Shown here piece by piece: positions 1 to 64,000 of a stretch of 64,000 bases of DNA (position 1 is its first letter; every line of letters begins with the position of its first letter). The stretch spans positions 1 through 64,000 of the forward strand of contig VUYT01000038.1 of NCBI GenBank assembly GCA_008802785.1, given 5' to 3'. The stretch is from Symmetrospora coprosmae (Eukaryota > Basidiomycota > Cystobasidiomycetes > Symmetrosporaceae). The position numbers and the translations under genes are program-made. Below the pieces are notes generated by a model. The model did no database searches. It saw nothing but the letters and a program-made list of their open reading frames with translations, and was not told the origin of the DNA.

Positions 1-3000
1 TTTTTTTTCCTGTTTTTTTGCTCCGTGCTGGTTTCTGTTGTTGTTTTTCGGTTTCTCCTTTTGTTGTTTGTGGGGGTGGGGGGGGGGGGGGGGGGGGGGG
101 CGCGCACCTATCCGCTGGTCGACGTCCTCCGCCTTTCTCGACATAGCCTTCAGCATTGCGTCCGAGCACAGAGCGTAAAAGTCGGCTCCGGTATAGTTGA
201 ACGGGCACAGTTCCGCCACGTGCCGCAAGTCGATGCTGGGATCGAGCTTGAACTTCCGTGTCAGAGCTTCGATGATCTTGAATTGTGCCTCGTGCGTGTC
301 GCTGACGCCGAGATAGAGCATGCGGTCGAATCTAGTAAGGTAGACAATTCAACATAGACACAGCGACGGATCGACATGCGTGCCGTAAAATGGAAACGCA
401 CCGGCCAGGTCGTAGCAGAGCGGGATCGAGCAGATCAGGCCTGTTAGTAGCGCCGATGACGAAGACATCGGCACCAGCAGATCCCTCTGCCATGCCGTCG
501 AGCTCAGCGAGCAACTGCGAGACGATCCTGTCCATCACACCCCCAGAGTCGCCTTGATTGCCTCGCTTGGGTGCGACCGAGTCCAGCTCGTCGAAAAAGA
601 TGACACACGGCTTGGCATCACGGGCTCGCTGAAAGACCCGCCGTACGTTCGCTTCTGACTCTCCGATGTACATGTTCAGAAGTTCGGGCCCTTTCACCGA
701 GAAGAAATTGAGCGAGCACGATGTCGCAACGGCTTTCGCCAGCAGGGTCTTGCCTGTCCCGGGTGGGCCGTATAGAAGTACGCCTGACCGCTTTTTGAGG
801 CCGTCGGCAAAGAGCTCCGGGTGCTCGAGCGGCAGCTGGATAGTGTCGAGTATCTCCGTCTTGACCTTCGCCAGTCCTCCAACATCGTCCCATGTCACGT
901 TCGGTATCTTGGGCGCGCCGATGCTCTCGGAGTAGGACGAGCGTGAGGCATCGAGCGCCTTGTTGAAGTCTGCAGAGAGCAGCGGAATGCCAGCTGCGCG
1001 GCAATCTGCGAGGTCGAGACTGCATTGTGACGGTAGATTCAGCCTACCTGCATCCAACCACGACAGTGAAATGACACTGAAGGAACACCCACCCTGCCAC
1101 GCTCAACCGTTCCGTCGCTGACATCCACGTCCGTGTCGCCAAGTCCACCAGATCTCGAGCGACGAGGGCCGCTGTCTGGACTGCGATCGCTCTCAACGAG
1201 ACATCGGGCGACAAGATTGCTCCACTAAAGATAGTTTGTAGCATGCTCAATCGCTCTGCTTCTCCCGGAGCTTCAATGCTCATCTCCTCCTTGAAGCACC
1301 CAAGCACGCTTATGGGGATCTTGTCGGGGTCGGCAGTGGTGCCAACGATGACCAGAGGGTTCCCAGAGAGCTTCCAGCTGTCTTGTGCAGTCTGCAAGCT
1401 TTGCTGCAGAGTGGCGGAGATGGTAGGCTCCTGGCCAGTTTCAACGGCCTGGCTTTTCCTCGCAAGTCCCTCGATGTGCTTTAGCAGCAGGACACAAGGA
1501 GTGCAGGCCGCGGCACGCTCGACACGCGCAAGAAGGTTGCCTTCCGTCTTGACATCTGTCTCGCCGAGAAGATCGTAGCAGTCGAGCTCGAAAAGATGGT
1601 AGCCGGCGCGCTGAGCGGACCAGCGAGCCAGCGTCGTCTTTCCACTGCCTCGAGCACCCTTCAGCAGGACGCTGAGTGTCAAGTCAAGAGCATTGGACCG
1701 CGGTGTCCGGGCCGCCTGCAGATAGTCTAAAAGCCGAGCCATATTCGTAGGTCTACCAAGCTCGTCAACGAGTCGTACGGGTGCCTGTGGCCCCGCTATG
1801 TAGGGAGAACATGCGCCATCAGCCAGTATTCGCAAAAGGTCGCAGTGATTTGCAGGCGCACATGATCGCAGATATCTTCCGGCATCCGGCACCGCCCTGG
1901 TTTCCAAACCAGTCTGAATCATGCTCGTATTCGCCGGGTCGATAGCAGAGCCAAGATCTCCTGAACCGTCCCCGCCGCTTTCTAGCTGCGATACTTGGAA
2001 GTACGCAGCAGCGGCATGGCCTGTATGCCGTCCGAGGAGCCTAATAGAGCAGAGGCTCAGCCTCATGCTACTGAAAGACGCGATAGTATGGAAGGGTTAA
2101 CCCACTCAAACGGCTCCGCATCCGAATCTCCGCCGGCAGCAGCACTCTCCTGGCCCTCCGGAACGTCTTCGGTGAAACGGGCCAGTGCGTCATCGATGGG
2201 AATGGCGATCAGGTCGCCTTGTTTCAGAATCCGTCTCTTCTCCTGGAAGAACGCCTTCAGACCTTCCAGAAATATTGGCTGGTACCGCTTATGCATGCTG
2301 TGCTCCGAAGCTACTCGTGCGATGGTGACCGCGTCCGCTGTAGGAAAGAACGCCTCTCCTGGCCGCTGTACCGCGAACCGAAGGGAGATGGTCTTTGGCG
2401 ACCCCATGTTATGCAGAGTAATCGGCGAAAGAGCCATCGGTATTGATGTGGAGGCGGGCAGGTGGGACAGAGCTGAGTCGTTGCCGTAGAGGCGGAGGAC
2501 GCGATGGTCAGGAGGGTTATGAGAGCTGGACACTTCTACCTGCGGAGCACCATATGATCCTGTCAGCGTCCTACTCACAAGCGCGCACCCTGATACGCCC
2601 GTTGTGCAGGGGTCACTCACATGATCGCCGCTGATTAAGCCTAGACGGCCCAGATCTGAGGTGCGCACAAAGGCCTGAATGTGGTCATCCTCATCTGATG
2701 GTGGTCGAGGTTGTAGAGTGGCGGCATTGGGCCGTTCTTGCAGGGCCGTGGCTTGTAGTGTCCGGCCACGGTCAGTCGCTCGGCCAGTCTCGTTCCGGCG
2801 TGTGAATCCTGATTCTTCTAAGGCGTTGGCTAGGTCTGAGGTTGATCGGGTTGGCAGACTGTTCGGTATTGGCTCGCCATCCAGGCCATCTAGCAAGGAT
2901 GCTGCCAGAAAGTCCTCCGCCACATCGTAGGAGTAGGACGTCGTGCCTGAGCGCGAGTCCTCCCGCAACGGCTCCTCGAGATAGCCGTTCTGGAGGGAAC

Positions 3001-3727
3001 TGGATGCAGATGCCCCAGATGGCGGCATGACGATCACTTGTGTGCTATCGCGGCTGACAAGTCCCTGCAGGACTGGCTCCATCATGACGATCCTGAAGGC
3101 TGCCGTATGCCGCGCTCGAACGAGCTCTCCCTGTCGGTAGACCCGCTGCCCTTTGCAGCCGTACACGAGCGCGTCAAGGTTGTCCCTGTCTTCTGACCAG
3201 ATGTAGGAGCGCTCGTCCTGCGCCTGCAGGAACACGCCTGTGAGGGGAACGAGCTGCACTGGCGCGACCGTGAGGGCATGACTGGCTGGGACGCCTGGGC
3301 CGAACAAGCTTGGATAGCTCGACCTCAGGTTCGCGCTGAGGGTGACGCTGCCCTGGCACAAGGTATATCGGATACTCAGCTTGCGAGCGCGGTGGTCTCG
3401 TCAAGCTCGCAGTCGAGCGTGCCAGACATGTGATCTGTCGCCGCCGGTGTAACATCCTTCGCTCACCGATGAATCCGCAGCTTTCGCCTTTGACGCTACT
3501 GCAGCCTGATCTCTGGCTGCCCAGCATACGATGCTGCGCAGCGCCTGTGGTCCCTCCGCCGCTCCTTGCTGGCTGCAGCTCAAGCAGACGGCGAGCTTGT
3601 CGGGGCGCTCTTCCTGGAGCTCCGACTGCTCGAGCACGGCATCCCAGAGCTCGGGCGAGAGGGCTGCTTCGATAGCGCTGTCGTGACTGGACGTGTAGAC
3701 AGCCTCCGAGAGAGTCACCCCATCCAT
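1..3727 (-). CDS. PEX6: Peroxisomal biogenesis AAA ATPase Pex6 (3' end outside window)
   Basis: Pex6 partners Pex1 in the peroxisomal membrane exportomer that pulls ubiquitinated Pex5 out for recycling. The start at 3727 opens a first exon joined near 3480/3354 to a long N-terminal region, followed by two AAA modules. D1 (about 1700-1200) has a Walker [12 protein letters not shown] but a degenerate Walker B, with [10 protein letters not shown] where DE would be expected, as is known for Pex6 D1. D2 (about 950-400) is intact: [13 protein letters not shown], Walker [10 protein letters not shown], and sensor and arginine-finger region [18 protein letters not shown]. Introns lie near 2100, 1050 and 400-330. 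The last visible exon ends at 108 at a GTGCGC donor, so the C-terminus lies beyond the left edge. The double AAA layout with one dead D1 site separates it from Cdc48 and Pex1. The identification is strong; exact splice sites are inferred. Confidence 0.92.
78..100. repeat. Homopolymer run of 23 G
   Basis: An unbroken run of G lies inside the last visible PEX6 intron, so it is poly-C in the transcript. The preceding 70 bases are T-rich on the plus strand. Run length is likely variable and error-prone in assembly, and it sits at the contig-side edge of the window. Confidence 0.9.
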
Positions 3728-3994
3728 ACTGCGGCGTTGATGCTTCAGACAGCGCTGTCAGTTGGGCAGAGAGAAGCCGGCTCCGAGCATGCCGGATCCC
3801 CGGCCGCGCGCATTTGCCTTCAAGCTTGTACCTGTGCTCCTAGCTGAAGCGCGAATGCAATGCACAGTCTATGGTTCTAGGGTGTCTAGTGTACATGGAT
3901 TGCTCGTGTGTGGTGGTTACTTCTCAAGGTGGGAGCACGTTACATTTCGATTAGGTTGTCTTGGCCGTACATGTTTTGCTTCGACCAGACGTCC

Positions 3995-5617
3995 TTAGAA
4001 GGTGATGGCAGCCAGGTTCCGCTGCAAGATGGAGTCCTGCACGCTGATCATGACCACCCTGAGCAGGGTAGTATCTATAGCAGTTGTGAACTGGCCTGAA
4101 TGAGCGAACACTCAGCGTCAGCGAGGTCCTCCGCAAACACGGGAGCGGACTGTACGTACAGTACACCTCCTTGCTGGACGACCGATTCAGCTTCATGAAC
4201 CGCTGCTTGAAGTATTCTCGGGCCGCGTTGAAATCCCCATCCGCCCCCTTGTAGTCGGGAAAGTGAGCTGACACAGGACTCGTGAGCAGCTTCTCCTTGA
4301 AGATGTCCATCTTGTTGAGGAAGCTAGCCCAAATGCATTTGCGTCAGCGCCGTAGCGAGTGCCCTTAAGCGAATTCTCCACTCACAGGATCATGGACGTC
4401 CGCACAAACCAGGTCGAGTTGCAGATCGAGTCAAATAGCATGAGCGCTTCTTGCATTTGATTCGAATCTCTGTCCTCAATAAGGCCTTGGTCATAGCCCG
4501 ATATTGCCGCTAGGAACAGCACTGCCGTGACATTCTGGGTGGGCAGAGTCAAAATCAGCGTTTGCACCCTTAGCGCTATGGCATCCATCGGACGCACCTC
4601 AAAGCAGTGGATCCACTTGCGCCGCTCACTCCGCTGTCCGCCGACATCGAACATTCTGTCCGCCGGCAATTATTAGAATAGCCTTCATCGTCAGCGAGAA
4701 GGTCAGCAGTGCCCACCTATATGTCAGGCTTCGATGTGTGAAGATCGTTTCAAAGACCCCCGTGGTCTTGCTGCGCACTCGGAAGATCTACAGGCGATGC
4801 GAATGAGCTCTCCGTAGCGGTCCTGGAGATCAGATAGACGACAATACTTACATCATCGTGTGTTGGCACGTAGCCAGGCTGGAATAGGCGGTCTAGATCA
4901 GAGTAGAAACTGGTCGTGCGAATATCGCGGTCAGCAGGTTATTGGCGTGGCCGCAAGGGGCTAGAATCAACTCACTATAGCATGCTATCCGGTATGCTGA
5001 CGTCCGTTCCGTGCTTCATGACGGCCTGCACCCCTGCATCATCCCAAAGCCGCTTCATGGCGACTCAATATGTATCTGGGTAATTTTGGCGGGGCTCCAG
5101 CAATGGCACCTCTTCGAACAGATATAGGTTGTCCTGCAGAGCGAAGGGAATGTCAGCTCGCGTCTTGGGTGCGACGAAATGGACACTAGCGACTGACTCG
5201 ATTTCCGTCATCGGAGAGCCTGAGCCCGAGCTCCTGCATTGCCTCCAAGCAGACACGCATGCCCTCCCATAGATTGCTGAACACTTGCCGGCGGTAGCCT
5301 TCCGTCTCTTCATCAGTGAAGCCGATCCCGTGTATGACTTTCATTTGCTGCGAATCCGCATGAGGCGGTCAGCCGAATTGTGCATGGGTCGGCAATTGAC
5401 GGCCACCAGCGAGACGCACCTTCAGGACGGTCGTCTTCCCCGACTCGCCTGCGCCCAGCAACAAAATCTTGACCTCCGAGGCGAGGCGCTTCTCCAGCTC
5501 CTTCAGCTCCCTGTCGAGCGCCTTGTTCCGCCGCTCCCTCTCTGCATCCTCGGCGAACTGCGGCGAGCCCGGTCCAACGCCTTCATATGCCTGAGAGGTT
5601 GACCCGCAGTTTCCCAT
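3995..5617 (-). CDS. Heterotrimeric G-protein alpha subunit, with in-frame TGA
   Basis: A GTP-binding switch coupling 7TM receptors to cAMP or MAPK signalling at the plasma membrane. About nine exons. The start at 5617 gives MGNCGS, with the myristoylated Gly2 and palmitoylated Cys expected for the family. Visible in order: P-loop GAGESGKTT, a helical domain, switch [10 protein letters not shown]3 [13 protein letters not shown]4 FLNKMD and G5 FTTAIDT. Introns are 50-80 bases with good consensus. In the helical domain the frame upstream and downstream agrees with the family (QNYPDTY then [13 protein letters not shown]), but the codon between them is TGA (5065-5067). I found no intron that removes it and keeps frame. 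The C-terminus ends NLAAITF rather than the usual CGL-type tail. The family is certain; which Gpa paralogue it is, and whether it makes full-length protein, are open. Confidence 0.9.
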
Positions 5618-6728
5618 GCTTGTCGGCTTCCTGCTGCAGCAGCCTGACGACGCTTCGATAAGCGCAATTTCCTAGCTTTCGATGACGGCGGATGTTTGCT
5701 AAAAGTCACGTTTTCCCCCGAATGTTGTGCAGGAGAGCCCAGACTGGCTAGGGGCGCATATGATGCCTGGTGAAGCTCCAATGCTCTTTCCGGTCGTCGT
5801 CGATAGACGAAAAGATGCTCTGCCCTTCTCTTGACGTTGCTGCTGTCGAGATTGACGATCTAATTGATACAGTCCGAGGGCCTCGGCCCCAACCTCCAGC
5901 TGAACAGGAAGAGCGGCTGAGGCCTTTCTTCCAAGGCTCCACCTCAGTGCGAGGAGCGATGCAAGCGGTATGCAGTGCTTGGCCTCAAGCTGTTGCAGTC
6001 CCCCTTCCTCTGCTGTGGCGGTCGACCCGTTGACAATCGCGTTCGGCAGACGTCGGCAAGAGACGCTCCAACAACGCGGAGGAGTCGCTGCAATGCACAG
6101 GAAGCGGTATCGACGATACTTGAGCGAAGTATAGCGGGAGGTGCACGCCAGATGATGCGCTGGAGGAACCGTGCAGCCGGGATGACGTGCCCTGCTAGCT
6201 GTCAGTCCAAGGCGAATGAATACCGTAGGGCCAGGGAAGTCAGGACAGCCGGCAGCGGGCGCCTGTCGGCCGTGGAGAAGCTGGCATGGTTCCACAAGAC
6301 GGCTTCTGTTGCCCGCGGGGTGCGGTGTGCATTACGTTTCATGGCTTTCTGGGGCACAGGACATCGGGTATCGGGCGGCGCTCGAGGAAGATGAGCCGAG
6401 GCCAGCCAGCTTGAACAAAAGGATACGGTACCGGTAGGTCAGCGAGGATGCCTCAGCTTGTCCATCGATGTCACTTCGCCAGAGCTTGCGCGGATGCTGT
6501 CCCATTGCAGAGGATCGTCGACGTGGTGCATTATCTGCCACCGTTGCAGCAAAAACATCGCGCAGGTCCGGGCGGAGGAGATCAGAGAGGCGCAACGGAC
6601 ACCGAGGCTACATACCCAGGCTCCCAGATTGGAGGACTCGCTTTTCCTTCCGTGACACACGCGCTTCCTACAACAACAGTCAGAAGGACAATAGGCTAAC
6701 TATATCTGCTAGATCACAGTCCCAGCGC
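5618..6728. other. Intergenic region between G-alpha start and TFIIE beta end
   Basis: About 1.1 kb upstream of the G-alpha gene. Open frames of up to 198 codons occur on both strands, but they have Cys/Arg-rich random-like composition, no recognisable domain and no credible splice pattern. I take it as promoter and 5' leader of the G-alpha gene plus the 3' flank of the TFIIE gene. Confidence 0.5.
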
Positions 6729-7969
6729 CTACTTGCCAGGCGGTCGCCTGCCTGCCGCACCCAACGCGCTCGGTTTCGGCTTTGCCACGGGTGCAGGAGT
6801 CGACGAAGCGCTGCCGGGCTTGACGAAATCCTTGCTCAGGTCGATGCCCAGCTCCTTGAGATGCGTGTTTTGCAACTTGATCTTGCGATTTGCACCCTTC
6901 TTGCCCTTTGGTTTCTTGACGTTGGCAGTCGAAGCGGCACTCGGCTCGGCGACGGTCGATGTGGTCCGCATGCCGCCTGGTCAGAATCAGGTCGACGTTA
7001 GCCCGTCGAACGGACGAAGTAGGGGTGAAGGGGCGTGCGGAGTCTCACCTTCTTCCAGCTCGCGAGCGATCGTCAGATGATCCGGTAGCTTGAAGCTGTG
7101 CCACATCGTGTTGAATTCTGTAGGGAAGCGGTGAGCTCCAGCTCTCGTCAGATGTGCCTGCCTGCCTGCTGCCAATCCCTCAGACGCGTAAAACCCACCC
7201 TCATCGACCTTGTACTTTTTCTCTGCCGTTTCCTGCCCGAGCTCATCCCAAAAGACCATCTTGACGTGTCCTTCGCGCTCTGAGCTCCCGCCTGTGCGGA
7301 TCACCATGACCTTGCCCTCCTTCTCGAGCTCCTCAATGGCCTGCTTGGCGTTTGGCCAGGACTCCTGCAGCTTCTTGACGAGCATCCCGCCGCGCGGCGA
7401 GTATCGCCGGAGCAGGGCAAGGAGGTCGGCGTTGCTCTTTAGGAGGTAGTCGGGCTGTGAGACACGGGCGCAAGCTGTCAGAGCACTGCGAGACGCTGGA
7501 GCTGCACATGCACGGAAGCACACCTTGTAGCTGTACAGATCCGTCTTCTCGTCCCACTGCACCTTCTCGTGCGTGCGGAAGGCCGCGAGGAGGTCGGCGT
7601 TGTGCAGCAGGTCTTCGACTTTGGAGTAGATGGCCAGGTCTTCCAGCCGCATAGGCGTGTTTGGGTGCTCCTTGAGGTAGCCAACGGCATAGATGAGCTG
7701 GGTGTGAGAGTGCTGTCCTGTTCCCGTGTCGTAGGGCGTGGAGCCTGTCTGGGAAGTCGGGACTGCACCTCCAGCGCCAGGAGCCGCGCCACCAGCAGCA
7801 GCGACTGCAGTGGACGACACACGCTAGGGGGTGAGTACGATGTTGTGGTTCAAGCATGTGACGCAGCAGTCGCATGCCCACCATTGCTCGGCCGTGGCTT
7901 CTTGTGGTGCTTGTGCGTCCCGCCGGATCCGCCCTCCCTCTTTATCTGATTTGGCGAGCTGGCGCTCAT
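6729..7969 (-). CDS. TFA2: General transcription factor TFIIE beta subunit
   Basis: With TFIIE alpha it recruits and regulates TFIIH at Pol II promoters. The start at 7969 gives MSASSPNQIK, followed by a basic low-complexity head; an intron (about 7880-7830) leads to a Gly/Ala-rich stretch. The TFIIE beta core winged helices follow: HTQLIYAVGYLKEHP, MRLEDLAIYSKVEDLL and FRTHEKVQWDEKTDLYSYK, then PDYLLKSNADLLALLRRYS and GMLVKKLQESWPNA, with the second winged helix ending KVMVIRTGG. The next exons carry FNTMWHSFKLPD and a Lys-rich C-terminal tail containing KKPKGKKGANRKIK, typical of the subunit's basic end. About five exons. The identification rests on the two winged helices in order plus the basic tail. 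Confidence 0.88.
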
Positions 7970-9030
7970 GACGGCCCTCTGTGCGGGGTGGTCACTAGCA
8001 GGATCACACGCATACGAAGGTGCTGGGTGACTCAGTACTAGTTGCAGTCATGAGCTTGTCTAGTATCGTGTACCGCAGAGTGGTGAGAGTCGGGAGCGCG
8101 GCAAGCGAGCAGTTGGCGGCAGCTCAAGGAGCCCTCGATGCCAGAGTGGCCCAGCGAGCTGGCGGCCCATTAACACTACTGTGCCATCAAGCTGTCGCAC
8201 AGGCAGCCTATATAGAAGCACACTCGAGTCTGCTTTGCTCCTGGGGCAGTCAATGTGTTGACCACAGGCCAGTCGCTGGGATTCCTAATGACGACCGCCA
8301 CCAGCTGCAACTCAGAATGCAGGAACAGCGTGTCAGAGCCGAGCACAACCAGCACAAGGGCGCTGACTGCAGCGCTCCACATGTACGTCCTCTGACACTC
8401 CCGTCTGCGCCTCAGCAGCTGATCCGTCTTGAGAGTGATTGCTTGGGCGCTCCTTCCCGATGCGTTCGGTGGGTCCGCAGTTTCGCGAGTACTGTACGAG
8501 TACCCCGCACACCACGCGCGACCAGCTTGCCCAGCTGCAGCAACTTAGAGCGGAGATATGATGACCTTGGAGGATACGTAGCCCAGTAGTGTACCACATC
8601 CTGTACTGTACAGGTCGCAGCTGCGCTTGCTTGCAGGGGCAGCTGTGCACCGGTGAGCTGTGGCCAGCAGCAGTCACCGCAGCGTCACCGTACTAGAGGC
8701 AGCGTCGCTATAGAAACACGATAGCCAAGCCGATGTAAAAAGGTGAGACGTTTGCTAATCAACTGCGCTGGTCGAGGACTTGACTTTTTCGGCTGTGTAT
8801 GGAAGTCAACCAGTCCGGTCGGTCCTGCAGCTGCTGCGCCTGCGCCTGCCTGCGCAGCCTCCGCACGCGGGCGCGGGGGCTTTTGGCGCCGCACCCGCAC
8901 CCGCCTTCTTCTTCGTTCTGCCAAGGACGGCTCGAGCTCGCCTGCAGGATCCTTCCTTTCTCCCTGTCTCTCTTTCCTTTCATATCCCAAGCATTTCTTT
9001 ATACATCACAACACCAAGGCATCTCTCACA
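7970..9030. other. Intergenic region upstream of the lipase-like gene
   Basis: About 1 kb between divergently transcribed genes. The last 100 bases before 9031 are CT-rich (CTTTCTCCCTGTCTCTCTTTCC), a common start-site context in basidiomycetes, and GATGTAAAAAGG near 8733 could act as a TATA-like element. A 68-codon minus-strand frame at 8176-8382 begins with a hydrophobic segment (MWSAAVSALVLVVLG) and might be an exon of a small membrane protein, but I could not extend it by splicing and do not call it. Confidence 0.45.
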
Positions 9031-11453
9031 ATGCACTCCAAGTCTGCCACCGTCGCCGCGCTCGCCTTGGCCGCAGCTGGAGCTCAGGCGCAGCAGTTCT
9101 CTGCCTCGAGCTCGAGCTCGTCCAGCAGCAGCAGCAGCAGCAGCAGCACCAGGAGCAGCACCAGGACGTCGTCGTCGTCGTACAGCGCATCAATCCCTTC
9201 GTCGACTACGCTGTCTCGCGTGGGCCACCCAGGCACTGACTGGACGCAGGTGTACGACCCGTCCGTCGTTCCTTCTGAGAACGCCACGGCAGAGGTGCAC
9301 ACGCGCAACCTGAGTGAGTCGGATCATAGGGAAAACGAGCAAGGCGACAGGTCGAGACTGACCACTCGAGTGACTCCACAGCTCCCGATGGATACTGGCA
9401 CAACCGCTACCAGTGAGTTCTCCCCATCCTCCTATCCCATACTCTGGGACACGCCCTCGAGTTTGGCGATCATCTACGCCTGCATGCATGACGCAACTTT
9501 GACGGAGCAGCGCACTGACCACCTCTCGTTTGACATTGGCATCTGCAGTGGCCTGCTCTCGATGGCTGCGTAAGTCTCATGGCTTGTCGCAGGACCTGTC
9601 TCGCTGCTGCTAGCGCTCTCCTTCATCCCGGGGTGGCCACTTCACACCCCACCCGGGCGAGAGAGTGAAGCTCAGCCCTGTCTCACATTGAAGGTCTTGG
9701 CCGCCCTCGCCTTCCCGACTTGGGCTGATCCCTTTTGCTGCGCTTCATCCCCCATCGGACTCGTATACGCACCTGTAACGTGCACACCATCTTCCCCTAC
9801 CCTCACACAGCTATGGCGACTACAACACGGTGAGTCTCCTTATCGCGTCCTGCAACGCTCGCCCATCCGCAGCAGCTCTGCGCACGTGCCAACCTCCGGG
9901 CGAAAAAGTGTCCGCCACCACACAGAGAGAGAGAGAGCACCGCACTGACACCGACAGCGCCCTTCCCGATCTCACGCGTGCACGCACACAGCTCTGCCCC
10001 ATCCAGACCTTTACCGAGGAGGCAAAGCTCCGCAACTTCCCAGAGTCTGACCGAGAGCCATGGGTCGTCGTCAACACCTTCGGCCCAACAGCAAGCGGTG
10101 CAAATGGCTTCACCGCTATTGTGCCGGAGATGAACAGTGCGTGTTAATCTTGTTCCTGATTGCTATGTCTCTCGTGTTCTGACGTTCCTGTCCACCTCCC
10201 GTCGCCTCCCTCCCTCGTCCGCAGAGGCACTCATCAGTGAGTCTAGCTGCTCAACCCAGCTCCGGCGCCGTCCCTTCCAAGTAGTCTAACACATCTGCTC
10301 GCACTGCAGTCTTCGCCGGTAACTACCAGCTCGAGCAGACGCTCACCGACGAGGTCGTCTCGTGGGACTATCTCGGCCTTGGTGACTACTGCCGAAACTG
10401 CACGGTCAACAAATTTGCCGCCGATGGCTACCTCGAGGCGAAAGCCGAGACCAACGACTGGGCCGCCATTCTCGGCGAGTACTACAACACTGTGAGTGTG
10501 GATGAGAACGTGAGAGTGACATGCGAGCACGGGGTCATGACACTGACAGCGCTATTGCCTCTCGCTCTGCTTCTCTCGTAGGGCCTGTGAGTGCCACTTG
10601 CTATGCACTAGAGTTGCAACCCACACTTGTGCTGATTCCCACCACACACCGCAGCGTCTTCTCCATCGCCGGTCACGGTCTCGGAGGCATGCACTCGCAG
10701 ATTGCGTCGGTCGACCTCAACTCGCAGGGCCACTGCTGGTACTCGCACGCCTATGGCTCGCCCCGAGTCTTCAACCAGGCCGGTGCCGACCGATACAACC
10801 AGGCCTTCAACGGTGAGGCCGGAGAGCGTGGTGTCTTCGGCCAGGACGACTACTCGGAGCACATCCCTGCCGGTCCTAACTACGCTCACGCTGGTACCAG
10901 TGAGTGTCGCTCGCGCACCACCGACCTGTCCTTGCGCACCAACTGACGAGTTGTATTCACTCGCGCTCCCTGTAGCCTTCTACTACTGTGAGTCGTGGAA
11001 GAGCTCGCCAACATCGCGCCTCAATCAGCCGCTGATTTACATCTCCGATCTCAGGGGGTCTCAACTCTACCTCTGGCAATCCGAACTGGCACATCTGCTG
11101 GGATGATGCCGAGGACCCGGAGTGCAAGCCTGGAGCTCAGCCCGAGCCTTGGACTCTGACGCCCGCGCAGGCCAAGTACTATTACTTCTCGACCGTTGGC
11201 GAGTGCGGTGGCCGAACCCGCCCCAACACGACCATCATCAACACGTTCCTCGAGTCGAACGGCGAGATTGTCGAGATTGACAGCGAGTACGCCACCCCGT
11301 CCGGCACCCCCGCTGCGTCCAGCACTTCCTCCGTCCGCCGCCAGTCTCAGCAGGCCGGCGCAACGACCCCTGCCGGCCCGGCCGCTGCTGGTCCGGGCGC
11401 TCCCTCGACCCGATCGTACGCCTACCCGCCGTCGTACTCGTCGTCTCCGTGAG
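9031..11453 (+). CDS. Secreted class 3 lipase-like protein lacking the nucleophile serine
   Basis: Starts MHSKSATVAALALAAAGAQAQ, a clear signal peptide, then a poly-Ser run coded mostly by AGC. About ten exons, some very small (12, 5 and 12 bases at 10225, 10582 and 10976), restore the class 3 lipase plan: HGLLSMAAYGDYNT, WVVVNTFGPTASG, IFAGNYQLEQTLTDEV, NDWAAILGEYYNT, the nucleophile elbow, YSHAYGSPRVFN, then GQDDYSEHIPAGPNYAHAG. In active relatives the elbow reads GHSLGG; here codons 10666-10683 read GHGLGG. Candidate acid (DD) and His (YAH) of the triad remain. The C-terminus has paired Cys and a Ser/Ala/Pro-rich tail to the TGA at 11451. The fold assignment is good. Activity as an esterase is doubtful because of the Ser-to-Gly change; it may be a pseudoenzyme or bind a lipid or surface ligand. 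Confidence 0.8.
9123..9148 (+). repeat. AGC trinucleotide run coding poly-Ser
   Basis: A near-perfect CAG/AGC repeat just after the signal peptide of the lipase-like protein, within a longer Ser-rich stretch using mixed codons. It is a likely length-variable microsatellite in coding sequence. Confidence 0.85.
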
Positions 11454-12435
11454 CGGGTGACTCGGGTCTAGTGCTGGGTATGGCTGCGATGGTTCGAGGC
11501 TTCCAGCGGCGCGGGAGGCGATTGTGCGGGACGCGTTCCTTTCTCGGCTATCTTTGACGGTAGCATCGGTACACGAACGATCAGCGATTTCGCAAGCAAC
11601 AGCAAGACACGAGGCGTCTCCGCATATGTCTCCTTCCCGCAAAGCACGATTTCTTCCCCTTCGCATGCACATCGCACCAGCACTGCATGACCTTGACGGA
11701 CACTAGCCTCTCCCCTTTACACACCATCCGTACTCGCCCTTGCAAGCAACTTATAGATACACGTACCCGGGTCCCGGTCTCTTCTTCATGTCTGTCTCCC
11801 TCTCTCCCTCTCTCTGGCTGATCCGCGACGGACACTTGAAACACAGCGCCGCTCGTCCCTCTGTCTCTCCCCTCAAAAACATGAATGGTCTTATAGCTTT
11901 CTCCTGCACACCTGCAAGCCACCACCGTTGTCCGCATCTTACTAGACTCTAATCGATATTGAAGGCAGAGCAAATGGTGCTTGGCTCTATGGCTCTATGG
12001 CTCTGACAAGTGCTCGAGGCTTATCAGATATTGCCACTTTACGCGGGCGGGAGGACAAGCGCGCGCGGGTCCCCTCTGGCCGGCCCTCTCTGCCCTGTCC
12101 CCGCCTCTCTTCAAGATGATCGAATCACTTTCGCCGTGATTGCGGCTGCTCATTGACCGAATCGCGCAGGGAGAGCAGCACTTCCTCCGACTTGTACGCA
12201 CTCCTTGGAGCATCACGATACCAGTTGCTGCCGGTTGTCCCTACCTTTCCTTCCCTGCCGTTTGCTGCACCTCGTCGGCACCTCGTTCGTCCTCCTCGAC
12301 CGCCCCGCCCCGTCCTGCCGCGAGCGGACCGGTCGGAGCTTCTTCTAAGACGGGCCTCGCCTCTCTCTCTCTTCGAGCACAGCTCAGCAACAGCAGGCCC
12401 TCTACCGGATAGCGGAACGTACTCCCTCGCACACG
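11454..12435. other. Intergenic region
   Basis: Holds the 3' flank of the lipase-like gene and the promoter of the next plus-strand gene. At 11982-12005 there are three tandem copies of a nine-base unit (ATGGCTCT core). CT-rich stretches lie near 11790-11820 and 12230-12390, the latter probably the leader of the downstream gene. An 850-base minus-strand open frame overlapping the next gene is a high-GC shadow. Confidence 0.5.
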
Positions 12436-13769
12436 ATGGCTCCAGCGAACCTGCTCGGGACCTTATTGCCGACACCCGTCTCCGGTGGTGGCGGCGACAT
12501 CCTGCGGCTCGTGCATTTCCTCGAGCGCAGGCAGGCCACTGCAAGTGCAACGTCGGGTGCGCCGAGCAGCACGTCGACCAATGGTTCCAATCAGAACAAC
12601 AACCAGCAATGGGGCTGGGCTGGCAATAAGACACAGGTGAGTGATTGGAGTGATGGTGACAAGGACGCGGACGGGAAGCCCCGCCCACAGGGCAGCCTCG
12701 AATGATCACCACGCAGCGAGTTGAGGCTGATGCTTGCGGGTTATTGCTGGTTCTGTAGATTCTCAACTGGGCTGGTAAGTCTTCCCGATGCTCTGCTGAA
12801 TTCGCCGGCAGATGGTATGGCAGCTGACTCTTCTCCTTCCCAATGTCCATCCGTACTCCCATCGCAGCCATTGCCGTGGTCGTCGGACTGCTAGTCATGG
12901 TCGGCGGTTGGCGCTTGGCTACCGCAAGGCACAAGTCCTTCAAAGGTCTCTTCCTGCCTCGCGGCCTCAGAATCAAGTTCCTTCACATTGACATCGCCCC
13001 GCCACCGCCGCCGCCGGCGCAGCCTACGTTCCGTGAGGTTGAGCTACAGCGACGCGCGCGGCGCGCCGAGGAGCGATTCCAGCGCCGGCGGACGCGCGGA
13101 GACAACATCGGCGAAGGCGGGCAGCGCATTGATGGTCACGAGGTCGACTACGATGACGACGACGGCGCGGACCGCGAGACGCTCCCTGGCTACAAAGCGG
13201 ACGCGACGGTGCCGGTGTACATGGAGGAATGGCGCGAGCAGGCAGTGCAGCGCGGGGAGGTCCCGGAGCTCGATGAAGAGACGCTCGATGCGATACGACG
13301 GAATGGGAATGTCGTGCGGGAAGGAGCAGATGCGGCAACTGCGGGACAGCGTCAGGACAATCCGATGAGCGTCGCAGAGTACGAAGCACGCATCAGAGGA
13401 GAGGATGTTCCGACCACAGCTCTAGGAGGCCCAGTCGGAGCCGCTGCGACGAGGGACTCGCTTGACCAGGATCCAGAAGAGCCATCAGCGCGTGCCAGGG
13501 AGGCTTACCCGCCTCAGCAGCAGTCCAACCAGACATCGCGACCGACCTCGCCCGCGCCCGCCGCAGCTGCGCTCGGAGCAGCGAGCAGGGCTGCGTCGCC
13601 AGTACCGTCACCAGCCGTCTCGCGATCCGCCTCGATAGCGCGCCCGCAGCCAGCGCGAGTACATTCCGGTCAGCCGCCAATGTATGAGGTGCCGCTGGAC
13701 AGTACGAATGCTTCCGACTCGGCACATGCAGTGGGACGCGGCGGGGTAACGGGCGGGATTTCCTGGTGA
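12436..13769 (+). CDS. Single-pass membrane protein with C-terminal PPxY motif
   Basis: Three exons: the first (12436-about 12636) is Ser/Asn/Gln-rich and probably luminal or extracellular, a tiny second exon gives ILNWA, and the third begins with a transmembrane segment (AIAVVVGLLVMVGGW). The cytosolic part has an amphipathic/basic stretch, a poly-Pro run, a long charged helix (REVELQRRARRAEERFQRRR), LPGYKADATVPVYMEEWRE, and a Ser/Pro/Ala-rich tail containing PPMYEV near the end. PPxY motifs bind WW domains of Rsp5/NEDD4-type ubiquitin ligases, so an adaptor or sorting-tag role for membrane cargo is a reasonable inference. I do not recognise a named family. No catalytic motif is seen. The start was chosen as the first ATG in an exon spliced at GTGAGT; the stop is at 13767. 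Confidence 0.7.
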
Positions 13770-14215
13770 AAGTGACGCAATATGGGTCCGGCAGTCAGTA
13801 CATTAGGTAACATTGAAGCGAGGATGAAAGGGTTCGAGAAAATTGTGTAGCATGCAAGGGTCCGTCTGTTAGTGCGTGATATGTTCGAAACAATCCTTTC
13901 GATATGCGACAACGACTGTTGTTGTGTTGCCTTTGCCTTTCACCGGAGAGGGGTCCTTGATTTTGGGCATAACCGTCGCAGCCTCGTCCTTCTTCAAGAG
14001 CCACTCAGGCGTGGTCTGGCACATAACACCACCAGGAAGCACTAACCACTCCACTTCACTTCGTGTATTTGCAGAGTCTCGATCAGACCGCTCCATGTGG
14101 CAGAAGTCACTGCGACTCTGTCGACCGCTGCGTGCTCGAGTATCCGAGCGAGCCCCGCGATTGACTTCTAGACGGGTTCATGACTCGCAGTTCCTGCAAA
14201 TCAGTGCGGACGGCG
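13770..14215. other. Convergent intergenic region
   Basis: Lies between two genes whose 3' ends face each other. T/G-rich stretches (for example TTGTTGTGTTGCCTTTGCC near 13920) may be 3'-end signals. No gene was recognised; minus-strand frames here are short. Confidence 0.4.
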
Positions 14216-16833
14216 TCAGCGCATGCTTGGCCGCTTCAGCCAGCATCCTGATGGGACTTGGCGGGTGCAGCCCACCTCTCGGGGCGTCAGATGCGTAGTC
14301 CCGCTGACTTGCATGTGCTCCGTGTCCATCTCGACGTTGTCGCTAGCTGACGCGTGGCTTTGTGAGTTTGTGCCCGAGCCGGCTGTCCATTGCCTCGACA
14401 CAGAGTCTAGGGAGGAGCTCTGCCCGTCGTAGCTCGGCTGCGGACGGCCGCCATTTGACGAGCGCAGGGCTGTTCAGGATGGTTGCTCGCGTCAGCAATC
14501 CTGATCTGCAATGTCGCGCAAGCGGAGAGACCAACGAATGACGCCAGCGGCCACCGCTGTGGGACTGGTCAAGTCTGAATACGCCACTCCGCGCAAGCTC
14601 GCAGCGTCCTCCTCGACTTCATCGCCGTCAAGCGACCACGCATGGCGCTCCTCCCCTCCCTGGCGGAACAAGCGACGCTGGAAGCTGTCGCGCTCCCTCC
14701 GCCGCTGTCGCTTCGCAAAGAAGTTGACGAGGAATGCGACGAGGAAAAGCAGGAACAGTCCGCCGACCACGCCACCAAGACTGAGCCCTTACTGTCAGCT
14801 GAGCCTCCGCGGCAATGAAAGAGGATACGAGACATACATTGGACCCAGCTTTGAGGTCGAGCTGCCTGACTGTGTTTTAGCAGGATCAGCAGTAACTGTT
14901 GTCGTGGGTGCGCCGTCGGTCTTGCTTGGGTCAAAATCGTTGTTTGGGTTCGCCCACCCTGACCCGCCAGTCGAGTCGCTCGTTCCGCTGCCTCCCGTCA
15001 AGCTGGTGACGAGCGCAGGGGTGGTGAAGCGCGTTCCTGGTGTGTACGAGGTCGACCACTCCAGAGAGGTTGTGTTGAGCACATAGATTCCCGGCTGTTC
15101 GCAAAGGATTTCATCGGTGATGTATCCGCCAACGACGACCTGCACAGAGACACGGGAAGAATAGTGCGGTCAGCCACAGTTGGCGCCTTGCGTCTCGAAT
15201 GACGCGCAGACCGACCATCTGATCGCCCAGCAGCTCGCATGTGTGCCCCGCTCGCGCGACAGGCTGGCTCGTGAGGTTATTGCCGACATATGTCCATGTG
15301 TAGCTAGGCAGGGTGAGCATGTAGATGTCCGTGTCCTGCCCCTCCTGTAACTGGGTGGAGCGGTTGCTGGCATGCCCGCCATAGACAAAGATGTGGTGTT
15401 GTTCCGTGTCACCGACAATGGCTGACCCGCGCACGGCGCAGTGGTTCACGCGCGGGCTCATAATCTGCCCTTGCGTTGCCTGCTTGACGAACGCGCCCGC
15501 TCCGATGTCGTACACGTCCAGTACGGACGAGTCAATCATGGCTGCGTTGTTGCCGCCTCCGATGCTCACGAGCACGCCCTTGTTATCTGTGCCGAGGTTC
15601 GGCACGTACGTGAGCGTCGAGTCGGCGCGCAGGATGGGCGGGACGACGGATGCCGTCGAGTTGCGCGACCCGGAGCTGCCGCCCGTTGTCGGGAACGACG
15701 AGATGTTGTAGAAGGAGGCATCGCCCAGGTCGAACGTGCTCATGGACGAGAGGTACACGCGCGAGCCGGTCCAATCCGGGACGGTGAAGATGTCTTCGTG
15801 CCCGCCAAAGTAGAATGCTTTTGGCTGGCCGTTCGTCCCCGCTCCAGGCACAAGCGCACCCGCGCCCTCAGCTACGCGGGCGGGGTTGGCACCTGTTGTG
15901 CTGACAGTGCTCCAGTCGCCCGACTTGATGTCAAATTCCCACGTTTGGTGCGTGGTCGGGTCTACAGGTGGGGTGTCGGAGAACTGCCCGTTGTATTGAT
16001 ACAGCCTGAGAAGCACACCGAGGTCAGTCAGTCAGTCTAGTTCCAGTGGATACGACGGATCACAGACGGAGATACCTACTTTGTGCCATCCGCACTGGCG
16101 AAAAGGCTGCCTAGCGCGACTGGCGGAGGCGAGGATGTGCTGCTTCGATTGGCCTGGACGAGCTCGACGGGAGGCGCGCTAGTATCCCACGGCTGCGAGA
16201 GGTCCAGCTTTAGCAGGGCATTCGTCCAGGCTAGGGTCGGTTGTTGATAGGAGATCTGGTCAGATGGAACTTTCATCTCTCCGTCTTCACATGACAGCGA
16301 CTGCGGGGGTCTGTCGACTGCAAAAGCATACTGACTGTTCTCCGCTTGGCCTATCGACGTCTTTGCGCGACCTCCATAGATCCATAGAGTCCTGTCATTG
16401 TCGCTCTGCCCTGTCGCCACCGTGCTCATGTGGGCCCAGCGGAGACACGGATATGGCTGCGATACGGCTGCAGAATGCGTTCAAGAAGCAGCTGTCAGTG
16501 CTGGATGGTTGACGCTGCTGATTGCAGTGCTGAAATGGGTGCACCTTGAGCACGAGCCCCGCTGCTGGCGGACAAAAGCTGAAGCTGCAGTAGCAAAGCG
16601 ATGACGAGCGTGGTGGACACCCTGCTGCAGCGAGAAGGTGGATGCGCAGCTGTCGGAGCCGCCCTTGCAATGCTGCTACTGCCGCCGCTTTCCGCAAGCT
16701 GTTGCGACCGTGCTGACTGCATTGCTGAGCTGTCTGATCGTGACGCGTGAGCGGGGATCCGGAGCAGCAGCTGTCGACGCTGTTGCATCCCAGGGCTTGA
16801 AGCTGTTGACGTTGCGGGTGTCATTCCGTGCAT
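14216..16833 (-). CDS. Secreted-type kelch-repeat protein with C-terminal membrane anchor
   Basis: The first exon ends in a hydrophobic leader (LVIALLLQLQLLSASSGARAQ); an intron (about 16540-16470) joins it to a beta-propeller region with kelch-like units: LWIYGGRA, AFYFGGHEDI, GVLVSIGGGNN, HHIFVYGGHASN, ARAGHTCELLGDQMVVVGGY. Several N-glycosylation sequons (NRSS, NISS, NSTA, NLTS, NTTS) fit an extracellular domain. After a Thr/Ser/Asp-rich stalk comes one transmembrane segment (LSLGGVVGGLFLLFLVAFLV) and a basic juxtamembrane RRRERDSFQRR, then a cytosolic tail that continues through a further intron to the stop at 14216. The plan resembles fungal kelch/Rax2-like surface proteins; no closer match is recognised. 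The start could be 16833 or an inner Met near 16791. About six exons. Confidence 0.78.
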
Positions 16834-17180
16834 ATCGTGTCTACTTAGCTTGTAACTGTGTAGAGCTACTGCGCGACTACCTGCATGCTGTCAAGGAGGG
16901 AAAGCTCTTGCAGTGAGTCTGTGCACTACCTACAGTACGCATTACTCTGATGGCAATCCCTCCCTTGCCGCCCTTCTTGCTGCTGCTGCCCGCTGCCTGT
17001 GGCTGCCTGTGCTGCTCGCCCCTCCCCTCCGCCTCGAGATTCCCCCCCATCTGCCCCTTGTTCGCGCGATAACATCAGTTTCAGACTCCAAGGCAGCAGC
17101 ACTGACGACGTGCAAGCCATAGTGCAGTGCCAGCAGCACCTCCACACACACACACCGCCTCAACCAATTCCACAGCCGCC
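16834..17180. promoter_or_regulatory. Shared promoter region of kelch gene and PP2A gene
   Basis: A 347-base gap between divergent starts, so it must hold both promoters. The PP2A side is CT-rich (CCCCTCCGCCTCGAG, CACACACACACCG) just before the ATG at 17181. No defined factor site can be assigned by eye. Confidence 0.45.
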
Positions 17181-18902
17181 ATGGACGAGGTCGACCAGTG
17201 GATCTCGCACCTCTCGCAGTGCAAGCAGTTGACCGAGCCAGACATCAAGCGGTTGTGCGAGAAGGCGAGTTGCCGGGCCCCCTCGACCAAGCGGCCAGAG
17301 TGTCTGCTGCTGCTGCTTCTGGAGAGAGTGCAGCATCTATGCGCTCGTGCAGTCGCCAGCGCGTGCGCGTATCGTGTGAACGGCGCGCGCGCAAGTCCTC
17401 TCCCCCGCCCGGCCAGGGCGAGCCAGGCGGGAGAGGGGCGAGGGAGGCGAAGACGTGCCTGGAGAAAGGGCCATTGAGGACAACCGCGAGAGAGAAGGAC
17501 AGCAGCAGACAGAATGGCACACAGCACCCTGATGCCCTGAACAAACCTGGGGACTGACAATGTCGTCGCCATCGCCCTCTTGTGCACACTCTTAGGCCCG
17601 CGAAGTTCTGATGGAAGAGTCCAACGTCCAGCCAGTGCGGTGCCCAGTCACCGTCTGCGGTGATATCCATGGCCAGTTCGTACGTGACGAAACGCTCGCA
17701 TGCACGCTCGAGTGTGTAGAGTGTGCCCATGCTGACCGTCTAATCGTCCCTCTCTATCTCGGCTGCCGTGTTCCGGCCCACTCTGGCCCGTGGTGCTCGT
17801 CCTGTACCGCCGCCGTGTCCGCCGCCAACCACTTCGCACTCGCTTTGCCCGCCCGCTCGCTCGCTCAAACAGCACGACCTGTCCGAGCTCTTCCGCATCG
17901 GGGGCAACTCGCCCGATACCAACTACCTCTTCATGGGTGACTACGTCGACCGGGGCTATTACTCTGTCGAGACGGTCACGCTGCTCGTCGCAATGAAGGT
18001 CCGGTACCGGGACCGGGTGACCATCCTCCGAGGGAACCACGAATCGAGGCAGATCACTCAGGTCTATGGCTTCTACGACGAGTGTTTGCGGAAGTACGGG
18101 AACGCAAACGTCTGGAAGAGCTTTACAGACTTGTTCGACTACCTGCCGCTCACGGCGCTCATCGAGAACCAGGTACGTCACAGCTGGCTATCGGTCAGCC
18201 ACGCAGAAAGGACAAGCTTGGCTGGGCGAATACGGTCGAGAGTGGTCCAGGGCGCGGAGCAGGGTGTGTGTTGACCCGCTTCGTTGCGCCCCTCTTGCAG
18301 ATCTTCTGCCTCCACGGAGGTCTCTCCCCCTCCATCGACACGCTAGACCACATTCGCTCGATCGACCGCATCCAGGAGGTGCCGCACGAAGGGCCCATGT
18401 GCGACCTCCTGTGGTCGGACCCAGACGACCGGTGCGGCTGGGGCATCTCGCCGCGCGGCGCAGGGTACACGTTTGGGCAGGACATCAGCGAGGCCTTCAA
18501 TCATAACAACGGCCTCAACCTCGTCGCGAGAGCGCATCAGCTCGTTATGGAAGGATTCAACTGGTCACACGAGAAGAACGTCGTCACCATCTTTTCCGCG
18601 CCGAACTACTGCGTACGTGGTGTCGTTTGTCTTTGGCCTAGGGCTGATGCCTATACTTACGCGACTGCTTCTATGATGCGCAGTACCGCTGCGGCAACCA
18701 AGCAGCCATCATGGAGATTGATCAAAATTCAGCATACGCCTTGTGAGTTGGCTCTCGCTTGCTTGCACCTCATATCAAGACTTGAAGGCAGCCTGTCCTG
18801 ACGCAACGACTGCTTATCGTGTCCTGCAGCCTGCAATTCGACCCAGCACCGAGAGCAGGCGAGCCGCTCGTGTCTCGGCGAGTGCCAGACTATTTCCTGT
18901 AA
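17181..18902 (+). CDS. Protein phosphatase 2A catalytic subunit
   Basis: Catalytic Ser/Thr phosphatase of the PP2A holoenzyme. The start [17 protein letters not shown] is typical. Exons are interrupted after CEKAR, after HGQF, before IFCLHGG, within SAPNYC and near the end. All metal and catalytic motifs are present: [33 protein letters not shown], and H in [20 protein letters not shown] then IMEIDQ. The protein ends RRVPDYFL, keeping the carboxyl-methylated Leu tail of PP2A, but the Thr usually found before PDYFL is Val. Length (about 309 residues) is standard. It is followed 446 bases downstream by the PP6-type paralogue on the same strand. Assignment to PP2A rather than PP4/PP6 rests on the N-terminus and the PDYFL end. 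Confidence 0.95.
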
Positions 18903-19348
18903 GGGATGGTGAAGGGTCTCTTCTGGAGTTTCGCATCACCAGGGCGCTGCAACATTCGTCCCTAGAGCGCATGGCAGAGCATGGCCGTCACTGCAGTCTG
19001 ACAGTCGTACTCAGACTCTTAATGACCTTCTGTCGTCGTCAACGAGATCTCCTGCTGTTCACTCCTTCCATCCTCCCTCCACCGGACCCCGAGCGACGTA
19101 TCTCGAGCACGATGGCGTTCAGCAAGACATGTATCCAATAGGCTTAGCTCGCTCTCGACGTAGATGGGATTGGCTCGCGGTAGCCGGCAGAGCTGCAATA
19201 TACCAGGAGTGTGCATCAATCTCGTCCCTGTCCCTGTCCCTCATTGCATCATTTCGTTTGCTGCATTGCTGCCCTGTCCGGGGGAGTGCGGGCGGCTCTC
19301 TCTCGACCTTGCTCAGACCAACCTGGTGCTTCTCCTGCTTTACGCGCA
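18903..19348. other. Spacer between tandem phosphatase genes
   Basis: Holds the 3' flank of PP2A and the promoter/leader of the PP6 gene. A CCTGTCCCTGTCCCTG repeat lies near 19230 and CT-rich sequence just before 19349. No other gene was seen. Confidence 0.45.
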
Positions 19349-20982
19349 ATGCTCTCGTCGACGAGCGACCTCGACGCTTGGCTGGGGCAGATCAAGCAAT
19401 GCAAGCCTCTGACGGAATCGCAGATGAAGCTGCTGTGCAGCATTGTCAAAGGCCAGCTCCTCGAGGAGAGCAACATCCAGCCCGTCTCGAGCCCCGTCAC
19501 GGTCGTCGGCGACATCCACGGGCAATTCTGGGACGTCCTCGAGCTCTTTCGGATAGCGGGAGAGTGCCCTGATGCGGCATACGTCTTTATGGTGCGCGGC
19601 TGTGCCTTATGTCGGGGTCGTGGCGCGCGCGCGCAATGCGTGCATGCATGCATGCATGCGTGCACCCAATCGACCGAGGCACCCCGACGCCTGCGAGTGG
19701 CCGCGACGGAGCCTGCAGCAGATGCCAGATGAGCTGACTGTTCAGCGCTCTCTTTGAAGGGCGACTTTGTGGACCGCGGCCACTTCTCGCTCGAGACATT
19801 GACGCTCCTTCTCGTGCTCAAGGCGAGGTGCATGCGGAGCGTGCGGAGAGGCCGATGCCTGCACGCAGGGCCAGAGCGATACCTCTATGGGCGGAGACAC
19901 GGCCGACTGATGCGTCTTTCGTTTGCCTCCCTGCCCCAGATATCCCGACCGGATAACGCTCATTCGCGGCAATCACGAATCGAGACAGATTACACAGGTC
20001 TACGGCTTCTACGGTGAGGTGACACCATGCTGAGTTGGCCTCTTGTTGGTGAGCAAGACTGGCGGTAGCTGACAGGCTGGTCCATCGCTTCATGCCCATT
20101 GTCGGAACGGCTTCATCTATGTAGACGAATGTCAGCAGAAGTACGGGAATGCCAACGTCTGGCGGCACTGCTGCGAGGTCTTTGACTACCTCAACCTCGC
20201 TGCTGTAAGCGCGGTCCCCGATGCCTCGGCTCTGCTCTACATAAATGCTCAACGTCTTGCTTTCCTGATCCCGCAGATCATCGATGGCAGCATACTGTGC
20301 GTGCACGGCGGTCTTTCACCGGAGATCCGGACGCTCGACCAGATTCGGGTGATAGCGCGAGCGCAGGAGATCCCCCACGAAGGCGCCTTTTGCGACCTAG
20401 TGTGGAGCGATCCAGAAGATATCGATACGTGGTCCGTCTCGCCGCGAGGGGCGGGCTGGCTATTTGGCGGAAAGGTGACGCAAGAGGTGGGTCCTCTCAC
20501 GCTTCAGTGTAGTGAAGCGGGATCTAAAAGTCGGTGCATGTCAAGCTGAGGCCGGTCCGCGCTGCTCTGCGCCTAGTTCAACCACGTCAACGGGATATCC
20601 CTCATAGCCCGGGCGCACCAGCTCGTGCAGGAAGGCTTCAAGTACATGTTTGCGCCAGAGAACAACCTCGTCACCGTCTGGAGTGCGCCAAACTACTGCT
20701 ATCGATGCGGAAATGTAGCGTCCGTCATGGAAGTCAGAGAAGGCGGCAAGGTCGATGAAAGCAGTTTCAAGATCTTTGATGCAGGTAAAAGGCGCTGGAC
20801 TTGCGCTTGCCTGTCGGAATCTCCTGTGCTGACCAAATGTCGCTATGCAGTGCCCGGGCAAGATCGTCAACCGCCAAATCGTTTCGCAGCTTCGGTACGT
20901 CCTACTTTACGTTAACGCTGCTCCTCTCCGCGTTTGTCTGACCCTCGATTCGACCTCCGCCTCGCAGCAATATTTCCTCTGA
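19349..20982 (+). CDS. SIT4: PP6/Sit4-type protein phosphatase catalytic subunit
   Basis: PP2A-family phosphatase of the PP6 (Sit4/Ppe1) branch, which with SAP-type partners acts in G1 progression, TOR signalling and chromosome segregation. The start gives [21 protein letters not shown]; motifs are [96 protein letters not shown] and [38 protein letters not shown] and the GWLFG segment are PP6 signatures that differ from the PP2A gene next door. Introns interrupt after FM, KAR, FY, LAA, VTQE, FDA and FAAS; the last coding exon is only QYFL and stop. The methylatable Leu tail is kept. Intron positions mostly differ from those of the upstream paralogue, so the pair is old rather than a recent duplication. 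Confidence 0.93.
19638..19663. repeat. ATGC palindromic microsatellite
   Basis: Four tandem GCAT/ATGC units flanked by GTGC, in the intron that splits the GDFVDRG region of the PP6 gene. It is self-complementary, so it could form a hairpin in DNA or RNA. Confidence 0.85.
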
Positions 20983-21437
20983 ACATGACCGCAGACTCAG
21001 TCCGGCAGTGCATGTAGCATCAGGAGCATGTCTGTTGTCTTCGTTAAGCGCGAATGTGCCCAAGCGAGCCCTGTGCCTGCCAAATCCCCCGAGGTCTGTC
21101 GAGTCGCACGGCGAGATCGCTCGAGCATTCTCTCATCAGTCGCGAGGTGCGCGCCGATGCTCTTGCATGGGTGGGCTCGAGAATGGCTTCGAGCTCCGGC
21201 AGCCGCCGAGCCGTAGCAGTGCCTGCCCGGTGGCAAAACCCCCTTTACCCCTGGTCAGCCCGGGAACGCAATAGAGCAAAGGAGGCGTTCTCGAGAGACG
21301 AGATGGAATGGCTTCGTGTCGTCCCTCCCTCTGTGCGCTGCTCTTCCCTCTTCTCCTTGCTCTTCCTCTTCCTTATCAACCCCGTTTCGGCCGCTTACCA
21401 CGTCCCACATCCCCTCCATTGATCATCATCCGCAGCT
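20983..21437. other. Intergenic region
   Basis: 3' flank of the PP6 gene and promoter of the zinc finger gene. CT-rich sequence (CTCTTCCCTCTTCTCCTTGCTCTTCC) at about 21340-21375 is a likely leader element. No further gene was recognised. Confidence 0.45.
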
Positions 21438-23251
21438 ATGACGACAGCAGCCCTGTCCCCTGGAAGACCTGTTCTGCGTCGACGCAGTCAGTCGGAGCAG
21501 CCAGCCGCGAGCAAGTCTATCGAGGCCAGGTCCGTAACTTGGATGGACGAAAAGGTTGCCTTCCAGACCGGTACTCAGAGCAGGGTCCAGTACGGCTCTT
21601 CTCCCCATCTTCCCGTATTCGGCTATGTCCAGTGCTGATGCTGCTGGTCTGTACGCGCAGGACTCCCGGTCGAGGCGAAAGCAAGGAGGTCATCGCTGAT
21701 GGAAAGCAGACTCTCGAAGTGCGAGTACCCGATAAGGCCATCAACAAGACTGCTACTCCGACCCCGTCAGGCCTCGTCGGGCTCAAGCACCAGCAACCGC
21801 GACCGGCCCTCACTCCTCGGTCCGCTCTCCGAAGGGATGTCCCGCCCCCATATACGCCGATGAACCTGGCCCCGCTACCCATCATCCCGATGCACCCTCC
21901 TCGCAACGCGCCACAGCAGCAGTACGCACCTTCGCCTGCGGTCTACGGCCTAGGTAACACTTCAATCCGCATTGGTGCGCTCTACCCGGCTGGACCGGTC
22001 CCTGCTCACCCCCAGACGGTCTTTCCATCCGTGCTGGCGGCCTCTGAGGCTCTGCGCATCAACCTTGGCCTGGAGATTGGCCACCAGCAGCAACAACAGC
22101 AATCTCTTCGCGCCCTCCCACCGCAGCTGCCGCCCATGCAGCTCGGGCTCATGCCTGCTAATGCAGATCAGGCCAAGTGCGCACCGCCGTTGGCCCCACC
22201 TTTTCACCTCACCTTCAACAACCTCAAGCTCGGACCCGATGCACCAGCAGTGCCGCGAGGAACCGCTCCTACTGCCAGCCCTGCGGGCAAGGACTCGCCT
22301 CCCTCTATTCAGGCGCAACTCCTCTCGAGTATGTATCCAATGCCCGGCCAGGTCCAGCCGGCATACAGTCAAAACCCGCAGCTTCCCCCTGTGTGAGTGT
22401 CCCAAACAACTTACACGCGGCGACACGACGAGGCTGACGTTCCCTCCATCTTCCCGTTTACAAGCGTCAACACCGGGTCGAGCGGTCCCATGAAAGCGCA
22501 GCCGGGAGATTGGGCTTGCTTGGTCTGCTCCTTCGTGGTTAGTCTGATAGGCAAGGCGAAGTGCTAGAGTGACAGTAGCTGATCCGCTTTCACCATGCTT
22601 GCTCTGTTGCAGAACTGGCGGCGCCGCAAATACTGTATGCGATGCTGCCCATTCTCCGATGGCAACGCCGGGAGCAACGTTCCCAGCATTCTCGCTTCTC
22701 CTCCATCCCGCTCCACCCCACCGGGCATGCCGCTCGGGTCCTTCTCGGCCCCTCTCTGCCCTCCTGGCTTCGGAACGCCGCTTCGGTACACCGGACACCC
22801 GCTGCTCGCCGGACCTTACCGATTCGGCCTGCCAGGCATGGCATCTGGATCGCCTCCCCTACAAATGTTCAGTGGCTTCCAGTCCGGTCCCGGCGCCAAT
22901 GGTTCGCTGCCTCCGCCGGCCCTTGCGCACATCCTGGCCGGTCCGTCCTTCATGCCGGGTCCCTACGTACCTCACGCGCCGCCGATGGCATCCTTGCCCG
23001 TCCAGATGCCCACGTCAGCTGCATCGGTCACAGAGCTCCCTCCCACCCGACCTCTCACGCCCTCTCCCACTGGTTCTCAAAGCTCGGGATGCTCTTTCGC
23101 ATTCTCGGCAATGTCGGTCGCCGACTCTCCCAGCACAGTTGCGACTTCGCCAACAGTCTCGTCGGTGGACGGGGACAACTCGCCTGTCGCCAAGGACAGT
23201 GAAACGTTCGAGGCTGAGCGGGTCGCCTCCGGTACGCAAGCTGCTCTTTAG
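21438..23251 (+). CDS. RanBP2-type zinc finger protein
   Basis: About four exons. The first (MTTAALSPGRPVLRRRSQSEQ) splices, by consensus near 21595/21660, into a long Pro/Gln-rich low-complexity exon. A RanBP2-type zinc finger is split by an intron: GDWACLVCSFV then NWRRRKYCMRCC, giving W-x-C-x2-C-x(n)-N-x-x-C-x2-C, the single-stranded-RNA-binding kind of ZnF. The remainder is Pro/Gly/Ser-rich (repeated PPG, PLP, SxSP). Fungal proteins with this finger usually act in RNA metabolism or stress granules; this is family-level inference. A second finger was not found. The stop is at 23249. RRRSQSE near the N-terminus looks like a basophilic kinase site. The N-terminal exon join is the least certain part. 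Confidence 0.75.
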
Positions 23252-23470
23252 ATTACCTCTGCTATTGGCATGCCTCCATGCGACTTTCTGCTTTAGACTG
23301 TAGATGCACCGACTGACAGTAACGGTACCCTGGCGGCAACCGTCTGCTCTTGCGTTTGTCTGTACTATAGCATGGTGCTCTCTTCCTTGCAGCTCGTTAT
23401 ATATATGTACGGTCGTCGCTTTGGTGTTCTGCAATAATGACTAGCCTCTCTCTACATATCAACAGTCACC

Positions 23471-25522
23471 CTAGTTGCCCTCTTGTGCGACCTCGCGAAC
23501 AGAATCCTGGAAGATCTTGACACCCAAGGCCATCTCGTCTTCGGTGATCGTGAGAGGACAGATGAAGCGGATGGTCTCGTAGACGGACGTCGTGAGGATG
23601 TACATGCCTTTCTCGAGGCACTTTGCCGCGACACGACTCGCGAGCTTGCTCCCTGGAACCTTGGACCCGGCGGCGGCAGCGGTGTTGTCGGAACCGCTTG
23701 CGCCTGCAGGCAGTTTCTGTCCAAAAGCGGGCGTAGGCGCGGCGAACTCGACTCCAATCATGAGACCTAATCCGCGCACATCTGCAAACATGTGCGATGT
23801 CTCGGGCGCTGAACGGACCTCTCCGATGCCGGCAAGCAGTTGCTTCGAGCTATCGGTGACGCATGGTCAATCAAGTGGCAAGGAACGTCGGAGCAGATGA
23901 TGGCACGACGCACCGAGCGCGAACATTGTCGAGGATGCGGTCTTCGGCCATCACCTTTGCGCATGCAACGCCCGCCGCGCAGCTGACGGCGTTGCCGGCG
24001 TACGTGCCGCCCATGCTTCCAGGCGGCTGCTTGTCGGCCAGCTCCTTGCGCGTGACAATGCCGGAGAGCGGGTACCCGTTGGCGATGCCTTTAGCCATGA
24101 CCATGATGTCGGGCTTGAGGCCTGGCGCGATCGTCTCGATGGCAAAGTACGAACCGCACCGACCGAATCCGGACTGCACCTCGTCGATGATGAACATGAT
24201 GCCTTCGCGGTTGCAGATGCGCTGTAGCCCTTCCAGGAAATGCTTGCTTGCGGGGACGTAGCCGCCTTCGCCTCTATCCACGAGGAAGAACGGAATCAGC
24301 TGAACGTCAGCAAGGTTTCGTTACAGCCTGCGGGAGTAAGAGGTGCATCTCACAGAACAGGCTCAAGGATCAGCGCAGCAGTGTCTCGCGGGGCTGTCTG
24401 CTGCGCCAGCAGAAGCTCGAGCTGGTACAGGCACGCATCGGCCATCTCCTCCTCCGATGTGCCAGGAGCGACGCCGAGCTGATGCCAGTACGGGAAGGGC
24501 GCTGCGAGGACACCAGGCTACGACGCCATCCGAGCCGCAAGCTCAGTCATCGCGCAATTAACTCAGGCCAGTGCAAGGCTCGCCTCACCATCCATGGCGC
24601 GAAGCTACAAGTCGCAATAGAGCAGATTAGCTCTAGAGTGGCCGCACCAAGGCGAGTTTTCCTGCACACACCCGGCGGAATAGACGGTCTTCGACTTAGT
24701 CATGGCCATTGTGCCAAAAGTGCGTCCGTGGTAGCTGCCCTGCATGACAATGACGTTCTGACGGCCGGTTGCCATCCTCGCCAGCTTGATGGATGCCTCG
24801 ACAGCCTCCGCGCCAGAATTCCAAAAGAAAAAGCTGTCGAGCGACTTGTCTGTTTTGATGGACCGGGAATAAGCACCAGCTGGTGGTAGGTGGATAAGTA
24901 CAGGCTCTCACGCGGCATGACTGGAAGGAGCGCGTTGACGAGTTCCTGCACGATAGCAGAGTGAGCCGCCATGCTGGCCGGAGCCGTGCACGGACATCGC
25001 TCACCAGGTACGGCTTGGAGAAACCAATGTTGACCTGTGCATGGACCTGTGAGCATGAATGAGAGTCAAGTAAGCGATCGCCTGACGGCGAGACGTGCAT
25101 GGCCAGCGCATACAATCTCGCCACACTGCTTCTGCGCAGCCTTCGTCACAGCGGGATGGCAGTGCCCCAGGTTCGCAACTCCGATACCAGCGGTGCTGTG
25201 GACGGATCCAGCGAGAAAGATCAGCAAGCCGGGACCGTCGCATCATCCTAAGCTGAAGGGCAAACCGACAAGTCAAGCATCTTCCTGGAGCCGGACGATC
25301 CTTCCGAGGTAAAGCTCGAGTCGCTGGGCGCAGTGGTGATCCAGGAGCCTGACAGCTTAGCGTCAGCATGAGGACCGACACCCGTAGTTTCAGCATGAGC
25401 GGCAACCTTCGCCCTTGAGCTGCGGGAGATAATTGCGATAAGAGCTTTTTCGGGTCAGATCCGACGTTTTCGCGGACTCGCGAATGCCAGCCAGAAGAGT
25501 AGCTAGGGCCGTACGAGTACAT
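23471..25522 (-). CDS. Class III PLP aminotransferase, 4-aminobutyrate type
   Basis: PLP enzyme that moves an amino group from GABA or a similar omega-amino donor to an oxo-acid. Exons joined by eye read LDFTAGIGVANLGHCHP, QKQCGEIVHAQVNIGFSKPY, ELVNALLPVMP, DKSFFFWNSGAEAVEASIK, a GRQNVIVMQGSYHGRT segment, LILEPVL, MFIIDEVQSGFGRCG, the Schiff-base lysine in VMAKGIANGYPLSG, GGTYAGNAVSCAAG and a C-terminal domain with VRGLGLMIGVEF and TTSVYETIRFICPL. These are the ordered landmarks of the class III family. The C-terminus is AQEGN at 23471. The 5' exon is uncertain: ATG at 25522 gives a very short first exon (MYS) if spliced at GTACGG to a CCGCAG acceptor. The substrate is not fixed by sequence; related ornithine or acetylornithine enzymes are possible. 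Divergent from glycogen phosphorylase. Confidence 0.85.
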
Positions 25523-26355
25523 GGTCGCTCAGTCTTCCGACGCCCTTGACGACGTGTTGTTTCTGTGGGTGTGGGTGAGCGCGAAGTGTTCCCTGTCAGG
25601 CGACGAGGTCTATATCTGTCGCAGCAGGGTGGACGGAAACCCTCACGCCGAACTCTGCCAGAGTCTGCTCGGCGCGTCGCGCACTCGAAGTCGAGAGGGT
25701 GCGCTTGACAACGTTCATGCTGATTTGCAAGGTGATGGTACGAAGCGGATGTAACAGAGCTTTCGGTCCCGTCAGTGCTGTCGGAGGTGCAAAGTGATCG
25801 GCTGTTCGGCATCTTTGGAGAGGGACAACGGACACGAGCTCGAAGCGAGAATTCAAGCATACTCGCGACCGCGCACAGAGATGTACATGTCCTAGTTGCA
25901 TGGCCCCTGCTAGATCCATAGCTAGCAAAGGAAGTAGTGATAGATGGCGTCACGCGAAGAGCCTTGACATCCTCCGTGTCAGCATGCCCCGCGTTTCTCG
26001 CCCCGGTGCGGTGCCTGGGCCTGGAGCCCCAGCTTTGGTTGAGGAGCGTCCCGACAAGTCTGTTCGAGGCAGCATCATCGAGCAGGAGTATACAGTAGAA
26101 GCAGCTGCAGACAACGCAAGCTGGAGAGTCTCCACGCCTCCGCAGTCCCCTGCATGCGTCATCATGCTCCGCTGACGTCCGCAGCGGGTCCGTGCTTCCG
26201 ATCTCGGGACTGGGTTCTCCACCTTGAGGCGAGAGGGGGGCCTGCCACAGTGCGCACGCGTCGTCGACTGGCGTTTGGCTTCGGACCAGTCTTCTGAGTA
26301 ACCAGAGGATCGCACAGTCGTAAACCACACCACATCTCCCACTCTCCACATCACA
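25523..26355. promoter_or_regulatory. Divergent promoter region, aminotransferase and glycogen phosphorylase
   Basis: An 833-base gap between opposite starts. The last part before 26356 carries TCTCCCACTCTCCACATCACA, a pyrimidine-rich leader. A large minus-strand frame (26931 down to 25390) crosses this region and the first phosphorylase exon, but shows no domain and reads as a shadow. Confidence 0.45.
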
Positions 26356-29300
26356 ATGCCATCCAAGCCAACCAAGAACACGCCGATACCCACAAACACG
26401 CTCGGCAAGGGCGAAGGCACCGCCAGCTCGGTCGCCGCCGTACCGCCCACCAAGCTGCCAGGCGCGTCGTCCTCGTCCAACAAGGCACCCAAGGCACCCT
26501 CCAAGGCAGCGTCTGGACTCCCTTCCCCGGGCATCTCGCTCCACCAGGATGAGGAGGATCCCATGCACAAGGCCAACCCGCTCAAGGCGAGCGACTCCAT
26601 CGCGACCACCCACCGTCCCAAGATGCACAAGCGATCCGCTACAGGTGTCATGTGAGTGGGCATCGCATTGCGATAGATATAGAGTCGTGGTCCTGAGTGC
26701 GACCTTGCTTGCTTGCCCCTTCGTCAGCGTCGGACCCAACGAGTCGCTCAAGGACATCTTCCCCGAGGGGTCCGACGCGTCCGCCTGGAAGAAGGCCATC
26801 GAGCACAACACTCTCAAGAGCAACGTCGACGACATCAGCGACAGCATTGTCCAGGTTGGTGTCTTCAGCTCGGACATGACCATCTTACGTTTGGTCCCTG
26901 ACTGTCCTCTCCCGTCCGTCCCCGCTCTCACAGCACGTGCAGTCGTCGCTCGCCCGAGCCGCCTTCAATCTCGACACTGTCGGAGCCTACCAGGCTGTCG
27001 CCCTCTCTGCTCGAGACCGCCTCATTAGAGGTCAGTCGCCTGCTAGCTCTTGGTACATCTGACTGGCATTCGCTGACGCCGGGTTGACCTCCTTCCCAGA
27101 CTGGAATGACACCCAAAGTACGCAAATCACCGCAGATTCGCCATTCGCACAAGTCTCTGCTGATGACCTTGCAACTCTCCCCTGCTCTCCATTCGGACTC
27201 TCTACCCCTGCTCTTCTCCCTCTGTCTCTACTTTTTGTTCCCCTCCGAAGTCTACCACACTCAAAAGAGCCCCAAGCGCGTCTACTACCTCTCGCTCGAG
27301 TTCCTCCTCGGCCGATCTCTTGACAACGCAGTGATCAACTTGAAGCTCAAGAATGAGTACAGGTTGGAGACTGTCAGATCCATACTCTGATTGATCGATT
27401 GCAGCTGACTTGCCTGATCTTACAGTGCCGCCGTCAACAAGCTTGGCTTCAACATGGAGGATCTGTGAGTATCAGGGCGACGGAACACGAACAGAAGATC
27501 CGTCAAGCTGACGGCACCGCTATGCCAGCCTCGACTCGGAGCGTGATGCGGGTCTCGGGAATGGAGGACTCGGCCGACTGGCTGCATGCTACAGTACGTC
27601 TCCTTCTGCTGTTTATTGTCGGAGCGGCAGGGCAGACACGAGACTAAGTGTACATCCGCTTCAGTGGATTCGCTGTCCACGTGCGACTTCCCCGCTTGGG
27701 GGTACGGCCTCCGGTACCAGTACGGTATCTTCCTTCAGGCTCTGAATGCGAACGGCGAGCAGGTCGAGGTTCCCGGTGAGTCTCCTGCCAACAAAGCTGT
27801 CGTGGCGGTCTCTGGGCTAACACTATCGCCCTGCAGACCCGTGGCTCACCGGCTCCAATCCTTGGGAGGTACCACGACTAGACAATACAGTCACTGTCAA
27901 GTAAGTGCTGCGATTCTACACGTGAATTGGCCGTCTTGCCTGAGACTCGTGTGACCAGGTTCTACGGCAAAGCCAATCGAGACGCATCTGGCCCGAACCG
28001 ATGGACCGACTGCCTCGAGGTCCTTGCCGTGCCCTACGACTGCCCCATCCCGGGCTACAACACCATCAACACCAACAACATCCGTCTCTGGGCCGCACAG
28101 CCCAAGCGAGGCTTCAACCTTCAGTCGTTCAACGCCGGAGACTACGATGGGTCCGTCAAGGAGGGTGAGAACGCCGAGACCATCACTCGAGTCCTGTACC
28201 CCAACGACAAGTAGGTCCATCTCGTGCTTGATCCAGCCGACACCGCAGCTGCTGATCCAAACTTTTTGGCAATCCTTCAGCCACTGGGCTGGCAAGGAGC
28301 TCCGACTCAAGCAGCAGGCATTCTGGACCGCCGCCTCGCTCAGCGACATCATCCGACGATGGAAGAAGATTGGAGTCCCTTGGTCCGAGTTCCCGCACTA
28401 CGTTGCGATCCAGCTCAACGACACTCATCCGGCTCTCACCGTTGTCGAGCTGCAGAGGATCCTGATCGACGAGGAGGACATCCCCTTCGATGACGCATGG
28501 CAGATCGTGACCAAGACCATCTCCTACACCAACCACGTGCGCCGCCTGTCTCCCAGTGACACATGCCGACGCCTGCTGATCTCCCTTATGCATGCATGCT
28601 AGACCGTCCTGCCCGAGGCTCTCGAGTGCTGGCCCGTTCCCCTCTTCGAGAACCTCCTGCCACGACACCTCCAGATCATCTATGACATCAACCACAACTT
28701 CCTGCGACAGGTCCAGCAGAAGTGGCCGGAGGACAGGGACCGTCTCGCCCGCATGTCGCTCATTCAGGGTGAGCCCTCCAGGTGCCATCGCACGGCTGGT
28801 AACACCGCACTGACGTTGACATGCTCCTGCCTATAGAGGGCTCGCCGAAGCAGGTCCGAATGGCCTGGCTCGCCATCGTTGGCTCGCACGCCGTGAACGG
28901 TGTGGCCGAGCTGCACTCGCAGCTTCTCCGAGTCATGCTCAAGGACTTCGTCGAGTTCTACGGCCCCGACAAGTTCGTCAACGTCACCAACGGCAGTAAG
29001 TAGTATGGCTCCTGCTGCCAAGCCTGGCATTACTAACGCCACTATCGTCCTCCAGTCACCTTCCGACGATGGCTCTTGCAGTGCAATACCCCGCTTGCCG
29101 ACCTCATCACAGAGACGCTCGGCGGCGACAAGTGGCTGACTAACAGCAGCCTCCTCAACAAGATCGAGAGCAAGGTCGATGACCCGGCCTTCATCCGACG
29201 CTTCTACGATATCAAGCAGGCCAACAAGGCCCGACTCGCAGAGTACATTGAGCGAACCCTCGGCGTCTCGGTCAACCCAAAGGCCCTCTTCTCGATCCAG

Positions 29301-30366
29301 GTCAAGCGACTCCACGAGTACAAGAGGCAGCTCATGAATGCCTTCGGTTGTATCTACCGATACCTCCAGCTCAAGAAGATGTCGCCGGCGGACCGTGCCA
29401 AGGTCGTCCCGCGAGTCGAAATTTTTGCAGGCAAGGCCGCTCCGGGATACTTCATCGCAAAGCAAGTCGATCCACTCATGCGACAGGAGATAGGGCCTTG
29501 CTAACAGCGCATTCTGTTCCGCCGCGCCTCAACCAGGTTGATCATCAAGCTCGTCAACGCTATCTCAAAGATCGTCAATGCCGACAAGGACATGAAGGAC
29601 GTCTACCAGGTCGTCTTCCTTCCCGACTACAGTGTCAGTCTCGCCGAGCTGCTCATCCCCGCCTCGGATGTCTCGCTCCACATCTCGACTGCCGGTACCG
29701 AGGCTTCCGGAACGTCCAACATGAAGTTCTGCCTCAACGGTGGTCTCATCCTGGGTACCGTCGATGGCGCCAACATCGAGATCGCCGAGGAGGTCGGCGA
29801 CGACAATGTCTTCTTCTTCGGACACACTGCGGACCAGATTGACGATCTCCGACACTCGCACCGCTTCAGCGGCATCAAAATTCCAGACTCTTTCCAGCAA
29901 GCCATCGATGCCATTCGACAGGGCGTCTTCGGGGAGGCCTCCTCCTTCCAGCCGCTGATCGACAGCGTCATTAACGGCGGAGACCACTACTGTCTCACCG
30001 ATGACTTCGAATCGTTCCTCGAGGCCGAGCAGATGATCGACGAGGCTTACAGCGACAAGGTGAGGCGTCAGCGGCGGATGGCATATTCTCATCCCCGGGA
30101 GGGATTCTGACGGTCTTTGCGTTCACAGAAGGGATGGATTCGAAAGGCGATCCTGACGACTGCCCGAATGGGAAAGTTCAGCAGCGTGAGTTCGACCTGT
30201 TTTAGACGTCATTTCAGGGCAGGGGCGCAGACTGACTCGTGCATTGGCCACATCCCGAATGCGACATCACGCGACACAGGACCGATGTGTGACCCAGTAT
30301 GCCGAGGAGATTTGGAACTGCGAGGCTGTACGCGTTCCGTCACACATCAGCGAGCTCGCCAAGTAG
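26356..30366 (+). CDS. GPH1: Glycogen phosphorylase
   Basis: Releases glucose-1-phosphate from glycogen, using PLP. About 14 exons. The N-terminal extension (Pro/Ser/Lys-rich, about 100 residues) precedes the catalytic body, as in yeast Gph1. Landmarks in order: [168 protein letters not shown], and the PLP-lysine segment [11 protein letters not shown]. Exons close with [22 protein letters not shown] and end SHISELAK at 30366. All active-site blocks are intact. The extension carries KRSA just before VGPNESL, a plausible PKA-type regulatory position; that is an inference. Confidence 0.96.
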
Positions 30367-30864
30367 GCGGACTCACGATCTGCGGGTCGCTCGCAAGCGC
30401 AAGGTCGTTGTTACCTTGTCGACATGGGACATCTCCATTAAGGAGCAGGGTAAAGCTCAATCAATGAGCAAGGAAGCACACCGTCAGTACACATTCTCAT
30501 TGTCAGTTGGAACCGTAGTCAGAATCAGCAGGTCCGTTGCGGACAGGCCAGCGCCTAGATCCAGAGCTCAACTCCTTGCCTAGATGGCCGCAGCAAATAC
30601 AGCACCACGTTCATTCCCTGAGTGCGCTCGCTACCCATGAGCATAAGCTATTGCGCGGTTTCTGATCCCCGAGATTACGCCCCGATAGTCTAGAAAAGCC
30701 GCACCAGAGTCCATTTCTCCCAAGAAGCGCCGACACCCTCTTTCGCTGGTAGAACAACAACGACCAGCGCTGCAGCATCTCTATCTCGACACCATGCCCG
30801 AATGCTACATTGTTGATGGGGAAGCAGATCGACCTTTTCGAGATGCACGAATGCACATCGAAAA
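30367..30864. other. Convergent intergenic region
   Basis: About 500 bases between the 3' ends of glycogen phosphorylase and the first LysM-like gene. No domain, RNA gene or repeat was recognised. Confidence 0.45.
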
Positions 30865-32074
30865 TCATGCTTTCCCAAGGCACACCACTGAGCCGACTGC
30901 TAAATTTGAGCACTCGCTGTTGATGGTCGGGTTGTACGAGTATAGCTGCTCGAGGGTGAGGCCAATGTCTTTGCTCCAGTCGAGAAGGCCGAGGCAGATC
31001 TCGCCCTTCATGACGGTGTGGAAGCGCGTGCAACCCTGATCGGCCGTGAGCGAGCCGGGGATGCTGGAGAATGGGTGAAAATTGCGTCAGTGCCATGACC
31101 TGCGGGACGTGTACAGGGCTACGGTACTCACAGATTGACGGGTTCCTCTGAGACGGGCGCGGCGCCTGCGGGCAGTTCACCGGTGGCGTTGCGGATGGGG
31201 CTGGTGCCGCTCGATGAAGGAGCGGGCGCAGTGTCTGACGCTGACGAGTCAGACGATGCCTGTGCCTTCGAAGACTGCTCGGCGGCGATCTTGGGGTTGG
31301 ATCGCGCGTCGCTCTCGGTGGCTGCAGGAGTGGCTGTCAAGCGAGATGGAGAGCGCGTCAGTCCGAGTGCCACAGGTGAGCGATGGAAGAGCCTTTCCAC
31401 TTACAAGTTGGCTGGGCCTCCTGTGTTGTAGTAGATTCGGCGTGCTGCTGCTCCTGCGAGCCTGTCTCCGAGGCTGGCGTAGTCTCAGACCAGGCAGACG
31501 AGGACGGCTCCGACCAAGAGGATGAAGCTTCGCTAGGAGTGAAGGACGGCTCGACTGCAGATGAGCTCTCATCTTCGGCCTGCTCTTCCTCCTCGCAGTC
31601 CCAGTCGTCCTCCTCGTCCGCGTCCGTCTCGGCAGCGGCCGCATCGCGCTTGACGTGTCCGTTCCTGCTGCTGAGGTGCCTTGCGAGCGGGAAGGGCATT
31701 GCCAGGTCGGCGTTGTAGCTGATGTGCACAGGGGCGGCCGTGATGAGGCTGTCCTCCGCCTGTGCCGGGCCATCGCCGTGCGGGTGCAGGGCGCGCTGCC
31801 CGGCGCGGTGCCTGAAGGCGTTCTTGCCGTCGACGGCGCGACCCCTGCTGCGTCGGAGAGGGGCGTTCGCTCCCGGTGCGACGGCGATGACGGGCGTGGC
31901 GGGACGCCATGCGGGGCGCAGGAGAGCTCGCTCGCGCGCGACGAGGGCGCGCTCTTGCAGCTCGCGTGTGAAGAGGGGCGCAGGAGCGATGGGCGAGGCT
32001 GGGGAAGGGTGTGCCCCAACGCCCAGAAGGCCAAGGGTGGAGGCGAGTACGAGGGTGGTGATGGAGAGCTTCAT
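30865..32074 (-). CDS. Secreted LysM-like protein A
   Basis: The start at 32074 gives a signal peptide MKLSITTLVLASTLGLLGVGA. A basic, Arg-rich propeptide-like stretch follows, with a Lys-Arg site in GHVKRDAAAA that fits Kex2 processing; after it come an acidic block (DADEEDDWDCEEEEQAEDE), a Ser/Thr/Glu-rich stalk, and a second exon with more Ser/Ala. The last exon (about 31070-30865) codes a single LysM-like module: GCTRFHTVMKGEICLGLL, LTLEQLYSYNPTINSECSNL and SVVCLGKA. The order hydrophobic-T-V-x-x-G-E-x-C, L-x-x-L-x-x-x-N-P-x-I-N-x-x-C-x-N-L, V-x-C matches LysM (chitin/peptidoglycan oligomer binding). Three exons with phase-consistent joins. It is the first of three adjacent genes of the same plan. 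A chitin-binding or masking effector or wall protein is the family-level inference. Confidence 0.78.
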
Positions 32075-33263
32075 GATACTTGTTGGTGGGATGGTGAAGG
32101 AAGGAAGAGAGATGGGAAGGTAGCGAGTGAGGATATGCCGAATGCGTGGCTTTGTGGGTGCTGAAGAGCTGTGTGATGTGTCGCTGTTTGGTGCGTGTTG
32201 TCTCAGGTGAGGAGGATGAAGATGGGCGGAAAGGGCGGAAAGACGAGCGAGCGACAGTCAGATACGGGAGTGAGGGGAAGTGCTGAAGAGCAGTGGAGGT
32301 CCGTGGGAGGACGTCAGTTAGAGAATGGGGGATGTGCAAGGGAGCGTATGGATGGGGTTAATGCAGAAAAGAAGCAAGAGCAGAAGGGCAGCCGAAGCCG
32401 CCCGCAGCGGGACAGCAGCACAGCATATTTCGTGTTTATTGACTTGAGTGCGTGCGTGTTTACACGTCCCTGCGTCCCAAGAGCTTGTGCCTGCCTGTCC
32501 CGCTCGGCGGGCATATCGGCACCGGCATGCATGAGCCGCATCTCGAGGAATGGCATGTCCCGTAAAGAGGCGGCGGCGCGTTCAGAGGGAAGACGCGTCT
32601 TAGGAGTTGAGTGCTCTCGAGCAGTCAGTGCGTATTATGTGTGCGATACGTAGAGTAGGAGGTGGTCTTCTCTGCCTCAACCATCTCCTTCGTCCTTCCA
32701 ACTCGTCCCACAGGATTGCCGGGAGCCTGAGGGCAGGAGGTGGGGTAGTGCTCAGGCCTCTGCGCTCAGACCACCTCCGCCTCTTGTCCATTGTACCCGA
32801 GGGAGCAGTACAGCGGTTGTCGAAGAGCAAAAGGGTGCAGCATCAACAGCACAATGCCATGAAGACAGAAGGAGAAAAGTTGCTTGCGCAGCGGCCGCCC
32901 GAGGCCATGGACTCAGTCCACGCCCCATCCACGCCAGAACTACGGCGAACATCGAAAAGCGGGGAAAAGGCACTACGGAGGACAACGATGGAACAGAGAA
33001 GAGAGAGAGAGAGCTTTGTGCCCCAAGGGAGGACTTTCCAGCAGGCCGCCTGGAGGGGTAGAGCCGCTTATGGGGTGCCGGGCCGTAAGGAGTACACACT
33101 CAAGCCCGGATGACGACTGCCGTTCTTTGATTCCAGCCAGGGTATCAAGCTGAGGAGATAGCAGCCGCACAGCTGACATCAGCTCTAGCTGGCCGGTCGT
33201 GCTACAAGCGGACTAAGACGGGCGCGCCAACTCACCATGACGGATCCCGAAACTGCGGCCTCT
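32075..33263. other. Upstream region of LysM-like gene A
   Basis: About 1.2 kb between genes A and B. The 150 bases next to the gene A start are CT-rich on the minus strand (CTTCCTTCACCATCCC), like those of the other secreted genes. Plus-strand frames of 152 and 168 codons have Arg/Gly/Ser-rich composition without domains and are not called. Confidence 0.45.
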
Positions 33264-34084
33264 TCATTTGGAAGAGACAGGGAGAGGCTCCTCGCCTCTG
33301 TAACCCACGCAATAACTGGTAGAGATTTGCAGGTTCCAGCATCTGTCGTCTACAGCCGGGTTGAGGCAGTAGAACTCCTCGAGGGTGGTGCCGAGGTCCT
33401 GGTTCTGCTCGAGGAGCTCGAGGCAGATGTCACCGGCGACGACCGTCTGGTAACGGACGCAGCCCTCCTCGACCGTGTATGTGCCCTCAGCGCTGCCGGT
33501 ACGTCAAGCCACGTCAGCCATGTGCACTCGATGGACACGCCTTATCGGCCAGCCTTCGGGCGGACTCACATATTCTCCGGGGTAGTCAGGTCGCCAGGAA
33601 TGGTAACGGCGACAGGCGAGGGAAGGGGCACAGGTGCGACCTCGGGCGCAGCCACCTCAGGCTTCTGCTCCTCCTTGGCCGGTGCGGGGGCTGGCGAAGG
33701 TGTGGTCGGAGGCTCTGGCTGCGGTGCCTCCTCTACGGCGGGAGCGGGAGCGGGCGCGGGAGCAGCCTCCTCCTCACTGCCATCATCCTCCACCCAGACC
33801 TCTACCCACTCCTCGTCGTCACCGCAGTCCTCTGGCCCTGCAGCCTCGCCGCGCTTGCTGAGCATGAAGGCGTCAAACGCGCCGTTCTCGACTGCTCGGC
33901 GGGCAGCTCGCTTGCCCAGGTCTGAGCGTCGGAGAGGGACGGAGGCCGACCCGACGACGGCGGGGAGGGCGGCGCGTGCGTTCAGGTTGGACAGGTCAAA
34001 CGACTCTGGCGCAGGGAAGGCATTGGCCCTGACGGTGCTGCTGGCAATCGCAATGGCGGCGAGGATGTTGAGCGAGGAGAGCAT
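33264..34084 (-). CDS. Secreted LysM-like protein B
   Basis: The start at 34084 gives MLSSLNILAAIAIASSTVRANA, a signal peptide. Dibasic sites occur in SDLGKRAARR and LSKRGEAAG, then an acidic block (CGDDEEWVEVWVEDDGSEEE), then a Pro/Ala/Glu-rich linker with repeats such as PAPAPAVEEAPQPEP. One intron (about 33567-33500, donor GTGAGT, phase 2) joins the second exon, which codes the LysM-like module: EEGCVRYQTVVAGDICLELL, TTLEEFYCLNPAVDDRCWNL and TSYCVGYRGEE, stopping at 33264. The Cys just before the module (GC), the V-x-x-G-D-I-C turn and the N-P-x-V/I block match gene A. The intron phase matches the gene A intron before the same module, which supports common descent. Function is inferred from LysM only. 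Confidence 0.78.
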
Positions 34085-34866
34085 GATGGGCGGGGCAGTT
34101 GCCAGGGGGAGGTGTAGATGTTGAGCTGTGGTGATGTTGGGTCGGTAGTGTGATGTAGTCTGGAGCAATGGATGGACTGCTGTGCCGTTACTGTATTCCT
34201 TTGCGATGTTGAGTGGTCGTGTATCGAGTGAGTGAGCGTGGATTGGAGATGACGAGGGTGCAAGAAGGTAAACAAGAAGGCGAGCAACGAGAAGAGCAGA
34301 AGACGGCGAGGCAAAAGCGGCAAAGAGACAGGAGAGAAGGACAACCACACAAAGGCGAACGGAGGACGGACAACGAGCACGGAGGCGGAGGTCTTGAGCG
34401 GTCTGCGGTGCTGCGACAGGGGTTCCAAGGGGTCGGTGCGTGCACGCCCAAAAGCCTAGCACGTGATGGGTCCGTGCGTTCTTGCTCTGGACGAAGCATT
34501 CGAGCCAAGGGCTGCGTGCGCGCAGAAGTGGAGGAGAGAGGCTAAGACTGCTTGTGTGTGCGAGACGAAACTACGATACAAGGAGCATGGCTTCACTGCA
34601 ATGTGATGGGTCCCGCTGAGCGATGTCAGGCCCGTCGAGGGCCTCATCAAGCGCCAGATCACCACCGTCCACCCGCTGAAAGCTAAGCACTGCTGTTCTC
34701 TGATTGACTGCATGTTCCCCCTTCTATGCTACTGCACTGTGCTGCTACTACTGATTCGTTAAGATTGGGTCTCAGACCCGTGAGCAGCGTCGCTGAAGGA
34801 CTCCCAGAGTCCCGATGTGACGATAGCAACCGGTGCCCGTCCCGTTTCTTCCAGCATCATCGTGAT
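34085..34866. other. Region between LysM-like genes B and C
   Basis: About 780 bases. Gene B's leader side is CT-rich on the minus strand (CCTTCTTGTTTACC, CTCTTCTGC). A short stretch at 34665-34700 (GAAAGCTAAGCAC) recalls the 5S rRNA A box, but the rest of a 5S gene is absent. No gene called. Confidence 0.45.
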
Positions 34867-36549
34867 CTAGACAAAGCTGTAGTCGACCATGAAGATGCCA
34901 TCGGCGCCGTTGCCAAGCGCCTTGAAAAGACCATCCGACAGGTCGATTTGCCTGAGCAGAGACAGATGTTGCGCACGTCAGCCAAATGCCACAGATACGG
35001 GAGAAACGTAGGCAATTAGACCCACTTATCCTCGCAAGAAGGGCAGAGGTCGGCTACGACGGCCTCGATGGTCTTCCCAGTCTTGCCGTTGGTCAGCTGG
35101 ACCTTGCTGCCGCATCGTGCACCGCCGTTGTACAAGCTCGGGTGGAGCGCAACAATGAACGCATCATCGCCGTTGGCCTTGCCGCACGCGCCCTTGTTGC
35201 CGTGCTGGTAGTAGTAGCTCGCCTTGCCGTGGTACTGGGCAGTAGCGGGCGCCGGCTTGTTCTCCGCGGGCTTGTCCTCCTTCGCGGGAGCAGGGGCGGG
35301 CGCCGGTGCAGCAGCCTTGGTGGGCTCGGCAGGCTTCGAGTACGAAGATGATGAGGAGGAAGAAACGGAGGCCGGAGCAGGCTTCTGCTCGACAGGCTTC
35401 TCCTCGGCAGGCTTGTCAGCCGCCTTGGTGGCTGCGGCTGCAGCGCTCGATGAAGACGACGACTCGACAGCGCCCTCCCTAGCGGCTCCCTTGGCAGGCT
35501 CGGAAGCAGCAGGTGCGTCTCCACTCGAGATGCAGCTGTAAGCGAGAAAGGAATCGACGTCAGTCAATGGCTGCATCGTAACTTCGCAGATAGGAAGGCT
35601 CAGCACGTACTAAGAAACGCCGATCTGGAGGTTACGGCAGTTGGCGTTGACACTCGGGTTGTTCTTGTAGAAGTTGTCCAGCTTGGTCTGGTCCTTGTCG
35701 CCCAGGAGCTTGTAGCACGAGTCGCCGGCGGCAGCCTTGGCGAATGCGGTCTGTGGGAAGCGGAACAAGAGCATGTGAGCGGTGCATAGTGGCACGATTG
35801 TTCCGGAAGGCATAGACGCACACAGCCCTTCTCGGCAGTCAGGGCACCCTCAGCGCTGTTTGACGGGAGGCTCGGTGTCAGCGAAGCAGATCGACAGATG
35901 TGTTAGAATATTGAGAGGATACGCACAGATCGCTTGGGGTAGAGGCGGTGGGCTTGGTGACGAGGTTGACGGCGCCGTCACCGGCCGCATTGCCGGATCC
36001 GGACTCGTCGCAGTCGTCCTCCTCGTCCTCTGCTTCGTCGTCTTCAGCGTCGCACTCCTCGTCATCCTCATCCTCATCGTCTTCCTCGCACTGCTCGTCT
36101 CCGTCATCATCGTCTTCATCGTCCTCAGCGCACTCTTCATTGTCCTCGTTGTCCGTCGTAGCAGTGGCCGACGTAGTGTAGCTCTGCTCGCCCTCGCCGC
36201 GCTTGGCGACCTTGAGCGCGTTCGTCTCGACCTGATTCGAGTGCAGGAGGGCCTCGAGCGCCTTGGAGATGAGGTACGGGCTGCCGGCGAGGGAGGCGTG
36301 CTTCTGCTGGACCTCATCGCCGTCCGTTGCATTGCGCGCGGCGACAATGTCCCCTATGGTGTTTTTGCTGACGACGGGCGCAGTGGACGACGACAGGTCC
36401 ACCTGTCGGCGGGCTGGGGCGGCGTGGTTGCCGTGGTGGTGTCGGCGCTGCACGAACCGCTCGTGCTTGCTGGAGCGAGAGCCGTGCGCAGAGACGAGGG
36501 GGAGGGACGCAGTGAGAGCCAGGGCGGCGGTAGAGAGTGTGATCTTCAT
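34867..36549 (-). CDS. Secreted LysM-like plus double-psi beta-barrel protein C
   Basis: The start at 36549 gives MKITLSTAALALTASLPLVSAHG, a signal peptide, then a His/Arg-rich stretch, a dibasic site (VAKRGEGEQ) and a very acidic block of Asp/Glu with spaced Cys. The next exons code a LysM-like module: LTAEKGC, then TAFAKAAAGDSCYKLL, FYKNNPSVNANCRNLQIGVS and CISSGD. A Ser/Ala/Lys/Pro-rich linker with PAPAPAPAKEDKPAE repeats leads to a double-psi beta-barrel domain: HGKASYYYQHGNKGACGK, DDAFIVALHPSLYNGGARCG, KTIEAVVADLCPSCEDK, and in the last exon QIDLSDGLFKALGNGADG and stop at 34867. The DPBB matches RlpA-like/barwin/expansin-like single-domain proteins. About five exons. Wall loosening or ligand binding is inferred; no hydrolase motif is certain. 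Confidence 0.8.
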
Positions 36550-37122
36550 CCTGAGATATTGGGTGTGGGTGCGTGCGAGTGTGTGCGAGCGAGAGAGCGT
36601 GTGGTGGTTGCGCAGACTCTGATTGGGAAGGGCGGAGTGTGCCAGGGACCAAAGCGCTGACGGTCGAGTTGACGGAGATGCTAAGGAGAGAGAGGGGTCG
36701 ATGCAGTACCTGTACTGCAAAGGAGCGAGAGCGAGGTGGGACGTGGGATGTACGTGAGGAGAGTGTCTGTGACGGAGCAGAGCAGAGCAGAGCAGTCGAA
36801 TGGCAGCGCAAGTCTGGTCCAACCGCCCTCGCGCAGGAAAGGAGGTCCATTCTTCGAAGAGGTCCGAGCTTGCGGCGGAGCGGCGGTGGCGAAAAGGAAG
36901 GAAGGGAGAAGGCAGAGGTGGCAGCGTTCTGTGTGTTCTTTCGAGACGTCTATTATACATTAAAGAGCAGTCCTTTTGCGACGTGCGCACGAGAGAGACC
37001 CTCCTGCGAGACGACCGTGAGGCAACCCGGACTTGTCCCGCTCGGGCTCCAGGACGGAGCCCACAGGCAGACCTGGCGCACCCTCCCATCAACTCGACAA
37101 GGCATCCTTACTCAGGTGCAGC
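36550..37122. promoter_or_regulatory. Divergent promoter region, LysM-like gene C and MoaD gene
   Basis: A 573-base gap. The gene C side carries CT-rich and CACACTCGCACGC repeats on the minus strand. CAGAGCAGAGCAGAGCAG lies near 36775-36795. ATTATACATTAAAG at about 36950-36965 is the most TATA-like sequence. Confidence 0.45.
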
Positions 37123-37509
37123 ATGGCTACCTCCGACCCTAGCTCAGGACAAGATGCGAGTAGCGCATCAGAGCAGAGCGATGGTACCAAGGTGCGGGGC
37201 CTCGGTAGACATCTCTGACCCCCCGGCGGGACTGACTTGCCTCGATAGATCACCATGCTCTACTTCGCCTCCGCACGCACTACCGTGAACCTCTCCTCCG
37301 AAATCCTTCGCCTCCCGAGCACTTCCACACGCGTCTCAGACCTCCCTGCCATCCTCCTCGAAAAGCACGAACAGGTCGCGCAGGACCTCCGAGCCGTCCT
37401 CGCCAAGAGCGCGTTCAGCGTCAACGAGGAGATTGTCTACGATCTCGCAGGAACGCTCCTACACGAAGGGGATACTGTGGCCATCATCCCACCCGTCTCG
37501 GGCGGGTAG
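37123..37509 (+). CDS. Molybdopterin synthase small subunit (MoaD/MOCS2A type)
   Basis: A ubiquitin-like sulfur carrier that, as a C-terminal thiocarboxylate, gives sulfur to precursor Z in molybdenum cofactor synthesis. Two exons: MATSDPSSGQDASS...GTK, then a 57-base intron (GTGCGG to CGATAG), then ITMLYFASARTTVN, LPAILLEKHEQVAQDLRAVL, FSVNEEIVYD, LLHEGDTVAIIPPVSGG. The C-terminal Gly-Gly directly before the stop and the D-x-V-A-I-I-P-P-V-S-G-G ending are diagnostic of MoaD. Length is about 108 residues, with a short Ser-rich head that bacterial MoaD lacks. The large subunit (MoaE/MOCS2B) is not next to it; in animals the two overlap on one transcript, and no such overlap is seen here. Confidence 0.92.
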
Positions 37510-37886
37510 TCGCGCTGCTTCTCGATATCACCTGGACACGTCGCCAACAAGTCAAGAGGATTGCGAGGGACGTTAAGACCGGGAAGTCAAGGCCGACATC
37601 AACACGCGCCAAGCAGAGACGAGCCCGACCGTCGAATAAGTTAGGTCTGCATCAGATGTCGCGCTGCTTGGGTAGCGCTGCGGGCGCGAGTGCACACAGA
37701 CAACAAAGGCGGCGTAGGTGGATCAACAACGACTATGGCACAACGAGCCAGAGGAATCCCTATGTAGCAGGTAGATTGAGCACGTCATTTGCGTATCGTA
37801 AAAAGCAGACTTCGTAAGCGAAAACGTGAGGGGAGAAGTTCGAAATGACATGGCTACTTCGAGATAGAGCGAGCCATGCGAAGCAC
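37510..37886. other. Convergent intergenic region
   Basis: Short 3' flanks of the MoaD gene and the Dsn1 gene. Nothing further recognised. Confidence 0.4.
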
Positions 37887-40600
37887 TCAGGCCCTTCTGC
37901 CCGTCTTCGGCGCACTAGTACCTGACGCGGCCTTCGCTGTCGCAGTATCTGCGCGCGAGATGGCCCGCAGCAGATCCCGAGGATTGAGAGAGCGCCTCGC
38001 AGCTGACTGAGCGGAGAGGCTCGCCGCTGCGCCCGTGCGCAATTGTAGTCCCATTGAGGTACCGCCATGGTCCCCGCCAGACGCAGCTGTGTCTCCACTG
38101 GCCGCTTGGGCTCCCGCTGCTGACCGAGCCCCACCCGCGTCAGCAGACGCAGACCCGGCACCGAGCATGAGCTCGCCGAGCGCAATCCGCGTCTGCTCGA
38201 GGTGGCGATCGAGGTACTTGTCGCTCGTCTCGAGGAACTGGTTGACGCGGTGGATAGTCTGGTGCATAGAGGCAGCGCGATGGCGCAGGTCGTCGAGCGC
38301 GAGGTTGGGCAGCTCCTCGTTGCACCGGATCTCGTCCGGGTCGCCTTGCGCGTGCTCAGGCGTCGGCTCGGATGCTGCGACTGACTTGCGCCGAGATGAG
38401 GCAGACGAAGGCGGGAGCTTCGGCTGCAGGAGTATCCGGCCGAACGAAAGGATCTCGTCCTTTGTCTGCAGACGGGAAGGAATGGGCATTGTGAAATTGG
38501 GCTTGAGGATATCGGCCACCGCGGGACTGGCGGAGTCCGGGGCAGGTTGAGCAGCAGCGGGCAGGACGTTGGTGAGTTTCGTAATGGCTTCCGTCATTAC
38601 TTTGTACTGATTGATGCGCGCGTTCCGCGTCTTGTCTTCGTGAGCTAACCGATCCGTCCAGGCTGTGCACGCCTCGAGCTTGGCCTGATTGGCGACATTC
38701 TCTGAATGCGGGGGGAGGTCTGCCTTCTGAAGTGCAGCATCCGGCTAGAATTGCGATACCGTCAGTGAGGAGACCCAGCCACCGAGTGAACATTTGGAGA
38801 CCGGACTCACAGCGTATTCATCCGCCGGCCAGCTCAAGTCAATCTTCTTTTCCGCCAGATCAGCAATGAGGGCGTCAATGACGGTGTTGGCTGCTAGCCG
38901 GACTGCTGCCGACTTGCCCCGAGTCGACTCGTCCATGGCTTCCTTGAGCCTGTGCGTCGACCAGGTGACGAGCGTGCGGAAGCGGATGGCGGGCGGGTCA
39001 TCGGCCTTGATGTGGCGGTAGAGGGTATGCGTCGGCAGACTCGGGTGCGGCAGGGCTGGAAAGGACGAGGATGCTTCCGGGTCAGCGCCTGATTGCGGTC
39101 ACACGTAGGGCGGGCTCAGCTGTGCGTGCGTCCGGCAGCAGATCCCGTCCCATGGCGCGCACTCACCCTCGAACCCATTTCCGATACTGCTTCCCCGCCG
39201 TCCGCGCAGCTCCCCACTCGCCCGCCGTGCGAGCGTCCCCGGCGTAGCGCCTGGCGGAGGGCCCAGCCCTGCTCGAAAGGCCTGGTTCCGCCGAATAGCC
39301 GGCGTCTCCTGCGATGCCATTGGTACGTCCTCTTTGTCCACGTATCTCGTAGGTGTGCGGGAGCGTTCGGCTGTATCCTGCATCTGGCACCCATCCCGCG
39401 ACTCGTCTTTCCTGCCTTTTGCTTTCGCACGCTCCTGCTTCGAGCGCTCTTTCCCGCCTTCCGCGACTGCAGTCGGACGCGAGTCCTGCTGGCGGCTTTC
39501 GTTCGAGCTCGCTGAAGGAATGGCTGGGTCTGCCTTGCGTTTGCCTTTCCTGTCTACACCGGCATCCGACGCGCTCGGGCCCACTTGTGATGCTCTGGCA
39601 GCGACCCCGCCCTCTGGCCTCTTGGAAGACTGTCTCGCCTGTGCGGGCTGAGCAGTAGACGTTGACGCTTCTGCAGACTGGTCCGCAGCATGACTGATAG
39701 CAGCTGCCTGCTTGACGCTCTTTGCAGTCGCGTCCAGGCGTACAAAGACGAAGTCGTCGTCGTCCGAGGACGGGTTGCGGCGACCGGTAGGTTCAGGATG
39801 TGCCAGATTTGATCTGGATGGCGGTCGCTGAGGAAAGTACACCGAATTCAGCTGCTGCACACACCCCAAAGATAGCCCGGACTCGCGGTCACGCCTACCT
39901 CTTCTCGAGCCGCAGCTACTTTGGCCGTCTTCGTCTTCTTCGCCTTGCCATTTTGTAGCGACCCGTCGGTCCCCTCGACCGCCTGACTGCTCTTGATGGT
40001 TTCTGCATCTCCTTTGCGACGCTGCCGCTGTTGCGGCGCTCCTTCTGCGTCCGCAGCCTCATCCGGCGGGTCCGTCAGAGGCGGGGTGGGGTGTATGCTC
40101 GCAGACGTCGGCTGGCTGGACTCTGGTCGGCCTTTGCGCTTCGACGGCACAACCTTTGGCGCATCATCTGCGATGGCTTTGCTCTTGCTGCGCGGCCGCG
40201 CTTCTGTGCTATCGCGTTCCCGCTCGGTGGCTGGACGCGTCGTCGTCGTCATCGTCTTTGTCGGAGGAGACGGGGAGCCACTGTCCCCGGTGGCAGCGGC
40301 CTTGCGGACCTGGGTTTTGGTCTTTGCGCGCTTCTGCCCGTCCTGGCTGTCGGGCTTCCTGCTCTGTGCATCCTTCTGCCGCTGCTCGATGCGCCTATTG
40401 CTCGACTCGTCCTCGCCTCCTGGATCTCCTGCTCCTCCTCTGGTGCTCGCTGCGGCCGGACGAGACCTCCTGCCGTCGCTCTCGCTGCCACTCCCGCCAG
40501 ATCCGAGCAGATTGGCATCCACTACCAGCGACTTGCGTTTCTTCTTCTTGCCTGCTCCTGCCTTCCCTTCCGCTGCTCCTGCTGTCGTGGCTGGCGGCAT
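37887..40600 (-). CDS. DSN1: Kinetochore MIND complex subunit Dsn1/Mis13
   Basis: A subunit of the Mis12/MIND complex that links inner-kinetochore CENP-C/CENP-T to the outer KNL1 and Ndc80 complexes. The start at 40600 gives MPPATTAGAAEGKAGAGKKKKRK. The first half is disordered and rich in Lys/Arg/Ser, with NLS-like clusters (GKKKKRK, PSKRKGRP) and a run of Asp in SSDDDDFVFVRLD. The conserved part then follows: RRASGELRGRRGSSIGNGFE, ALPHPSLPTHTLYRHI, RFRTLVTWSTHRLKEAM, LIADLAEKKIDLSW, and a C-terminal helical region LPNLALDDLRHRAASMHQTI, RVNQFLETSDKYLDRHLEQ. The RGRRGSSIGNG stretch with basic-Ser sites is the region Aurora B phosphorylates in Dsn1 homologues (known for the family). About four or five exons. 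The gene is long for the family because of the disordered head. Confidence 0.85.
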
Positions 40601-41376
40601 GCTGTGACGCCCCGCAGGAACAGGCGAGCAAGAGCTCCTTCCGGTGCTCGCTCGAGCCGATCTACGAGTGGGCCAGCGTAGGATAATCCCTATGTGTGCA
40701 CAACTCGCAATGGTGTCGAGCTGTTGCTGCTGCTGCCCGCCTTCAGTGCCGTGCCGTATCTGCTTGCTCCATCCCCGTGCTTGCCCCTTCCTGGTCAGGT
40801 CAGTTGGCACGAGGCGGACCAGCACGAGACTCGCCCAGGCGCTGAAATCAAAACAAGGCCTTTTCCGCAAGACAGAGCGCCCACCGAGAGGGAGGACAGG
40901 GAGCAACGCAATAGCGCATAATGACAGATCCTGATGCGCTAAGGAGAGAGGCTACTGACACTGGTACAAGAGGTAGAGGCCGACGTTGGACTGAGTCGCC
41001 CGCCCCTCGGGCCCTTCTGACAGGCAATGGAGACATCCTCGCTCGACCCGACATCCGCAACCCTTCAACTTCGAACCTGGCAAGATATAACCTACTGTAG
41101 TCTGTCGGGATAGCACGTCAGTGGAATGGGTCGTGCCGCCTCTGTTCTGTTCAACGTCATCACTCTGGCCGCCCTGACAAGTCTCGATCTGACGCGCGCT
41201 ACTCAGAGTAATACCTTTGTCCAGCTCGGTGACACAGCAACGACGCCATATCTGTTGCTGCCTTAGCAGGAGTCAGCGCGTGCTCTCGCCCCGCCAGTGC
41301 TTGCCTGTACTACCTCACCTCCAAACTAACTCGCCGATCTACATCGACTCGAAATACGCCGCCTGCTGTGACGCCA
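40601..41376. other. Divergent region upstream of Dsn1 and the disordered-protein gene
   Basis: About 775 bases. A plus-strand frame from ATG at 40920 (MTDPDALRREATDTGTRGRG) runs 59 codons to a TAG; it could be an upstream exon or an upstream ORF of the next gene, but no in-frame splice to 41377 was found. Otherwise only promoter and leader sequence. Confidence 0.4.
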
Positions 41377-43219
41377 ATGGGCAGCAGCGGATCCTCCAGT
41401 CAAGGCCGGTACTACGGCACCGGCGTCGAGCCCCTGTATCGTCAATCTCATTCCAGCCCGACCAGAACAGCCAGCTCAGTCAGCTCATACCGCCGTGCTA
41501 ACTCGCGCGATACGCGGGCGTACGGGTACGGTGCACCCTTTGCATCTATCTCGACTGGCTCAAATGTCTCGTCGAGTGGCAAATCCGCCTTCAGTAAGTA
41601 TGACTTAGCCACGATCCTTCTCGCACCGCTCGATCCCGCCCGACTCTGACAGTCAAGTGGCCCCGCGTCTCTGCCGCTGCAGCACAATCCGACTACGCTT
41701 ATCCCGGGAAGCCTCAGCATTACTACAACAAGCCTCCGACGGATGCTCGGACGGACAGACGCAGTGTCAGCTCAGGACATATTTCCGACTATGGATCGAC
41801 GTCTAGTGGCAATCGCAGCCGCTCAGCAAGCAAGTACACCACATCCAGGACGAGTACCAACATTTCGGACGCCCTTGGTATGGCCGCTGACAACTTACGG
41901 AAGCATCATCTCACACCCTCGCAGTCAATCACCGCTGGAACGACGACACCTAGGACTAGGTCATTCTCGACAGGCACTGCTCGCGGAGGTCACCGTGATC
42001 AATGGTACGAGCCGTCTGTCACAGGCTCCGCATACTATCAGGAACGCTCTGCAAGTCGCACGCCGTCTGGGTGGTTGCGATACACAGAAGACACTGAAGA
42101 CGCGAATCAGATTAGCGGGCAGAACGTAGCGCACTGGCTGAGGAACGTTGTCGATGCCGAGAATACAGCAAGAAACGCGGCAGTAAGTCAGCACAGCAGC
42201 CGCAGCGGCTCGGCGTCGAGGTCGGCAGCGGGGCCTGGCCGGGGGCCGGGCACGCCTTCTCAGGGGAGCGTGCTGTCAAGGCGGCGGACACAGTAAGCGC
42301 TAGCGAGACAAGGCCTTCGCAGGCGAGCGATGTGCTGACAAGCTACTCGGCCTGTCCCACCTCTGCCAACAGGCGAGCACAAACCGTGCCTGCTTCTTCC
42401 TCGTATAAAATGGGCAAGAGTGGATCGTATGCGTCTAGACAATGGCCAAATCCCCAGAGTAGGCCGCAAAGCCAAGGCGACTACTCCGATAGTCGCCACG
42501 CTTCACAGGGTTCCGCTTTCGACCGTCGGTCGCATGCTTGGCATGGCCAGGTCCCGCCTGGGCCTACCTACAACCCGTCTACTGGACATCCGTTTCCTGG
42601 ATGGTGAGTCTCCTGGGTCTTACGCTCGTGAAGACCCGTGATTTGGTCAGGCACAAGCTTACTATCTCACAGGCCAGGGTACTGGGCCCATGCGCCAACT
42701 CATTCTGCTACAGCACCTGCCTTTCCAACCTATCCTGCGAACGCGCAGGCTGCGGCTGCAAATCCGTTTCAAAGCTGGCCGTTCTCATTCGGCACCCAGC
42801 CAACTCATGCACCACAGACTTCCACGCAGGTTCCTGCCGCTCCGAGGTCTACCTCAACCCCCCAAAGTTTCAAGGATGAAGATGTCCTGCACCTATTCTT
42901 TCCGGCAAGGAAGGCAACAGCACCTTCTCCCGGCCTAAGAGCGACATCAAGTCAGTCTTTCGTGCGGAAGAACACCTCTCACTATCAGTCCCAAAGCAGT
43001 GGTAACCGCAACCCGTTGGGCCCGCAAGGACGACCGCCGTCTTTCGCAGGCGCATCAACGGCATCTCAGGGCTCAGGATATGGCTCCTCTGGGTCGTCAA
43101 GCGGACTTCCACCGATGAGCTCGCAAACATCGGCAACATCGCGATCGTCAACCGCATCAGGGCAGAGACTGGTTACCTTTCCGAAGAGCAGTCCCGGAGG
43201 AGAGCAGGCTTGGCTATAG
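41377..43219 (+). CDS. Disordered Ser/Tyr/Pro-rich protein of unknown function
   Basis: Four exons with phase-consistent consensus joins: 41377-about 41595, 41651-42180, 42321-42603 and 42672-43219. The protein (about 520 residues) is rich in Ser, Thr, Arg, Tyr and Gln, with no transmembrane segment and no recognised fold. It has basic-Ser patterns (SRSASK, RTRSFSTG, RSGSASRS) suggesting many phosphosites, one more ordered stretch (NVAHWLRNVVDAENTARNAA, likely helical), and an aromatic Ala/Pro/Tyr segment (PAFPTYPANAQAAAANPFQS). The end is FPKSSPGGEQAWL. I do not recognise the family; it may be a lineage-specific regulator or condensate-type protein. That the frame stays open across four exons at consensus sites argues it is real. 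Confidence 0.65.
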
Positions 43220-43463
43220 GTCGGCGCAGGGGTCTCAGGCAACCTAATTCTCGCACTGGCTGGCCCAGTCGGCGCCAGGGCAGAGACTTAGTACACTGCT
43301 GCTCTGTGTGTCATACGTATGTCCTCGTATCCTTTTACGAGTTAGAGATGGTTTGGTCTGAATGAAGCCGGGCCACTGTACCTCGTCCCCGCCCGGCACC
43401 CCACCCTTTTGCCCTCTCGCCTCTAAGCGCGCGTCATTGCTACATCTCGAATCAGGTACAGCG

Positions 43464-44536
43464 ATGTCAGGACTATCAGCCTATGTGGATCTCACCCAGA
43501 CGAGCCTCTGGATTGCAGTCGCGTCCATGCTCTTCAACCCTACGTGGTGGAACATTGTCGCTCGAGCAGGTCAGTCCGCTCTGGCTGGCTCGCCTGCTGC
43601 CTGCCTGCCCGGACACGTGGAACGAGAAGCTGAGCCTGCATTTGCATCTTCCCTGCATCCGCCTGCCAGAGTACCGCAACAAGACGCTCACAAAGCTCGC
43701 TGGCGGAAACCCTCGGCTCGGCTGCTATGGCCTCGCTGTGACCATCTTTGCGCTGGGCATCCTACGAGACCACCTGTGCGCCGCGTGCTGCCGCCTTGAC
43801 CCGTGCCTGGGCGATCCTGCTGAACCCCCCGCCCCCCCCCCCCCCGGGCTCGCTCGCTGCAGATACAACCTCGCGCTGGATGATCAGCCTATATCGGCTA
43901 CCCTGTTGGCTCCTGGCATCAAGTCCCTCTCGTACGCCCTCTTTGCCATCGGCGGCACGCTCGTCGTCACATCCATGTGGGCACTCGGTGTCACTGGTAC
44001 CTACCTAGGTGTGTCGAGGTTGCTCGGAGGGTGGCTTGCGGTTCGTTGCCTTACTCACGTACCCAACCATCCCGTTGCCCTTTCAGGAGACTACTTTGGG
44101 ATCCTGATGGAGGTAGGAAGCTCACGCGAGGATCCTCTACTTTCGCGGCTCGAGCTGACTTACGCTGGCCGCACACATCTGCCCGGACTGTCCACAGGAC
44201 CGTGTCACGTCCTTCCCTTTCAACGTGACCAACAACCCAATGTACGACGGCTCATCTCTTTGCTTCCTCTCGACTGCCCTGTACAAGGCGTCTCCATGCG
44301 GTATCCTCCTCTCCATCCTCGTGTACTTTGAGTACAAGGCGGCGTGTCTGTACGAGGAACCTTTCACGGCGCAGATCGTAAGCTTGTCTACTTTGTGAGC
44401 CGCTCGTGGCAGCAGAACGATACTAACGTCCCGCCCTCCGGCGATGCAGTACGCGAGGAGAGACAAGGAGCGAGCTGCCGGTAAAGCCGTCAGCAGCAAG
44501 GATAACAGAAGCAGTACCACCAAGAAGGACCTTTGA
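43464..44536 (+). CDS. OPI3: Phospholipid N-methyltransferase Opi3
   Basis: ER membrane enzyme that methylates phosphatidyl-monomethylethanolamine in two steps to phosphatidylcholine, using S-adenosylmethionine. The start gives MSGLSAYVDLTQTSLWIAVA. Exons join as NPTWWNIVARA, EYRNKTLTKLAGGNP, ALGILRDHL, YNLALDDQP, VTSMWALGVTGTYLGDYFG, EDRVTSFPFNVTNNPMYDG, SSLCFLSTALYKASP and LVYFEYKAACLYEEPFTAQI, then a Lys/Ser-rich tail. The GxxGxxxGDYFG SAM segment and the paired Glu of YEEPF are conserved in this family, and four hydrophobic segments are visible. About seven exons. Length (about 220 residues) is normal. It is convergent with the Rrn5-like gene, whose stop lies 267 bases downstream. Confidence 0.93.
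43825..43845 (+). repeat. Poly-C run in an OPI3 intron
   Basis: CCCCCCG followed by a run of 14 C inside the intron that splits RDHL and YNLAL. It resembles the C-run (sense strand) in the PEX6 intron at the left edge. Confidence 0.85.
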
Positions 44537-44803
44537 TGTTTGCTGTGAGGACAAGTCTCTGCAAAACGGTCTCAACGACCCTACGTCAATAGAAGACTGA
44601 GATGAGTCGAGAAGAGGTCACCTGGCGTGCCGCAGTCCCGTCATGCATCTCAACATGTAGCAAGAGAGTGAAGCAGACGAGCTGGGCTTCCTTACCGCAA
44701 TGACATGCGCTCATGCGTCGGCTCGTCCAATCGGATTGGCTTACAAACGCAGGAGATCGCTACAACGACAATGTCACAGCTTTTAGATAACACGCTCAGG
44801 TGC

Positions 44804-47800
44804 TCACTCCTCGTCCTCTGAATCTGTTATGTACTCCTTCGTGCGGAAAGCGCCCTTCTGACTCCTTGCTGGCTTCCTGGACTTCGGAAGTGCGGATGTT
44901 TCCGAAGCAGCAACGGTTTGCTCTCTCCCAGGCGACGTAGGCGCAGGCGACATGCTCGCAAGCGGCCTCTGGACACCTGAGTGATCGCCTTCTTGCGCTC
45001 CGACACCTAGGACGTCCTCATCGTCCTCGTCCTCCTCCTCGTCAGAGACATCTTCGAGAAAGTTAATGCCGGTACTTCGCCCCAGATTGGCGTATTCCTC
45101 CGCATCCTCCATGTCCTCCGTATCTTCGCCCGCTTCCTCGGCAAGCTCATCAACGGTGGCAGCAATGTCACCAGCGAGCGCGCCGCCAGCATCCCCTTCG
45201 AAGCGGGCCCAAAGCTTGTCCTCATAGACAATGTCGTCAATCTTGTCTGCCTGTTCGACTTTAGCCTCTTCAAGGAGCTCAACGTCGTTCTCATACTGCT
45301 CTTGATCATCATCGATGTCCTGTTCCAGGGGAAGCAATGCCGAATCAAAAGGGTCGAGGACGACATCGTCATCTAGCAGGCGTTCGGCTTCTGCGAGACT
45401 GGCACCCAAGCCGCGGCCAACGAAGATCTCGCTACGGCGAGGTTGGGCATGCCCCCTCTTATCTCCCTTCGGAACGATGAGGAGCACGTTCTCCGGGACC
45501 AAGTCATGTGCGATGCGGAGGGATTCGCGTATACCAGCAAGGAAGACATGCCGGCCTTTCAGCGGCTTCTGTCGATCGTGCTCGATTATGGCGATAGCAT
45601 CGGTCATGTAGCGCTTGATTGCTTTGGCCTTGAGAGTGATAGGAAGATACGGCTTAGCGGTCTCAAGGATGCGCAAAGGCCCGGCGACATTGCATCGCCA
45701 ACTCACGCTGATTTGATCTCCCCCGCAGTTGCGCACATCAAGAAGGCCGAGTGTCATGGAGATGACAGTCTTGATGTACTCTCGGAGAAGAGAGGTAAGC
45801 TCCCGGATCACAGCTCGGTCGATGCTGGCCGTATCTTCACTGCCGTGGCGGTAGAGACTGAGGGTGCACCAGGTCGGAAATGAGCAACTGACATCCATTT
45901 TCGACGAGTTACAGGGAACTCACTCCATGAAAGCAGCGAGTGTCTTGAGGTTGAAGAGTTGCCCAGCCTCCCCCAGATGTTCGGCACCAATACCGACAGC
46001 TTTCAGCTGCTTCTTTGCCTGGATTACCTCTTCTTCGACGCCGGCCCTCGCTAAAGCCATCTGGTCGATAGGACAGCGCGAGCTCCCGGCGTGCTGGATC
46101 GCGATATTTTGCCAGCCAGCAGCCTTCTTGATCTGCAGCTGCTCGCTGACCAGCTTTCCTCGCCGCCGCACCAGGCCGTACAGCTCACGTTGGTGCTGGA
46201 GCTCGACAAGGTACGCTTCGGATCCATACATTTCCTCCACTTCTTGCCGGGTTGGCGTCGGCTTCTTCTGATCGGCTGAACGTCCCGCGTGCTGTTGCGC
46301 GTGGACTAGGTAAATGGCCTCCATCTGCAGTGCCGGTACTTCTTCCTTGCCAAGTTCGCGCAGGTAGGTGAAGACGGCATGCCTACACCGGTACCGGCTG
46401 TCTTGATCAGCTTTGGAAGAGCGCTCCCATGTCTCGTCGAGGTCGGATATCGATTGAGGGACTCGCATGGTGGACAGCTGTACCCAATTGAGCGTATGAC
46501 AAAACTCGTCCTGGATCACTTGCATCTGGCTTCGCGAGTCGTTGGTGCGATACAGAGGTAGTAGCGCGGCTTTGATACTGAATAGCGGGTCAGATTCGAC
46601 CATCAGCAGCTTTCAGCCATTCGGGGTCCATGCAGATGGCTCACCCGTCGCAGCCGGCTGGCAGCGCATCAGGATGGAAGGCTTCGGTCCACTGGCAATC
46701 CCGTTCCAGTCTCCTACATTCGCCGCAGATTGGCCATGTGCCATCGCATTCTCCACTTGCACAGCTTTCGCAACCGATGTGATCGTCTGCCGTCACTAGC
46801 CTCTGTGCGGCATCTCGATAATGCAGCGGTGTCCTGCGGGCTTGCGTGACAAATTCCTCCCACACCACACAATCTGCCGCCAGGCTTTCCTCGCGTGCAA
46901 GCCATTGCGCACTCATCTCTCGGGCAGCGGGCATGTCCTGTGGCTGTGCGAAGTCGCCATCCGACAGCAGAGCCGTCTGCTCCTCGAGAAAGTCGAGATA
47001 TGCGGCAACCTCGGTGGCACTCTTGGTCTTCACAGCGTCGGCGATTGCGTCTGGCCGGAAGCGGGAAAAGCGTGGCAGAGCCTGGAAAAGGCGTTCTTTC
47101 TCTTCCGATGTCCAGTAGAGTAAGCTCGGAGGCACGCTGGAAGGCGGAAGATCATCACCATCTATGCCTTCTTCTTCTTCTTCCTCCTCCTCCACTCTGA
47201 TAGTCTGGTCTGCTTCGCCATCCTCCATCCCTTGCTGCTCGAGCTCGTTGTACCCTGACGTACGGGCCACAGCCTCAAACGAGACATCCGCTTCACAAGC
47301 GCCAGTTGCCTTGACGGCTTCATTGAGCATGAGCAAATACGGCTGAATGTGCGAGCGATTCTCTAGCTGGCAGGTGCCTCGGTGCTGTCGGTAGTGTCGA
47401 TTGAGACGCTCTTGTGGCTCATTGCAGTAGTCGCACCTCAGATGGGCGGTTTTGCTTTCGAGCGGTAATGGCGCATCGTCTGGCTGGACAGGTAGCTTCA
47501 CCAAAGGCTTGAGGAGATCCGCCAGGTGGCATTCAACAATGGCTCTTTCCGCCAGATCTCGGGGCGCCAGACGTGGGCGCACATTGCCTACGAATACGCG
47601 GACCGTATCAGCTATATCCCTGTGAGGACTGCGGTGGATATACGCAGTCTCACCCTGCACTAGATCATCGGCGACATCGGCTTCGTCGGATAGGTCCTGA
47701 AGTTCTCGCGCGGTAGCGAAAACGGGTGTCGGGCCGTACAAGAGGGCCAACAACCGGAGTAGCTGCGGGGCAGACGAGTGAGCTTCTGTTGTCTGTTACT

Positions 47801-49223
47801 TATGGAACGAGTTTACGAGTCTTACTGGACGGATGGCGAAACAGCCGTCCCTTCGTCGCCGCAAGAGTGTCAGGGGACCACACTGAAAGCAGTAGTACAC
47901 CTCATTGTTGTAGCGCGGCTCTCTCCGCTCGTACACCTGGTCAGTGTCGAGGATAAATGGCAGTGCTGTCTGAGCGGTGCCCTGTCCGCTCTGGAGCGAC
48001 GTGCTGGGGTCGATGTCGTCGAAGGCACCGTTTTCGCCTCCTTGGTCATCGGGCTCGCCCATCTGAAGCGCATTCTGGAGTGCTGAGGACATCCATGCCG
48101 ATGTGCTCGGAGAGCCGAAGCCATGTTCAAGGTGTGTCGAGACGGATCGACCCCTGATACTCGAAGTGGACGGGCCGGGTGTCGAGAAAGGCGACATGGG
48201 CGTGAGTGAGCCTGCAGAGCGGCTGGCTGCAGGTCTCTTCAGTTTTGGATCGATAGTTGGATCGCAGGAGTACGACATCGGTCGACTCCGCGAGTTCACA
48301 GTTCGAGCCTCTGACCCGAGAGCTTCGTGCGGTGTGAAGCAGTAGTATGACCGCAAGGTCTCGCGGAGCCGTTTCTGTAGGCGACAGCGTCTTAGCGTGG
48401 GCATCGCTGCTTCCTGTAGCATCTCTCGTGCAAGCACCTCCCACTTCTGATTCCGGCCGCGGATGAGGTGACTGTGGCATACACAATGAGCTCGTGGTTC
48501 TTGCTGCATGGCGAAGTCAACTACTCACGGGTAGCGCTTTGCTATCAATCCAGCGATCTTGTCGTCGCTGATGATTGCTCCAGGATAGCTTGAGTCCAAC
48601 AGAATGGTTCTTGCAAGTTCCGGCCATGAATGCGGTATCCGACCCGTCTTCGTCAGATCTTTACTGAGGTCCTTTAACGAAGTGTGTGGGTACTCGTACG
48701 CGGCCTCGTCCTGTGTGCGTATGGGACTGCTTCGAATGGCGGTCGGACTGCTCGGCAGATCGAGAGGCATGGTGAGGTCGAGCGTCTGCATCTGGCTTCC
48801 GTCCGGTGGCCGTTGGAAGCCGAAGTCAAATGCTGAGGGCAGCAAGCCGCCAGCCGGGTAGATGGGCGCCGGCATAGGCGGCAGCGTCAGTGGGGACTGT
48901 GCCCCTCGTCGGGACTGTCTTTGTGACCCAAGCCGCTTCGCGACATCGGGAGAAGCCGACGCTCTCTGAGATCGTGTCAACAGTCTGGCAGGGCTTTCGG
49001 CGACCTTGACGCGCTTCTTTGGTCGTACTGTTCGAGCGTTTCAGGCAATATAACATGTCAAACGAGTGAAGCGGTCAGCACAAGCGTCTATGCAAGGTGC
49101 TTAGCGTCGTCACCAAAACTTGCACAGCTCCTCTTCGAGGAAGGCGTCGTCGCCCGACTCGTCGGATTCATCAGGCTCGTGCTGCGCGCGCTTTTCCGCC
49201 TCGTTGTGAGGGCCATCGGACAT
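44804..49223 (-). CDS. Rrn5-like Pol I upstream activation factor subunit with SANT and Zn2Cys6-like finger
   Basis: Large gene, about 1200 codons over six or more exons. The start at 49223 gives an acidic head (MSDGPHNEAEKRAQHEPDES), then a basic NLS-like PKKRVKV after the first intron. A further Ser/Pro-rich N-terminal part ends RREPRYNNE, spliced in phase to LLRLLALLYGPTPVF. Next come a C-x2-C...H-x(n)-H cluster (LRCDYCNEPQERLNRHYRQH), a poly-Glu run, a SANT domain (LYWTSEEKERLFQALPRFSR, then TEVAAYLDFLEEQ), and a six-Cys motif close to Zn2Cys6 (CESCASGEC, then CDGTWPICGECRRLERDCQW). The rest is helical, with IRELTSLLREYIKTVISMTL near the end, followed by an acidic tail (SDEEEDEDDEDV). SANT plus the C-terminal helical block fits fungal Rrn5 of UAF. 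The N-terminal exons could belong to a separate gene; the first exon join does not fit one phase perfectly. Confidence 0.6.
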
Positions 49224-49414
49224 TGCGATGCTGTGAACGCGCATGCGCTGTTGCGTGTGGGAGGAAGGAGGGAAGAGTTAGGAACCAGAGGCCAGATGTG
49301 GGCACGCGCACGGAGCTCAGCCGAAAGGCGCTTCTTCCATCTCACGCCAACTCAGCCGTCGCACGGACGCCCTGAATGTGAATAGCTATACCCGGGCAAG
49401 ACGTGCATTCCACC

Positions 49415-50719
49415 ATGTACAATATCGACAAACTCTACTGCATTCGCATCATCAAGCTACCGCCAGCGACCATCCGTCTTGGAACAGCCTTCGAGATCGC
49501 CCTGTCCATCACCGACGATGTCGGCACCGCACTTCCTGGCTACGGTCAGATCCCTCGTGCGTCGCATTTGGAACATTGTGCACTGTCGTGGCCAGATGCA
49601 GGCTGAGGCGAGGCAGCGCAGTCAGGCTGGGATGCCTGAGCGGAAGCGACAGACCGCAAGACCAGACAGATACATACTTGACGGTCACTGTACCGTCGAC
49701 AGGGAATAGCACATGCATTATCGACTCGGGACAAGGCGTCTTCCATAAGCTCAAGGTCGTAGTGAACGATAGGCCAGGCTCGCAAGCTGCAGTGCCTCCA
49801 AGCTTCCGACTGTGCATAGCTATCGACTCAGAAGGGGCTGCTGCGTACCCGGCGAAAGAGGTCGCACGTCCAGAGGAGCGCGACCTGCTTGCGTTCACCC
49901 GAGAGGAAGCCTGCATCTCCCTGGAGTCGTACGAACAGCATGTCCTCCTGCTAAAGGCGACCACCGGCCCGATCTGTATTCTTTCTGGACGCGCCGGTGC
50001 TCTTGCAGTTACGAAAGGTCAGCCATTGTGATCATCAGTAGACGCCGCCACGCGCCGCTGATCTTGGAGATGGGTAATCTCGCACAGTCTCGACAACGGA
50101 GGTCTTTCTGGCCAATGCGATCCGTCTAATCGAACAGCCCTCCCTACACGCCATAGGCGACCACGTCTGGCACTCTTCTTTGGTCATGGCTTCCTACCTG
50201 CTTTCTAGCCGAGACATCAAATCGTCCGCGCTTATCTTGGAGCTGGGCGCTGGGTGCGGACTTGTCTCCCTCGCAGCGGCAGCCTGCGGCGCATTCCCAG
50301 ACTGCAACATCATCGCTTCGGATTTGCCTGAAATAGTCGAATCAACATTATCAGCCTCCTTAGCGGCGAATGCGAGCCTGGCAGCTGGCATTTCGGCCCA
50401 GCCCCTAGCCTGGGGCGAGGATCTCACGCCGACGCTGCGACAGGCTGTGAATCAGCACCAAGACCGCCTCACGGTATACGCGTCCGATGTGCTTTACAAC
50501 TCAGACTCCCACGAAGTTTTCCTGCAGACCCTTTTGGCTCTGTGTGCTGCTGCAAAACGAGACATGGAGGTCTGGATTGCTTATCGCCACCGGATAGCAG
50601 GAGACGATGGTTTCTGGGAAATGGCCAGGTCAGCGATGATGCCATTCGAGCGAGTGCACCAGATAGCCGATATACAACTGTGGCGGCATCGTTCTTCAGG
50701 TGAGACGCTCGACATTTAG
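49415..50719 (+). CDS. METTL21-like protein lysine methyltransferase
   Basis: Rossmann-fold methyltransferase of the family 16 (METTL21/EEF-KMT) kind. Three exons. The first (MYNIDKLYCIRIIKLPPATI, FEIALSITDDVGTALPGY) and second (DTYLTVTVPSTGNSTCII, LESYEQHVLLLKATTGPICI) form a beta-rich N-terminal part; the third has the catalytic domain: DHVWHSSLVMASYLL, the SAM loop ILELGAGCGLVSLAAA, IIASDLPEIV, the post-I region, and YASDVLYNSDSHEVFLQTL, where family members have D-x-x-Y. The target protein is unknown. The start shares a 191-base bidirectional promoter with the Rrn5-like gene, and the stop (50719) lies 114 bases from the convergent VPS36. Both joins (49549/49669 and 50018/50089 approximately) are in phase. 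The N-terminal domain of about 170 residues is longer than in METTL21. Confidence 0.82.
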
Positions 50720-50833
50720 GAGATTCCGTTTCGAGCCAGGTCTCTGCTGTTACAACGACATCGATAATCCGTGTAACGCATACAACGATGCAACAGCGAA
50801 TTGTAGTATATCTACCTGCACAGGCGCCTGATC

Positions 50834-52967
50834 TCAATTCACGTCGGCCCAGCTTTCCTCGAGCTGCTCAAACTGATTTAGCATCCATCGAGTGCCCTGC
50901 CTGGTGTCCCCTTCATCCCTGACCAGGGCAGGCATGGTACCCTCCTGCGGAGCGCCTTCAAGTGATTCCACCATCTGCTGTGCCAGGAGCACCGAGATGC
51001 CCTCTATCTGTGCTATCTCCAGATTGCTGAGCGCCGGCACCTCAGCAGCCTGGCTTGGCAAGTCCACTCCGTCCGTTTGTTGCTGCATCTTCGGGTTGAG
51101 AGCTGACACAAGCCGGCACAGGAAGGCTGCCTCGCTGAAATACGGCGTATGCAAAACGGTGAGGCCAGATGCGAAAGTGCGAAGTCGAAGCTCCGGACGT
51201 GTAACGGAGGGGAGATACTCGCAAGCGGACTTGAGATCTTTGGGCGCAACGAGGGCTGCCTCATTGGACATCGGAGGCGGGTTTTGTCAGTCCTCGATGC
51301 AATGCTACTCAGAAGCATTGTGAGAGAGAGCCAGCACTCGCCACTCACCGACGCCTCTGGCACGGTTCCACAGACACCAAATCTCATCTAGACCGATAAT
51401 GCCTTTGCGCCCTTTTGCGTCCACCATGAGCGGCTCGGTGCTGGGCCGCTGCGCGCTACCCGTTGGACGGCCGAGGAGGACGCTTCCGAGCTCTTTGGCC
51501 AGCGAGAGATGGTAGTCCTTCTCATCCTGTGCCATCTCTAGCGTGAAGGCGGGCGTGGCAAGTCCGAGCGAGATGAGCGACTTGCGCACGGTCGTCTCCT
51601 CGCTGCTGTCCATCTTTCCGCCAATCGCGCCGCTGGCAGATTCGGTCGTGCTATCTGCCATCTTTGCGCTGAGTGATTGCGCGAGGTTGACCATCTCCCG
51701 GGCGCGCGCCATGAGCGCTTCGAGGTCCGACAGGGCTTCTTGCATGTCTTCGTCGCGATCCCGTGCATCCAGATCAATAGTCCGGAGGATACCGTCTGCG
51801 AGATGTCTCGCCTCATCAGCAATTCCCTGTACCAGGTGGAACCGTGCGTGCGAAAAGGGCGGAAAAGACTCACTGATGCCAAAGGTTGTCATTCGATGAC
51901 CTGACGCGGTATCTATCTCGCCCCCGCTCGCTGCCGAAATGCCACCGGAGCCCGAAGGACCGGCAGTCGTCGCAATCACCGCTGGCCTCCTGCTTGACCT
52001 CCGGTCCGCTTCGCTTTCCCAGGCTTTTGCCTTGAGAGCCGTCTTGAGGGCGGCATAAAAGGCCTTGTCTCCGCCTCTCCGGAAGCTCAGCCGCACAGAG
52101 GGCGGAGTGCCTGCGCCTGTGGAGAGTGGTTGCGGTGTGGCTGGTCGCGGCCCAGAGGCTGAAACTGCCACCGGCGTAGAGGGTCGCGAAGAGGCCCCGG
52201 ATGTGCCAGGTGTCAGAGGCGACTCGCAGACCTCGCATCTGACCATTGAGGGATGGTTGAGGAAGGTACAGGCTGGGCAGGAGACGAGTCCACCTTCCAT
52301 GGCGGGACTTGCAGGTGGAGCGGGTGCGGGTGCGGCGGACAGTGTCGGTGTGCCAGGGCGGGAGGAGCGCTTCGACGGCGCGTCGAGACTCCTGACGACG
52401 CCGCAGAGGGTGCACTTGCCGGAGCCGGTGCTGAGATTCCTGAAACCACAGACATGGCAGTTCCATGTCTCCGCTGCGGTGGCGGGTCCTCCTCGTTCGG
52501 GTGCACCAGCTAATACTGGCGCACCTCCCTCCACGTTGGGGGCATATCTCATTGCTTCCGCACCGCTGCCGCCAACCTCCTGTGATGACTCGGCCGAGGA
52601 GAGGACCAGGGTGATCTTGGGCGAGCTCTTCATGAACCCGACCCATTGCTCGGTCTGCTTGACGAGCGCCAGATCAAGCGAGCGCGAGTTGCGCCGCGGG
52701 TTGGCGGCATCGACGTAGATCAGCCGATGAGATGTGAGGTAGAGCCGGCCGTTGTCGAAGGCGACCGTCTTCTCCTTGCTGTCGGGGATGGCAGGATGAG
52801 TGAGGTCAGGATGACGCCAGGGCGATGCGAAGCAGTCCCTGACCATCTGAGCGAGCTCACCCATCGTACAGGCCGACATCACTGCGGTCATTGAGAATGC
52901 GCTCGTGCTCGTAGAGCTGGGCGTTGATGGTCTGCTCTGTGACCGAGAGCTGGCGGAACCGGTGCAT
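50834..52967 (-). CDS. VPS36: ESCRT-II subunit Vps36 with two NZF fingers
   Basis: Endosomal sorting subunit that binds ubiquitin and phosphoinositide and links ESCRT-I to ESCRT-II. The start at 52967 gives MHRFRQLSVTEQTINAQLYE, DRSDVGLYDG, then an 86-base intron and KEKTVAFDNGRLYLTSHRLI, the GLUE (split PH) domain. Two NZF zinc fingers are inserted in it: WNCHVCGFRNLSTGSGKC and VSCPACTFLNHPSMVRCEVC, each with the T/N-F/R-N core; two NZFs are also found in budding-yeast Vps36. After Ser/Pro-rich linkers come the end of the split PH domain and the EAP45 winged-helix region: KSLISLGLATPAFTLEMAQD, YHLSLAKELGSVL, KGIIGLDEIWCLWNRARG, SACEYLPSVTRPELRLRTFA, SGLTVLHTPYFSEAAFLCRL, GISVLLAQQMVESL. Three or four exons. 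The 52978 start in the other frame is a shadow. Confidence 0.93.
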
Positions 52968-53488
52968 GCATGCAGCATGCGAGTCGGGGGTGGGAAGGAG
53001 CGGCCTCTGGTGGGGCGGACTAGCTACCTATGATGGGCTACAGGAGCGCAGCATGAGAGTTTGGCAGGAGGTGTCGGGATAGCTCTACGTGTGGGTGTGA
53101 ACGCGTGCAGTAAATCAGTCCACGCAGTCAAGAAGGGTGAACGGTAGAGTTGCGCTCGTCCGTCTCGTGCGTGCCTGTATACGGTAGGACGGACGTCGAC
53201 GCCACTGGGCGGGGGCAAGCGGGCGAGCAGCACGGGGCCGACTCTCAGGCTGGCACCGGGCAGGTAATCTAGCTGCACTTTCTCTGCTATGCGTTAGTGC
53301 TGTGGCCATCAGAAAGGTCGAGCTGCCGAGTCGCTCTACGGTACAGTCGTCCTGCCTGGACAGAGAGTGGCAAAAAGGGAAGGGCGGCCGGGTCTGTCCC
53401 TGCTCAGTGGAATCTCGACGTCCTTGCCCACTTGCCTCTACCCAGACCAACACTACTCAGCACAGCGCAGCACAGCACAGCAGCCAGC
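52968..53488. promoter_or_regulatory. Divergent promoter region, VPS36 and RTF2
   Basis: A 520-base gap. Just before the RTF2 start lies CAGCGCAGCACAGCACAGCAG, a short CAGCA repeat, and a CT-rich leader (CTTGCCTCTACCCAGACC). A GCATGCATGCAGCATGC palindromic stretch abuts the VPS36 start. No defined factor sites. Confidence 0.45.
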
Positions 53489-54684
53489 ATGGGAGGTGAT
53501 GGGTGCGTGCTGCCCCTCTCCTCCTCCTCGTTACAGGCATGAACTGAACTGACACGGCAACGTCTTGTCCACATCCTCGCAGAGGCTCATTCACCCACCG
53601 GACAGAGGTCGTCCGGACAAAGGCAAAGAGCAAGGTTGGAGACAGGAGGAACAGACTCCTAGCAGCCTGGTTTACCTGTGCGCTGTCAAAGGTGAGAAGG
53701 GGCTGCTGGCGCTGTACCTGCAAGCCTTGCTGAGAGCCCAGGCTGACTTTCTCAAACGACCGCTTTATTGGCCACCCTTATCATCCATCCCTGCAGGACG
53801 CACTGGAGGAGCCGCTCGTCGCTGATGCTCTGGGAAAGCTGTACAACAAATCCGCCGTACTCGAGTTCCTCCTGGCTCCACCCGTCTCAGCGGACGTGCC
53901 CATCTCGTCCCGGCCATTCGGCGAGGACGGCCTGCTCGCAGCAGGGCACCTCCGCTCGCTCAAGGATGTGCAGGACCTCAAGCTCACCCCTGCAAGCGGC
54001 ACGTCTATCGGCACAGACAGCGCCGGCGCACCCAGTACGGCTGGCTCCGGCGGCCAGGTCGAATACGGCACACCTCGCTGGGAGTGCCCCATCACAATGC
54101 GCGGCATGAACGGCAGCGCCAAGTTCGTCTATGTCAAGGGCTGCGGATGCGTCGTATCAGAGATCGGGCTCAGGGAACTCCTCTCTGCGGCGGGGCCCAG
54201 AGGATCTTCGTCCCCGAAGGGGTCGTCCGGGAAAGAGAACGACGATGCGGCAGAGGGCGGCAGCACGAGCAGGAAGGCTAGCTGTCCCGTCTGCAGCAAG
54301 GCATTACCAGGCGAGAGCGTCCAAACAATCACGCTTAACCCAGAAGGCGAGGAGAAGGAGGCCATGGCAAAAGCGTGGAAGGACAAGGTTGCGTCTGACG
54401 CCCTGCTCAAGGCCGAGAAGAAGGCGAGCAAGAAGAATGGGAGCACCGGCAAGAAGCGCAAGGATCAGCCGCCGCTTGACGACGCCGAAGAGCTGCAATC
54501 AAAGAAGGCCAAAGTCAAGGCGGCGGCGTCGGCGGCGCAACCCAGCATCAACAGGAAGCTGCCCACCCTGCCAGAGACAAAGAAGCCCGTCTCGGCAGCC
54601 GTTGCGAGCCTCTACGTGTCCAAGAAGGACGAGGCGACACGCTTGTCGCCCTTCTTTGCGGGAGGGTACTCGCGCTTCCTGTGA
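53489..54684 (+). CDS. RTF2: Replication termination factor 2 (Rtf2)
   Basis: Nuclear C2HC2/RING-like protein acting at stalled replication forks and, in fission yeast, in intron splicing. Exon 1 is five codons (MGGDG and a split Gly); after an 84-base intron comes GSFTHRTEVVRTKAKSKVGD, RRNRLLAAWFTCALSK, then a third exon DALEEPLVADALGKLYNKSA, VLEFLLAPP, WECPITMRGMNGSAKFVYVK, GCGCVVSEIGLREL and SCPVCSKALPGESVQTITLN. The MGGDGG-S-x-x-x-R-x-E-V-V-R-T-K opening and the two incomplete RING-like Cys sets are diagnostic. The C-terminus is Lys/Ala-rich with KKRKDQPP, a probable NLS, and ends DEATRLSPFFAGGYSRFL. The start is fixed by the conserved first residues. Length is about 335 residues. Confidence 0.95.
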
Positions 54685-55037
54685 AGGGGTGGCAGTGGCA
54701 TCGACACCGTGGGCGCGCCCGCACCTTGCTCGGCCGGGTGCCAATCTATTCTCGTTTCGTGTAGCTATACGAGTCTCGCTATATACATAATGCCCTTCAC
54801 AATGTTGTCGACACCTTTTCTTTTCCGAAATGTTCAGCTCCCAAAGACACCGGGCGCCAAGCGAGATCGTCATCATCGACTGCACACACGTGACCCGCGG
54901 TCGACATCGGCCGCACTCGCACCTGAGACGCTTTCTTCTCTTCTCTTGTCCCGCTATTCCGAGGAGCAGACTGATCCTTCGCCTCAGCTCCTGATTGCGA
55001 CGTCCGAAGAAGGTGAACCCCCGTATCCCTCATTTCC
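54685..55037. other. Intergenic region
   Basis: 3' flank of RTF2 and promoter of the glutamine amidotransferase gene. TATACGAGTCTCGCTATATACATAATG at 54767-54792 is AT-rich and could serve as a 3'-end or TATA-like signal. A CTTTCTTCTCTTCTCTTGTCC leader lies near 54930. Confidence 0.45.
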
Positions 55038-56630
55038 ATGTTCCTAAGCCCTGCAGCAGCCTGCCTGCGGAGCTCTGTCCGTCGACCGCTTGCGACCCTG
55101 CTGATCCGGCCGCAACAGCTCTCTCGCTTCAGCTCGATACCCACGGCAGCTTCATCGAGCTACAGCTACAAGCACCGCGGCCGTCAGGACCAGCACGGGA
55201 CGGACAGCGCCGAGGGAGCCATGTCCCACTCGCCATTGCACAAGAAGGTCAAGATTGCCTTTTTGATCTGCGACCAGCCGCATGAGAAGACGCTGAAGAA
55301 GCACGGCGGGTTTGACGAGTGCGTGGAGCGATGGTCTGACTCTACTGCTCTGTGAGATCACGGTCGATCCTCGTCTGCGGTCGGATCCACCCGCAGTCTG
55401 TTGCACAACACCCTCGAGCCTCTCATCAAGGAGGAGCACGAGCACCTGGATTTGGAAATCAAAGGCTACGATGTCGGTAGGTGCCTAGACCTCGCGGACG
55501 CTCGCTGCGCGGGCAGGTCGCGTAGGTGACGGCACAAGAGCTGAATTCAGACGCGCATCATTTGAAGTCTACAAGCGAGAGTATCCGTCTCGGGAAGAGC
55601 TCGAGAACACGGACGCCGTCATGATCTCAGGGAGCTTTGTCGAGGACGCTAGCGCAGATCTCCCCTGGATCGCCAGGCTGTCCGGCTTTGTGGGTCTTGT
55701 CGCTGCTGTCTGCAGGACGACCGGCTGACCGGTCATATCCGTGGCATGGCAGATGATCTATCTTTACGACGAGTTTCCGTACGTTGAATACGGCAGTCGC
55801 AGCAACAGTCGCAGCCTGTGACACGAGCTGATGGCATCGCGCCTCACAGTCGCATCCGCTTGATCGGCATCTGCTTCGGCCACCAAAGTGAGCCAGATTG
55901 TTTCGCACGGGTCCGTATATGCGCACGACCTGACTGCCGTGGACCTACACAGTCCTCGCAAGAGCGTTTGGCGCCAAGTGCGAGCCCAACGAGCTCGGCT
56001 GGGAGATCGGGTCCACCGAGCTCACCCTGACGGAAGAGGGCAAGAAGATCTTGGGCACCCCAGGCCGGCCAGAAGACAAGCTACGAATCCAGCAAGTCCA
56101 CTCGGACCACGTTACGAGCGTTCCAGACGGCTTCCATCTGCTCGCCTCGAGCGAAAAGTGCAAGATCCAGTCTCTGTGCAAGTACTATACGGATGAAGAC
56201 CTGAAGGAAGGCCTGCCGCCAGCTTTCACGCACGACACCCCATTGCCACCGAAGCCATACTCTCTGGTGCATATCTTGACGACACAGGGTCACCCCGAAT
56301 GGTGAGTTCGACAGATGGATTTGACCAGTCTGCTCAGTACTGATGTCTATTCCCCGACCCTCGTTTTATAGGGGTCACGAGGTCATCAACCCGCTGGTCG
56401 ATGGTAAGTACGTCTGATTTGTCGATCAGATGGTGCCAGCTGACGGCAACACCCGACGAGTAGAATTCCTGGAGGACGGCAAGATCGACAAGAAGCTTGC
56501 GGAAGCCGCGAAAGTGAACGCGCAAAGGCCCGACGACTCGGAGAAGTTTGGACGGGCAGTCATGCGTGTGCTTGGCGTGGCCCGACGCGAGACGCACGAG
56601 ATCGGCGAAAAGCTGGGCAATGCTGTCTGA
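55038..56630 (+). CDS. Class I glutamine amidotransferase-like protein
   Basis: Hydrolase of the GATase1 (GMP synthase-like) family that takes the amide nitrogen from glutamine or a gamma-glutamyl donor. Landmarks: VKIAFLICDQP, KKHGGFDE, SLLHNTLEPLIKEEHE, ENTDAVMISGSFVEDA, the nucleophile-Cys segment IRLIGICFGHQ, NELGWEIGSTELTLTEEG, IQQVHSDHVTSVPDGFHLL, and the His-Glu pair in TTQGHPEW. About eight exons; the end is GVARRETHEIGEKLGNAV at 56630. The catalytic triad is intact. Two in-frame starts are possible: ATG at 55038, giving MFLSPAAACLRSSVRRPLAT, an Arg-rich, acid-free leader typical of mitochondrial import; and ATG at 55221, giving MSHSPLHKKVK. Substrate is unknown; no synthase domain is fused. 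Confidence 0.85.
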
Positions 56631-56683
56631 GAGGAGCTCCGTAGCATCCAAAAGCAAATAGCACCTGCCTGCTCTGTATTGCA

Positions 56684-58350
56684 CTACAGCTTCGACAGAG
56701 TCGCTTGCCGGACAGCGGGCCACGAGGCCGAGGCGTTCGATGACCGCTTCTGCTGTGGACGGGCCCATTCAACAACACTGTCGACCATGCCATCGATGTC
56801 TTTTCTCGTGTTTGATGCATGAAGGCAGAGTCGCACCCGTTCTTGCCCATTCGGGACGCTATTGGTGCGCAAGCAACGGCGTTGTGTAAGCAGAGCGCTT
56901 CCCCCGCGCTCAGCACTGACACTTACGTAGGATGCGCTATTGGCCGCACGAGATAGCCGCTCTTGATCAAATGTGCCGAGAGCTCACGCGGCCGTGGCGT
57001 GAGGATGGGAATGATCGGTGTTGTAGATGGCAAGTGAGGAGAGCGATCTGCTCGGGACGCGCTTGCTGTAGACGACGGAACTCCTTGAGGTGATTGCTGG
57101 TCTTGCGGAAAGGGTAGAGTAATGAGAGGTATATCGCGCAAAGCTGTAACAAGGCGTTGCTGGCAGTACGAGGATAGGGCGTGAAGACTGGAGATGGCCT
57201 ATGATTTATGAGGAGATCAGAGATTAACTTTGCCAATTGAGCCGGTTCGCGCCCTCCTCTGACGTACCTCGTCTGCCAGACCTTCTTCAAGATGCGAAAG
57301 AGAGCAGGATATGGCTGTGACCATCAGGCGTGGCATGACGGTCGAGTAGATGAGTGGGCGAGCGTAGTTGATGAAGTAATTGCGCATAGTCGGGCTGCAT
57401 AGCACGACGCCTTCGAAAAGTGTGGAGAAGAGTCAGACAGAGCCCATCTCCGATTTATTGGTTTAGCCAGACGGCTGCTCACCTCCGGAGCACGCCATGG
57501 CTTTGCCAAATGTGTGCAGTCGGACGAGGACTTGGTCTTCCAGGCCGAGTGCGCACGTCAAGCCCCTTCCGTTCGCTCCGTACGATCCCGTCGAGTGCGC
57601 CTCATCGACTATAAGGTGGCCATTTCCGCGGGGCAGCAGCTTTTGTAAGACGTCGAGGAAGTCCGCCAGTGGCGCGAGATCTCCGTCCATCGAGTAGAGC
57701 GCTTCCACGGGGACGAACACCTGTCTCTTCCCGCTGCGGTATTCCTCCCCGTATGGACCACTGAGCACACGCTCGCGCAGCACATGCTCGAGACCGGCCG
57801 CGCTATTGTGTGGGAAGGCCAAGCGCTGAGCAGGTGGGCAGCGCGAGTGACGCATCCCGTCGTGCACCGACGCGTGAATGAGTGCATCGTACAGCAGTGT
57901 GTCGTCCGCGCCGGGCAGGCAAGCGAAGATGCCCGCGTTCGCATCAAAGCCGCTGTTGAACAGCAGGGCAGACTCGCCGCGGAAGAAGGTGGCCAGCCGT
58001 CGCTCTAGCTCCAGGTGACACGGCGAGTTGCCGTCCAGCAACCGCGAAGAAGCTGGGCCGTATGCCGAGCTCGTGGGTAATTTCGATGTTGATGCGACAG
58101 GCGCTGGACACTCCACAGCAGCACGGAACCGTGCGGCGAGGGAGTCCGACTGCGATAGAGAGATGTAGTCGTTCGAGGAGAAGTCTACGAGCTCCGCAGG
58201 ATTATACGGTGGTGGGCTTAATGTTCGCAGGTTGCCCTTCGACCGCCGGGCGTCAAGGAGCGCCTGCATGCGCTCGTGGAGCACATTCGCATTGGAGGCA
58301 GGGGATGTCCCCATGGTTTTAACAGTACGAGGACGATGTACGTCGCTCAT
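56684..58350 (-). CDS. 8-amino-7-oxononanoate (KAPA) synthase, PTS1-type end
   Basis: PLP enzyme of the alpha-oxoamine synthase family that joins pimeloyl thioester and alanine in biotin synthesis. Landmarks: LVDFSSNDYISLSQSDSLAA, AYGPASSRLLDGNSPCHLEL, LFNSGFDANAGIFACLPGAD, DALIHASVHDGMRHSRC, HLIVDEAHSTGSYGANGRGL, and the PLP-lysine segment LHTFGKAMACSGG. After introns come PTMRNYFINYARPLIYSTVM, IIPILTPRPRELSAHLIKSG, YLVRPIAHPT and VPNGQERVRLCLHASNTRKD. The last residues are ATLSKL: a C-terminal SKL, the canonical peroxisomal targeting signal; fungal BioF-type enzymes are known to act in peroxisomes. About four exons. Start at 58350 (MSDVHRPRTVKTMG) or 58314. Serine palmitoyltransferase and ALA synthase are the alternatives, but length and motifs favour KAPA synthase. 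Confidence 0.85.
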
Positions 58351-58672
58351 GATGCTCTCGCCCAGCCGTTTCGTTGTTCGTGGGAGGAGGACAACCCGAA
58401 CCTTGCCCAGTGCAAAGATAGCCACACGGGCACAGCTGCTTACGAAAGCGCACTGGCACGATAAGACGACGGGACGCCGGATCATTGCTCTTACAGCGAT
58501 TAAGCGACACTCTAGACGACAAGGGAATTGCAGCGCGACATGAGTGTAAGGACATCATGAAAGTGCAGCAAGGGCAGCGGGATGCGATGAGAAACGACTA
58601 TTACGCAGCGGGAACGAGCTTGCGGACGGAAGAACGCAGTGCGGTGGAGATAGATTGTCCGTACGAGCGTCT
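58351..58672. other. Region upstream of the KAPA synthase gene
   Basis: The 322 bases are the promoter of the KAPA synthase gene and the 3' flank of the GPI-protein gene (both minus). The open frame of the enzyme runs upstream without a stop to 58485, so a longer N-terminus cannot be excluded. Nothing else recognised. Confidence 0.4.
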
Positions 58673-60370
58673 CTAAAAGAAGAAGGCAGCGAGGGCCGCA
58701 AGGCCAGCAAGACCGGTGAAGCCAGCCGCCAGCCCGGAAGGGAGGTTCAGGGCAACGGCGCCTCCAGTGGTCGATGATGAGGGAGCCGCCGCAGCCTGAT
58801 TGCCCCTGCCGGCTGTCGACGCACCGGTGACGGCAGCAGTGGTTGACGTGAGGCGGGCGACGACAGCCGTGCTCGATGGCCGGGCTGTACTGGTGATCGT
58901 GCTGTTCACCACGGCAGTGGTAGTTGCGACGATAGTGGAGTTAGCCGTGCCAGTCGAGGCACTGACACTCGTCGTAGAGACGCCGCCAGTTGGATTAGGA
59001 GCCGCTGCTCCAATGCCAAGGTCCGAGAAAACCTGACACTGCGAAGAGGGCGCGGCGGGAGATGCGTCTGGGGTCGATGGCTGCCCCTCTGCATGTCACG
59101 AAGAGAGAATGATTAGCCTTCAACAGTTACTGCGCACTCTCGACCGACATCCTAGCCAGACTCACGGCTGAAGGTGCTTCCCCAGTTGCCATGTCCGTCA
59201 TTCTTGCCGTACCGACCCATGGGGACATCGCTGTCGCCGTCGCAGGTCTCGAACGTGTCATCTTGATAGTTTCCGGGCATGTTCCACGAGCAGCCTGTCG
59301 GGGATATAGAAGCGCATCAGTGGCTGCTCTGCTTTATCATACTCTCGCAGGGCCTAGCGTGCTCACCCATCACATCGTAGACGTGCTGTTGCGACATCAA
59401 GGAGGACAGCGACATCAGAAGCCATACCCGCACGGCTTCGATCGGGCGCAACCCACATTGCAGTATTGCCATGCGAGCGGTCCTGGCTTGCAGACACGGA
59501 TGCAGAACTCCTTGTCGCTCATAAAGCTGTGGGCATATACGGCAACGTCTCAGCGCATGTTCGCCCAGAGGAAAAAAAGCGGCTGCCAGAGGTGCGACTG
59601 ACTTGGTCCATTCGTGAATATGCTGCGTCTGGCCAAAAGCGTTGGAGAAGACGAGACCACCGTGTGGGTTGCCGAGTCCGTCTGGGTGCAGGACGTCTGA
59701 TCAGCGAGCTTCTCTCATCAGATCGGCGCATGAGGCAGCACTCACCGGGTCCATGAGGGTCGAGCTCGCCACTGTCGTGGCACAGGCACCATCAGGCACG
59801 GGGCATCAAAGTTGAGCATTAGCGTGCGATGCTGCAGACTGGACGAGTCTGCCCGACTGCTCACCCTCCCTCCGCCCCATTGATGTTCATCTTGGTCAGA
59901 TCTCCAACGCCTGTAAGCTGGATGTAGTCCGGCGTCTGCACGAAGTGGACTCCGGTGAGCGTGCCCTGCGGGATTGTCCGCGTTCCCCGGCCTTCCTTCG
60001 TGCACCATGCAACCTCAATCTGCTCCGTCGCGCCGATGGCACTGTTTGGCTCTGGCGGGCCCCACAGGCAAAAATCATCAATGGAGTTGACCACCATGGT
60101 CTGGCACTGGCTTGACTGGGAGTTGGTCGTCCCGCATTTATTGGTGCCTAGAAAGCATGAGACAGCACGTAGATCAGATGATGCTGTCCTTGAAGGTCAC
60201 TCTGACGAGACGTGCTACTCACCACTCTGCTGCGACTCGCTCTGCTCAGGCAGGTTGTTTATATCCCAAGTCGTGCTGTACTGCGCCGAAGCCCGCGTCG
60301 CAGCGAGAGCGACCGAGACTGCCGCAAGGACGACGCTCGTCTTTGTCGAGCTCGCATTGAGGACAGACAT
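58673..60370 (-). CDS. GPI-anchored glycoprotein, macrophage-activating-glycoprotein type
   Basis: Surface or secreted protein found across basidiomycetes. The start at 60370 gives MSVLNASSTKTSVVLAAVSV, a signal peptide (cut after ASAQ), then YSTTWDINNLP. The next exons hold a Cys-rich conserved module: NKCGTTNSQSSQCQTMVVNS, DDFCLWGPPEPN, IEVAWCTKEGRGTRTIPQGT, GVHFVQTPDYIQLTGVGDLT, GELDPHGPDGLGNPHGGLVF, QHIHEWTNFMSDKEFCIRVC, WNMPGNYQDDTFETCDGDSD and VPMGRYGKNDGHGNWGS. A Ser/Thr/Ala-rich stalk follows and the C-terminus is hydrophobic (LPSGLAAGFTGLAGLAALAA, FFF), the pattern of a GPI-anchor signal. About seven exons. The biochemical role is unknown; an immunomodulatory label comes from Cryptococcus relatives and is not evidence of function here. 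Confidence 0.8.
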
Positions 60371-61734
60371 TGGTCGGCCGAAGCTGAGTGGATAGGTGTG
60401 CTTGGGAGGCGAGAGTGGCGGGAGGTGATACTGTACTAATGCAGAGCTCGAGCGGTGGAGGACGGGAGAAAGAGAAGCGGGACCGTCAGGGACGAGGGAC
60501 AGAAAGGTAACACGCGGAAGTACGAGTGCAGGCAGGAAAGAGCTGAGGTGGGCTGAGTTCCGATGAAATGCGAAGGGAGCCGTGTGAGGTGCGGTGCAGC
60601 GCTAGATGTGGGGGCGAGGTATACGGTACCTGGAAATAGAGTGGCGGTGAGATGTTGGCCGAGTGATGGAGGGAGAAAGCAGAGCCGTCAATGTCGCAAG
60701 CAGCTTATGTACTCTCATGTCAGTCCAACTGGTGCCTATCAGCTGTTTGTTGATCCATAGCCGACGGTTCAGAGAGCGTTCAGCGCAGAACCGGGCGCGC
60801 CGGTTGCGGCCGCCCTGAGGCTGAGCCCATGCCTGCAGGAAAGGCAAACACAGTTCTAGGCGACAGCTAGATCCTGAATCATGCATCGGCCGACTCTGTA
60901 GAGTCTGTATCACACACCGTTGCACCGTCAAGGCATCAATATTGCGAGCAGGTGTGGGAAGAGCGGGTTGAGGAGGAGACTCAAGTATCGATACTGCACG
61001 TCGCCTAGTGTCCCGGCTGGACAGTCTTCGCAAGGCGCAATCTCCTCGTCCTGCAGGCACAGCGGGAAGAGTGAGACTCAAGTATAGAGTGAGTGAAGGG
61101 TCACACAGTGCAGGCCTCGCTATTCCCACTCCGCGAAGGGTCGTCGTCGTCGTCGTCGTCCCGGCCACCCGGATCACGTGTAAACGGCAGCCGTCTACTG
61201 GACTGCAAACACTTTCCATTCGCTGGAATGGACAGAGACAGGCTATCCAGTCTCCGCACTACCTTCAGTCGAACAGCTCCCCTACCATAGACGGTGTTGC
61301 ATCGTAGAGGGCGTTGCCGGTCGTCCAGAGCTGCAAGCTGTCCCCGCAAGTAAGTCAGATCTGGAGTCTGGACGGCCCAGGCTATATACAGGGCGAGCCA
61401 GCACGGTACGGCAATTGTCAGATGCGCATTGCGCCGAAGAGGAAGCTGCGAGGCAGAAATCATGTCAAGAAGCAGAGATTTGAGATGATGGGCCTGGCCA
61501 TGGGTCACGGGGTCCGTGCGCACCGGGGTGATCGGGGTTCCCAAGGAGGTGGAGACCGAGTTGCCGGACCATCGCACTACTTACTGTCGCAGCCTCATCT
61601 TGCTTGTCCTTGCTTCTTCTCACCAGCAGCCAGACAGCAGGCAGACGAGCAGCAGCGACCCTCACACCCGCACCCGCACACCTAGGCACGAGCACTCCCG
61701 TCCCTCACAATACACAGCCAGAGCCACGCGAACC
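60371..61734. promoter_or_regulatory. Divergent promoter region
   Basis: 1.36 kb between the GPI-protein start (minus) and the small disordered-protein start (plus). Near 61141 there is a GTCGTCGTCGTCGTCGTC repeat. A long minus-strand frame (61219 down to 60602) is Arg/Leu/Ser-rich without a domain and is not called. Cannot exclude a small or non-coding transcript. Confidence 0.4.
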
Positions 61735-62514
61735 ATGGAGCGGCCGGACTACTCGCTTCAGACCTGGGGAGACGCACCCAAGTCGAGTCCACAGAACAGC
61801 GTATTCATCGATCCCAACAAGAGCATCCCTTACGTTCGTACAAGAGCTTCTTTCCCTGCCACGGCTGCTCTGCAAGCTGACCGCCGTGCCCCGTGTCGTT
61901 GCCGCTCTCCCCAGGACAAGCAGGGCGACCCGGTCCAGGCCAACGATGCGGACGAGGGCAGCAGAGGCAGGGTGAGCTCTTGGGCAGTCAGTGCCTTTTT
62001 GGAACACCCACTTGATCACTGAAGCACGTCTGCACCCGCCTTCATCCTTCCGCAGGCCCCTCGCGGCGAACCAGTTCGACGAGAGCCCTCTGGTGCCACT
62101 GGCGCGCGCTCCTCGTCCATCTCGCGCGACCGCAGCAGCAGCCTGAGCATTGGGGTTCCCGAGCGCAACGGGCGCAGCATGGACGCTGTAGGCAGCGGCG
62201 CAGGCAGTGGACAGCAGGAGACGGGCGGCAGGAATGCGGCAATGTCGCCTTCCCGCGCCATGGGTGCACGAAGCGGGTCCATTGAGCGTTCCTCCTCACA
62301 GACACGCCAGTACTCCCGCCTCAACACCCTCGAAGGCATCGGCGCATCTGTCGGTCCGCAGGTCAACGCAGACGCCCTCGATGACAGGAGGGGCAGGCCG
62401 GGATATCAGAACGAGCGCAACACGCCGAATCACGCAAGGCTTGGGTCGGCCAAGGGAGCAAGGAGCGTCAGCAGGGGAAGGGACGCCATTCCAGAGACCA
62501 CAGATGAGGCTTGA
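61735..62514 (+). CDS. Small disordered Ser/Arg/Gly-rich protein
   Basis: Three exons with phase-0 joins: MERPDYSLQTWGDAPKSSPQ, NSVFIDPNKSIPY; DKQGDPVQANDADEGSRGR; then APRGEPVRREPSGATGARSS to the TGA at 62512. About 190 residues, no hydrophobic segment, no known domain. Basic-Ser patterns (SISRDRSSSLS, SRAMGARSGSIERSSS) are frequent, so phosphorylation is likely. The first exon (DYSLQTWGD) may be the most conserved part. Preceded by a TCACACCCGCACCCGCACACC leader. I do not recognise the family. The in-phase joins at GTTCGT/CCCCAG and GTGAGC/CCGCAG support a real gene. Confidence 0.6.
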
Positions 62515-62882
62515 GGCAAGCCGATGCGATAAAGCCCGGTCACAGGTCTCTAGCAACGCAACGGAAAAGGAGGAGACGGAGAACGCAGAGAGCAGGGTTT
62601 CTTGCAAGGTGCAGCAGTAAGGATAGGGCAACGAACGATGGTATCAAAGACACTCAGAGCCTGATGGGCAGGGACGTGGCATTTGCGCTAGTCGGCTCCG
62701 CCTATGATTGACGCAGAAGAAAGTGCTTTTCAGAGCCAGATCGTAGCGTGGGTGATACGGGTGAGCCTGTCTCGCACCCACTCTCGCACGCACATGTACT
62801 ATAACGTGCAGCAGTGTTATCGTCGTTCGCCCTTGTTTTGAGCAGCAGGATATGCAGACTGACGGACCGGCAGGACCGGCAA
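62515..62882. other. Convergent intergenic region
   Basis: 3' flanks of the small disordered-protein gene and the Dss1-type gene. No gene recognised. Confidence 0.4.
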
Positions 62883-64000
62883 TTATTGCGCCCTGAGCTT
62901 GACGTAGATCTTCGAGTACTCATCCAGAATGATGCCAGCTATCTCAATTCTGAGCCTGCTCCCACTGGCAAACGTTTCGCTCTTGGCTTCCGTGATGAGG
63001 GTGGCGGCCACGCCGAGCTCGGCAATCTGGATCACTGTGACCCTCCGTAAAGCACCATAGTCGAGCTTCGAATCACCGACAATGCCCGTCAGGCCTTGAA
63101 GGAGCAGCTGCGCAGCGACCGGATCGTCCTCTGGGTTCTTGCGGACCTCTTCGAGCTTGTTGCGGATGAGGTACGTCTTCCAGAACGTCTTGGCCCGGTT
63201 CTCGGAGCGCATTCGCTGGCGGGTGACACGCTCCGTCTGCCCGATGAGACTCTGAAGGTCTGCCGTGCTAAAAGGTGGCCCAGTTCTCCCGTGCTTCAAG
63301 GTTCCTTTGATCTGCCAGTGTGCGAGCAGATCTGTGTATCGACGCAAGGGACTTGTCGCACGAACATAGCCCTCCGCCCCGATGCCCATAGGCCAGTGCC
63401 CTGCGGGCGTCAGGCTGAAATATGCCGGGCGAAGCTCAATCCTGCGCCGCAGAACCTCTGAGACGTCCACCTCGCCCGTCTGCGGATCTCGCAATGCCAG
63501 GAGATCCGGGATGCCAGCCGCACTTGCACCTGCAGGTGCGTCCTGCGCGCGGAAAGGCGCGGGCACGCCACGTTCGCCCAAGTGTCGAGCGGCAATGCGG
63601 CCAGCGAGAATCATGCACTCGCTCACCAGCAGCGCTGCATGGCTGCGCTCTTCCTTTTGCTGTCGACCTGATAGACTGACAGCCGCAGAAGGCGAGAAGG
63701 GGAAAGGCAGCGAAAACTCCAGGCTGGGCTGGTTGGCATAGAATGTCGGCGTCGGAAGCACCTCGAAGGAGCTCTGAAGCGGACGTGTCGTCAGGCGGAC
63801 TGATGCGGAATTGCCGTACCAAGACAGGGCGGTGCTGCGCACGCGCGCCATGCGGACTTTAGTGGATAGGCGGTCGAGGCGAGCCATGTCTTCGACTGCG
63901 CTAGGCGGAAGCGGTGAGAGTGTCCTCGAAGGCACCTTTAATGCATCTGCTGCGTCAAGGTGCGAGTGGCTGGTCGGCCACAGCAGTCGTTCTATGGCAT
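62883..64000 (-). CDS. DSS1: Dss1-type RNase II family exoribonuclease (5' end outside window)
   Basis: The C-terminal part of an RNB-domain 3'-5' exoribonuclease. A single open frame runs from the window edge to the stop at 62883 (KIYVKLRAQ). The block ATSPLRRYTDLLAHWQIKGT is the late RNB signature, preceded by LLVSECMILAGRIAARHLGE and LRDPQTGEVDVSEVLRRRIE and followed by FWKTYLIRNKLEEVRK and an S1-like end, IAGIILDEYSKIYVKL. The long spacing and the HWQIKGTLKHG form fit the mitochondrial degradosome subunit Dss1 better than the exosome Rrp44/Dis3, which has VHRxL here. The four catalytic Asp residues lie upstream, beyond the edge. The family is sound; the Dss1 subtype is an inference from the visible third. 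Confidence 0.8.
   Translation of the reverse strand, partial: AIERLLWPTSHSHLDAADALKVPSRTLSPLPPSAVEDMARLDRLSTKVRMARVRSTALSWYGNSASVRLTTRPLQSSFEVLPTPTFYANQPSLEFSLPFPFSPSAAVSLSGRQQKEERSHAALLVSECMILAGRIAARHLGERGVPAPFRAQDAPAGASAAGIPDLLALRDPQTGEVDVSEVLRRRIELRPAYFSLTPAGHWPMGIGAEGYVRATSPLRRYTDLLAHWQIKGTLKHGRTGPPFSTADLQSLIGQTERVTRQRMRSENRAKTFWKTYLIRNKLEEVRKNPEDDPVAAQLLLQGLTGIVGDSKLDYGALRRVTVIQIAELGVAATLITEAKSETFASGSRLRIEIAGIILDEYSKIYVKLRAQ

What the first reader, a model, noticed from the sequence alone, without database searches (positions are those of the whole stretch)
30865..36549. Three adjacent secreted genes of one plan: signal peptide, Lys-Arg site, acidic block, single divergent LysM-like module
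Three consecutive minus-strand genes share an order of parts that is more specific than coincidence: N-terminal signal peptide, Lys-Arg (Kex2-like) site, acidic block with Cys, low-complexity linker, and one LysM-like module with an extra Cys directly before it (QGC, EGC, KGC). In A and B the intron just before the module has the same phase. The overall sequence is otherwise very different, so this looks like an old tandem family under fast change in the linkers. LysM proteins bind chitin or peptidoglycan oligomers; a cluster could serve wall masking, host or microbe interaction, or mating-wall remodelling. The processed acidic N-terminal part could be a released peptide in its own right.
Basis: partly seen in the sequence, partly recalled or inferred. 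Interest (0 to 1): 0.75.

Follow-up and report, generated by a model that had tools for sequence, protein, structure and literature searches.

The report
LysM cluster with a loosenin fusion
Three neighbouring genes of a basidiomycete-like fungus encode secreted proteins that each appear to carry one sugar-binding LysM module behind a cleavable front part and a strongly acidic stretch, and one of them also carries a wall-loosening (loosenin) domain; together they look like a small wall-binding and wall-loosening family, not a new kind of system.

Summary
Genes A (32074-30865), B (34084-33264) and C (36549-34867) each encode a signal-peptide-like start, a Lys-Arg site, an acidic Cys-containing block, a linker and one LysM module. 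The modules are homologous (36-45% identical; 0 of 2000 shuffles as good), and a phase-2 intron lies at the same place before all three. The 'extra Cys' is the first of four cysteines typical of fungal-type LysM. Pfam's LysM model misses the modules, but their profile finds solved four-Cys LysM domains at 5e-8. A LysM-free loosenin gene elsewhere in the genome shares the Lys-Arg plus acidic-Cys plan. In these four proteins the propeptide is basic and Cys-free, the mature chain strongly acidic. No dibasic site follows the acidic block, so a released acidic peptide is not supported. Best reading: Kex2-processed proteins acting on the fungus's own chitin/chitosan wall, C as a LysM-targeted loosenin. 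Binding, processing and expression are untested; the fold prediction was inconclusive. New variant of a known kind.

The parts
30865..32074 (-). Gene A, exons 32074-31405, 31333-31132, 31063-30865; 356 aa
   Evidence: open frame, GT-AG introns of 71 and 68 bases, phases 1 and 2
31646..31651 (-). Gene A Lys-Arg site (residues 142-143), end of the basic propeptide (22-143, net +10, no Cys; signal peptide end set by eye)
31568..31624 (-). Gene A acidic block (residues 151-169), 14 of 19 Asp/Glu, 1 Cys
31064..31131 (-). Gene A phase-2 intron directly before the module
30877..31032 (-). Gene A LysM module (Cys 302, 314, 342, 352)
   Evidence: phmmer against PDB: 5bum 1e-5, 4pxv 0.0022; profile of four modules 5.2e-8; these two chains are LysM by Pfam
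33264..34084 (-). Gene B, exons 34084-33570, 33492-33264; 247 aa
33851..33856 (-). Gene B Lys-Arg site (residues 77-78), end of the basic propeptide (net +4, no Cys)
33767..33832 (-). Gene B acidic block (residues 85-106), 13 of 22 Asp/Glu, 1 Cys
33493..33569 (-). Gene B phase-2 intron directly before the module
33306..33461 (-). Gene B LysM module (Cys 183, 195, 223, 233, plus 214)
   Evidence: phmmer against PDB: 5bum 0.0052 (a designed repeat protein, 4yxx, with no stretch passing on its own, ranked above it at 0.0014); shuffle test against A and C
34867..36549 (-). Gene C, exons 36549-35927, 35855-35822, 35750-35611, 35535-35026, 34951-34867; 463 aa
   Evidence: the relative P0001 reads across the places of all four introns
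36199..36204 (-). Gene C Lys-Arg site (residues 116-117), end of the basic propeptide (net +6, no Cys)
36004..36153 (-). Gene C Cys-punctuated acidic block (residues 133-182), 39 of 50 Asp/Glu, Cys 140, 154, 166, 180
   Evidence: compared with the C65 gene, P0001 and P0002
35856..35926 (-). Gene C phase-2 intron directly before the module
35529..35824 (-). Gene C LysM module (Cys 219, 231, 257, 267), interrupted by two further introns
   Evidence: C plus P0001 profile: 4pxv 2e-5, 5bum 0.0056; alone in a 258-aa query only 0.15
34870..35243 (-). Gene C C-terminal double-psi beta-barrel (loosenin) domain, residues 364-463
   Evidence: PF03330 5.2e-7, 30.2 bits over a cut-off of 28.8; 9ce9 2.5e-17; the model of the relative P0001 best matches 9ce9

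Best explanation
A tandem family of secreted preproproteins. The signal peptide is removed, a basic Cys-free propeptide is cut off at Lys-Arg by a Kex2-type protease, and the mature protein starts with an acidic, Cys-bearing tail, then a flexible linker and one fungal-type LysM module that binds chitin (GlcNAc) in the fungus's own wall. In gene C the LysM module places a loosenin domain on chitin so that it can loosen the network non-hydrolytically. The basic propeptide probably neutralises the acidic tail until cleavage; the tail may then bind chitosan or cations, or form disulfide-linked oligomers. Shown: gene models open and consistent, homology of the modules, DPBB domain in C, charge pattern, site positions. 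Inferred: secretion, Kex2 cutting, chitin binding, loosening, role of the tail.
For: Module homology and LysM relationship; shared intron; C's DPBB nearest to fungal loosenin PcaLOOL12, likewise the model of P0001; the same plan without LysM in the C65 loosenin gene and, by eye, in P0002; KR a few residues before the DPBB in three of the seven DPBB places, L016, L067 and L069; basic pro / acidic mature in 4 of 4 proteins computed; a relative, P0001, with the C layout; the genome has 8 GH18 matches and 9 polysaccharide-deacetylase matches, 6 of them over the cut-off; P. carnosa loosenins bind alpha-chitin more than cellulose, best near pH 5, and some affected mycelial density (PMC9888185, abstract and passages).
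Against: No Pfam LysM match above cut-off for any module. The structure model of the B module was poor and gave no match; the LysM part of the P0001 model had blocks of 10 residues at pLDDT 47-75, and none of the 50 Foldseek rows shown for that model is a LysM entry by its title. Kiwellins follow the loosenin and an expansin closely in that list. P0001, P0002, P0003 and P0005 are under the PF03330 cut-off. Propeptides are not alignable beyond chance for most pairs (shuffles as good, of 500: A-B 20, A-C 53, B-C 54, C-D 133, B-D 308, A-D 358; D is the C65 gene), so the shared plan upstream of the module may partly be convergence in low-complexity sequence. No expression, binding or processing data.
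Confidence: 0.6

Rival explanations
1. LysM effectors: A and B (and C) scavenge or shield chitin fragments so that plants or other hosts, or bacteria, do not sense or attack the fungus.
For: Secreted LysM-only proteins (A, B) have a layout like that of LysM effectors (recalled); LysM proteins of insect pathogens, of the four-Cys type, are reported as effectors in Beauveria (PMC5600412, abstract start and passages).
Against: Gene C's fused loosenin domain and the C65 relative point to wall work; deletion of four LysM genes in Penicillium expansum one at a time had no significant effect on virulence (PMC5662087, passage); the lifestyle of this organism is unknown.
Confidence: 0.2
2. Peptides cut from the propeptide or the acidic block are the product, LysM being a wall retention tag.
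For: Several KR/RR sites lie in the propeptides (A 74, 142; B 52, 58, 62, 77; C 35, 47, 116), so basic fragments could be released; in another DPBB gene (L068, C22) an acidic block lies between two KR sites.
Against: No dibasic site after the acidic block in A, B, C or the C65 gene; propeptides show little conservation between the genes.
Confidence: 0.08
3. The DPBB of gene C acts as a protease inhibitor, like Streptomyces papain inhibitor or RsRlpA, with LysM as wall anchor.
For: Papain inhibitor 5ntb matches the DPBB (6.8e-5; rank 11 at 2.3e-8 for the P0001 model); the NCBIfam papain-inhibitor model matches P0001 at 2.9e-12, under its cut-off; RsRlpA of Rhizoctonia solani is a DPBB protease inhibitor (PMC7662947, abstract and passages).
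Against: By sequence the fungal loosenin 9ce9 matches far better (2.5e-17); by fold the difference is small (1.6e-10 against 2.3e-8).
Confidence: 0.1

Closest known systems
Fungal-type (four-Cys) LysM domains (CBM50, name recalled)
   Same: Four conserved Cys, GD/GE-x-C, NP motif, C-x-NL near the end; sequence match to solved four-Cys LysM domains
   Different: Below the Pfam LysM cut-off; single module behind an acidic Cys-bearing tail and a basic propeptide
Loosenins / loosenin-like proteins (PcaLOOL12, PDB 9ce9)
   Same: Gene C DPBB domain, four Cys, no second expansin domain
   Different: Fused to LysM and to a Cys-punctuated acidic block; PcaLOOL2 is reported to have an N-terminal extension with four extra Cys, predicted helix-rich (PMC9888185, passages)
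Bacterial LysM wall proteins with a barrel-type wall-active domain, such as YocH (recalled, not tested)
   Same: LysM that places a wall-active domain on the wall
   Different: Bacterial peptidoglycan substrate; no propeptide or acidic block known to me
Kex2-processed repeat peptides (recalled)
   Same: Secreted precursor with KR sites
   Different: No repeated peptide units between KR sites seen in A, B or C

Membership tests
Fungal-type LysM | Four conserved Cys in the module | tested here: met
   All four aligned in 4 of 4 modules (A, B, C, P0001); definition from PMC5662087 passages
Fungal-type LysM | Sequence relationship to solved LysM domains | tested here: met
   Profile of 4 modules: 5bum 5.2e-8, 4pxv 9.1e-8; A alone 1e-5; B alone 0.0052; C plus P0001 2e-5. 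The letters of both chains as aligned match PF01476 at 3.5e-18 and 1.8e-16
Pfam LysM PF01476 | Score over the curated cut-off of 20.9 bits | tested here: not met
   A 13.0 bits; B, C and P0001 no match; 0 matches at E up to 0.001 in the whole genome
Fungal-type LysM | beta-alpha-alpha-beta fold (order recalled) | tested here: inconclusive
   B module pLDDT 49.7, two helices, no Foldseek chain
Fungal-type LysM | Binding of chitin oligomers | not testable with these tools
   Needs purified protein
Loosenin (gene C) | DPBB domain of the expansin D1 kind | tested here: met
   PF03330 30.2 bits over 28.8; 9ce9 2.5e-17; fold match for the P0001 relative. Relatives P0001, P0002, P0003 and P0005 are under that cut-off
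Loosenin (gene C) | Four Cys in the DPBB and no second (CBM63) domain | tested here: met
   Cys 383, 407, 430, 433, aligned with 9ce9; the chain ends with the DPBB
Loosenin (gene C) | Non-hydrolytic loosening of wall polymers | not testable with these tools
   Needs a bench assay
LysM effector | Shields chitin from host sensing | not testable with these tools
   No expression or host data
Kex2-processed released peptide (acidic block) | Candidate peptide flanked by dibasic sites | tested here: not met
   No KK/KR/RK/RR after the acidic block in A, B, C or the C65 gene

The most novel reading that the evidence does not exclude
The Cys-punctuated polyanionic block is a genuine wall module: kept silent by a basic propeptide, exposed by Kex2, it binds the cationic chitosan of basidiomycete walls and cross-links through its regularly spaced Cys, so that LysM (chitin), acidic block (chitosan) and loosenin domain form a three-part wall-loosening tool. 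Its presence in LysM-only, loosenin-only and fused proteins would make it a mobile building block; the Pfam scans of these proteins gave no family for it over a cut-off.
Probability: 0.25. Interest if true: 0.6.

Novelty: new variant of a known kind. Interest (0 to 1): 0.42.

Why it matters
If right, LysM proteins of such fungi are undercounted: Pfam's LysM model finds none in this genome although three LysM genes are present, and a study that looked for secreted LysM by PF01476 reported it in the lichen ascomycete only, not in its two basidiomycete yeasts (PMC8355462, passage). The genome also offers a natural LysM-loosenin fusion beside LysM-only and loosenin-only relatives, which would allow a direct test of how loosenins are aimed at chitin, following the report that they bind it (PMC9888185).

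Tried and rejected
Released acidic peptide: rejected, because no dibasic site follows the block. Homologous propeptides: not supported beyond chance for most pairs; A-B is borderline (20 of 500 shuffles as good). Shared promoter motif: 8 octamers common to the three upstream stretches against a mean of 0.57 (0 of 200 resamples reached 8), one 9-mer (9 of 200 reached it), no 10-mer; most are CA- or CT-rich, so I did not pursue it. DPBB remnant after A or B: the genome search with C's C-terminal part listed none there at E up to 10. Relatives of B's module: 9 candidates, none at E up to 10, so the three-gene order could not be examined elsewhere; the search with all of C scored only the 7997 candidates sharing most words. 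Acidic-Cys pattern over the genome: 27 matches against 12 for the reversed control; 4 of 27 lie in this family (B 1, C 1, C65 gene 2). None of the other 23 has both 45% acidic residues and 2 Cys in the 40 residues around it, but B fails that test too (38%, 1 Cys) and A does not match the pattern. The protein query with the acidic block found only itself and missed the C65 block, so that search is insensitive there; likewise the PF03330 search of the genome did not list gene C itself, so its 7 places are a lower bound. Organism: a phenylalanine ammonia-lyase fragment is nearest to 1y2m and 1t6j in the PDB, which I recall are Rhodotorula enzymes; with nearest protein hits in Mycena and Cylindrobasidium this suggests a basidiomycete, no more. 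Literature: among the papers listed by ten searches (lists were cut to the best 4-20 each) I saw none on a fungal LysM-loosenin fusion or on the acidic-Cys block; I read listings, abstract starts and the passages named, no whole paper.
Full report
Observation. The minus strand of 36549-30865 holds three genes that read open from ATG to stop when GT-AG introns of 68-77 bases are removed: A of 356 aa, B of 247 aa, C of 463 aa. Each begins with a hydrophobic signal-peptide-like stretch (judged by eye). Each has a Lys-Arg site shortly before an acidic block with Cys: the KR ends at residue 143, 78 and 117, and the blocks hold 14 of 19, 13 of 22 and 39 of 50 acidic residues with 1, 1 and 4 Cys. Each then has a low-complexity linker and one module of 49-51 residues from its first to its last Cys (positions).

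The module. A, B and C modules are 36-45% identical in pairs and score far above shuffled sequence (0 of 2000 for each of 3 pairs). Four Cys are aligned in all four modules examined, P0001 included. Against the PDB, A alone finds the chain 5bum at 1e-5 and 4pxv at 0.0022; B alone finds 5bum at 0.0052, below a designed repeat protein that has no stretch passing on its own; C within a longer query reaches only 0.15. A profile of the four gives 5.2e-8 and 9.1e-8, with enterotoxins and others only from 0.47 upwards; a profile of C and P0001 without A and B gives 2e-5 and 0.0056. Both chains are named Chitinase A; their letters, as aligned, match Pfam LysM at 3.5e-18 and 1.8e-16, so they serve as a bridge. 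Pfam's LysM model does not pass its cut-off on the window's modules and finds nothing in the whole genome at E up to 0.001. A paper on Penicillium offers a reason: fungal-type LysM, with four conserved Cys, differs from the general pattern in SMART and Pfam (PMC5662087, passages). Fold prediction did not help: the B module came out at mean pLDDT 49.7 with two helices, and no PDB chain was offered.

Common descent. C has two further introns in or at the edge of the module. Searches of the genome with A and with the C-terminal part of C find modules only in these three genes; other hits are DPBB parts or weak low-complexity and linker hits. A profile search of this genome was not on offer.

The domain not mentioned. 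Gene C continues through a Ser/Ala/Pro/Lys-rich linker into a double-psi beta-barrel: PF03330 at 5.2e-7, just over its cut-off, and PcaLOOL12 (9ce9), a fungal loosenin, at 2.5e-17. The relative P0001 (JGI, no name) has KR, acidic Cys block, LysM and DPBB in the same order (45 of 63 identical in LysM; 70% in the DPBB) and reads across the places of all four introns of C, which supports the model. Its AlphaFold model has the DPBB at pLDDT mostly above 90 and best matches 9ce9, followed by an expansin and kiwellins; its LysM part has only middling confidence. By Pfam the relatives P0001, P0002, P0003 and P0005 stay under the PF03330 cut-off, and the NCBIfam expansin model matches them at 1.4e-8 to 2e-13, also under its cut-off.

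The acidic block in other proteins. A gene on contig C65 (L015; my model, 354 aa) has propeptide, KR, a block with 34 of 39 acidic residues and 3 Cys, a Ser-rich linker and a DPBB, but no LysM. P0002 (JGI, no name) has the same layout by eye, and P0003 (Mycena metata) has an acidic Cys stretch before a DPBB-like part; P0005 (Cylindrobasidium) has no such stretch. C, the C65 gene and P0002 share words such as CDAEDD. Over the genome an acidic-Cys pattern gives 27 matches against 12 in the reversed control; 4 of the 27 lie in this family, and none of the other 23 has both 45% acidic residues and 2 Cys around it; but gene B fails that test as well and gene A does not match the pattern, so the strong Cys-punctuated form belongs to C and the C65 gene.

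Charge. In A, B, C and the C65 gene the propeptide is basic (+10, +4, +6, +13) and has no Cys; the part after KR is strongly acidic (-30, -30, -43, -45) and holds all Cys (signal peptide ends set by eye). No dibasic pair follows the acidic block. This fits a propeptide that shields an acidic tail until Kex2 cuts; it does not fit a released acidic peptide. Three other loosenin-like genes of the genome (L016, L067, L069) have KR a few residues before the DPBB, out of seven DPBB places listed, of which C1 and C41 were not modelled; that makes KR as the start of the mature protein plausible for the family.

Function. Loosenins of Phanerochaete carnosa bind alpha-chitin more than cellulose, best near pH 5, and some affected mycelial density (PMC9888185, abstract and passages). 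LysM binds GlcNAc polymers (established for the family; abstract start of PMC4083421). The genome holds 8 GH18 matches on 4 contigs and 9 polysaccharide-deacetylase matches on 6 contigs, 6 of them over the cut-off, so a wall with chitin and chitosan is likely (inference). I therefore favour a role on the fungus's own wall: LysM as anchor, loosenin in C as the active part, and the acidic tail as a possible chitosan-binding or cross-linking part (speculative). Effector use against hosts remains a rival, as does protease inhibition by the DPBB (RsRlpA, PMC7662947).

Surroundings. Of 20 selected reading frames of the window, 11 gave a Pfam match at E up to 0.001 (one, PEMT, under its cut-off). Next to the cluster are a glycogen phosphorylase frame ending near 30.1 kb and a ThiS-like frame at 37249; Vps36, Pex6 and AAA, an RNB nuclease, an aminotransferase, Rtf2, a Kelch protein and a phosphoesterase lie further off. 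Nothing there suggests a functional cluster beyond the three genes; frames without a match were not studied.

Verdict. New variant of known kinds; moderate interest.

Noticed in passing
L015 (G000:C65:323000-326000): Loosenin-like gene with propeptide, KR, a three-Cys acidic block and DPBB but no LysM; shares CDAEDD words with gene C.
   Followed up: yes
L068 (G000:C22:734800-737400): DPBB gene with an acidic block between two KR sites, followed by a Lys-rich block ahead of the DPBB; here an acidic peptide could be released. Gene model not built.
   Followed up: no
L014 (G000:C1:516500-521000): Gene with what looks like two DPBB-like parts joined by a long Glu/Pro/Ser-rich linker; not modelled.
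   Followed up: no
L016, L067, L069: Small loosenin-like genes with KR a few residues before the DPBB; only L016 was spliced.
   Followed up: partly
whole genome (G000): Pfam LysM PF01476 finds no match in the genome although three LysM genes are present, so counts of LysM by Pfam may be too low in such fungi.
   Followed up: partly
PMC6476726, section 3.5: The Rhodotorula mucilaginosa genome paper calls its ten CBM1 proteins LysM proteins; as I recall, LysM is CBM50 and CBM1 a cellulose-binding family.
   Followed up: no
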